33,455 bases of DNA. Source: a virus. The position numbers and the translations under genes were made by a program. Of this stretch, positions 1 through 33,455 are shown in pieces (within the stretch, counting starts at the first letter, position 1; each line of letters begins with the position of its first letter). The notes under the pieces were generated by a model. The model worked only from the letters and a program-made list of their open reading frames with translations. It did not search any database and was not told the origin of the DNA. The stretch lies in the IMG/VR virus record IMGVR_UViG_3300030329_002232, positions 1,096 to 34,550 of that record, one strand, 5' to 3'.

Positions 1-390
1 AGTAGCAGTTGCTTGGTCATTATATAGTTTTAGATAACTATCATCAGAAGGTTGTATAAATCTCCATTTATTTGTGCCGCTTCTTTGAAATGCTAAAGTT
101 GTTTCTGAGCCGCTTGAAATTGTTGGATTGATAATTAATGTATCTGAAACTGTTACATCTCTATTAGTTGTATCGACTATGAATATGTCACCACCATCTG
201 AATTGGCTCGGACAAGAAAGGCCTCTGTCCCTGTAGCGTCTATGATTGTGCTATTTGATACAACAGAGGTCAGGTTGATACTTACATCACCTGCAACACC
301 GAGATCTCCTGTTATTGTAAGATCTCCGTCAACAGTCCCCCCTGTGGACAGATTTGCGGCTACCGATTTTCCAAGGACGGACTCTATCAT
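1..390 (-). CDS. Tail fibre, N-terminal part (runs off the left edge)
   Basis: Reading leftward from the ATG at 390, the frame stays open for 130 codons to base 1 with no stop, so the gene continues outside the window or across a circular junction. The protein has a short N-terminal anchor (MIESVLGKSVAANL) and then repetitive beta-rich stretches such as GDLTITGDLGVAG and the FQRSGTNKWRFI motif common in shaft regions of marine phage fibres. The start has AGAGG nine bases upstream and lies 3 bases after the preceding stop. Joined to base 33455 the reading frame continues directly into the fibre fragment at the other end. The fibre role is inferred from composition and from those repeats. Confidence 0.8.
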   Translation of the reverse strand, partial: MIESVLGKSVAANLSTGGTVDGDLTITGDLGVAGDVSINLTSVVSNSTIIDATGTEAFLVRANSDGGDIFIVDTTNRDVTVSDTLIINPTISSGSETTLAFQRSGTNKWRFIQPSDDSYLKLYNDQATAT

Positions 391-393
391 AAT

Positions 394-732
394 TTATACC
401 TCTACAATTCTTACGGCCCCAGCAGAGCCTTTACCTAAATGATTAAAATAAACAGTATCGCCCAGACCTCTGGGAACTGTTAAAAATACAAGCGTTGACG
501 ATGGAATGATCATGTCATTCGCTACTGTTACATCTGTTGTAGTAGTTGAAAAGTTAAAATAAAGCTCTACAGCGCTATATACACCTATTTGCGATGTGTT
601 CTCATCTACGCTAAAATGTATTGTATTGGTGTTTGATGTCCCAGAGTGAGTAGCAACTGAGGCCACCGTCCACTTGCCCCCTACGCTGATATTCATTGCC
701 TCCTGTACTGATCTTTTATGTAGGTCTGCCAT
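394..732 (-). CDS. Small virion-associated protein, paralogue of the 741-1310 product
   Basis: This 112-residue protein lies between the capsid-proximal genes and the fibre gene in the late series. I do not recognise a named family. Its N-terminus (MADLHKRSVQEAMNIS) matches that of the upstream neighbour (DLHKHSAQEAQNI), and the rest is threonine/serine/valine-rich and predicted beta, as in small decoration or fibre-associated proteins. It has no signal peptide and no membrane segment. The shared N-terminus suggests that both proteins dock to the same partner, for example the capsid or the fibre base. That function is inference. Confidence 0.7.
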   Translation of the reverse strand: MADLHKRSVQEAMNISVGGKWTVASVATHSGTSNTNTIHFSVDENTSQIGVYSAVELYFNFSTTTTDVTVANDMIIPSSTLVFLTVPRGLGDTVYFNHLGKGSAGAVRIVEV

Positions 733-740
733 AATATCTC

Positions 741-1310
741 CTAATAGTCAATGCCAAATACTAATTCAATATCGCCAACGCTGAATGATGGTGTCGTATT
801 CCCCGGATCATCTTCACTTTGCACCTTTGCGGCCACATAAACACTTGTAGAGCCTGATGCGGCCTGCAACATCAATGGTAGCTGAGGATAGGTCTTAGTG
901 GCACTTGTGAACGCTTTATAGCCCTGCATAATGGTATAGACCCTGCCACCTCCCGGATTCTGTTGTAGATTGTCGCCGTCAATATATATACAGCCAAGAT
1001 TTTTAGCTGTTCCAAAGTCGCTATCGCTCATGTTCCATGCGGCGTTGACCGTGCCTGCGCTCTGGTTGACCTGAAAAAACCAAAGGGTCGCATCAAATAA
1101 ACTTGATGACTTAGAATTGATTGTAATATTTACCAACTTAGACGCCCCACCCGGATACCCTACCGCCTCTGGTATCTCTGTTGTCGTAAACAATACGTCA
1201 TTGTTAGAATACTGGACACCAGTTATCGTGGGTGTCACTCTGATCACAGCTCTGCGCGCCGTAATGTTTTGAGCCTCTTGCGCAGAGTGCTTGTGTAGGT
1301 CTATTGCCAT
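741..1310 (-). CDS. Putative head-fibre or decoration protein
   Basis: This 189-residue protein is encoded downstream of the capsid gene and just before its shorter paralogue, separated by 8 bases. After the shared N-terminal motif DLHKHSAQEAQNI it is beta-rich with many aromatic and small residues (for example LWFFQVNQSAGTVNAAW and YPQLPLMLQAA). Proteins of this size and composition after a phage capsid gene are often capsid-surface or minor structural proteins. No enzymatic motif or membrane segment is visible. The structural role rests on position and composition only. Confidence 0.65.
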   Translation of the reverse strand: MAIDLHKHSAQEAQNITARRAVIRVTPTITGVQYSNNDVLFTTTEIPEAVGYPGGASKLVNITINSKSSSLFDATLWFFQVNQSAGTVNAAWNMSDSDFGTAKNLGCIYIDGDNLQQNPGGGRVYTIMQGYKAFTSATKTYPQLPLMLQAASGSTSVYVAAKVQSEDDPGNTTPSFSVGDIELVFGIDY

Positions 1311-1378
1311 TTTATCACCTTTATTTTAGGTCGCCATTAAAGCACTTGACTTGTGCATGAACAGGCCGTTGATATTTG

Positions 1379-1615
1379 CTACAAACGAGCTAAAAGTTCT
1401 TTCTTAGAATCGCCTCTATCAAAATCAACATCATTGTCAGACAACCATTCTCTGATGTCGTTTATTTTCCACGCCATTGTTGGTTTGTCTTTCTTTGATG
1501 CTTTTATTTCAACTGCCCCATTCGCAAGCAGGTCGCTACAGGTATCCTTTCCACCATCGGTAGAATCATCAACCTGAAAAGACTCGTCTTCATTAGGCCA
1601 TTTAAAAGTTCTCAT
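1379..1615 (-). CDS. Small protein with C-terminal HeH/LEM (SAP-like) domain
   Basis: This 78-residue product is the first gene after the major capsid gene. Residues about 47-78 (MAWKINDIREWLSDNDVDFD followed by RGDSKKELLARL) fit the HeH/LEM helix-extended-helix pattern: a tryptophan-leucine helix, a short acidic turn, then K-K-E-L-L. Such domains occur at the ends of small phage proteins beside capsid genes and are thought to bind DNA or protein partners. The N-terminal half is acidic and unassigned. A completion or connector role is possible but not shown. Confidence 0.7.
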   Translation of the reverse strand: MRTFKWPNEDESFQVDDSTDGGKDTCSDLLANGAVEIKASKKDKPTMAWKINDIREWLSDNDVDFDRGDSKKELLARL

Positions 1616-1633
1616 AATTATCCTGCGAATTTA

Positions 1634-1653
1634 GGGCCGTGTTTAAACGGCCC
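1634..1653. other. GC-rich stem-loop after the capsid gene
   Basis: A 7-bp perfect stem (GGGCCGT pairing with ACGGCCC) closes a 6-base loop between the capsid stop and the next start. The loop and right arm include one of the GTTTAAAC octamers. There is no T-run on either strand, so it is not a standard intrinsic terminator. It could attenuate transcription or act as an RNA processing or stability element downstream of a highly expressed capsid gene. Confidence 0.4.
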
Positions 1654-1672
1654 CAATTCATTTAATCAGTTA

Positions 1673-2803
1673 TTAACTTGCGTTAGTGAACTTGTATCCT
1701 CTTTTATTGTCAGAGTCATCAAGTATTTTCACTCCATACAATGTGTGGGCCACCACTTTAGTGCCCAAATAGTCTACATCGTACTGGCTTTTTACGTCTA
1801 TATCGCGTTGAACTGCCATCGCGCATGCGCTCTTGTGATAGATCACACCGGACACATTTGTGCCGCCGGCTGATAGCGAGTTTGACATAAGAACTGGCAT
1901 GCCCATTAATCGTCCAACAACACCTGTAAGTGCTGGGCTGTTACCAGAGTTAAAACCTGTAATGTCTGCTCTGACAAAACTCGCACCAAAAGTACCAGCA
2001 GGATTAAGCATGTCAGCATACAAGGTTGGATTAACAACAAAGAAAACGTCACCAGACGTATAATCAATGTCGTTCTCGCCCAAATTAGCAATGGCCGCCT
2101 CAAACTCTGCGGCTGTAATTTGGTCATCAGTTGTCAAGGTTGCACCTTGGTTCACAGTAATCAACTGAGCGGCGATATCAGAATCGACCTGTTTAGCCAG
2201 AGCATAGCCCATAGCTTTAGCGTAAGCTGAGATCAGGTCATATTGACTTTGCACCTGTAAAACGTCAGTAAACATCTTTGCACTATAGTAATGCTTGTCG
2301 ATAGTTAACTGAGTTTCTGTTTCAGCAGGAGCGACATAACTAACTGCCGCGCCGTCTGTTAAACTCGATGCTGTCATTTTTGCAATTTCAGGAATATGGA
2401 TAATTTTTCCACTACTCTGAACAAGTGAAGAGTAATCTTCAATAGTATTTTTGAATACCAGACGTTCCTCAAAATATTTATAGCATTGTTGCTGTGAGCT
2501 TTTTATCTCACATCTCCGCATTTCTACGGAGTATCGGCATATCTTTTCTACTCAGTAAGTAGTTGCGGCCTCGTGGGCGAATTATATCTTTTCATCGCCT
2601 ATGCTCTGCCCCTGACTGTGCTACACACAGCCTTCGGTTCGGATTGCCTTATGCTTTCGCACTTAGGTTTCCCGGCTAATTCCGCAATAGTAATAATCAT
2701 AGTCACCTATGAAAACGACCTATATGATCAAGTCACCCCAGAGTTCTGGGATGAAATATTGAGTTACACCAGTATCAAAAACGGTTCCAGAAGGTGTTGC
2801 CAT
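1673..2803 (-). CDS. Major capsid protein, HK97-fold type, interrupted by a group I intron
   Basis: The gene has two exons: 2803-2727 (25 codons plus 2 bases) and 2483-1673. Exon 1 begins MATPSGTVFDTGVTQY and ends FIPELWGDL; exon 2 starts YKYFEERLVFKN. Joined, the frame is restored through an ATC codon and gives 295 residues, with the continuous segment WGDLIYKYFEERLVF typical of capsid N-terminal arms. Later stretches (QLTIDKHYYSAKMFTDVLQ, VGRLMGMPVLMSN, YHKSACAMAVQRDIDVKSQ) fit phage major capsid proteins. The ATG at 2803 lies 10 bases after the scaffold stop and has AGGGG upstream. Without splicing, translation stops at a TAG seven bases inside the intron. An alternative ATG at 2521 lies inside the intron and would yield a protein lacking the true N-arm, so it was rejected. 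Confidence 0.92.
2484..2726 (-). ncRNA. Group I intron (243 nt, no ORF) in the capsid gene
   Basis: Coordinates within the intron count from 2726 (nt 1) to 2484 (nt 243). Exon 1 ends in U and the intron ends in G, as in group I introns. The guide at nt 3-11 (UAUAGGUCG) pairs with both exons: GUCG with UGAU of exon 1, including the U.G pair at the splice site (P1), and UAUAG with CUAUA of exon 2 (P10). Helices seen: P2 nt 15-20/25-30 with a GUGA tetraloop; P3 UUGCGG 40-45 with CCGCAA 159-164; P4 about 53-56/84-87; P5 with a GAAA loop (60-80); P6 95-101/107-113; P7 G(A)GCAUA 121-127 with UAUGCC 186-191, including the bulged A and the G-C pair of the guanosine site; P7.1 128-132/147-151; P8 165-169/175-179; AAAAGA in J8/7; P9 196-200/209-213. 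The hairpin between P7 and P3' points to subgroup IA. Splicing itself is inferred. Confidence 0.92.
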
Positions 2804-2813
2804 TTAATGCCCC

Positions 2814-3371
2814 TTATGTAATTTTCGTTTTTTGTGTGGCCTTTCGGTCGTAGGCTTTCACAATATCTCCATAATTCTCACGCTTGAACTTTTCATCATT
2901 CGCCATGAATGAGTCAAGATTGACGTTTGTATTAGTACGTCCCTGAACAGCCTCTGCCGGATTGGAAACGTCTGAAGGTTGTGCCTGCCTCACGAAATGC
3001 TCTAATTGTTCTAAATTCATGTTTTCATAATGCACTCTCTCATCTTCAGGTATAGCCTCCAACAATGTCTCCCTCTTTGCCGCATCTTGTTTCTCAAACA
3101 TCACCAACTTGCTTTCCAGCGTTTTCGTCTTTTCTTTCAGCTCTGTTATAAGATCATCTTTCTTGCCCTCTGCAATCAGCTTTGCCTGACGGTCTTCCTC
3201 CGCTTTTAGCGAAAGTTTATCGTTTTTAGACTCAGCATCTTGAGCACGCGACCTCAAGGATTGTGAATACTTTTTCTCTTTCTGATAAAGTGCCTCGTAA
3301 TCTACCTCGCCCTCTGGCGTTGTAGTTTGAACGTCCTGTTCTTCAACTTGCGTTGTTGTTTCTTCAGCCAT
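2814..3371 (-). CDS. Capsid scaffolding-like protein
   Basis: This 185-residue, very acidic and lysine-rich protein lies immediately upstream of the major capsid gene. Residues about 30-100 are heptad-like and alpha-helical (long runs of E, K, L and A), predicting a coiled coil, and the C-terminus is basic (KRENYGDIVKAYDRKATQKT). This composition, length and position are typical of phage scaffolding proteins that guide capsid assembly and are then expelled or cleaved. No protease motif is visible. The assignment rests on context and composition, not on a sequence signature. Confidence 0.75.
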   Translation of the reverse strand: MAEETTTQVEEQDVQTTTPEGEVDYEALYQKEKKYSQSLRSRAQDAESKNDKLSLKAEEDRQAKLIAEGKKDDLITELKEKTKTLESKLVMFEKQDAAKRETLLEAIPEDERVHYENMNLEQLEHFVRQAQPSDVSNPAEAVQGRTNTNVNLDSFMANDEKFKRENYGDIVKAYDRKATQKTKIT

Positions 3372-3445
3372 CTGGCTTATCTCCCTGCTTTTTTCATAAT
3401 AGAATATAGTCTTAAAGTTTTTTTTAAGGCTATTATTTTTTTTAC

Positions 3446-3491
3446 TTGCATCATATACATATTATGTGTTATAATTGTTTTAGTTATGATA
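3446..3491 (+). promoter_or_regulatory. Promoter with TTAGTTATGATA element
   Basis: The -35 TTGCAT (3446-3451) and -10 TATAAT (3470-3475) are 18 bases apart, followed by TTTAGTTATGATA (3479-3491). The same layout occurs before four other rightward units. The ATG of the element (3486) opens a 19-codon reading frame that stops before the downstream gene. Confidence 0.8.
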
Positions 3492-3561
3492 GCAAAAGCA
3501 AGAGGCTTTTTGGGTATAAAAAAGCGTTGTAAATTAAAACAGTAATTATGGAGGTATATAT

Positions 3562-3774
3562 ATGACAAACGAAATTGCTGATCTTAGCAAAAAGTACGAA
3601 TCTATGTTTGGAGAGTTTCCACCTGTTTTTGGATATCCAGATGATGAGCTATTTGAGGCCCTAAATAAAGCATTGAAAACTAAAACACCTATGCGTGGCT
3701 ACGATGAGGTCATTAATGAAGAATTAGGTATTGTGGATGACGACTTTGAAAAGCAGAAAAAAATAAAACTTTAA
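3562..3774 (+). CDS. Small acidic rightward-transcribed protein, unknown function
   Basis: This 70-residue protein starts at an ATG preceded by GGAGG and follows the conserved promoter at 3446-3491, so it is a one-gene rightward unit embedded in the leftward head-gene cluster. It reads MTNEIADLSKKYESMFGEFP, then an acidic middle and a lysine-rich end, with no cysteines and no membrane segment. I do not recognise the family. It is convergent with, and overlaps by 4 bases, the end of the minor head gene. The shared promoter suggests early expression. Confidence 0.75.
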   Translation: MTNEIADLSKKYESMFGEFPPVFGYPDDELFEALNKALKTKTPMRGYDEVINEELGIVDDDFEKQKKIKL

Positions 3775-5291
3775 TTCATCGCTGTTCCAAAATACCCATC
3801 TCTTAAAATTGTTTCCATTAATTCTTCATAATAGGTAGTTAACTCAGGCAAGGTTTGTTTTAGCCAATTCCAATAGATAGGGTCTTGATGGCTATATAAT
3901 GCTGTCAAATTTGCGAATACCTCGTGCCTGTCCATAGTTGCCCATTTATAATATGAATCAGCATGTCCATATCCTATTTTATTGTGAGTTAACGCTCCAA
4001 ATAAATCTTGAATATATGCCATCGTGGCGTTTTCATCTTTTTTTAATGCCTTGATGAGGGCATGGTCTTTTGTAAAATATTTTCCACCGGGCAAGTCGAA
4101 ATGAACCATATTTCTCATCTCATGCATCATACCCCAGTTTTCATTTCTACTTTCCGCCATTACCTTGTTTGTCCGTTTATACTTACTGCCTACCCCTAAT
4201 TTGTGCCGCGATTTAAAATAGGCCTCATGGAATTTTAACTGGTCGGCATCTGCTTTGCTCAATTTGTTTAGTTTTGCAAAATCATCAACAGATACAACGA
4301 CCCCATTTTTAAGGTCTGCGTAATATTTTTTATATACTGAATCCATTTTCCCTATATTAGGATGGATATTGTGATGCATAAAATGCCCATATTCATGCCT
4401 AATCGTACCGTATTCTCTTTTATAAGCAGGCGTGTTTTTAATTTGATATTCTATATTGATTCCCCCATGCCTTGTTTGGTATTTAATATCTTTTTCACCT
4501 TTATACCATTTTTCAAATGCTCTATTCCTGTGCTCTGTAAAATACCCCGACCCTCTTTGAGATATATGTTTCAGTTCAGGAAATTGTCCCAACACTTGTT
4601 TAAATTTTTTACTACTGTCTGTGAACGCATCAACAAAATGCTGATTCCCTTCTGCGTTCCCACTTGTGAATTTTTTATCTAATGCCGTACTTGTTGCTGA
4701 AACCGCTGTAGCTACTCTTTTCTTTTTAACCGTAGCGCCTTTCTCAACAACTCCCTCCATTTGCAATCTGGGAGATATTTTTCCGCTTGGGTCGATAATA
4801 CAATAACAATACCCCTTACAGACCGACCATCCTGTACCGGGTAAACCTTCCTGCTCCCATTCTTTGAGCGTCTTTTGCTGTCCTCCTCTTGGAGCGCAAT
4901 CAAGGCAAACTTTGTGCCCTGCTATAGTTACCCAAGTGAACAGCGTGTCAGACTCTGGGTCTAATGCTTGGAATTGACCTGCTCTACTTGACTGATTTAT
5001 GCCCTCAACCAAGGCGCCCTTAACAGAATTTCTTATTTCCCCAAATACAGGGCCACCTGTTTGCATGTCGGTCAATAGACCTGCTTTAATAGCGTTAGTT
5101 GATATTCCTGCCGCCGCCTGAGTTTGTACAGCTTTGTTTACTCTTGACGTAAACACATCCGCGTCATACAGCATTTTACCCATTGCCTGATCAAGTAACT
5201 GCCTTGCCTCTGGAGGTAATTGGGATAGACCTGCTAAAACGTTCTCAAAGTCATCTCCAAACAATGCTATAAGTTCAGCGTTTGTTGCCAT
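3771..5291 (-). CDS. MuF/SPP1 gp7-like minor head protein fused to an HExxH metallopeptidase domain
   Basis: This protein has 506 residues. The N-terminal 170 residues resemble MuF/SPP1 gp7 head-morphogenesis proteins, including the cysteine cluster HKVCLDCAPRGG (about 126-137) and CKGYCYC (158-164). The C-terminal half is a separate domain with HEYGH at 299-303 (zinc-binding HExxH) and a downstream HEVFANLTALY (456-466) whose glutamate is a plausible third ligand, as in gluzincins. It lies between the scaffold and a virion morphogenesis gene, 1 base from the latter. MuF proteins of other phages carry variable C-terminal enzyme or toxin domains and may enter the cell with the DNA. Whether this domain matures the head or acts in the host is open. 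Confidence 0.85.
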   Translation of the reverse strand: MATNAELIALFGDDFENVLAGLSQLPPEARQLLDQAMGKMLYDADVFTSRVNKAVQTQAAAGISTNAIKAGLLTDMQTGGPVFGEIRNSVKGALVEGINQSSRAGQFQALDPESDTLFTWVTIAGHKVCLDCAPRGGQQKTLKEWEQEGLPGTGWSVCKGYCYCIIDPSGKISPRLQMEGVVEKGATVKKKRVATAVSATSTALDKKFTSGNAEGNQHFVDAFTDSSKKFKQVLGQFPELKHISQRGSGYFTEHRNRAFEKWYKGEKDIKYQTRHGGINIEYQIKNTPAYKREYGTIRHEYGHFMHHNIHPNIGKMDSVYKKYYADLKNGVVVSVDDFAKLNKLSKADADQLKFHEAYFKSRHKLGVGSKYKRTNKVMAESRNENWGMMHEMRNMVHFDLPGGKYFTKDHALIKALKKDENATMAYIQDLFGALTHNKIGYGHADSYYKWATMDRHEVFANLTALYSHQDPIYWNWLKQTLPELTTYYEELMETILRDGYFGTAMN

Positions 5292-5785
5292 TATTTAACT
5301 AACGAATGAGCCAGTTTAAACAGCGCCATTTCAACAAATTTTTTGTATTGTGCGCCGTTTTTTTTCATTTCTTTTGTGATGCCAAACCATTCACGTTTAG
5401 GAACTTTTTTGCCCGGAATCATTGAATTTGCGGCTGTAGTAAAGCCCTCATTGTGATACACGCCATGCTCTGTAAGCATTAAAACTTGAGACACGAGACT
5501 ACCCGGCTTTGCTGGTGTGATTTTTGTATTCCTTAGCTTTTTTTGCCTTGCGCCTTTCATCGTGTCAAGTGGTGTAAAGCCATGACCCCTTCTGTTTCGT
5601 ATAGGGAGTGTTGAGATGGTGCTTAATTTAACGTATTTCGCCCCTTTTATGTCTGTCTGGGTGTCTATGCCCCTTTGTATGCTTTCGTTCTGATATCGGG
5701 CCATATCGGTCAACATCTCAGCAATCGTTTTTTGGATTTGATTCCCTGCTTTTTTAAAGCTGTAATTTCTGCGAGACTTTATCAT
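5291..5785 (-). CDS. Phage virion morphogenesis protein (Mu gpG-like)
   Basis: This is a 164-residue basic protein. The segment VYHNEGFTTAANSMIPGKKV followed by PKREWFGIT matches the pattern of the Mu gpG/virion morphogenesis family (H-x-x-G, then a proline and basic stretch before a conserved W/F-x-G-I/L). Members act in head completion or head-tail joining. It overlaps the minor head gene by one base and the nuclease gene by 4 bases, so it is translationally coupled in the head operon. The family call is moderately secure; the exact assembly step is unknown. Confidence 0.75.
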   Translation of the reverse strand: MIKSRRNYSFKKAGNQIQKTIAEMLTDMARYQNESIQRGIDTQTDIKGAKYVKLSTISTLPIRNRRGHGFTPLDTMKGARQKKLRNTKITPAKPGSLVSQVLMLTEHGVYHNEGFTTAANSMIPGKKVPKREWFGITKEMKKNGAQYKKFVEMALFKLAHSLVK

Positions 5786-6144
5786 TTAAAGGTCTTTTTC
5801 TTTTCCCCATGATAGGTGTATGCATGGCCTTCATCTATAAGCATCTGATTCACAGTTCTCTCGTGCCCTTCTACATTTAATATTCCTAAGACCCTGCCAT
5901 ATTTTCCAAGCCCCATAGACCTGAGTCTGAATTTACCATCATTCAGGGCCAACAGCTCTTTTGTTCTGGCCTTAGCCAGCAGTCCTTTCTTTTTTTCTGC
6001 TTTGTTTCGCGTCCGACTTTCCCATGTGTCCACACCATGAAAGCGAATACGTTTTTTTATCCAGACCGTCATGCCGAGGTCTATCATCGCATCTACCGTG
6101 TCTCCATCCACCACCCTCACAAGTTTGGCGTCATATTCGTACAT
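5782..6144 (-). CDS. Thermonuclease-like (SNase family) nuclease
   Basis: This 120-residue protein has the staphylococcal-nuclease core: VVDGDTV (D13, D15), RIRFHGVDTWE (R34, D39, E42) and KYGRVLG (R84). These correspond to the calcium-binding aspartates and the catalytic Arg35, Glu43 and Arg87 of the prototype, so it is likely an active Ca2+-dependent DNA/RNA endonuclease. No secretion signal is present. It is encoded between head-morphogenesis genes with overlapping stops and starts. It could act in host DNA breakdown, in superinfection, or be a virion component. Confidence 0.88.
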   Translation of the reverse strand: MYEYDAKLVRVVDGDTVDAMIDLGMTVWIKKRIRFHGVDTWESRTRNKAEKKKGLLAKARTKELLALNDGKFRLRSMGLGKYGRVLGILNVEGHERTVNQMLIDEGHAYTYHGEKKKTFK

Positions 6145-6464
6145 CAGTTCCTCCCATTAATGCGACTCATGGCACCTTTCAGCTCCATAAGAACATCTGT
6201 CACATCATTTAATTCCGAAATCATTTTTTCGTGACGCCTTGTAGAATCTGATGCCTCGGAGTTCCACCTATCGACCAGCTTGATGGTTATTGACTGCGTG
6301 TTGTCAATGACGGTTCCCATCTTTGCCAGATTCTGCTGTATCTCATCAAGACACTCATCTTGTTTTTTCTGGCTCGACATCAAATTCATAATAAGATATA
6401 CGAAAAGCCCTACAATTATCGCTACGGCGCCGTACTCAGCATATAAGCCAAATAGCTCTTCCAT
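6144..6464 (-). CDS. Small membrane protein with coiled-coil tail, holin-like
   Basis: The 106-residue product has one N-terminal hydrophobic span at about residues 12-30 (AVAIIVGLFVYLIMNLM) followed by a charged alpha-helical tail with heptad spacing. This layout resembles BhlA-type holin-like proteins but is also that of many accessory membrane proteins. It shares a one-base TAATG junction with the nuclease gene and is one of three consecutive small membrane proteins here, far from the endolysin in the linear map. A holin role is possible but not demonstrated. Confidence 0.7.
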   Translation of the reverse strand: MEELFGLYAEYGAVAIIVGLFVYLIMNLMSSQKKQDECLDEIQQNLAKMGTVIDNTQSITIKLVDRWNSEASDSTRRHEKMISELNDVTDVLMELKGAMSRINGRN

Positions 6465-6465
6465 A

Positions 6466-6816
6466 TTAATCTCCCTTACCTCGTTTCTTTTTCCAAGAGA
6501 ATGGATTTAATGACACGCCTCCGACCTTGACCATTTCCTTCTCATACCACTTAACAGACTCTTCAAGCTGTTCTATCCTAAATTTTTCCTCCTGTTCATG
6601 GTGAGCTATTAGCTCCTCAATGTCTTTTTTGTGTTGTGCTATGTCTTGTTCCATAGCCATGATCTTCATCTGGTACTGGTAAAATGTGACCGTCAAGCCA
6701 ATGATCAAAGCTATGAGCTGACACAGCCACTTAATATTGATGGTCAGGGCAAAGCTGTCAGAGCCTACCGTTTGACCTTTAAATGATCTGGCCCCATTTT
6801 CCATATCCTTGGGCAT
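6466..6816 (-). CDS. Membrane-anchored coiled-coil protein
   Basis: This 116-residue protein has a central membrane span (about 28-48, WLCQLIALIIGLTVTFYQYQ), then a long charged coiled coil and a basic end (FSWKKKRGKGD). Its start shares a TAATG junction with the preceding small gene, and its stop is one base from the next start, so it is firmly in the operon. I do not recognise the family. The topology resembles the neighbouring 106-residue protein, and the two may form a membrane complex, which is inference. Confidence 0.65.
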   Translation of the reverse strand: MPKDMENGARSFKGQTVGSDSFALTINIKWLCQLIALIIGLTVTFYQYQMKIMAMEQDIAQHKKDIEELIAHHEQEEKFRIEQLEESVKWYEKEMVKVGGVSLNPFSWKKKRGKGD

Positions 6817-6941
6817 TATATTTTATCCAGTTCATAGCCGCATACCTCCCAGCCCCCACCGCAGGCATAAAATGATAAAAATATAAATAAAAGAATATAC
6901 CAGCAACACAGGATTATAAATTCTTTATTAATGTGTTTCAT
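6816..6941 (-). CDS. 41-residue membrane peptide
   Basis: This short gene has a hydrophobic core (FIILCCWYILLFIFLSFYAC) followed by GGGWEVCGYELDKI. Its start overlaps the upstream stop as ATGA, and its stop shares a TAATG junction with the downstream start. Such tight coupling supports it as a real gene. The YAC-GGG segment loosely recalls a lipoprotein lipobox, but the residues before the cysteine are not canonical. A short-lived lysis or membrane helper is possible. Confidence 0.6.
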   Translation of the reverse strand: MKHINKEFIILCCWYILLFIFLSFYACGGGWEVCGYELDKI

Positions 6942-7174
6942 TTGTTCTTTTTCCCAAACTCAAAACCCATTTTATACGCCTTAATAAACTTTGGTACATT
7001 CTTTGCAAACTCAAGCTCAATAAAATCAAGCGCATATTGACGAGGGTCTTTAATAACCGCATCAATATTGTCCTGTGGTATGTCTACCTCAATATCATTA
7101 AGACGCTGGAGTTTGGTTAAGAAGCCTATTAAAAACTGATCGTTCTTCCCCTTCTGTTCCTTGACCTTCGGCAT
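6938..7174 (-). CDS. Small protein overlapping the portal C-terminus
   Basis: This 78-residue lysine-rich protein begins 77 bases inside the end of the portal gene in a different frame and couples by ATGA to the following membrane peptide. It has two likely helices (QFLIGFLTKLQRL and ALDFIELEFAKNVPKFIKAY) and no cysteines. The large overlap constrains both proteins. I do not recognise it. The downstream coupling and open frame favour a real gene. Confidence 0.6.
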   Translation of the reverse strand: MPKVKEQKGKNDQFLIGFLTKLQRLNDIEVDIPQDNIDAVIKDPRQYALDFIELEFAKNVPKFIKAYKMGFEFGKKNK

Positions 7175-8432
7175 TTGCCTCCTTGTTCTCGTTTACAAGT
7201 TTCTCTGCCTCACCCTCTGTTAAATGCTTATTATATTTCAGCATCAAATCTTTTTGGGTTATCAAATTGTTGCTCAACATAAATGTATCCACAGCTATCT
7301 GGTCTTGTGCGCTCATCGGATAGTCTGGCTCGTTAAATCTCAGACCCATTTCCTCTGGCAATTTGATGCCGTTAGCCTCTGCTATTACTTTTTCAACAGA
7401 ATATAATTCACGCTCATACAGCTCCCACAATTCCACATCGTCCTGATAATCCTCAAAGCGCTCTAAGTCTTTTATTTTCAATGCGATACCACTTGAGGGT
7501 CTGTCTGATTTTCCATCTTCTGCAAATGTTATCCACAGATGATTATTTTGGGCCGTCAGGTCAAGGATTGCTTTTACAAGGTCGATGGCGTCCCTTACGT
7601 TGGCCTGTGGAGATTTGATGTCCATTTTGGCTGGCTCGGGTATGACCATTATTTCTGAAGACCCTGCACGCATTATTTTCTCTTCCTCATACATACCCTC
7701 TATCACATATTGACCAAACATTTGAAAACGCATGCCCAATGCGGCCTCTGTTAGCAGTATATTGATCTGCTCATTAGCGGCACAGATATCGTATGCACCT
7801 GTTACAAAGAACTCGTTTAAATGATGTTCTCTGTGCGTGAATACAAATGGAATGATGCCATAATTATGCACCTGTTCAAATATGATATTCCCATCTTCAT
7901 CGTATATCAAATATTGCTTGTCATCCCAATAGCAGTAATTCAATTTTTTAGTATCGGAAACATCATGGACGTTTTGCACCATTGGATAAGTAATGGCATA
8001 CGGCACAAATGGGTCTTGGTCAAAGTAAGCGTCAAAATAATAAACAGGATTGTAATTAAAATGAGGCTCAGGGTACTGTTTAAACACCACCTGTGTGGCA
8101 ATAGTTCCAATTAATCTGGTCATTTTTTCCATGTGTTTCATCTTGTGCGGCTTTTTCATGGTCATGCTGTCGTAGGTTTTATTGACATTTCGCGTAGCAC
8201 CCAAAGTATATATCCTGCTCATTCTGTCAATCATTCTGCGTGTGACGTTGAACTCTGAAACCGGAATCTCCCTGAAAGCGTCTGCACTAAACCTGTCCTC
8301 TATATACTGCGCTGTGTTGTCGCCTGCATAATAGTCCAGTAGTTTATAAATGGCGTTACGCCTATCCTGTGCATATAGCATCTTTTGATCTTTCAAGGAT
8401 TCCTGAATCAATATTTGTGCTGTTTCGATCAT
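7098..8432 (-). CDS. Portal protein
   Basis: This 444-residue protein directly follows the large terminase with a 4-base ATGA overlap, the usual order in tailed phages. The middle contains portal-like stretches (HNYGIIPFVFTHREH, about residues 190-204; ICAANEQINILLTEAALG, about 216-233) and the late segment SSGIALKIKDLERFEDYQDD, which fits the stem/wing helices of SPP1-type portals. It would form the dodecameric ring at the capsid vertex through which DNA is packaged and ejected. The length fits the family. No frame disruption is seen. Confidence 0.9.
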   Translation of the reverse strand: MIETAQILIQESLKDQKMLYAQDRRNAIYKLLDYYAGDNTAQYIEDRFSADAFREIPVSEFNVTRRMIDRMSRIYTLGATRNVNKTYDSMTMKKPHKMKHMEKMTRLIGTIATQVVFKQYPEPHFNYNPVYYFDAYFDQDPFVPYAITYPMVQNVHDVSDTKKLNYCYWDDKQYLIYDEDGNIIFEQVHNYGIIPFVFTHREHHLNEFFVTGAYDICAANEQINILLTEAALGMRFQMFGQYVIEGMYEEEKIMRAGSSEIMVIPEPAKMDIKSPQANVRDAIDLVKAILDLTAQNNHLWITFAEDGKSDRPSSGIALKIKDLERFEDYQDDVELWELYERELYSVEKVIAEANGIKLPEEMGLRFNEPDYPMSAQDQIAVDTFMLSNNLITQKDLMLKYNKHLTEGEAEKLVNENKEANAEGQGTEGEERSVFNRLLNQTPAS

Positions 8433-9751
8433 ATCTTTTCAACCCTGTATTTTTGCTTTCTAATAGGGAACCTGCCACAAATACCATACCTCAGAGCGTC
8501 TACTCCGTGGTCATGGTACCCATCTTTCAAAGGCTCATTTTTTAGATTGCTGTTCTCTTTGTGCTCTGGGTAGCGATAGCTCTCAAGGTCTTCCACTATC
8601 CCGGTGCATTTATGGTCAATATGCAGTCTAATATCTCCGCTGGCTGTCATCATGTACTGCCTGACATGACTAATTCCAGAGGAAATAGACCTGCTATATC
8701 TGTCCCTTCTACTAATCACAGGCCACCCTGTGATCTGTCTGAATAGATCTGCCTCTCCCATCCCTACAGAAGACTGCATCTGATATCCGGCTGGGTCGCC
8801 GAACACTCTTGCTATTCTATATTGTTTGGCCTGTATGGCCTCGCATAATTTAGATATTTTTAAATTCTTTTCGTGTAATATCTCATCAATTATAAATATA
8901 TGGTCATCGCCCTTGTTCCCAAGTTTGCCTGTCTGGAAGAAAACAGCGGCAGGCATACGATAGCCAAAGTCCAGTCCCAGATATACAGGTAGCATGGGAT
9001 TATATGGATGGGAACCCACATGGGTATTGCGTGAAAAATCACTATAGACACGACCAGCCAATGCCGTGAACTCACCTCTGAACTCTTGGTCAAAGACCTC
9101 TCTGGTCATTGATTCCTTGGCCTCAACAAGGTCAGGGTCTTCCTGACCGAGCGGAAAGCTATGATGATTTTCCCAAGAGGGAGAGTTAAACGAGTCCCAC
9201 ATCTCAGCTTTTTTTGCATAGAGAAAATACTCGTAGAACGCATCATAGCCTTCAGGCGTTGAGATCATCAAGCATTTACCTTTGGTATCTGAAAGGGTAG
9301 GCCGTAGATACATCTCAAATATTTTTTTGAGATTCATCTTGCTGGCCTCATCAATAATGACGAGGTGATTGCCAGCTCCGATTAGAGATTCCGGATGTTC
9401 CGCTGACTTGCCCTCTATCCTTGACCCCCATTCAAACTCGATGTATTGATCATTTAACGACTTGCGGAGCGTTGGTAGATTATGCTTGATTATTAGATCG
9501 TCATATACTATCCTGAATATCCGCTCGGATGTCGAGTAAGTTGGAGCTACGATCCAGACGTTCTTATTTGGCTGAGACACTAAAGCCTCTGCCTCTTTGG
9601 CCGCCGCCATGGACTTGCCCCAGCGCCTCCCACAGCAAGCGACAACAAATCTAATGTCCTCCAAGGCCTTGTGTACTTTCTGTTGGCCGGGATGCGGATC
9701 ATAATTTAAAAATTCAAACCATTTCGATTTATATGCAGATATTTCAGTCAT
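8429..9751 (-). CDS. terL: Terminase large subunit
   Basis: This 440-residue packaging motor has both terminase domains. The N-terminal ATPase shows a Walker A-like CGRRWGKS (about 39-46) and Walker B HLVIIDEAS (about 127-135), with the coupling motif LMISTPEG. The C-terminal RNase H-fold nuclease shows the acidic residues LGLDFGY (about 242-248), VFGDPAG and HGVDALRYG. It overlaps the portal gene by 4 bases. Unusually, its small subunit lies more than 3 kb upstream, beyond a block of rightward genes. All key residues are present, so it should be active. Confidence 0.96.
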   Translation of the reverse strand: MTEISAYKSKWFEFLNYDPHPGQQKVHKALEDIRFVVACCGRRWGKSMAAAKEAEALVSQPNKNVWIVAPTYSTSERIFRIVYDDLIIKHNLPTLRKSLNDQYIEFEWGSRIEGKSAEHPESLIGAGNHLVIIDEASKMNLKKIFEMYLRPTLSDTKGKCLMISTPEGYDAFYEYFLYAKKAEMWDSFNSPSWENHHSFPLGQEDPDLVEAKESMTREVFDQEFRGEFTALAGRVYSDFSRNTHVGSHPYNPMLPVYLGLDFGYRMPAAVFFQTGKLGNKGDDHIFIIDEILHEKNLKISKLCEAIQAKQYRIARVFGDPAGYQMQSSVGMGEADLFRQITGWPVISRRDRYSRSISSGISHVRQYMMTASGDIRLHIDHKCTGIVEDLESYRYPEHKENSNLKNEPLKDGYHDHGVDALRYGICGRFPIRKQKYRVEKI

Positions 9752-9804
9752 TTCACTATTTTAATTTACCTTAAAAATTTTTTTAAATATTATTCATTTT
9801 TTTC

Positions 9805-9850
9805 TTGCATGTAATATATCTGCATTGTTATAATTGTTTTAGTTATGATA
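9805..9850 (+). promoter_or_regulatory. Promoter with TTAGTTATGATA element
   Basis: TTGCAT (9805-9810), 18-base spacer, TATAAT (9829-9834), then TTTTAGTTATGATA ending at 9850. It is divergent from the large terminase gene and drives the run of small rightward genes that follows. The ATG at 9845 in the element opens only a 5-codon frame. Confidence 0.82.
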
Positions 9851-9878
9851 CTAATTAATTAATAATATGGAGTTAAAA

Positions 9879-10043
9879 ATGACAAAAGAACAAAAAGAGT
9901 TGATTGTTTCACTCCTCACTACGGAAAGCGTAAGGTTAACCTCGCTATTGTGTGAAACTAAGCATCAGATGTCGAGAAAGTTAGTGAAAGCTGAAAGAGA
10001 ATTTGTAAGGAAAACTATTTTAGCTGTAAGAGGGAGTAAGTAA
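9879..10043 (+). CDS. 54-residue basic protein, unknown
   Basis: The ATG at 9879 follows GGAGTTAAAA, the ribosome site shared by the rightward cassettes. The product (MTKEQKELIVSLLTTESVRL, then a basic half ending VRGSK) is helical and lysine/arginine-rich with one cysteine. Its TAA shares a TAATG junction with the next gene, so the two are coupled. It is the first gene of a small early-type operon (9879-10748). I do not recognise it. Confidence 0.65.
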   Translation: MTKEQKELIVSLLTTESVRLTSLLCETKHQMSRKLVKAEREFVRKTILAVRGSK

Positions 10044-10249
10044 TGACATATTCAGAATTTATTGAAGAGGTACACAGCGAGCTTGGTTTTTATTCTATCG
10101 AGTTAGGTGTTGTTGAGGATAAAGTGAAAGATTATTGTAATTCGGGCTTAATAGGTGACCCAAGTGCAGAGTATGACGATGAGGAATTTGATGAAGGTGA
10201 TGTCGACAATGCCGTAGATATGATTGACACAGAATTAGGAGGTGAGTAA
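10043..10249 (+). CDS. 68-residue acidic protein, unknown
   Basis: This protein is strongly acidic, especially its second half (YDDEEFDEGDVDNAVDMID), with a single cysteine and no membrane span. It is translationally coupled to the gene before it. The extreme negative charge recalls DNA-mimic proteins that occupy DNA-binding enzymes, but many small phage proteins are acidic and no specific target can be inferred. Confidence 0.7.
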   Translation: MTYSEFIEEVHSELGFYSIELGVVEDKVKDYCNSGLIGDPSAEYDDEEFDEGDVDNAVDMIDTELGGE

Positions 10250-10250
10250 G

Positions 10251-10448
10251 ATGAGAACATTGCACGAATTAAGACTTATTCAATTAGAAGAAAGAAAAAA
10301 AGCAGAAAAGAAAAGTTTAAACAAGTTAGCACCTGAAATGCTTGATACTTTAAAATGGGTAAAGGGTTGGATGGAGCAATATACAACGCAGAATGATACT
10401 ATTAAAAGAGTTAGCGATATGATTGATAAGGCAGAAGGGAGTAAGTAA
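10251..10448 (+). CDS. 65-residue coiled-coil protein, unknown
   Basis: The ATG at 10251 is preferred over an in-frame GTG at 10242 because GGAGGTGA sits upstream at good spacing. The product is helical and charged (LIQLEERKKAEKKSLNKLAP) with a tryptophan pair in the middle (LKWVKGWMEQY). It contains one GTTTAAAC octamer within its coding sequence. It lies 1 base after the previous stop and 1 base before the next start. No family is recognised. Confidence 0.65.
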   Translation: MRTLHELRLIQLEERKKAEKKSLNKLAPEMLDTLKWVKGWMEQYTTQNDTIKRVSDMIDKAEGSK

Positions 10449-10449
10449 G

Positions 10450-10659
10450 ATGGAATGGTATAAAACAGGAACAAAACTTACTTGTCGGTTGACAGACAGG
10501 TTATTTTTAGGCAGAAGAAAACTGCCTAATGGCAAGGTTGTCAATATCTACAGAGCCAGACAGAAACACTCTATGAATACATGGCATTTCTATTTTTTCA
10601 AAGGCCATAGGTTCTTGATCACAGAGCAGGATTATACAAGCTCAGTAAACGCGGATTAA
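10450..10659 (+). CDS. 69-residue basic protein, unknown
   Basis: The start at 10450 (MEWYKTGTKLTCRLTDRLF) is chosen because it directly follows the preceding gene with GGGAG upstream; a longer frame from 10423 would overlap that gene for no reason. The protein is basic and aromatic with beta-like segments (RKLPNGKVVNIYRARQ and TWHFYFFKGHRFLITEQDY), which could be a small OB/SH3-like barrel. No motif identifies it. Confidence 0.65.
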   Translation: MEWYKTGTKLTCRLTDRLFLGRRKLPNGKVVNIYRARQKHSMNTWHFYFFKGHRFLITEQDYTSSVNAD

Positions 10660-10661
10660 GT

Positions 10662-10748
10662 ATGGTAGATAAAATAGGCAAATTCGTGGTTAATTGGCTC
10701 ATATTCGGCTTTTTATGCCACTTGATATACTTTATATTCACTCATTAA
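10662..10748 (+). CDS. 28-residue single-span membrane peptide
   Basis: This short frame begins 2 bases after the previous stop and encodes MVDKIGKFVVNWLIFGFLCH followed by LIYFIFTH, almost entirely a transmembrane helix. It is the last frame before the terminator at 10806. Position in the operon and a plausible hydrophobic product support it, but there is no strong ribosome site, so it could be spurious. Confidence 0.45.
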   Translation: MVDKIGKFVVNWLIFGFLCHLIYFIFTH

Positions 10749-10805
10749 TAAAGGGCGGCTACAGGCCTTATTCAGCCTAACTCCGCATCATAACTACGGT
10801 CGTCC

Positions 10806-10837
10806 AATAGGCCCATTTCGGTGGGCCTATTTTTTTT
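10806..10837 (+). terminator. Rho-independent terminator
   Basis: A 9-bp perfect stem (ATAGGCCCA with TGGGCCTAT) with a TTTCGG loop is followed by eight T residues. It ends the 9879-10748 operon and lies just before the next promoter. Confidence 0.92.
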
Positions 10838-10847
10838 CATAAATAAC

Positions 10848-10892
10848 TTGCATTGTTTAAACATTATGTATTATACTTGTTATAGTTATGAC
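10848..10892 (+). promoter_or_regulatory. Promoter with TATAGTTATGA element
   Basis: TTGCAT (10848-10853), 18-base spacer, TATACT (10872-10877), then TATAGTTATGACA. The spacer contains a GTTTAAAC octamer (10855-10862). The ATG at 10888 is in frame with the SprT-like gene, but the better ribosome site is at 10921. Confidence 0.8.
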
Positions 10893-10920
10893 ACAACAAA
10901 TAAACAAACAGGAGTTAAAA

Positions 10921-11619
10921 ATGAAGAAAATGAATAGAGAAACTTGGTTGAATAGAATGGCGCGCGAATTAAATCGCCTCGTCTTCAAACCAGCAGGCAT
11001 CGCCCTGAATCTCAGAAAGGTCAAGATCAGCGTAGGCTACCCTCCAAAGGGCGGAGCCTCAAAGCATGGCAAGACCATTGGCGTATGTTTCAAGCGTGTT
11101 TGCTCAGATGCAAATGTGAACGAGATATTCATTAATCCTTGCCTTGATAAAAGTCAGGTCACAAAAGTGGCAGGTGTTTTAGTCCACGAATTGATACACG
11201 CAGTAGAAGACTGTCAGGGACACGGCCCATCATTTCGCAGAATGGCGTTAGCTTGTGGCCTTACAGGTAAAATGACAGCAACAACAGAGACTGAAGAGCT
11301 TGCAGAAACCATCAAGCAGATAGAAAAGAAGATTGGCCCATATCCACACAAAAAGCTCGACTATGAACAGTACAGAAAGCCTCAGACCACAAGGAATCTT
11401 AAAATAGAATGTCCTAAATGCGCTGATACAGACCCTTACTTTGTACGCATGAGCAGAACCATGTTTGATAAAGGTGCTCCTTCTTGCGGCGTATGTGGTA
11501 CAAAGATGACTGACGACATCGCATCTGCAAAGGATAACGAAGAACTTGGAGGTGATGAGTGGGACAAAAGATTTCCGAACTTAGATAAGAGATGGAAAAA
11601 CCTTCGTTTTGGTCATTAG
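10921..11619 (+). CDS. SprT-like zinc metallopeptidase-fold protein
   Basis: Starting at 10921 (AGGAGTTAAAA upstream), the product has 232 residues. It contains VLVHELIHAVEDCQGHGPSF, the SprT signature with HExxH zinc ligands and a following GHG-x-x-F, and then a zinc-ribbon with CPKC and CGVCG cysteine pairs near the C-terminus. SprT/Spartan-fold proteins bind DNA and may cleave DNA-protein crosslinks; many phages encode homologues of unknown role. It has its own promoter and terminator. An in-frame ATG 11 codons earlier, at the predicted 5' end of the transcript, is an alternative start. Confidence 0.88.
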   Translation: MKKMNRETWLNRMARELNRLVFKPAGIALNLRKVKISVGYPPKGGASKHGKTIGVCFKRVCSDANVNEIFINPCLDKSQVTKVAGVLVHELIHAVEDCQGHGPSFRRMALACGLTGKMTATTETEELAETIKQIEKKIGPYPHKKLDYEQYRKPQTTRNLKIECPKCADTDPYFVRMSRTMFDKGAPSCGVCGTKMTDDIASAKDNEELGGDEWDKRFPNLDKRWKNLRFGH

Positions 11620-11671
11620 TAAAATAAGCGCAGTATGGTACTGCATAGGACGTTTAAACACCCTAAAAGAG

Positions 11672-11697
11672 AGGCCCAGAAATGGGCCTTTTTTTTA
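11672..11697 (+). terminator. Rho-independent terminator
   Basis: Stem AGGCCC with GGGCCT, loop AGAAAT, then eight T residues. It terminates the SprT-like transcript and lies just before the next promoter. Confidence 0.9.
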
Positions 11698-11709
11698 TTT
11701 ATTATTTAC

Positions 11710-11754
11710 TTGCATCATATATGTTATAAGTGTTATAATCCTTTAGTTATGATA
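11710..11754 (+). promoter_or_regulatory. Promoter with TTAGTTATGATA element
   Basis: TTGCAT (11710-11715), 18-base spacer, TATAAT (11734-11739), then TTTAGTTATGATA. The ATG at 11749 is in frame with the YodL-like gene downstream, as in the SprT cassette. Confidence 0.82.
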
Positions 11755-11784
11755 CACAATAATACAACAACACAGGAGTTAAAC

Positions 11785-12219
11785 ATGCTAAAAGTAGTAG
11801 TTAAATATCAAAATACAAATATTCATCGTGATGCCTTGATGGGCTGGGATTGGCTTAAAAAGTATTGGAATATGGGCCGTACATTCATTCAGGACAACTA
11901 TAGCAATGTCGCTGTATTTGAGCTTCCTACAGAGCATCCTTGGTATAGTAATAATGGAGTATGCGAACAACTATATGATAAATTTAATCGCATTGCCACC
12001 TCAGACCTTAAAACCTCCAATGGTTTTGATGCACAGTACATTCAAGACGCTACTCATGATGACCCTAAAGTCAAAGGCTTTATTGGTCACACCTCAATGT
12101 CTGTTGGCGACATAGTAACTATCATGGACACTATTACATGCGAGACTAAAGTATATTTTTGTGACAGCGTTGGCTTTAAAGATATTACTGACGAACAGGT
12201 ACATTACTATACAGTATAA
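11785..12219 (+). CDS. YodL-like domain protein
   Basis: The ATG at 11785 follows AGGAGTTAAAC. The 144-residue product ends with the block GHTSMSVGDIVTIMD and VYFCDSVGFKDIT, which matches the YodL-like pattern (H-S/T-S-M-S-V-G-D-hydrophobic, then Y-x-C/V-D-S-x-G-F). This domain is found in many mobile-element proteins of unknown function. The N-terminal 90 residues are aromatic-rich and unassigned. It is a monocistronic early-type unit with its own promoter and strong terminator. No catalytic role is known. Confidence 0.78.
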   Translation: MLKVVVKYQNTNIHRDALMGWDWLKKYWNMGRTFIQDNYSNVAVFELPTEHPWYSNNGVCEQLYDKFNRIATSDLKTSNGFDAQYIQDATHDDPKVKGFIGHTSMSVGDIVTIMDTITCETKVYFCDSVGFKDITDEQVHYYTV

Positions 12220-12240
12220 ACACGCCGCAACCCTAAAAGA

Positions 12241-12270
12241 AAAGAGCCTCGGAGTACCGAGGCTTTTTTT
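12241..12270 (+). terminator. Rho-independent terminator
   Basis: Perfect 8-bp stem AGCCTCGG with CCGAGGCT, AGTA loop, and a seven-T tail. It ends the YodL-like unit. Confidence 0.94.
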
Positions 12271-12278
12271 GTTTATGG

Positions 12279-12342
12279 AAACAACGTTGTTTTGTTGGCA
12301 CTCAAGAATCAACGTTGATTATCTTCTTGTTATATATATTAT
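12279..12342 (+). promoter_or_regulatory. Two 14-bp palindromes and promoter before the 12391 gene
   Basis: AAACAACGTTGTTT (12279-12292) and AATCAACGTTGATT (12307-12320) are perfect palindromes with the same CAACGTTG core, with centres 28 bp apart. The second overlaps a likely -35 (TTGATT, 12315-12320), with TATTAT at 12337-12342 as -10. This is the arrangement of paired repressor operators on a promoter. The core was not seen elsewhere in the window. Confidence 0.65.
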
Positions 12343-12390
12343 AGAAATAATATCAGATGTTCTTTTCAACCTTTAACAATAGGAGATAAT

Positions 12391-12759
12391 ATGAAAGATT
12401 ATTTTATCCACAACGATGATGCAGATAAATGTGTTTGCGTTATGTGCGATGACCTTATTCGCTCAAATGGCCGTCATTCTAATTTCATACAGGCAATGGA
12501 AAAGCTGAATGACAGGCGCTTTGCTCTTGGCATGTGGCTAAGGAATGATGATTCTCGCAAGAGATTTGTTAAGCGTTTGCACAACCTTGACACTCGTGAG
12601 GACACTCTGGAATATCTACAAGACATTTATGACATGATAATAGATGCCTTAGAGTCTTGTGATGAGTGGCGTGAGTATTCAGGTGCAATGTATCGCCAGA
12701 TCATTCGTATAACCAACCATGCATCTTGGAGTAAGAAGATGCGAAAGGGAGATGTATGA
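12391..12759 (+). CDS. 122-residue protein of unknown function
   Basis: The start follows AGGAGATAAT. The product begins MKDYFIHNDDADKCVCVMCD with a C-x-C-x-x-C cluster and continues as a charged helical protein rich in R, D and W (RFALGMWLRNDDSRKRF, SCDEWREYSGAMYRQIIRI). No family is recognised. Unlike the other rightward cassettes it lacks the TTAGTTATGA element and instead sits behind the paired palindromes at 12279-12320, suggesting separate control. A terminator follows. Confidence 0.72.
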   Translation: MKDYFIHNDDADKCVCVMCDDLIRSNGRHSNFIQAMEKLNDRRFALGMWLRNDDSRKRFVKRLHNLDTREDTLEYLQDIYDMIIDALESCDEWREYSGAMYRQIIRITNHASWSKKMRKGDV

Positions 12760-12778
12760 AAAAACCTCCGTAGCTGTG

Positions 12779-12955
12779 CTATTTTAATGATGGAGGGCAG
12801 AAATGCCCTCTTTCATTTTTTAATATCTGTAAATAAAAATCAGTATTCATTTTTGAGGTAGCTAAATTGGCTTTGGCTACTTTTAACGTCCGGATCATTT
12901 GTTTTATTTTTTTATTATCATCAATTTCAAATGGGATGGTAAGTTGTGATGTCAT
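12779..12955 (-). CDS. 58-residue protein after the small terminase gene
   Basis: This short leftward gene starts in a TAATG junction with the small terminase stop and ends inside the terminator region of the convergent gene. The product (MTSQLTIPFEIDDNKKIKQM, then a basic helix and a CPPS end) is lysine-rich and unrecognised. The stop-start overlap is the main evidence; the C-terminal codons reuse the hairpin at 12793-12810. Confidence 0.5.
   Translation of the reverse strand: MTSQLTIPFEIDDNKKIKQMIRTLKVAKANLATSKMNTDFYLQILKNERGHFCPPSLK
12793..12820 (+). terminator. Rho-independent terminator
   Basis: Stem GAGGGCA with TGCCCTC and a GAAA loop, followed by TTTCATTTTTT. It ends the 12391-12759 transcript and lies inside the 3' end of the convergent small gene. 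Confidence 0.82.
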
Positions 12956-13644
12956 TATACAATTCCCATCGCCTGTTCACGGCTTTCCAGCTCTTTGACC
13001 CATTCCTCTCTGACGTTCTTTCTTTGTCTTCCCGGTGGTAGCATATCCATACCTACTTTTTCAGCCCTCATGCGCAAATTATAAGCCTTCTTTCGCCTTG
13101 TGGTTCTCTTGTCTTGCTTATAGGTTCCGTTCTGAATGGCCCTAACTGTCTTTTTCTCTTCTTTTATTCTTTTCAAGGGCTTATCATTGGACTCATCACG
13201 CTCTGGGAGGTTTGACGTTATAGCGACAGCCTGTCCAATATCAACAGCATCTGTTTCATTCACGACCTCCGCCTCATCTATATTACCTATCTTCAAAAAT
13301 TTCTCGAACGGTGACTCTATCCTGACCGTTATCTTATCTTCCAGCTTGCCATAATGCTTTAATACTAACGTGGCCGCCTGCACATTCCCCTTTGTGGCCT
13401 CCCTGATCATGGCATCTACTACATCTATGAGCTTTCCTCCACTTATTTCCATGAACCTACTATATACAGCGTCATTAAATGCCGGGTCACGCCTGTAGGC
13501 CCTAATAGTCTCTGTTGTACAATTCAATGCCTCGGCCGCCTCGCCTGTTTTTAATCCCGGTCTGGATGCCATCAATTCAATAGCAGTCCTCTGCCGGTCA
13601 TTAAATACCTTCATATATGATGGCAATTTTATATTGTGCCCCAT
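12955..13644 (-). CDS. terS: Terminase small subunit-like protein
   Basis: The 229-residue product has an N-terminal helix-turn-helix (FNDRQRTAIELMASRPGLKT, GEAAEALNCTTETIRAYRR; residues about 14-52) followed by a helical oligomerisation-like region with GNVQAATLVLKHYGKLEDK, a pattern of phage small terminases of the phBC6A51 type. It would recognise the packaging site and regulate the large subunit. The C-terminus is long and basic. It shares TAATG junctions at both ends. It is separated from the large subunit by about 3 kb of opposite-strand genes, which is unusual. Confidence 0.82.
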   Translation of the reverse strand: MGHNIKLPSYMKVFNDRQRTAIELMASRPGLKTGEAAEALNCTTETIRAYRRDPAFNDAVYSRFMEISGGKLIDVVDAMIREATKGNVQAATLVLKHYGKLEDKITVRIESPFEKFLKIGNIDEAEVVNETDAVDIGQAVAITSNLPERDESNDKPLKRIKEEKKTVRAIQNGTYKQDKRTTRRKKAYNLRMRAEKVGMDMLPPGRQRKNVREEWVKELESREQAMGIV

Positions 13645-13907
13645 TAATTGACCCTCTTTCTTAAATTATCTAATTCAATATCATTACCCCTTAGCTCAAG
13701 CATCCTTATCTGAGTTTCCAGCTTATCCATCTCCTCCATCTTCAATATCTTTTCCTCGAGGTCACTAACCCGGTTCTCCATTGTTACCCAGCTATAGATA
13801 ATGGCCGATAACAGGCTAATAACATTAAAGGCTATCTTTATATTACTTGAATAGGATGTCTTCCTACTATGATTCTTTAAAAGACGCTCTAAATGGTCAT
13901 AATTCAT
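13644..13907 (-). CDS. Small membrane protein with coiled coil
   Basis: From the ATG at 13907 the product has 87 residues: a basic N-terminus (MNYDHLERLLKNHSRKTSYS), a hydrophobic span (IKIAFNVISLLSAIIYSWV) and a heptad-repeat acidic tail. A TTG at 13952 would add 15 residues but has no good ribosome site. Its stop overlaps the terminase start in TAATG. The topology matches the other small membrane proteins of this phage. It is the first gene of the late series next to the noncoding origin-like region. Confidence 0.6.
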   Translation of the reverse strand: MNYDHLERLLKNHSRKTSYSSNIKIAFNVISLLSAIIYSWVTMENRVSDLEEKILKMEEMDKLETQIRMLELRGNDIELDNLRKRVN

Positions 13908-13952
13908 ATCGTTGACGATACAGAATATAATTTTGTAGAAAACAGGTTCCAA

Positions 13953-14440
13953 CCTGACGTTTTATCATCATATTTGCGAGTGAGGGTGGTGCACACAGCC
14001 ATCCTTTCCATTACCCCCATAACCCCTGAGTTATACATAATGTATATTATGCGCATAATTATAATGACCTATATATCCCTGTAAGTGCATATATATAATG
14101 ACTTATAGCAGATATGTTTATTGGTGTTGATGCTGGACTCATATTAACAACTGGTTGCAATAGGGTATTGATCGTTGCAAAGCCTTCCCTGCCAGAGTGA
14201 TTGACCCACAACTATTCCCTTTCATTCCATTCCATCCATGTACAAAAGATGTCCATATATCCTGTTATCATAGAGTTATCCACATATCATATCAGCTCTA
14301 ATATCTTTTTTCTTTTTTTGTATTTATTATATATATCATTATAATATTATGCTTAAAGAATTCTTTAAGGGTAGCATAAAGGGATCTTTAAGGGTATTTA
14401 TAATAGGCTTTAAGGCTGTGGATATCATTGTGGATAACTT
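13953..14440. other. Noncoding AT-rich region, candidate replication origin
   Basis: No convincing gene lies here. The region contains DnaA-box matches TTATCCACA (14276-14284), TGTGGATAT (14417-14425, one mismatch) and TGTGGATAA (14429-14437); an AT stretch around 14310-14350; an 18-bp perfect palindrome (14352-14369, centre GAATTC); and CTTTAAGG direct repeats at 14363, 14386 and 14408, spaced 22-23 bp, the first two extending to CTTTAAGGGTA. Upstream are palindromes ATTATGCGCATAAT (14046-14059) and a repeated TATAATGACYTATA (14060 and 14094). Iterons, DnaA boxes and an AT-rich tract together suggest an origin. A late promoter for the 13907 gene probably also lies here but could not be pinned down. 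Confidence 0.65.
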
Positions 14441-14698
14441 TTATCTATCTTTATAACTACCTCTAAGCCCTTTGCAGAATGTACAAATAACCTTAGTTAG
14501 CTTATAAGTAGGCAAATGATTATATCGTACACATCTTCCTGTGTGTCCTATCTCCCAGACATGCTCACAGTTAGGGCATAGCTTTAGCCTCTTTGTCTCC
14601 TTAGCATAGTGATTCTTACAGCCCGGCTCTCCTTTGTGCTCTCCCTGTTTATATCTCCTTGTGTACTGGTCTATGACCCATTGAATACTATCCCTCAT
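14441..14698 (-). CDS. Small zinc-ribbon-like protein
   Basis: This 85-residue protein has two C-x-x-C pairs (CPNC and CTFC) about 30 residues apart plus extra cysteines and histidines, suggesting a structural zinc site. It is basic throughout. It overlaps the resolvase gene by 11 bases and is the last gene of the replication/recombination operon, ending beside the origin-like region. A DNA- or RNA-binding role is plausible; no named family is recognised. Confidence 0.7.
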   Translation of the reverse strand: MRDSIQWVIDQYTRRYKQGEHKGEPGCKNHYAKETKRLKLCPNCEHVWEIGHTGRCVRYNHLPTYKLTKVICTFCKGLRGSYKDR

Positions 14699-15176
14699 CT
14701 TTCTGCATGAACCCTGTAGCTAATGGTGAATCACTTATATCAGGAGCTATCTCTCTGCACCAGTTAGCCAATAGTATAGCATCCGATGTCTTGAGTGTTA
14801 TCTTTATATTAGGGTATAAGCTCTGAGCTAAATGCTTGATGTGGTTCTTTCGCTTTGTCTTATCTTTAGGCATAGCTCCATAATATTTCATCCATTTCTG
14901 TGGAGGCACCTCTTTATACGGTACGCCGTGAGCGGCCAATATACCCAACCATTGTCCATAGTTCTTACCGAACTTAAATGTAGATGCTACTCCTTGGCCG
15001 GGCATACTGTGAACCTTCTCTATGATACAGAACATATTGACACAGTCCCATTTTGCATCCTTTATGACATCAGCCATATCCTTGACCGTATCAGGGCATT
15101 TAATGGCCTCTATATGACCATTATCTATAATAGCTATCCCTCCATTAACTCCGGGATCAATTCCTATGTTTATCAT
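14688..15176 (-). CDS. RuvC-like Holliday junction resolvase
   Basis: The 162-residue product has the RuvC/RNase H fold hallmarks: INIGIDPG with D7, FCIIEKVHSM with E53, and LKTSDAILLANW with D132, plus the characteristic FGKNYGQWLG and VPPQKWMKYYG segments. These acidic residues bind the catalytic metal ions. It would resolve branched recombination or replication intermediates before packaging. It is encoded downstream of the annealing protein in the same operon, fitting a recombination module. A degenerate paralogue is encoded at 30139-30546. Confidence 0.88.
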   Translation of the reverse strand: MINIGIDPGVNGGIAIIDNGHIEAIKCPDTVKDMADVIKDAKWDCVNMFCIIEKVHSMPGQGVASTFKFGKNYGQWLGILAAHGVPYKEVPPQKWMKYYGAMPKDKTKRKNHIKHLAQSLYPNIKITLKTSDAILLANWCREIAPDISDSPLATGFMQKDEG

Positions 15177-15339
15177 CCGCAGTGACCCTATAGACTATGT
15201 TTAAACGCTCTCTTTTTGGTAGTGTGGTCGTGTATGTCCATTCATACATCTGTTGGCCGCAATAGTTAATAGATGGACTCCCTGCCGCCATGAACCAGCT
15301 CTTAGGAACTGGTATCCGGTGTATTATCTTTTTTTTCAT
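15157..15339 (-). CDS. 60-residue protein between HTH and resolvase genes
   Basis: This small frame overlaps both neighbours (38 bases with the HTH gene, 20 with the resolvase gene). The product starts with lysines, then HRIPVPKSWFMAAGSPSINY and a basic end. Without it there would be a roughly 125-base gap in an otherwise tight operon, which argues for it, but no clear ribosome site is present. No family is recognised. Confidence 0.5.
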   Translation of the reverse strand: MKKKIIHRIPVPKSWFMAAGSPSINYCGQQMYEWTYTTTLPKRERLNIVYRVTADDKHRN

Positions 15340-15598
15340 CTAATTTCGGTACAAATATCCTTCGGTGTGGGTTATAGCTGATATTGATATATTCGCATTG
15401 CTTTAATTTACTGATCCAATTCGATATGGTAATATCAGTTACTCCATAAGCCTTGGCAAAGTAGCCGTTAGAGGCGAAACAGAAACCATGCATATTGCTA
15501 AGGCCGCTAATTTCGCCATATAACAGACGCGCACCAAGTGGCAACCGTTTATCATACCTGACAACGGCAGGAACTATTATGTAGGCCGTTTTTTTCAT
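15302..15598 (-). CDS. Winged-helix protein resembling phage replication initiator N-domains
   Basis: The 98-residue product contains RLLYGEISGLSNMHGFCFAS, NGYFAKAYGVTDITISNWIS and KLKQCEYI, the typical winged-helix sequence found at the N-terminus of phage replisome organizers (first a Y/W-rich helix, then N-x-x-L/F-A-K-x-x-G-V-x-x-x-T-I-x-x-W/R-I). The usual C-terminal helicase-loader domain is absent. It may bind the iterons near 14.4 kb to start replication, or act as a regulator. It lies 4 bases after the annealing-protein gene. Confidence 0.75.
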   Translation of the reverse strand: MKKTAYIIVPAVVRYDKRLPLGARLLYGEISGLSNMHGFCFASNGYFAKAYGVTDITISNWISKLKQCEYINISYNPHRRIFVPKLDEKKDNTPDTSS

Positions 15599-15601
15599 AT
15601 A

Positions 15602-16525
15602 TTAAAATGGTACGTCTTCCCCTGTGTCAATCGTGTATTTAGGCTCTCCATTGTCCAGCGTTTGCTCTGCTATCCACCTTGCAACAGTTATCCTGTGTTT
15701 GCCATTCATCATCTGGTCATCACTATATATGTATTGCTTAGGTATCCAATACTGTTTGGTCTGATTTCCATCCTTATCATCAGCACCCTCTTTTTGATAG
15801 AACTCAGGAGGCACCATTAGAACGGCTTTTGCAGACTCTGTTATCTTTGTTAGGTTTTTAACCTCTACAGATTCGTCCTCTGGAGGCGTTCCCTGTTTTA
15901 AAGGTGTCTTAGTATCTATTTTCTGTGTTTCGTCATTTTTAGGGCTATTTTCAGCCTCATTTGCACGCTCCTGCCTTGCTATTCTATCTGCTATATCCTG
16001 AGCTGTCTTATTTGTAGAGGTAGGAGGCTGGGACGCGGTAGCTGTAGTTATGGGATCGGATGAGGAGCCATCCTGTCCGCTGTTCATTGAAGAACTGTCC
16101 CAGCCTTCTGGTTGCCAATCTCTGTCTACGTATCCATTGGCGTCAAGTACGGCCCAAAAATCTCCCATTGAATATAGGTCACGTCCAATACCATAATGGA
16201 CTGCGGCACGTTTAAAGGCGTCAGATGCTTGGCCTTTCTCGGCATCGACATCAGTCTCCGTGCCACAATCGCATTTATCAGTCACCTGTCCATCAGGCCA
16301 TGTCACCTTAATGGTACAGAACATGGTGTCCCCTTTGACTTTATAGTAGGCACTCCAATTATCCTTGCCTACAGCGCTATCAAGTCTGTCCATGACATAC
16401 CGGGCATCTACATACCCTAACATACGGGCTCTTGTGTTTGACCTGTTCTTAAAGCCTACTCTGAATTTTATCCTGTTCTTTGGAGTTGGTTCATTTAAGG
16501 CATTTATTACATCTAAATTCGACAT
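15602..16525 (-). CDS. Rad52/Sak-type single-strand annealing protein
   Basis: The start at 16525 (MSNLDVINALNEP, AGGAGA six bases upstream) gives 307 residues. Residues about 15-110 match Rad52/Sak-family annealing proteins: RVGFKNRSNTRARMLGYVDA, YVMDRLDSAVGKDNWSAYY and QASDAFKRAAVHYGIGRDLY. These form rings that anneal complementary single strands in phage recombination. The C-terminal half is a low-complexity S/T/Q/E-rich linker and a conserved tail. It directly follows the Gp157-like gene, a common pairing in phage recombination modules. Confidence 0.85.
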   Translation of the reverse strand: MSNLDVINALNEPTPKNRIKFRVGFKNRSNTRARMLGYVDARYVMDRLDSAVGKDNWSAYYKVKGDTMFCTIKVTWPDGQVTDKCDCGTETDVDAEKGQASDAFKRAAVHYGIGRDLYSMGDFWAVLDANGYVDRDWQPEGWDSSSMNSGQDGSSSDPITTATASQPPTSTNKTAQDIADRIARQERANEAENSPKNDETQKIDTKTPLKQGTPPEDESVEVKNLTKITESAKAVLMVPPEFYQKEGADDKDGNQTKQYWIPKQYIYSDDQMMNGKHRITVARWIAEQTLDNGEPKYTIDTGEDVPF

Positions 16526-16526
16526 A

Positions 16527-17042
16527 TTAGTCTCCTGTTTTAATTGTAAATTTAACGTCACGCTCCTCAAGCACTACCCCATCAGGAACGTCACCTGTAT
16601 CTTTAATATATTTCATTATAGCTTTTTTATCCGGCTCATGCTTTGTAGTGACCCTTGTCAGCTCGGTCTTATCTCCCAAGTTCTTGAAAAATACAGCCCT
16701 ATCCTCAACGACCAACAACGGCTGTTGTTTGCGTATCTTCATTGTGCCATTTGGTAGCGTTTTTGTTTTTAGGTCAGGGTCGTTTAAAACCTGATAGCTA
16801 AAATATTGATACAAACGAGCCTGTAGGTCGTCTATCTTTCTTTGAATGTTATCACATTGCGTCTGTTGCCATTCTATTATCTTTTCACATTGACTACCTG
16901 CCTGCAAAGTAATATCCTGCATCTTTTCACGCTCTTTTTGAATAACGTATAAAATTGCATCTGCTTTCTCATCATTTATCTCTTCATCAGTTTGGTCTTC
17001 AGCCATTTGATAATGTAGATCATCTATAGTGTCAGCTATCAT
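16527..17042 (-). CDS. Gp157-like protein of a recombination module
   Basis: This 171-residue protein has a long coiled coil (QCEKIIEWQQTQCDNIQRKI) followed by TKTLPNGTMKIRKQQPLLVV and a KKAIMKYIKDTGDVPDGV stretch. This is the layout of siphovirus Gp157-family and Gam-like proteins, found beside single-strand annealing proteins and sometimes linked to blocking host nucleases. It is coupled by ATGA to the small basic gene upstream and lies 1 base from the annealing protein. The precise function is not established. Confidence 0.75.
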   Translation of the reverse strand: MIADTIDDLHYQMAEDQTDEEINDEKADAILYVIQKEREKMQDITLQAGSQCEKIIEWQQTQCDNIQRKIDDLQARLYQYFSYQVLNDPDLKTKTLPNGTMKIRKQQPLLVVEDRAVFFKNLGDKTELTRVTTKHEPDKKAIMKYIKDTGDVPDGVVLEERDVKFTIKTGD

Positions 17043-17215
17043 CTGTTTAATATCCTTTCTTTTATGCCAAATATATCTGGTCGCTTAAATGTTTTAAGTT
17101 TAGCGAGCTTTTTCTTTAATTCTTTAGTTTTTAGAGGCGAATTTCTCTGCATATTTAATTTTTTAATCTTAGCCTTCCGCCTTCTTAACAACTTTGCTTT
17201 TTTTTCATTTGTCAT
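17039..17215 (-). CDS. 58-residue lysine/arginine-rich protein
   Basis: This short gene (MTNEKKAKLLRRRKAKIKKL, then more basic helix and ERILNR) is extremely basic and probably binds nucleic acid. Its stop overlaps the Gp157-like start as ATGA, and it starts 6 bases after the previous stop, which fits the tight operon. No family is recognised. Confidence 0.62.
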   Translation of the reverse strand: MTNEKKAKLLRRRKAKIKKLNMQRNSPLKTKELKKKLAKLKTFKRPDIFGIKERILNR

Positions 17216-17221
17216 GTCAAC

Positions 17222-17581
17222 TCACTTATCAAGGTCTGTGAACAGCAGTCCCTGCCCATTACTGTCATGGCGCATTTTGTTTTGTGCGCTTATTAGCTTT
17301 GACCTTCGTCTTTCCATCACCAAAATACGCTCTCTCAAATTATCTATGGTAGACTCAAGCTCTTCTGGTGTCTTGGCGTAATAAAAACCTCTTGGGCCAC
17401 TTGCGATCGGTTTGCCCTCGTCACGCAATAGACCAACAGCCTGCCTAACGGCCAAGTCGGGAATGTTCCATAGTCGTTGCATCTGCCTTGATTTGATAGG
17501 CCTGTTTTGTGTGCTATTTAATTTTAAATAGTCACAAATCCTATCCTTGTGTAGTAGTGCGTCAGGACTGTGATTCGTCAT
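17222..17581 (-). CDS. Winged-helix DNA-binding protein
   Basis: From the ATG at 17581 (a TTG three codons earlier is the alternative) the product has 119 residues. NRPIKSRQMQRLWNIPDLAV followed by RQAVGLLRDEGKPIASGPRG is a clear helix-turn-helix with a wing, as in many phage regulators that occur beside recombination genes; a coiled coil (LESTIDNLRERILVMERR) follows, suggesting dimerisation. It may control this operon or assist replication. It overlaps the upstream gene by 20 bases. Confidence 0.75.
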   Translation of the reverse strand: MTNHSPDALLHKDRICDYLKLNSTQNRPIKSRQMQRLWNIPDLAVRQAVGLLRDEGKPIASGPRGFYYAKTPEELESTIDNLRERILVMERRRSKLISAQNKMRHDSNGQGLLFTDLDK

Positions 17582-17744
17582 GCTTGTCAATGTACTCTTG
17601 CATAAAGGCTTTCAAGACCTCGTTGCCTGAACGGTTATTCAGTTTGCACACACTTAGGAACTTGCTCCGTAGAACCCTATCGAGTCCGATGATCTGGAAC
17701 CTATGATCCTTGGTCTGCTTTTCTTTTTTGATTGTGTCTTGCAT
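17562..17744 (-). CDS. Ribbon-helix-helix (Arc/CopG-like) regulator
   Basis: This 60-residue protein follows the RHH pattern: a basic strand (DHRFQIIGLDRVLRSKFLSV), a turn (LNNRSGNEV) and a second helix (LKAFMQEYID). Such proteins dimerise and insert a beta-ribbon into the major groove. As one of the first genes of the leftward operon, near the divergent promoters at 17.95-18.05 kb, it is a candidate autoregulator. The call rests on pattern and length. Confidence 0.7.
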   Translation of the reverse strand: MQDTIKKEKQTKDHRFQIIGLDRVLRSKFLSVCKLNNRSGNEVLKAFMQEYIDKHDESQS

Positions 17745-17752
17745 TGTCTTTC

Positions 17753-17938
17753 CTATGTTATTATAATAATGACTATTAATATGAGCGCACCAACGACCAA
17801 CTGTCGTGGCCCCTCCTCAATTCCAGCTCGCTCAAAAACTACATCACCTGCAATGAACAGTATAAAACTTGAGCACGCTATCATTACAAGTGAGATGCTT
17901 AAAATGAACAAGTTGGCAATAATTTCATATATTAGCAT
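17753..17938 (-). CDS. Small two-span membrane protein
   Basis: The 61-residue product has two hydrophobic spans (about 3-30, IYEIIANLFILSISLVMIAC; about 47-61, LVVGALILIVIIII) around an acidic/basic loop with ERAGIEEGP. It is the first gene after the leftward promoter at 17946-17973. No family is recognised. It could be an early membrane-active protein, such as one involved in exclusion. Confidence 0.62.
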   Translation of the reverse strand: MLIYEIIANLFILSISLVMIACSSFILFIAGDVVFERAGIEEGPRQLVVGALILIVIIIIT

Positions 17939-17945
17939 ACCTCAT

Positions 17946-17973
17946 ATTAAATCATGTTATAATTGTATGTCAA
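17946..17973 (-). promoter_or_regulatory. Leftward promoter of the replication/recombination operon
   Basis: On the minus strand, TTGACA (17973-17968) is followed after 16 bases by TTTAAT (17951-17946), a good sigma70 promoter just upstream of the 17938 start. It is divergent from the rightward promoter at 18007. Its sequence differs from the TTGCAT/TTAGTTATGA class. Confidence 0.7.
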
Positions 17974-18006
17974 GTTATATTTGATTTATTTATTATAAAT
18001 AAGTTC

Positions 18007-18051
18007 TTGCATCTAATTGTTATAAGTGTTAGATTAAGGGTAGTTATGATA
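18007..18051 (+). promoter_or_regulatory. Rightward promoter with TAGTTATGATA element
   Basis: TTGCAT (18007-18012), 17-base spacer, a weaker -10 TAGATT (18030-18035), then TAGTTATGATA. It is the fifth copy of the cassette promoter. The poorer -10 suggests weaker or activated expression. Confidence 0.68.
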
Positions 18052-18071
18052 AGATCAAAAAAGGAGTAAAA

Positions 18072-18470
18072 ATGTCATACATACAAAAATCAAAAATAAA
18101 AGCCCTCGTAAGGAAACTGGGTTTTAGGATAAGCCCAGAGTCATTTGATGGGATAAATAGGGCCATAGAGGGCTTAATAAAGGGTATGCTGAACAAGGTT
18201 GAGGCTGATGGCATGAAAACGCTAATGAACCAGCATACAGGCCAAGCACAGGCAAAGGTAGAGCAAAGTGAAAGCGTGGTTGGCAGAAAGTGTCAGAGGT
18301 GTTGCAATGTTGATGATGCTTTCTTATATAAAGCAAGGGATGAGCAACGATGGTTCTATGATGAGGTGGTGCGTTGTGGTAATGGTTACAGCAAAGGTAA
18401 AAAATATGATCCTCACTTTGCGACCAAGCAAGGTAGGGTCAATAATTTTAATGGAGTAAAAAAAGTATGA
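18072..18470 (+). CDS. Histone-fold-like protein with C-terminal cysteine cluster
   Basis: The ATG at 18072 follows AGGAGTAAAA. Residues about 5-56 (QKSKIKALVRKLGFRISPES, then a helix ending KVEADGMKTLMNQH) resemble the helix-loop-helix pattern of small bacterial/archaeal histone-fold proteins of the DUF1931-like type: K-S-x-V-K, G-x-R-I/V-S, a long central helix, and A-x-G-x-K-T-L. The C-terminal half has C74-x-x-C77-C78 and further cysteines (VVRCGNG), possibly a zinc site, with a lysine-rich end. It could bind or compact DNA. The similarity is by eye and needs a profile comparison. It is coupled by ATGA to the next gene. Confidence 0.65.
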   Translation: MSYIQKSKIKALVRKLGFRISPESFDGINRAIEGLIKGMLNKVEADGMKTLMNQHTGQAQAKVEQSESVVGRKCQRCCNVDDAFLYKARDEQRWFYDEVVRCGNGYSKGKKYDPHFATKQGRVNNFNGVKKV

Positions 18471-19813
18471 AAAACTCAATTAGAATGTTTGACCTTGAAA
18501 GGGTATTGACCTATCAAAGTGCCATGCCAGACAATTATTTTATGACACTACCTAATGGTCAAAAACACAGCATGAAGATGGAAAGCGTCATGCAAAGCAT
18601 TGAGCACAGCTACGATTGGAAATTAAATCAATGCACAGGCTCAACCTACAGCTTTGAAATCAACCCTGATATGTTAGAATATCAAGGCCTAAGCAATATG
18701 GGTGAAAACTTTGATTTTACATGCGCTGTAGATACCAAGTATTTACCGCAGGCCTTTGTAGAAAATCCTTACGTCATTAGCTATATTAATGTAATAGCCT
18801 CAAATTGTTTTTATCTTACATTGTTTAAAAGAGGGTGCATTGAAAAAGAGGATACAAAGATTGATGTTGCGAAGGTTAGCGAGGAAGATAGAAAGTATGC
18901 AGTATCGCAAACAGAAATACACGCCAATCAAATACTAAGGCAACTGTATCATTATTGGAAATGGTACAGGGAAGAGAGAAACCTATACATACACGACAAG
19001 GCCTTAGTGGACGACCTGATGGACACAGAATATCCTTGCCGCACAGATTGGCTGGTTGCGCCAAACGAATCAATGTATATCATGCTCCCTAAAAAAGTTA
19101 CTGACACAGATGGAAAAGACACAGAGCACCCATTTGAGGGCATGTATGTCAATCTGGAAGAATATGAAAACGATGACAAGCTAATCAGAATATATATGCC
19201 GTCAAGACCAGACAAAAAAGATCGTGACGTTGACCCATTAACTTACAATGGTCATTATTGGGAGCTTGTATTGAAACAGGGCATGAACATAGTTAAATCG
19301 GTAGATAACGCAGTCTTTAACTCTACACCTGTGTCTGATGATATAAATGAGTCTATGCATAAAATAATGAAATATTATACTTTGCTGGCTGTTCAGACGA
19401 TACTATACATCACAAGCGTTAATTCCGTTGTAACTTTTAGAGAGCCTGTGAAAAAAGACATTTCTGAAAACCGAAAAAGAAAGTTCATCAATAGGGAAGA
19501 AACTCAGGAAGACCATGCCGAGCTTGGCGGCGGCATCTACATAAACAACAGAATAGCTCGCACAGCCAACGCATCTAATGGCACAGCAACAAAGACAGGG
19601 CGAAAGCTAAACAAGCTTATTTTGGTCAGAGGTCACTTTGCAAAGTATTGGCTAAAAGACCCAAATAAAATAGCTAAACTAAAGCCTTACGAGATCATGG
19701 AAACAAAATATGATGACATGGGAAAACGCATGGTTGCATATAAAAAATACAAACAAAAGTTCTACAAGGGCAGAGGTGAAATAGTCGTGCCTAAAGAATA
19801 CATACTAAAATAG
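18467..19813 (+). CDS. 448-residue protein of unknown function
   Basis: This gene shares an ATGA junction with the histone-like gene and is the largest rightward gene. The N-terminal 300 residues are rich in tyrosine and charged residues and contain no recognised motif. The C-terminus has GRKLNKLILVRGHFAKYWL and ends KFYKGRGEIVVPKEYILK, distantly reminiscent of the V-R-G-H...K-G endings of AcrVA2-like proteins found in phages and plasmids; this resemblance is weak and the region between differs. It has no signal peptide or membrane span. An early host-takeover role is inferred only from its promoter class. Confidence 0.75.
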   Translation: MKNSIRMFDLERVLTYQSAMPDNYFMTLPNGQKHSMKMESVMQSIEHSYDWKLNQCTGSTYSFEINPDMLEYQGLSNMGENFDFTCAVDTKYLPQAFVENPYVISYINVIASNCFYLTLFKRGCIEKEDTKIDVAKVSEEDRKYAVSQTEIHANQILRQLYHYWKWYREERNLYIHDKALVDDLMDTEYPCRTDWLVAPNESMYIMLPKKVTDTDGKDTEHPFEGMYVNLEEYENDDKLIRIYMPSRPDKKDRDVDPLTYNGHYWELVLKQGMNIVKSVDNAVFNSTPVSDDINESMHKIMKYYTLLAVQTILYITSVNSVVTFREPVKKDISENRKRKFINREETQEDHAELGGGIYINNRIARTANASNGTATKTGRKLNKLILVRGHFAKYWLKDPNKIAKLKPYEIMETKYDDMGKRMVAYKKYKQKFYKGRGEIVVPKEYILK

Positions 19814-19896
19814 AGAGTGTTTAAACGCTCTTTAATTGGCCCATCGGACGGTCGTGCGGCAGGAGGGTAACGCCAAACCATCGTCCGGGCCAAACC
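19814..19896. terminator. Convergent-gene junction with two inverted repeats
   Basis: Between the ends of the rightward unit and the leftward late series lie AGAGTGTTTAAACGCTCT (19815-19832, nearly palindromic and containing GTTTAAAC, followed by TTTAATT on the plus strand) and a longer imperfect hairpin whose arms are GGCCCATCGGACGGTC-like (about 19838-19854) and CATCGTCCGGGCCAA-like (about 19878-19893). Together they are likely a bidirectional terminator. Confidence 0.55.
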
Positions 19897-20946
19897 CTAC
19901 CAATCTTCAACCAAGTCCATTTTAACTGTCCACATTCGATGGAGTGTTTGCTGTGCACTAAACGTGGAGTCGTCAAGTCTGAACATACCGTAGTCCCCCT
20001 CCTCTGTGCTTGTTGAATCAATGGTAAACAAAAATGGTAAATGCTGTCCCATCACTTTGTTGTAGAAATTACTGTGCAATGTTTCTGCATCGTAGAATTT
20101 GCTGGCCTGTACACCTTGCATGGCCGATGCCCAAAGCGTTGTATCAGCAATATGACTCATGGTCATTGAATGTCTAACCCTTCCATGCCTTCTTTTAAAT
20201 GTGTAGGTCTGCTCATTGGCTGTCGTGGCTGTATTAAATGGATTGGTACTGTCCCAAGTCGGTGCTCCCATACTTGTCATTGATGAATATACATTACCAC
20301 CTAATGACCTTTGCAACTTAACTCCCTCATAGTCGATACTCGTGGTGATATTCATATCCACAGATGGAAAGTCTATGTACTCGCCATACTGGATGCTACC
20401 TATGACCAGATCCTCTGAAAAGTTTTGCGCTGTTCCATTATCATCTGAAAAAGTTATTCTGACGTACTGGTTATCGCTTGTTTTTTTACTCCACGTTATT
20501 AATGTCCATCCGTTGTCGCCCGGATCTATTTCGCCTGCTGTATCATTTGCGTCCGCGTTTATTAATTTAGTATGGCTACCTGTAGTTGATATTTTGGTAA
20601 AATCGCTACCGTCTGCTTGATCTCCAATTTCCACAACAAAGACAGCGTCAGCGTCATGCATATTGTGATTAAGTATGGCAATGTAATTTGACTCTGCTAA
20701 CGTATCTGTAGTGAAACCTGTATTGAACTGAATATAAAAGCTCTTTGTATCGTGCGCTATCTGGGCGTAATTAGCAGGTCTTCCATCAAACATACTGGCC
20801 TCGCTACCTGCATCGAATGTTACGGCTGTAGAGCCGTCATCCTGTATCGTTGTGATGTCATCAAGGTCACGCCATCCATTTGCTAAGTTGTATTGTATCA
20901 TATCAACATAAGCTCTGGGAGTTGCAAATCTATTATATGTACTCAT
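19897..20946 (-). CDS. Tail tip protein, last gene of the tail series
   Basis: This 349-residue protein begins MSTYNRFATPRAYVDMIQYN and is beta-rich with many aspartate and threonine residues; a jelly-roll-like central region (ESNYIAILNHNMHDADAVFV) is followed by a segment with repeated aromatic beta strands and the end LHRMWTVKMDLVEDW. It overlaps the tail-hub gene by 4 bases. Position after the tape measure and hub suggests a distal tail, baseplate or tail-tip component. No enzymatic motif is visible. Confidence 0.7.
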   Translation of the reverse strand: MSTYNRFATPRAYVDMIQYNLANGWRDLDDITTIQDDGSTAVTFDAGSEASMFDGRPANYAQIAHDTKSFYIQFNTGFTTDTLAESNYIAILNHNMHDADAVFVVEIGDQADGSDFTKISTTGSHTKLINADANDTAGEIDPGDNGWTLITWSKKTSDNQYVRITFSDDNGTAQNFSEDLVIGSIQYGEYIDFPSVDMNITTSIDYEGVKLQRSLGGNVYSSMTSMGAPTWDSTNPFNTATTANEQTYTFKRRHGRVRHSMTMSHIADTTLWASAMQGVQASKFYDAETLHSNFYNKVMGQHLPFLFTIDSTSTEEGDYGMFRLDDSTFSAQQTLHRMWTVKMDLVEDW

Positions 20947-23300
20947 ATCTCTCTCGCTGTTATTTTAAGCGTACCAACACTCCTACTCATTGATACGATC
21001 ATCATTTTTAAACCGTTCCATGTGGCCGAGTTGTGACCCATTGGAGTTGCCGGGAACATATTGTTCTCGTCAAATTCTATTACGTCACCTAACTCTAAAG
21101 CATAATATTCTGGATTGACCACAGTACAATCAACAATCAGTTTTACGCTACCAAAAATATTGTCGTAATAGGTATAAAAGTCATCGTTAGGATTTGATGA
21201 TGGCGTAGATGGTACTGTGGGAGCGATATACATATCCAAATTCACGTTTTTTTTGTTCTCGGCACTCTTTATGTTATATTTGGCCCTTGAGGTCGAATTT
21301 GTGCAGTTTTGAGTTATCACATATCCGTCTTCCGATGGGTGTTTTTCATAATTTACATCCATCTTTGTCAAAAGCTGTGAGAATGGTGTCAGTTTTATAC
21401 TAATGCCAGATATATCGCTCTTTGATAAAATATTACTGCTGGCAGTTGTTGAGTAAGAGTCTTTGATGTGAATATATTTATTACTGGAGGGAACATAAAT
21501 AAAACCCCCTTCATATTGTAGCCGTTCCAACGATTTCTCAAGCTCTATTGGCTCATGTTGCCAATACCTAATTGTCCAATCCTTGCTTGACTCAAGGTCA
21601 CTCCACCCTGTAGGGTCTGTATCGCTAAGGCCTGCAAACCTACTTAAAAGATCGCGATGCACCTCGTGTATTTCTGTAATGGCCGCGCTTGAGTTCCATC
21701 CGTTATCCACTAATCCATCAGCCCCACAATATAATTGAGTCTCCTGCGCTGTTTGTTTTGCTCCTACCGGGTCATCGCCAAAGTCATTGTCTGCTTTTAC
21801 AAATAGCCTCACATCATATACCCTGCCTGTTGCTATAACTGTGCCGCTACCAGTTATTCTTTGCGTTACCATGTCTATCTGTACTGTTGACGGCATTTCA
21901 CCATTAGTTATACTTGAGGTCATGTCAAATTTGGTCGAGTCGCTTGGCCCAGTTGTTCCGTCTGATGTTCTGGATGATATTATCACATCACTCCTACCCA
22001 GCGTTTTATTCAATAGTGTCGATGTATAATTTATTGTTCCTGTGCTTGCCGTTGTCAGCGATGCTCTGACAATTATTTCGAGCGCTGTTATTTTACCTGA
22101 TATTTCAGGGCAAGCAAGAACCAGACTGTCCGTTGCTGATGATGTCGTATTTACCTCTCTAATCTCCTCAGCGTAATTACTTGTATCATCTGCCCCACTA
22201 TTGTTAAATGCCCTGTCTGCGTTAGTCCCCCAATTATTGTCTGCATGTACTCCTGTAGGTTTACATTTAAACCCCCTAAACAACCTTGTGTCGCTACCAA
22301 TAATATTACCTCCTGCAAAAGTGCCAGAACTGTCTTCGTAGCTACTTGAGCCTGCGGCCGCCGTTACAGGTATAAAGGCATCCAAGCTCTCCTCATATAT
22401 ATGTGGCCGTCCTTCATTGCCGCTTGAACCATTCAAAGACTCATGGACAAACCCAGATGCTTGACCACCTCTTCCATATTTTACAACAGGAAAAAGCTCT
22501 TTATTATTGCAATAGTCTTGAGAATTTTGCCTTGATGCATTAGGAGCATAAGCACCATAAACTATAGGCAAATAAATATTTTTAAACGATGCTTTGTCTT
22601 GTGGAAAAGAAATAAAGTCCCAAGGCCTGTGTGCAGTTAATGATAAATTCAATTTAAACCCATCTGTAGATATGTCAACAAGCCTGTATGAGCCAATTTG
22701 ATTAGGCGTGTCCTCATTTATTTGCGATAATATTTTCACCTCTTGATTAATATATTGCTTGGTAGAGCCGAATAATTCTTTTGATATTTTGCTCCCTTGA
22801 TAATCAAAATCTGCAATCGTGACCTTTACATTTCCTGTCTTAGCCGTTGACTTAGCAAGGTCGATTGACTCCCTAATGGATGGATTATTTAAAATAACTC
22901 CATAATAATACACATCGCTATATTTTACATCAGCAAATGAAATAGGGAAAAAATTTTGCCAATATACCTGCGTGTTATCATTGTGCGTTGCCGCTGTGGT
23001 TCTCATAGCCTCCCTTGCCACAGTTAACTCATTAGAGCTTATACTAACAACCTTCATGATCTCATTATCAACCTTTATATGGTCGCCTACTGTAAAGACC
23101 GTTCCATCATCTACGTCAATATCCGTCTGAGAGTCGTTTATATTTGAGCCGTTGTTAATTAAGTTAGGATTGCCATTTGCTTGCGTTACAGCAGTAAACC
23201 CTCCGTCTCCATTGCCTTGTGCGTCTCCATTAAAATACCCAAACTGAAAAAGCCAATTTTCTTTAATGTTCCCAAGTTTAATTGATGTGCCAAAGGCCAT
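20943..23300 (-). CDS. Large tail tip/hub protein
   Basis: This 785-residue protein is encoded directly after the tape measure, sharing a stop/start junction. The segment VGDHIKVDNEIMKVVSISSN followed by LTVAREAMRTTAATH (about 70-105) is a module seen in phage tail tip proteins. The C-terminal part (from about 560) contains WTIRYWQHEPIELEKSLERL and strands resembling tail-hub folds. Size and location fit the tail-hub/adsorption-apparatus protein that ends the tail tube. No peptidoglycan hydrolase motif was recognised. Confidence 0.75.
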   Translation of the reverse strand: MAFGTSIKLGNIKENWLFQFGYFNGDAQGNGDGGFTAVTQANGNPNLINNGSNINDSQTDIDVDDGTVFTVGDHIKVDNEIMKVVSISSNELTVAREAMRTTAATHNDNTQVYWQNFFPISFADVKYSDVYYYGVILNNPSIRESIDLAKSTAKTGNVKVTIADFDYQGSKISKELFGSTKQYINQEVKILSQINEDTPNQIGSYRLVDISTDGFKLNLSLTAHRPWDFISFPQDKASFKNIYLPIVYGAYAPNASRQNSQDYCNNKELFPVVKYGRGGQASGFVHESLNGSSGNEGRPHIYEESLDAFIPVTAAAGSSSYEDSSGTFAGGNIIGSDTRLFRGFKCKPTGVHADNNWGTNADRAFNNSGADDTSNYAEEIREVNTTSSATDSLVLACPEISGKITALEIIVRASLTTASTGTINYTSTLLNKTLGRSDVIISSRTSDGTTGPSDSTKFDMTSSITNGEMPSTVQIDMVTQRITGSGTVIATGRVYDVRLFVKADNDFGDDPVGAKQTAQETQLYCGADGLVDNGWNSSAAITEIHEVHRDLLSRFAGLSDTDPTGWSDLESSKDWTIRYWQHEPIELEKSLERLQYEGGFIYVPSSNKYIHIKDSYSTTASSNILSKSDISGISIKLTPFSQLLTKMDVNYEKHPSEDGYVITQNCTNSTSRAKYNIKSAENKKNVNLDMYIAPTVPSTPSSNPNDDFYTYYDNIFGSVKLIVDCTVVNPEYYALELGDVIEFDENNMFPATPMGHNSATWNGLKMMIVSMSRSVGTLKITAREI

Positions 23301-25528
23301 TAGGCAAGGTTCATCCTGTTTGCTTTTTCAAGAGCTGGAATAATTGCATCTACAACAGTTTCATCTACAAGAGGAGCGCTAATATTCAAAGTTATTCCTC
23401 TGCCCTGTGGCCCATTGATGTTTGGGTCGCCCCCTAATGGCGTTATTTCGACAAGTTCTTTTCCGGATGGATTGTCACCTACCTTTATCATTTCAGGGCC
23501 GTTAGTAATAAATTGCCCCCCTGTTGCAAACTCTTGCGCCTGTATTGTTGCAACCTCTATTGCGCCTGTGGCGGCCACAAGCGCTCCAAGGGCGATGCCA
23601 AGTGGCCCAGACTGCTCTAATGCCTTTGTTACACCTACAGCCGTATTGGCTATAGCTTGAGCAATCATAGGAGCTTTCTGTGCCTTTCTTAAAGCCCTTT
23701 CTTCCTTAGCATATTTTTCTTTAATATTTTGTATCTTTGCTTGCTTTGCCTCTTCATTCAGGCCCGATGCCATTGCCGCATCAATTTCTTTTTGCCTTCG
23801 ATTGTCAATATTTTGCATTTCAAATTGCGTGTATTGATCAGATAATCCCATAATGCCGTCAGTCAGTTGAGAATACTGCTCCGCAGTTTCTTGCATGTCT
23901 ACTATTTTTGCCCTTGTTGCCTCAGCCCATGTTTGTTGAATCATGGTCGGAACCTCAACAAACACAGGGTCAAACAATTCTGTTTTTGTTCTTTTAAAGC
24001 TGTTTCTTAATTCCTCTTGCAATTTTTCTTGATCTATCCAAATATCTCGTCCACCCTCAAGCCAATCGTTGAGCATATCCTCATTAAATGCAAATCTTAA
24101 CTCAACCTCGTCTTTCGCACTAAATTCTTCTTTTAATCCTTCTACGGCTTTTTTAGCCTTTTTAGCTTTTTTGGTTAAGTCGTCCATCCCATCGTTAACA
24201 TCTTTTAGACCTTCATCGCTTGTGTCCAACGCCCCAGAAAGGTCTAAAAACATCCCTGCCAACAAACCAACACTAACAGCAATAACACCCCAAGGTGTTT
24301 TTGCCATTGCGGCGTTTAATAATATTGTACGTTTTCGCGCTATTAAAACTGCGGCATTATATCCTTTGACAGCTAACACTACAGCGCCAACACCCAGAGA
24401 ATACGCTTGTATAGACCTTATTGTGTCACCGTCTATTTCATTTGTCAGCTCGGTTACGCCATCAATCATGCCTCTTAATGGGCCTCCAACAAACTCAAAA
24501 ATTCGCAAACCAAGGCCTTCCATTGCGCTATTTAATAATGTCAGGCTACCATCAAGATTGTCAAGCTGTGTGTCTGCCATTTTTTGCGCAGAGCCTGCGG
24601 CGTTTTGTAGGCTATCATTTAATTTGTCTGTCGAGTCAACGCCATCAAGTAAAATGCCAAACGCTGTGACCGCTCTGTTTCCAACAAGATCAGCCCCTTC
24701 AGCCATTACATCAAAACCTTCACTCCTTAGCTTTTTAAGCCCTTTTTGAAAATCACCCATTGACTTAACTGGGCCACCCATTCTTTTTGCAAGTTTTGAA
24801 CCTTCTCGCCCGGCCTCTAATAATATTTTACGCAATGACGTACCTGCCATCGAGCCACTAATCATATTATTCGCAAGTGTTCCAAGCATAGCTGTTGCGC
24901 CCTCAACGTCAATCCCAGCCGCTTTGGCTATAGGCCCGACATACTGCATTGAATTAGTAAATTTTTCCATGTCTAACGCAGAAGACGCAAAAGAAAGAGC
25001 CATTGTATCTGTCACTCTTGATGTATCAGACACATCCATGCTAAAGGCTCTTAATGTTCCACCAGCCACAGATGCAGAGGTCGCAAGGTCTGAACCAGAG
25101 GCGGCGGCAAGCGCTAATGTATCTTTGGTGACTCCTTGTATTTCCTTGCTTGTGAAGCCCAGCTTTCCAAATTCGACGCTCAACTCCGCAACATTTGACG
25201 CCGTAAATACCGTAGTGCTACCCAAGCGTCTGGCATTTCTTTCTAACGCCTGTAATTCTTTGCCTGTTGCTCCAGTTATGGCCGACAGGTTGCTAATTTG
25301 CTTTTCAAAGTTTCTACCTACGCTAACTACTCCAGACATTGCTCTCATGGTTCCATAAAGTGCCGCTGTGGTCAGCCCTAATGCGGCAACCATTCCCCCA
25401 AGTCCTTTAGATGCTCTATTAGTAGCACCCTCAAGCCTTCTTGTCCTATTCTCTAATTCTTTATACTGGCCTTTAAGTTTGGCAATGCCCTTGCCTTGAA
25501 ATTCTATTATTTGTTTATTTGTTGCCAC
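23300..25528 (-). CDS. Tail tape measure protein
   Basis: The 742-residue product is a TP901-type tape measure protein: N-terminal coiled coil, then the conserved core SVGRNFEKQISNLSAITGAT, TTVFTASNVAELSVEFGKLG and AKAAGIDVEGATAMLGTLAN. A hydrophobic region (about 380-430) and helical repeats with alanine-rich C-terminus follow. It sets tail length during assembly and exits before DNA ejection; by the usual scaling of about 1.5 angstrom per residue, the tail would be about 110 nm. It overlaps the frame-shifted T product by 14 bases. Confidence 0.93.
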   Translation of the reverse strand: MATNKQIIEFQGKGIAKLKGQYKELENRTRRLEGATNRASKGLGGMVAALGLTTAALYGTMRAMSGVVSVGRNFEKQISNLSAITGATGKELQALERNARRLGSTTVFTASNVAELSVEFGKLGFTSKEIQGVTKDTLALAAASGSDLATSASVAGGTLRAFSMDVSDTSRVTDTMALSFASSALDMEKFTNSMQYVGPIAKAAGIDVEGATAMLGTLANNMISGSMAGTSLRKILLEAGREGSKLAKRMGGPVKSMGDFQKGLKKLRSEGFDVMAEGADLVGNRAVTAFGILLDGVDSTDKLNDSLQNAAGSAQKMADTQLDNLDGSLTLLNSAMEGLGLRIFEFVGGPLRGMIDGVTELTNEIDGDTIRSIQAYSLGVGAVVLAVKGYNAAVLIARKRTILLNAAMAKTPWGVIAVSVGLLAGMFLDLSGALDTSDEGLKDVNDGMDDLTKKAKKAKKAVEGLKEEFSAKDEVELRFAFNEDMLNDWLEGGRDIWIDQEKLQEELRNSFKRTKTELFDPVFVEVPTMIQQTWAEATRAKIVDMQETAEQYSQLTDGIMGLSDQYTQFEMQNIDNRRQKEIDAAMASGLNEEAKQAKIQNIKEKYAKEERALRKAQKAPMIAQAIANTAVGVTKALEQSGPLGIALGALVAATGAIEVATIQAQEFATGGQFITNGPEMIKVGDNPSGKELVEITPLGGDPNINGPQGRGITLNISAPLVDETVVDAIIPALEKANRMNLA

Positions 25529-26254
25529 GCTTTTTTACTCTCCTAATCTCATGTTCATTTATAATAGACTTAATGAGAAAATATTTATCCAGCCACAGCT
25601 TAGGCGTTTCACCATAACCTCCTGAGTATGGCGGAGTCCCTGTATCTTTTGCGTACATATATCGCCTAATGTCACTTTGTAATTTAGCATCAAGAAATAT
25701 ATTTATATTTGAAAAAAACGGAATTTGCACATAGGTATCAAGCATGGCACCACCCTGATTCCCTTTGTTGTGAGCTAAGGCCTCTCTGTAAACCCTTAAT
25801 AAATATCGGTTTACATCTTCTCTGTCGTAAAATGTTACAGTAGGCTCTGTATTTAGAACAGACTTTGTTGTGTATGGATACGCCTCAAACTCAGGCCTAC
25901 CATCTGATGCGCCTAATAGGCTACAAACGGCGTTTATTCCTAATTGTAGGCCTTCTACTCCCCCAGCGTTTGAACGTCTTGTATAAGAGTCATTAGCTCG
26001 TCTTTTTCTTCAAGCGTGAGCTGTTTAATGACATCATCTGTGGGCTTTCCACCTATTTCATTATATTCTTTAAAATCACCACCACCTAAGCCATACCGTA
26101 TCCATTGTGTACGAGCTTTGGATGAGTTTTTAATGGTCTTAATAGACCCATCTTCAAATATAATTTCTGGAATGTCGGTACATTCGTCTATTTGATCAAC
26201 AGTCATTTGTTTGATCTGTACCTTACGCCCGGACTTGAGCTTTTTGTCAGCCAT
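25515..26254 (-). CDS. Tail assembly chaperone GT fusion, made by -1 frameshift
   Basis: The G frame (start 26254) can slip by -1 at CTGGGGGAG (25966-25958), continuing as GGVEGLQLGINAVCSLLGAS and onward without a stop to 25515, giving 246 residues. The T part has no ribosome-bound start near its beginning and remains open for about 148 codons, so it is best explained as a fusion, as in lambda G/GT. It lies between the tail tube and the tape measure, exactly where G/GT genes occur. GT proteins recruit tail tube protein to the tape measure. Slip efficiency cannot be judged from sequence. Confidence 0.85.
25955..26254 (-). CDS. Tail assembly chaperone G
   Basis: The unshifted 99-residue product starts MADKKLKSGRKVQIKQMTVD and ends EKDELMTLIQDVQTLGE at a TAG (25957-25955) that directly follows the slip site. 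It is acidic and helical near its end. It would coat the tape measure early in tail assembly and be lost from the mature tail. The assignment comes from position, size and the frameshift architecture. Confidence 0.85.
   Translation of the reverse strand: MADKKLKSGRKVQIKQMTVDQIDECTDIPEIIFEDGSIKTIKNSSKARTQWIRYGLGGGDFKEYNEIGGKPTDDVIKQLTLEEKDELMTLIQDVQTLGE
25958..25966 (-). promoter_or_regulatory. Programmed -1 frameshift site
   Basis: The sequence CTG GGG GAG in the G frame contains five consecutive G, letting the P-site GGG tRNA slip one base back to pair with GGG again; reading then continues GGA GTA GAA. The G-frame TAG follows two codons after GGG. It is of the G-run type rather than the classic GGGAAAG heptamer. 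Confidence 0.78.
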
Positions 26255-26280
26255 GATTCCCTCCGTTTAAACAGTTTCTT

Positions 26281-27312
26281 TTATGACATTGTTATGACTG
26301 CAAGGTTTCCACTTGCGGCGGCTCCTGTAGTTGCTGTCCAAGGAATTTCTACAAACATGCCCTCATCAGCAAAGTCAATATTGTGGCCTGTCATGCGAGC
26401 CGATGGTATACTGATGTCAAAATTGGAGCCGTCATTTAACGCTAATGCATAAGCTGTATTTGCTTTCCAGTCTGTAGAAAGCGCATCAGCCATGTTCGCA
26501 TCGTATTTTACAGTAATAGAGCCAGATATGTCATATAGTCCACCTCTAACGTATCCATCCGTCTCTGCACTTGACCCCTGCCATCCAATCCTATTTGCAG
26601 GATTAGAAATTGTCATTGTAAAAGCAGAGCATGTAACTGCATGACCTCCAACTGTTAATGCACCTGTAAAATCAAATAAACCTTTTTCAAAGTTTGATGC
26701 AGTAGCGGCGCCTGTCACTCCTGCATTTTTAATAATAGGAGCATAGCCGGACATGAATTGCCCAGATGCGTGCATACGCCCTGCGTCAGTACCCATATCA
26801 AAAGCCAATGTTAAATTTTGTAAAACTGCGCTGTGCATTATTTGGTCATCTGCATCAAGGCCAGATGTGCTTGTAGCGGCCTCAAGTAAAATAATGCCCA
26901 CGTTGTCAGCAGTCTGTGAACCGTGAGACAGGTCTTCATGCGCGTCATGTACTGCGGCATTAACTGTGACGGCTCCTGTACAATCTGCGACACCTGTTGC
27001 TAAACTAAGGAGGGTCTGCAACATTACCTCATTTTCAACCAGATAATCAAAGTCCCATGTCCATGTGCCAGAACCATAATGACGTATAAAATCGCCGTCC
27101 TCATACGCTCTGCGCCCGGCCCTCATTGCCGTTGCAGTTGAAAATGCTCCATCGTAATTAATGCCATTTAATTGAGCAACCCTCATAAACAATCTTGAGC
27201 CGCTCACAAAATCGCCATCTGCCAAGTCCCCATCTCCCCCAATAGCCAAAGCAGAAACGTCTTGCTTTCCTACGATACATTTATACTCTCTCCCTGATGC
27301 GTTGGTAGCCAT
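26281..27312 (-). CDS. Major tail tube protein
   Basis: This 343-residue protein is beta-rich and glycine/alanine-rich, with segments such as GSRLFMRVAQLNGINYDGAF, QNLTLAFDMGTDAGRMHASG and YDISGSITVKYDANMADAL that fit tail tube or Ig-like tail proteins. It directly precedes the G/GT pair in the expression order, the standard place for the tube gene, and is the likely main tail polymer. The length is larger than minimal tube proteins, allowing an extra domain. A few bases of noncoding DNA with GTTTAAAC separate it from G. Confidence 0.82.
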   Translation of the reverse strand: MATNASGREYKCIVGKQDVSALAIGGDGDLADGDFVSGSRLFMRVAQLNGINYDGAFSTATAMRAGRRAYEDGDFIRHYGSGTWTWDFDYLVENEVMLQTLLSLATGVADCTGAVTVNAAVHDAHEDLSHGSQTADNVGIILLEAATSTSGLDADDQIMHSAVLQNLTLAFDMGTDAGRMHASGQFMSGYAPIIKNAGVTGAATASNFEKGLFDFTGALTVGGHAVTCSAFTMTISNPANRIGWQGSSAETDGYVRGGLYDISGSITVKYDANMADALSTDWKANTAYALALNDGSNFDISIPSARMTGHNIDFADEGMFVEIPWTATTGAAASGNLAVITMS

Positions 27313-27323
27313 AAGCTATCTCC

Positions 27324-27512
27324 TTATACTTCCTGTATTAAATTGTTTGCGAGCAAATAGTTCATCTGCTTTTCTGGTACGTTTTTTAATTCGTCTGACT
27401 GCCCCTGCGTCAATGCCTTATGTTGTGCCTGTGTTAACAAACCTTTATTTGGCATAAATGATTTAAACGCCTTTGTGGCTTTATAGCCTTTCTTTTTTTG
27501 TGCTTTGCTCAT
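27324..27512 (-). CDS. 62-residue protein before the tail tube gene
   Basis: This small basic protein (MSKAQKKKGYKATKAFKSFM then NKGLLTQAQHKALTQGQSDE) ends LLANNLIQEV. The C-terminal segment VPEKQMNYLLANNLIQ resembles the short helix-turn-helix end of other phage small proteins that lie beside tail genes. It is followed after 11 bases by the tube gene. Function is unknown. Confidence 0.65.
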   Translation of the reverse strand: MSKAQKKKGYKATKAFKSFMPNKGLLTQAQHKALTQGQSDELKNVPEKQMNYLLANNLIQEV

Positions 27513-27532
27513 AATACTGCCTCTAATTTATA

Positions 27533-27988
27533 TTAACCTGCCCTTACTAATCTACATGAAAATGAAAATCTTGCAACATGCAATCCATCTACACCATCCT
27601 CATCGTCTGTAAATTCATCGAAAACCACCTCACTAACTGTCCCATCATGCCAAGGAAACGATGCCGCACCGTTTTCTTTGTTGTTGAATAACAACTGGTA
27701 TAGCCTTTCTGCGTCTGAATATAATTGCTCATAAAACCTTTCATCGCCTTCCTCCCCAATAGAATAAAGAGCGATCTCAACACTATACAGTTTTCTCCAT
27801 TCTGAGGCTGTCATCAGGTCTGTTTCTGAACTTTGCCCCCATAGCCTTACAGAGTATGTGCCTCTGTCTTTATAAGTAGGTGACACATATACCGTACAGG
27901 CTCTGTCTGTAACAATAATAGAACGCAGTTTTTGCAATACATTGTCATAAAAGACATTGTCGTATGTTGTGCCAAGTACAAGTGCCAT
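27533..27988 (-). CDS. Tail terminator/completion-like protein
   Basis: This 151-residue protein lies between a connector-like gene and the tail tube gene, where tail terminator proteins are usually found. It has an early helix with FYDNVLQKLRSIIVTDR and beta strands with SVEIALYSIGEEGDERF and VARFSFSCRLVRAG, in keeping with the alpha-beta fold of such proteins. It shares a junction with the preceding gene (TAATG). No specific signature is visible. Confidence 0.62.
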   Translation of the reverse strand: MALVLGTTYDNVFYDNVLQKLRSIIVTDRACTVYVSPTYKDRGTYSVRLWGQSSETDLMTASEWRKLYSVEIALYSIGEEGDERFYEQLYSDAERLYQLLFNNKENGAASFPWHDGTVSEVVFDEFTDDEDGVDGLHVARFSFSCRLVRAG

Positions 27989-29010
27989 TAAAACCGCATT
28001 TTCCTATGCCCTACACGCTGATAACCGCCTTTGACATTTCTACGTCCTACATGCCATGAACCTCTTGATAGATTTATATTGCCAACATTGCTTGTCCTTA
28101 CGTCTTCACCAGAGCCATATACCTCTATTTCCCATTCGTTGTTGGCTGTTGCAGTTGTAGAATCTGTCGCACCTGCAAATCTTATCTCTAATCCGCCTGC
28201 GCATTGTTGATAATCGCCATTAATTGTTTCTGCTGTTACAACCTGCGTGGCTTTTAGGTCTGTGGATGATTTTTCCCAAACAGAATAGGTTGCCGTCCCA
28301 ATAGCCCCAGCATCAATAATCTTTACCTTTATCAGGTCGTATGTACCTGAATAAGAACCTCTTGTCTGTATTGGCCTGACTGCCCCAGAGGTATATGTCA
28401 CATCCCTTATCACTCCGTATGGCGAATCACCTGTCACAGAGCTTGGCAGTTGAATGTCTCCGCTTTTAAGACCTTCCAGATATTCATTTGCCTCTTCCAT
28501 AAATGCATTTGCCACCTCGTTCATCGGGTCTTCTGCTTTAAGCATCATAGACACAGCAACAAGAGCTGTTGTGCGTTTTATTATATATGGATAACTGCCC
28601 TCCCTGTCTAAGCTGATTTCTGACGCCATTCGAGAATCAAGTCTCGACTCTACAAGCCTACTTGCGTTTCTTCTATATCTCTGCGTGTATGTAGTGGCAT
28701 CTTCACCTGATTCCATTACCATATCATTTGGACTTGTTGCGCTGTTGTAATAATAAACTGCGTCTAATGTAGACTCATAAAACCATTCATCGTTAGCGTT
28801 CACAACACCGCTATTCGCCTCCGCAGAACCTAAGTCTTGACCATTGACAAAGAGTTGCGTGACCAGACCACAGTTGTCTGCCCGGTATAGATTTGAGCTA
28901 TGTGTTACCCAGCCGTAGATGCGAGTTTTTGAGTCCGCTTGTTTGATCTGTGGATATACGTCATATATATCTCGGTCTGTGCAGTATTCTATTGTCGATG
29001 TAACAGCCAT
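27988..29010 (-). CDS. Head-tail connector or adaptor-like protein
   Basis: The 340-residue product has an N-terminal YCTDRDIYDVYPQI and a helical region (RLVESRLDSRMASEISLDRE then ALVAVSMMLKAEDPMNEVAN) followed by a beta-rich second half ending in a basic tail (SWHVGRRNVKGGYQRVGHRK). The helical part resembles head-tail adaptors that bind under the portal, and the location before the terminator-like gene supports this. The beta-rich half is unusual for such adaptors, and may be an added decoration domain. Confidence 0.62.
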   Translation of the reverse strand: MAVTSTIEYCTDRDIYDVYPQIKQADSKTRIYGWVTHSSNLYRADNCGLVTQLFVNGQDLGSAEANSGVVNANDEWFYESTLDAVYYYNSATSPNDMVMESGEDATTYTQRYRRNASRLVESRLDSRMASEISLDREGSYPYIIKRTTALVAVSMMLKAEDPMNEVANAFMEEANEYLEGLKSGDIQLPSSVTGDSPYGVIRDVTYTSGAVRPIQTRGSYSGTYDLIKVKIIDAGAIGTATYSVWEKSSTDLKATQVVTAETINGDYQQCAGGLEIRFAGATDSTTATANNEWEIEVYGSGEDVRTSNVGNINLSRGSWHVGRRNVKGGYQRVGHRKMRF

Positions 29011-29099
29011 TATCTACCTATTTTTTTTGGTTTTAAACCCCTGCTCTTTTTTTTAGGTCGGCCTCTTTTAGAGCCGTATGTGCCACGTCCTTTAGGCAT
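29010..29099 (-). CDS. 29-residue highly basic peptide
   Basis: The product begins MPKGRGTYGSKRGRPKKKSR and ends GLKPKKIGR: about half K/R with glycine. It shares a TAATG junction with the connector gene downstream. Similar tiny basic peptides occur next to head-tail genes in marine phages. Likely DNA- or RNA-binding; the function is unknown. Confidence 0.65.
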   Translation of the reverse strand: MPKGRGTYGSKRGRPKKKSRGLKPKKIGR

Positions 29100-29121
29100 G
29101 GTTTACCTCTTTATTCTATTA

Positions 29122-29277
29122 TCATAATTTATTAAGAATTTTCTTTATATCCTGTACTGCTTTATCATCTTTCTTTGATGGAGTTGCCTTTGCCACCATT
29201 TCCAAAAGTTTGATCATAAAAGTTTTCAAACCATGTTTTTTTACTTGTCTTGCAACGTATCTACTTAGAAGACTCAT
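29122..29277 (-). CDS. 51-residue basic amphipathic protein
   Basis: This short gene (MSLLSRYVARQVKKHGLKTF then a lysine-rich helix) overlaps the preceding small gene by 17 bases; AGGGA lies upstream of its start. The N-terminal helix is amphipathic. It lies in the lysis region after the holin-like gene and may act at the membrane, but no family is recognised. Confidence 0.58.
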   Translation of the reverse strand: MSLLSRYVARQVKKHGLKTFMIKLLEMVAKATPSKKDDKAVQDIKKILNKL

Positions 29278-29422
29278 CTGTTTTCCCTGCTAATTTAAAG
29301 ATTGTTTTTTTAACTGATGTCCACAATAGGTCATCCCATTCCGATGGGCTTAATGCTACAGCCTTATCAACAGCCATAACGCCTATTAATACATACTCCC
29401 AATTTTCTACCATCCATTCCAT
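29261..29422 (-). CDS. 53-residue small protein of the lysis region
   Basis: The product starts MEWMVENWEYVLIGVMAVDK and continues AVALSPSEWDDLLWTSVKKT, with a hydrophobic middle and repeated tryptophans. Related small proteins with a W-x-x-I-x-x-N-W start and a L-S/T-P-x-x-W/Y-D-D motif occur in aquatic phages near lysis genes. It lies 10 bases after the holin-like gene stop. Membrane interaction is likely; function is unknown. Confidence 0.62.
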   Translation of the reverse strand: MEWMVENWEYVLIGVMAVDKAVALSPSEWDDLLWTSVKKTIFKLAGKTDESSK

Positions 29423-29432
29423 TATATACCTC

Positions 29433-29669
29433 TTATTTTAAATATGCGACCAATGCTATAAAGATAGACAGAACACTACCCACTAACGCGCCCATACCTT
29501 TCATATAGGCGAGACTTGTTTCTAATGCATTTACTCTGCCCATGTTGTGTGTCAATGTCCTATCTATTGATTTTAGCCTTGCAAATATTTCATCTAATTT
29601 TGCACCGTGTTCTGCTAATGTAGCAATGACCTTCTCATTAAATTCCTCTGATTTCATACTGAATTGCAC
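29433..29669 (-). CDS. XhlA-like holin accessory protein
   Basis: The 78-residue product has a long N-terminal coiled coil (EFNEKVIATLAEHGAKLDEI and onward) and a single C-terminal membrane span (GMGALVGSVLSIFIALVAYL), the layout of hemolysin XhlA-type proteins that cooperate with holins. Its start overlaps the endolysin stop by 16 bases, giving a compact lysis cassette. It is the best holin candidate of the genome, although the small membrane proteins at 6.1-6.9 kb compete for that role. Confidence 0.72.
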   Translation of the reverse strand: MQFSMKSEEFNEKVIATLAEHGAKLDEIFARLKSIDRTLTHNMGRVNALETSLAYMKGMGALVGSVLSIFIALVAYLK

Positions 29670-30142
29670 CTACGGTACCATCCATAATAATATTTTTCAT
29701 ACTTGTCTGGACGTTTAAGAACGATCTCTGCATAATGCATCAGCCTGAACGCCCGGAACCTTTCTACCTCTAAATTTTGAACCGCCTTTATTGTATTAGG
29801 GCCAATTCGTCCATCAACAGATATTGTTTTGCCCTTTCCATTCTTGTGATTTGCGGCCTTCTGCATGATTTTTGTTGCTCTTGACCTACCCTGATTAACA
29901 ACGCAGTCAAAAAACGCCTCTTGTAAATGCTCAGGCAATCTGTTGCATTTTGAGGGTTTATAATACTGATCTCTATATATCTCGATAGCTTTTCTTTTTG
30001 TCAATGCCTTTATCTGGTCAGAAGATAGGTCTGTGCCGTGCTCACTTATGCCGTATTTTGTCGTTCCTCCTGTGTCAACGACTATTTTTTCGCCACCTTC
30101 TCTCTCTATCAACGGTTCTATAAAATCATCAAAACTACTCAT
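29654..30142 (-). CDS. Endolysin: GH108 lysozyme with peptidoglycan-binding domain
   Basis: This 162-residue protein starts with a glycoside hydrolase family 108 domain: LIEREGG (E15, likely catalytic) followed by VVDTGGTTKYGIS, and the RDQYYKPSKCNRLPEHL and FFDCVVNQGR segments typical of these N-acetylmuramidases. The C-terminal part (VDGRIGPNTIKAVQ, about 108-121) is a type-3 peptidoglycan-binding motif. It has no signal peptide, so release depends on a holin. It is preceded by the RuvC-fold relic with a 4-base overlap. Confidence 0.92.
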   Translation of the reverse strand: MSSFDDFIEPLIEREGGEKIVVDTGGTTKYGISEHGTDLSSDQIKALTKRKAIEIYRDQYYKPSKCNRLPEHLQEAFFDCVVNQGRSRATKIMQKAANHKNGKGKTISVDGRIGPNTIKAVQNLEVERFRAFRLMHYAEIVLKRPDKYEKYYYGWYRRCNSV

Positions 30143-30546
30143 ACAAAAGCCCCCACAGATTCGTTGTTATCTTTGTCGTACAAATAACAGGCGGCAAGAA
30201 TAGGCTCGTAATTGTCACGCTTAACAGGTATCATAGGATATCTATATTTCACGACATCCATCCAATGCTGATCCATAAGAATCGGGTCTTCAGGCCACAG
30301 GCCGAAATATCGCATCCATTCATTAGAATCAATAATTCTATATGACCACCCTAACGCATCAAATACGCCTGTCCACCTACCTATCTCAAACACACTACCA
30401 TTGTCAATAATAACACACTCGGCCCTGACATACTCATAGCGTTTAAACAGGGCCATCGTAAAACCTTTATTAATATAATGGTAAGAGTGTGCACCATTAT
30501 ACAACATGGACAAACATTGCCCCGGTACGACAGCCATATACATCAT
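30139..30546 (-). CDS. Degenerate RuvC-fold protein lacking catalytic residues
   Basis: This 135-residue protein aligns by eye with the resolvase at 14688-15176. The start MYMAVVPGQ takes the place of INIGIDPG, with V7 where the catalytic aspartate should be; VIIDNGSVFEIGRWTG replaces IIEKVHSM..FGKNYGQWLG, and NEWMRYFGLWPED matches QKWMKYYGAMPKD; YEPILAACYL replaces SDAILLANWC. Thus D7, E53 and D132 become V7, D48 and E114. The fold may be kept as a DNA-binding or regulatory protein. It is coupled by ATGA overlaps to the genes on either side. Confidence 0.68.
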   Translation of the reverse strand: MMYMAVVPGQCLSMLYNGAHSYHYINKGFTMALFKRYEYVRAECVIIDNGSVFEIGRWTGVFDALGWSYRIIDSNEWMRYFGLWPEDPILMDQHWMDVVKYRYPMIPVKRDNYEPILAACYLYDKDNNESVGAFV

Positions 30547-30842
30547 GTTTCTTCGCCTATTGTTTTAATAACTCCGTCCACAATGGTGTGTATACCAACT
30601 TGGAAACGCCCATGAACGTCTTTGTAATGCTTTTTACATTCTTTGGTGTATTCCTCTTCTGCCGCTTTGAGACTGTCGGTCTTCAAATGTATCTTGCCGC
30701 CAGACCAGACCACATAAGACTTGGCCGTAGAGCTTGGAATGTCGTCATCAAAGTCATACGGCTTAAAGTATATTTTTACGTCTTTGCCTTTATGTGATTT
30801 TCGGTATAGGATATTATTCCTCTGATTTTTCTTCTGAGTCAT
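30543..30842 (-). CDS. 99-residue basic protein, unknown
   Basis: The start at 30842 (MTQKKNQRNNILYRKSHKGK) is preferred to an ATG 8 codons upstream since GAGG lies just before it. The product has short beta segments (DVKIYFKPYDFDDDI and SYVVWSGGKIHLKTDSLKAA) and a lysine-rich end. It overlaps the preceding gene by 29 bases. No family is recognised. Confidence 0.6.
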   Translation of the reverse strand: MTQKKNQRNNILYRKSHKGKDVKIYFKPYDFDDDIPSSTAKSYVVWSGGKIHLKTDSLKAAEEEYTKECKKHYKDVHGRFQVGIHTIVDGVIKTIGEET

Positions 30843-31056
30843 TATCCTCAAAGCCTTCCTTGGCAATTTGCTGATAATGATCTCTTAATACCACATTGTC
30901 CGCAAGGGATGCGTTTAAACGGCCTATATCGTTGTTTAAAGCTCCAACTTTTTCACAGGCAAACACTTGCTCAGGTGTGAGCTCATCTGCTGTTTTTTCT
31001 ACGGTTTTACCATCTTCAAATGACATGGTATATGTGCGAGGTTCTTGTTCACTCAT
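30814..31056 (-). CDS. Small acidic DUF6447-like protein
   Basis: This 80-residue acidic protein has a short beta start (TYTMSFEDGKTVEKTADEL), then a helix (QVFACEKVGALNNDIGRLNA) and an acidic tail. The pattern of a D/E-rich start, S-D/T-P-E and a paired helix with N-D-I-G-R-L resembles small proteins (DUF6447-like) frequent near fibre genes in marine phages. Its function is unknown, with a possible role in fibre assembly. Confidence 0.55.
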   Translation of the reverse strand: MSEQEPRTYTMSFEDGKTVEKTADELTPEQVFACEKVGALNNDIGRLNASLADNVVLRDHYQQIAKEGFEDNDSEEKSEE

Positions 31057-31399
31057 TTTTATCTCCTGCTGTTAAATTAACTTTGTTTAAGTCTGCAAGC
31101 AATAGCTCAAGGTCTGCGACCTCTGAATCTACGCGAGCCTTCTCTTCTTTTTTTGACTTTAGCTGACCCTCTACAGATTCAATATTTATCGCCTGTACTT
31201 GGTCTTGCAAAGCCTCTCCTGTAGCTGGATCAAAACGCTTTGAAACCAACTGCAATTCTTCATGTGACCTCTCTGGCTGGTGTTGCCTAATAATATTTTG
31301 TGCCTCGTCTGTTATTTCTGTTATTTCTGGGCTGTCTATCACTTTTTTCTTTCTGACAGTCACTTTACTTTTTGACTTTAGGTCTTTGTATCCTAACAT
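31049..31399 (-). CDS. Small coiled-coil protein, paralogue of the next gene
   Basis: This 116-residue protein shares the motif SKRFDPATGEAL with the 31418-31705 product and has the same design: basic N-terminus, the motif in the middle, then a heptad coiled coil (LKSKKEEKARVDSEVADLEL). It overlaps the next gene by 8 bases. The family is not known; position after the fibre suggests a fibre chaperone or accessory. Confidence 0.62.
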   Translation of the reverse strand: MLGYKDLKSKSKVTVRKKKVIDSPEITEITDEAQNIIRQHQPERSHEELQLVSKRFDPATGEALQDQVQAINIESVEGQLKSKKEEKARVDSEVADLELLLADLNKVNLTAGDKNE

Positions 31400-31417
31400 T
31401 TATCCTCCTGATTTATT

Positions 31418-31705
31418 TTATTTTACGGCCTTAAAATCTTTTATTGCTTTTGCCAATCCATCACTTTCTGCTTTTGCTTCTGCCATATCTTTATCATAGC
31501 GAGCCTTTTCTCTTTCTAAATCTTCAAGAGAATACTCATGTTTTGAATCATCTAATGCTTCACCAGTTTCACTATCAAAGCGTTTCTGAGATAAGACAAC
31601 GTGGGCTGGTTTTGTTACCCTGTCATCGCTATCTTTTGCTTCAGCAACCTTCTTAAACGCAACCTTCTTTGCAGTTTTTAATGAACTATATTTAGACCAT
31701 TTCAT
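31418..31705 (-). CDS. Small coiled-coil protein, paralogue of the previous gene
   Basis: The 95-residue product has a basic N-terminus (MKWSKYSSLKTAKKVAFKKV), the shared motif SQKRFDSETGEALDD and a C-terminal coiled coil (EDLEREKARYDKDMAEAKAE). Its similarity in layout to the 31049-31399 product indicates an old tandem duplication. It lies just downstream of the 31709 gene and upstream of its paralogue. Function unknown. Confidence 0.62.
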   Translation of the reverse strand: MKWSKYSSLKTAKKVAFKKVAEAKDSDDRVTKPAHVVLSQKRFDSETGEALDDSKHEYSLEDLEREKARYDKDMAEAKAESDGLAKAIKDFKAVK

Positions 31706-31708
31706 TAT

Positions 31709-31945
31709 TTATCCTTTACTATCTTCATACGCTTTTTTAACTGCATCTGTCCATAATGTATCAGCCAATGCTTTTACCTCATCAGATTCGCCACTTACAT
31801 CTGCATCTGGCATAAATGATGTTCTATGGTATGAAAATGATATTTCTTCACCATCTTCTACAACCGCAGTTCTTGCTCGTTGTTGAATACATTTATATTC
31901 ACCACGAACCTCATAATCGTATGTTACTTTTTTTTCTAAAGCCAT
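31709..31945 (-). CDS. 78-residue fibre-proximal protein, unknown
   Basis: This small protein begins MALEKKVTYDYEVRGEYKCI and is acidic at the end (DEVKALADTLWTDAVKKAYE). It is predicted to be a small alpha/beta domain. The first strand pair with K-V-x-Y-D-Y-E-V-R-G-E-Y is a frequent feature of small proteins encoded after tail fibres in pelagic phages. It may help fold or mount the fibre. No catalytic motif is visible. Confidence 0.62.
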   Translation of the reverse strand: MALEKKVTYDYEVRGEYKCIQQRARTAVVEDGEEISFSYHRTSFMPDADVSGESDEVKALADTLWTDAVKKAYEDSKG

Positions 31946-32013
31946 TTTAACTCCTTGTTGTTATTCGTTTCCAACTATATATCCATATAGTATTGAATTA
32001 AATTGCATCAACA

Positions 32014-33084
32014 TCATACGACAGAATATGTTACATTAATCATCACATTACCATCGTCTGTCCATTCAGAATGTTGCATATAACTCGCACCACCAGTTAT
32101 ATCCCAATTCATTAAATGGATGATTGAGCCACCACCTTCAATCCAACCACTTACATTAGTTCCAGCAGTAATAGCAAGCCCAGTACCAAAACCTACAGAC
32201 ACGGCTGTCCGCTTTGTTGTAGTAGCACCATTAGTAAAGGGCAACCCTGTCACTCTTATGTTGCCACTTACTGAACCTAAACTACTTGTTGAGACGTGAG
32301 CGACCAGAGTTACACTTGCTCCAATTTTTACATAACTGGCATTCCCTCCATTCATAGTTGCATTATTTGTGCCATCAGAAAGAACAGGAGTCCAACCGCC
32401 TTCTTCATAGTCGTCTTGCACATTTGCTCCACCACTTGCGTCTTGAGTTGCTGGAAATGATACACCAGAACAATGAACATGAGCACCACCATCTGAACCT
32501 GCATAAACATTCAATATAGATGCATTACCAAGTGTTACTGAGTTATCTCCAACGCCTTGTGCATCTCTACCAATGACAACTTGATTTGTAGAATCAGCGG
32601 CAGATGTTCTTGCGTTATCTCCTATGACTATATTTTGAGTACCACTTGTCAACTGTACTGTATCGTAACCTGCTTGATGCCCAATTAAAATATTTAAAGC
32701 CCCTGTAACTCCATAACCAGCCCTATATCCTACAGCTACATTCCCATTGCCACAATTTGCAGACAGGGATTGATAACCAACGGCAGTATTTAATGCTCCA
32801 TCATCAGTTCCATCTAAACATTGGTATCCAACTGCCGTGTTACCAGCTCCAGATGTCAATGCACCGAGAGCCGCATATCCAATCGCTATTGTACCAAGTT
32901 GGTCATTAGCCCCTGTTGCGTCTAAAGCTTCATACCCAATTGCAATATTATGACTAAGGTTTCCATCTGTTAAAGTTCCTCCAGTTAAAGAATTGTAACC
33001 TATAGCGATGTTTGCATCAGCATGATGAGAAGATGATTCATTAACAGCACCCATAGAGCCATAACCTATAGCTACATTGCAACT
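32014..33084 (-). CDS. Tail fibre, C-terminal part with AIG-repeat region
   Basis: The frame is open from about 33084 to the stop at 32014; a free-standing start would be the ATG at 33054 but the upstream sequence continues the repeat, so it is the same gene as the fragment at 33072-33455. The protein holds about nine to ten units of the form N-x-A-I/V-G-Y-x-A/S-L (for example NIAIGYNSL, NTAVGYQCL, NVAVGYRAG), like trimeric coiled head repeats of adhesins, then a region (DDYEEGGWTPVLSDGTNNAT) that is a common C-terminal receptor-binding domain of marine phage fibres. Frame is broken near 33084-33089. Confidence 0.82.
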   Translation of the reverse strand, partial: SCNVAIGYGSMGAVNESSSHHADANIAIGYNSLTGGTLTDGNLSHNIAIGYEALDATGANDQLGTIAIGYAALGALTSGAGNTAVGYQCLDGTDDGALNTAVGYQSLSANCGNGNVAVGYRAGYGVTGALNILIGHQAGYDTVQLTSGTQNIVIGDNARTSAADSTNQVVIGRDAQGVGDNSVTLGNASILNVYAGSDGGAHVHCSGVSFPATQDASGGANVQDDYEEGGWTPVLSDGTNNATMNGGNASYVKIGASVTLVAHVSTSSLGSVSGNIRVTGLPFTNGATTTKRTAVSVGFGTGLAITAGTNVSGWIEGGGSIIHLMNWDITGGASYMQHSEWTDDGNVMINVTYSVV

Positions 33085-33455
33085 TTTCCTATTGCGACAT
33101 TATTAGTCCCGTCAGTCAAATTCATAAGGGATTCTGTTCCTATTGCGACATTCCCAGCGGCAGTATTAGCATCCTCCATCGCTGTTGTACCGATTGCCAC
33201 ATTTTCAGAACCAGATGTGATACCACTTGCGGCATAATAACCAACTGCAACATTGTTATCAGCGGCAGAGGTCATATTCGCATCAAGAGCCGCATATCCA
33301 ATGGCTATATTTTGAGCCGCTCCAGCATTTGTACCAGACATAGCCGAACTACCAATCGCTACATTTCTTTTATTTTCAGACGATGTAGATGCACCACCTA
33401 ATGCTCCATATCCGAAAGCAACATTGTCCTCACCCACAGTTATTTCGTCCATTGC
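33072..33455 (-). CDS. Tail fibre, middle part, open at the right edge and frameshifted at its end
   Basis: The frame is open from base 33455 to the TAG at 33074-33072; it starts with A-M-D-E-I-T-V-G-E-D-N and consists of about six repeat units (NVAFGYGAL, NVAIGSSAM, NIAIGYAAL, NVAVGYYAA, NVAIGTTAM, NVAIGTESL). Joined to base 1 the frame is continuous with the N-terminal part (1-390). At 33084-33089 a single-base -1 change would let NVAIGK continue as SCNVAIGYGSM into the C-terminal part, so the stop is probably an error or mutation in a repeat. Confidence 0.8.
   Translation of the reverse strand, partial: AMDEITVGEDNVAFGYGALGGASTSSENKRNVAIGSSAMSGTNAGAAQNIAIGYAALDANMTSAADNNVAVGYYAASGITSGSENVAIGTTAMEDANTAAGNVAIGTESLMNLTDGTNNVAIGKVAM

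Follow-up and report, generated by a model that had tools for sequence, protein, structure and literature searches.

Does a short gene lying beside the recombination genes of a tailed phage encode a histone, and what would a histone do there? The question is raised by a stretch of 33,455 nucleotides (the window) that spans nearly all of a 34,550-base IMG/VR virus record (IMGVR_UViG_3300030329_002232), in which a first-pass annotation, made from the letters alone, had proposed a phage-encoded histone-fold protein. That the gene belongs to a phage is well founded, as genes for terminase, major head protein, tape measure and endolysin surround it in what is an IMG/VR virus record. The reading frame runs from an ATG at 18072 to a TGA at 18468-18470 and gives a product of 132 aa, and its antisense is closed by stops, with no open frame through 18072-18470. 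Both the start and the sequence are kept in 30 IMG/VR loci (numbered with an L below where they have to be told apart). Over codons 1-57, dN/dS was 0.06-0.20 in seven pairs, i.e., purifying selection; of two further pairs, the very close L030/L032 (dS 0.05) gave 0.44 and the other was saturated. This is, in short, a real gene under selection. An early-type promoter had also been proposed for it, but the 10 promoter-like sites that we counted in the region are not above chance (7.0 +/- 2.6 in shuffles). The features discussed below are collected in Table 1.

Table 1. Features of the histone gene and its neighbourhood (window coordinates).
Feature	Coordinates	Strand	Basis
RuvC-like Holliday junction resolvase	14688..15176	-	
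Rad52/Erf-like single-strand annealing protein	15602..16525	-	
Mu Gam-like DNA end-protection protein	16527..17042	-	
Arc-like repressor, divergent neighbour	17562..17744	-	
Shine-Dalgarno AAGGAG, just 5' of the histone ATG	18061..18066	+	read directly
Phage histone gene, 132 aa	18072..18470	+	ORF, conservation, PDB match
Alpha3 histone fold, residues 1-57 (helices 6-15, 24-45, short turn 53-55)	18072..18242	+	AlphaFold2, structural superposition
Exchangeable C-terminal module, residues 58-132 (linker, Cys cluster, helix 82-108, basic tail)	18243..18467	+	
Cysteine cluster C-x-x-C-C (residues 74-78), possible site of a metal or a disulfide	18291..18305	+	
Helix of the C-terminal module (residues 82-108) that may link dimers to each other	18315..18395	+	AlphaFold2; putative role after PMC11390915
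448-aa ORF, overlaps histone stop (ATGA)	18467..19813	+	ORF

The motif on which the proposal was built (K-S-x-I-K ... R-I-S ... D-G-x-K-T-L) is present in the protein as described, and the case for a histone fold is carried by the sequence profile; the structure scores alone would be weak. With the single sequence as query against the PDB, HTkC came first (E 8e-5), followed by HLp and HBb, and with family profiles the best E-values were 1e-8 for HTkC, 6e-7 for HBb and 4e-5 for HLp. Only four PDB sequences fell below E 1e-3 with the family profile, all of them alpha3 histones, so that, judged from these profiles, the likeness to histones is far above chance. AlphaFold2 predicts a short helix, a long one and a last helix of a single turn, with pLDDT of about 88-92 across residues 11-50; it is this third helix, cut to about one turn (H53-55), that makes the fold an alpha3 one. 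The structural search of the model (Foldseek and VIA-align) returned the same three proteins at the top, HLp (Z 7.8), HTkC (7.6) and HBb (7.1), although the Foldseek E-value was modest (6.6e-3) and a Z below 8 is weak by itself. The rmsd is 1.4 A for the 56 residues of the model superposed on HLp and lies within 1.4-2.2 A (56-61 residues) for the three proteins, while eukaryotic and archaeal histones rank below the alpha3 histones, with a Z of about 5.5. Sequence profile, predicted helix topology and superposition thus all back the histone fold, and the outcome that would have spoken against it, a non-histone fold in residues 5-56, was looked for and the histone fold held.

Other identities were considered and set aside. 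A DUF1931 pseudodimer is ruled out by the single histone fold, not two, in the 132 aa, and a ZZ histone by a fold that starts at residue 1 with the Cys cluster C-terminal and no ZZ finger at the N-terminus. Weak profile matches to the RNA polymerase alpha C-terminal domain (E 0.07-0.3) were taken as chance or generic helix similarity. The matches to the Pfam families jr-ZPR1, Med16_C, FeoC and Zn_ribbon_3CxxC were likewise rejected, being weak, below the cut-off where shown and inconsistent between members. Searches of Pfam, NCBIfam and PHROGs gave no significant family for the protein; the Pfam miss is not evidence against a histone, as a 55-residue stretch of HTkC, a histone of solved structure, likewise scores under the cut-off (17.2 vs. 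21.4 bits).

The positions by which bacterial histones touch DNA can be read directly from the structural alignment, which is gap-free to HLp (window residue n corresponds to HLp n+7). S7, K8, K10 and T50 align with HLp S14, K15, K17 and T57, and S7, K8, K10, S21, K49 and T50 with HBb S9, K10, K12, S24, K52 and T53, the HLp and HBb positions being reported DNA contacts (PMC12701072, PMC11317129). Conservation was counted over 27 viral family members. K49, T50 and R30 are the same in all (27/27), position 10 is K in 25 and R in the other two, and the contact positions are among the best conserved of the family, with S7, K8, K10, K49 and T50 kept across relatives. The net charge ranges from +2 to +16, and since the most distant relatives are weakly basic (+2, +3), DNA binding may not be uniform in the family. 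The clamp that closes the face-to-face tetramer in HLp (R55/D62; PMC12701072) has no counterpart here: its R and D are replaced by M48 and H55, each in 27/27, the RxTxxxD motif is absent, and the protein thus lacks this mark of a face-to-face histone.

In the C-terminal half, AlphaFold2 places a helix at 82-107/108 after an uncertain linker (residues 62-71 have pLDDT under 50), with the relative placement of fold and C-terminal half undefined in the model (pTM 0.40); the histone fold accounted for most of what the structure searches returned, so that this part was barely probed. The window protein has a C module of a 'long' type, common to L003, L007 and L008. With L009 it shares 91% identity in the histone fold but 26% in the C module; with L007 and L008 the identity of the C module is 74%. 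The long-module group was named from the C module before the tree was built. On the fold tree its four proteins need four label changes, at least three of them forced by supported branches, the exact number of exchange events being uncertain because the fold is short (57 columns). A single clade for the four is rejected on the fold tree by the AU test (p = 8e-5), whereas in the C-module tree they are one group (support 100/99). The DNA of the pairs L008/L013 and L007/L011 tells the same: each pair matches at 80-100% across the fold and resumes its similarity downstream at about +420, and between these flanks only the segment of about +180 to +400 has been replaced. The C-terminal half therefore appears to be a cassette that phages exchange while the histone fold in front of it stays conserved, and the partner or assembly of the histone is thus probably set by this module. 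Separately, L033 and L034 carry a third, apparently unrelated C-terminal sequence behind the histone fold.

A cysteine-rich extension that might bind zinc was also part of the original proposal. The cysteines are there (C74, C77, C78 and C102), and C74 and C77 are kept or lost jointly, both being present in 21 of the 27 members and neither in the other six, which suggests a joint role, metal or disulfide. Zinc binding is plausible but not general; it remains a guess, because C74 and C77 are dispensable in part of the family.

The gene is an accessory one in a variable slot. It is found in 5 of 22 records (that of the window and 21 sharing its terminase, records that may be incomplete), the window's own being one of the five, and three close relatives without it have other small genes in the same slot, flanked by the repressor operon and the tail gene. 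What follows on the 3' side changes from phage to phage (DUF7694 proteins, an integrase-like protein and others). It is this patchy presence, with the variable slot contents and the changing downstream gene, that marks the histone as accessory. The Arc-like repressor adjoins it in L008, L009, L010, L013 and L024 as well. The 448-aa ORF that follows in the window has no relative in Pfam, PHROGs or viral_contigs.

Several observations on the surroundings deserve mention in their own right. A tyrosine-integrase-like protein lies directly 3' of the histone in L030 (6312-7466) and L032 (Pfam Phage_integrase, E 3e-4, below the cut-off), suggesting that some histone carriers are temperate. Beside the Arc-like repressor, a small hydrophobic ORF at 17753-17938 (- strand; MLIYEIIANLFILSIS...) is kept in the histone-less L140, L141 and L142; the ORF at 17703-17984 (+) is probably spurious, the opposite-strand one being that which is conserved. 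Elsewhere in the window there is a YodL-like gene (11635-12219, +), of which a look-alike (L141, 812-1285) sits in the histone slot of the relative G005, so that small genes seem to move between slots. A SprT-like metalloprotease-type protein is encoded at 10936-11619 (+), in the phage's accessory region, and no tRNA genes were found.

Three family members used as queries had no match among isolated phage genomes, and two scans of bacterial and archaeal genome_contigs for the histone found none, and hence no prophage host. The terminase is under 60% identical to that of every isolated phage (about 31% at best among the matches listed). From the relatives of terminase and recombinase and from the contig sets, our guess would be a marine origin.

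What could such a protein do? The explanation that we favour, and regard as reasonably probable, is a phage histone that binds DNA non-specifically as a dimer and, with its dimers linked by their C-terminal helices, can bridge or compact DNA during infection. Two chains would pair via the histone fold, and the dimer would hold the DNA backbone non-specifically, using the N-terminal end of helix 1 (S7, K8, K10) and loop 2 (K49, T50), by analogy with the bacterial histones HBb and HLp. As the clamp residues for face-to-face tetramers are missing, the C-terminal module would take over the joining of dimers by way of helix 82-108, with a metal or disulfide at C74/C77 perhaps adding stability, and the resulting particle may bridge or compact two DNA segments. 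Presumably made in the infected cell from an accessory slot adjoining recombination and repressor genes, the histone might organise or shield replicating phage DNA, or alter phage or host transcription. Along these lines we tentatively picture an accessory histone of tailed phages in which the DNA-binding fold stays constant and the assembly or partner module is swapped like phage specificity domains. If so, the C-terminal module would set the job of the histone, under pressure from the host or competing phages.

The same gene could be read as a histone-fold regulator, a dimer acting at a few sites on phage or host transcription while the C module recognises a partner such as RNA polymerase, a repressor or a host factor. 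The divergent Arc-like repressor gene, the accessory slot and a C module exchanged behind a conserved fold would all suit it, but the DNA-contact positions match those of the non-specific binders HBb and HLp and no partner is known, and we consider it rather unlikely. Less likely again is that the protein serves in counter-defence, coating incoming or replicating phage DNA against host nucleases; it does adjoin a Mu Gam-like end protector and recombination genes, and its accessory distribution and module turnover resemble those of host-facing genes, yet accessory status alone is non-specific and no defence partner was identified.

Two further readings we think very improbable. DUF1931 proteins have retained the fold yet lack residues for DNA binding (PMC12701072), so the fold might have been borrowed here with no DNA binding at all, against which stands the conservation of precisely the contact positions. 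Least likely, given where the gene lies, is a virion protein packaged with the genome in the manner of Marseillevirus-type viruses. The protein is small and basic with a histone fold, and packaged giant-virus histones are cited in PMC11390915, but the head module does not include the gene, which is on the strand opposite to the structural genes of the window, and most terminase relatives lack it.

A histone in a bacterial virus had been expected to be notable. The histone is genuine, but its novelty was partly pre-empted: phage histones had already been named from AlphaFold models (Schwab 2024, PMC11390915), so that finding one more phage with a histone is no novelty by itself. Beyond that paper we found only a later mention of phage histones, and the papers found amount to one structure-prediction survey, with no experiment. 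Neither the accessory slot nor the C-module exchange turned up in these papers, and both deserve to be followed, the exchange being newly seen here; PMC11390915 mentions no cysteines, and no module exchange was met in it. The family offers gene contexts, close phages with and without the histone gene, and naturally occurring pairs whose histone folds agree and whose C-terminal modules differ. Phage histone function, and the control of assembly by the C-terminal half, thereby become directly testable with small synthetic genes.

By its published description, the phage histone class, a category of alpha3 histones with the type sequence A0A2E7QIQ9, is the one that the window protein fits. As described in PMC11390915, these proteins share with it an N-terminal alpha3 fold with a C-terminal helix, an origin in tailed dsDNA phages, the lack of the RxTxxxD motif, a highly conserved side arginine (R30 here) and K10 and K49 (matched by number, in a numbering frame that may differ); their bridging tetramer via the C-terminal domains is a prediction of that paper. 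Against that description the window protein has a longer C module, the Cys cluster and a basic 24-residue tail. Two unnamed viral proteins in BFVD, both already in UniProt, are related by Foldseek, A0A516LIY4 (E 7e-14, 67% identity over 132 columns), apparently a long-type relative, and A0A516M1G1 (E 3e-5, 28% identity), apparently a short-type one. ZZ histones also combine an alpha3 fold with a Cys-containing extra part, but their finger is N-terminal, with C4 and C2H2 sites, whereas the CxxCC of the window is C-terminal and absent in some relatives. HTkC (9F2C) and HLp (9QT0/9QT1) have the fold, about 30% identity and the helix-1 and loop-2 contact positions in common with the window protein, which differs from these face-to-face histones in lacking the R...D clamp and in its extra C-terminal module. 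HBb (Bd0055; 8FVX, 8CMP, 9EZZ, 9F0E) shares the fold and the six contacts aligned above; its R51/D58 become M48/H55 in the window protein, which adds a C-terminal extension. HBb is essential and chromosomal, whereas the histone of the window is viral and accessory.
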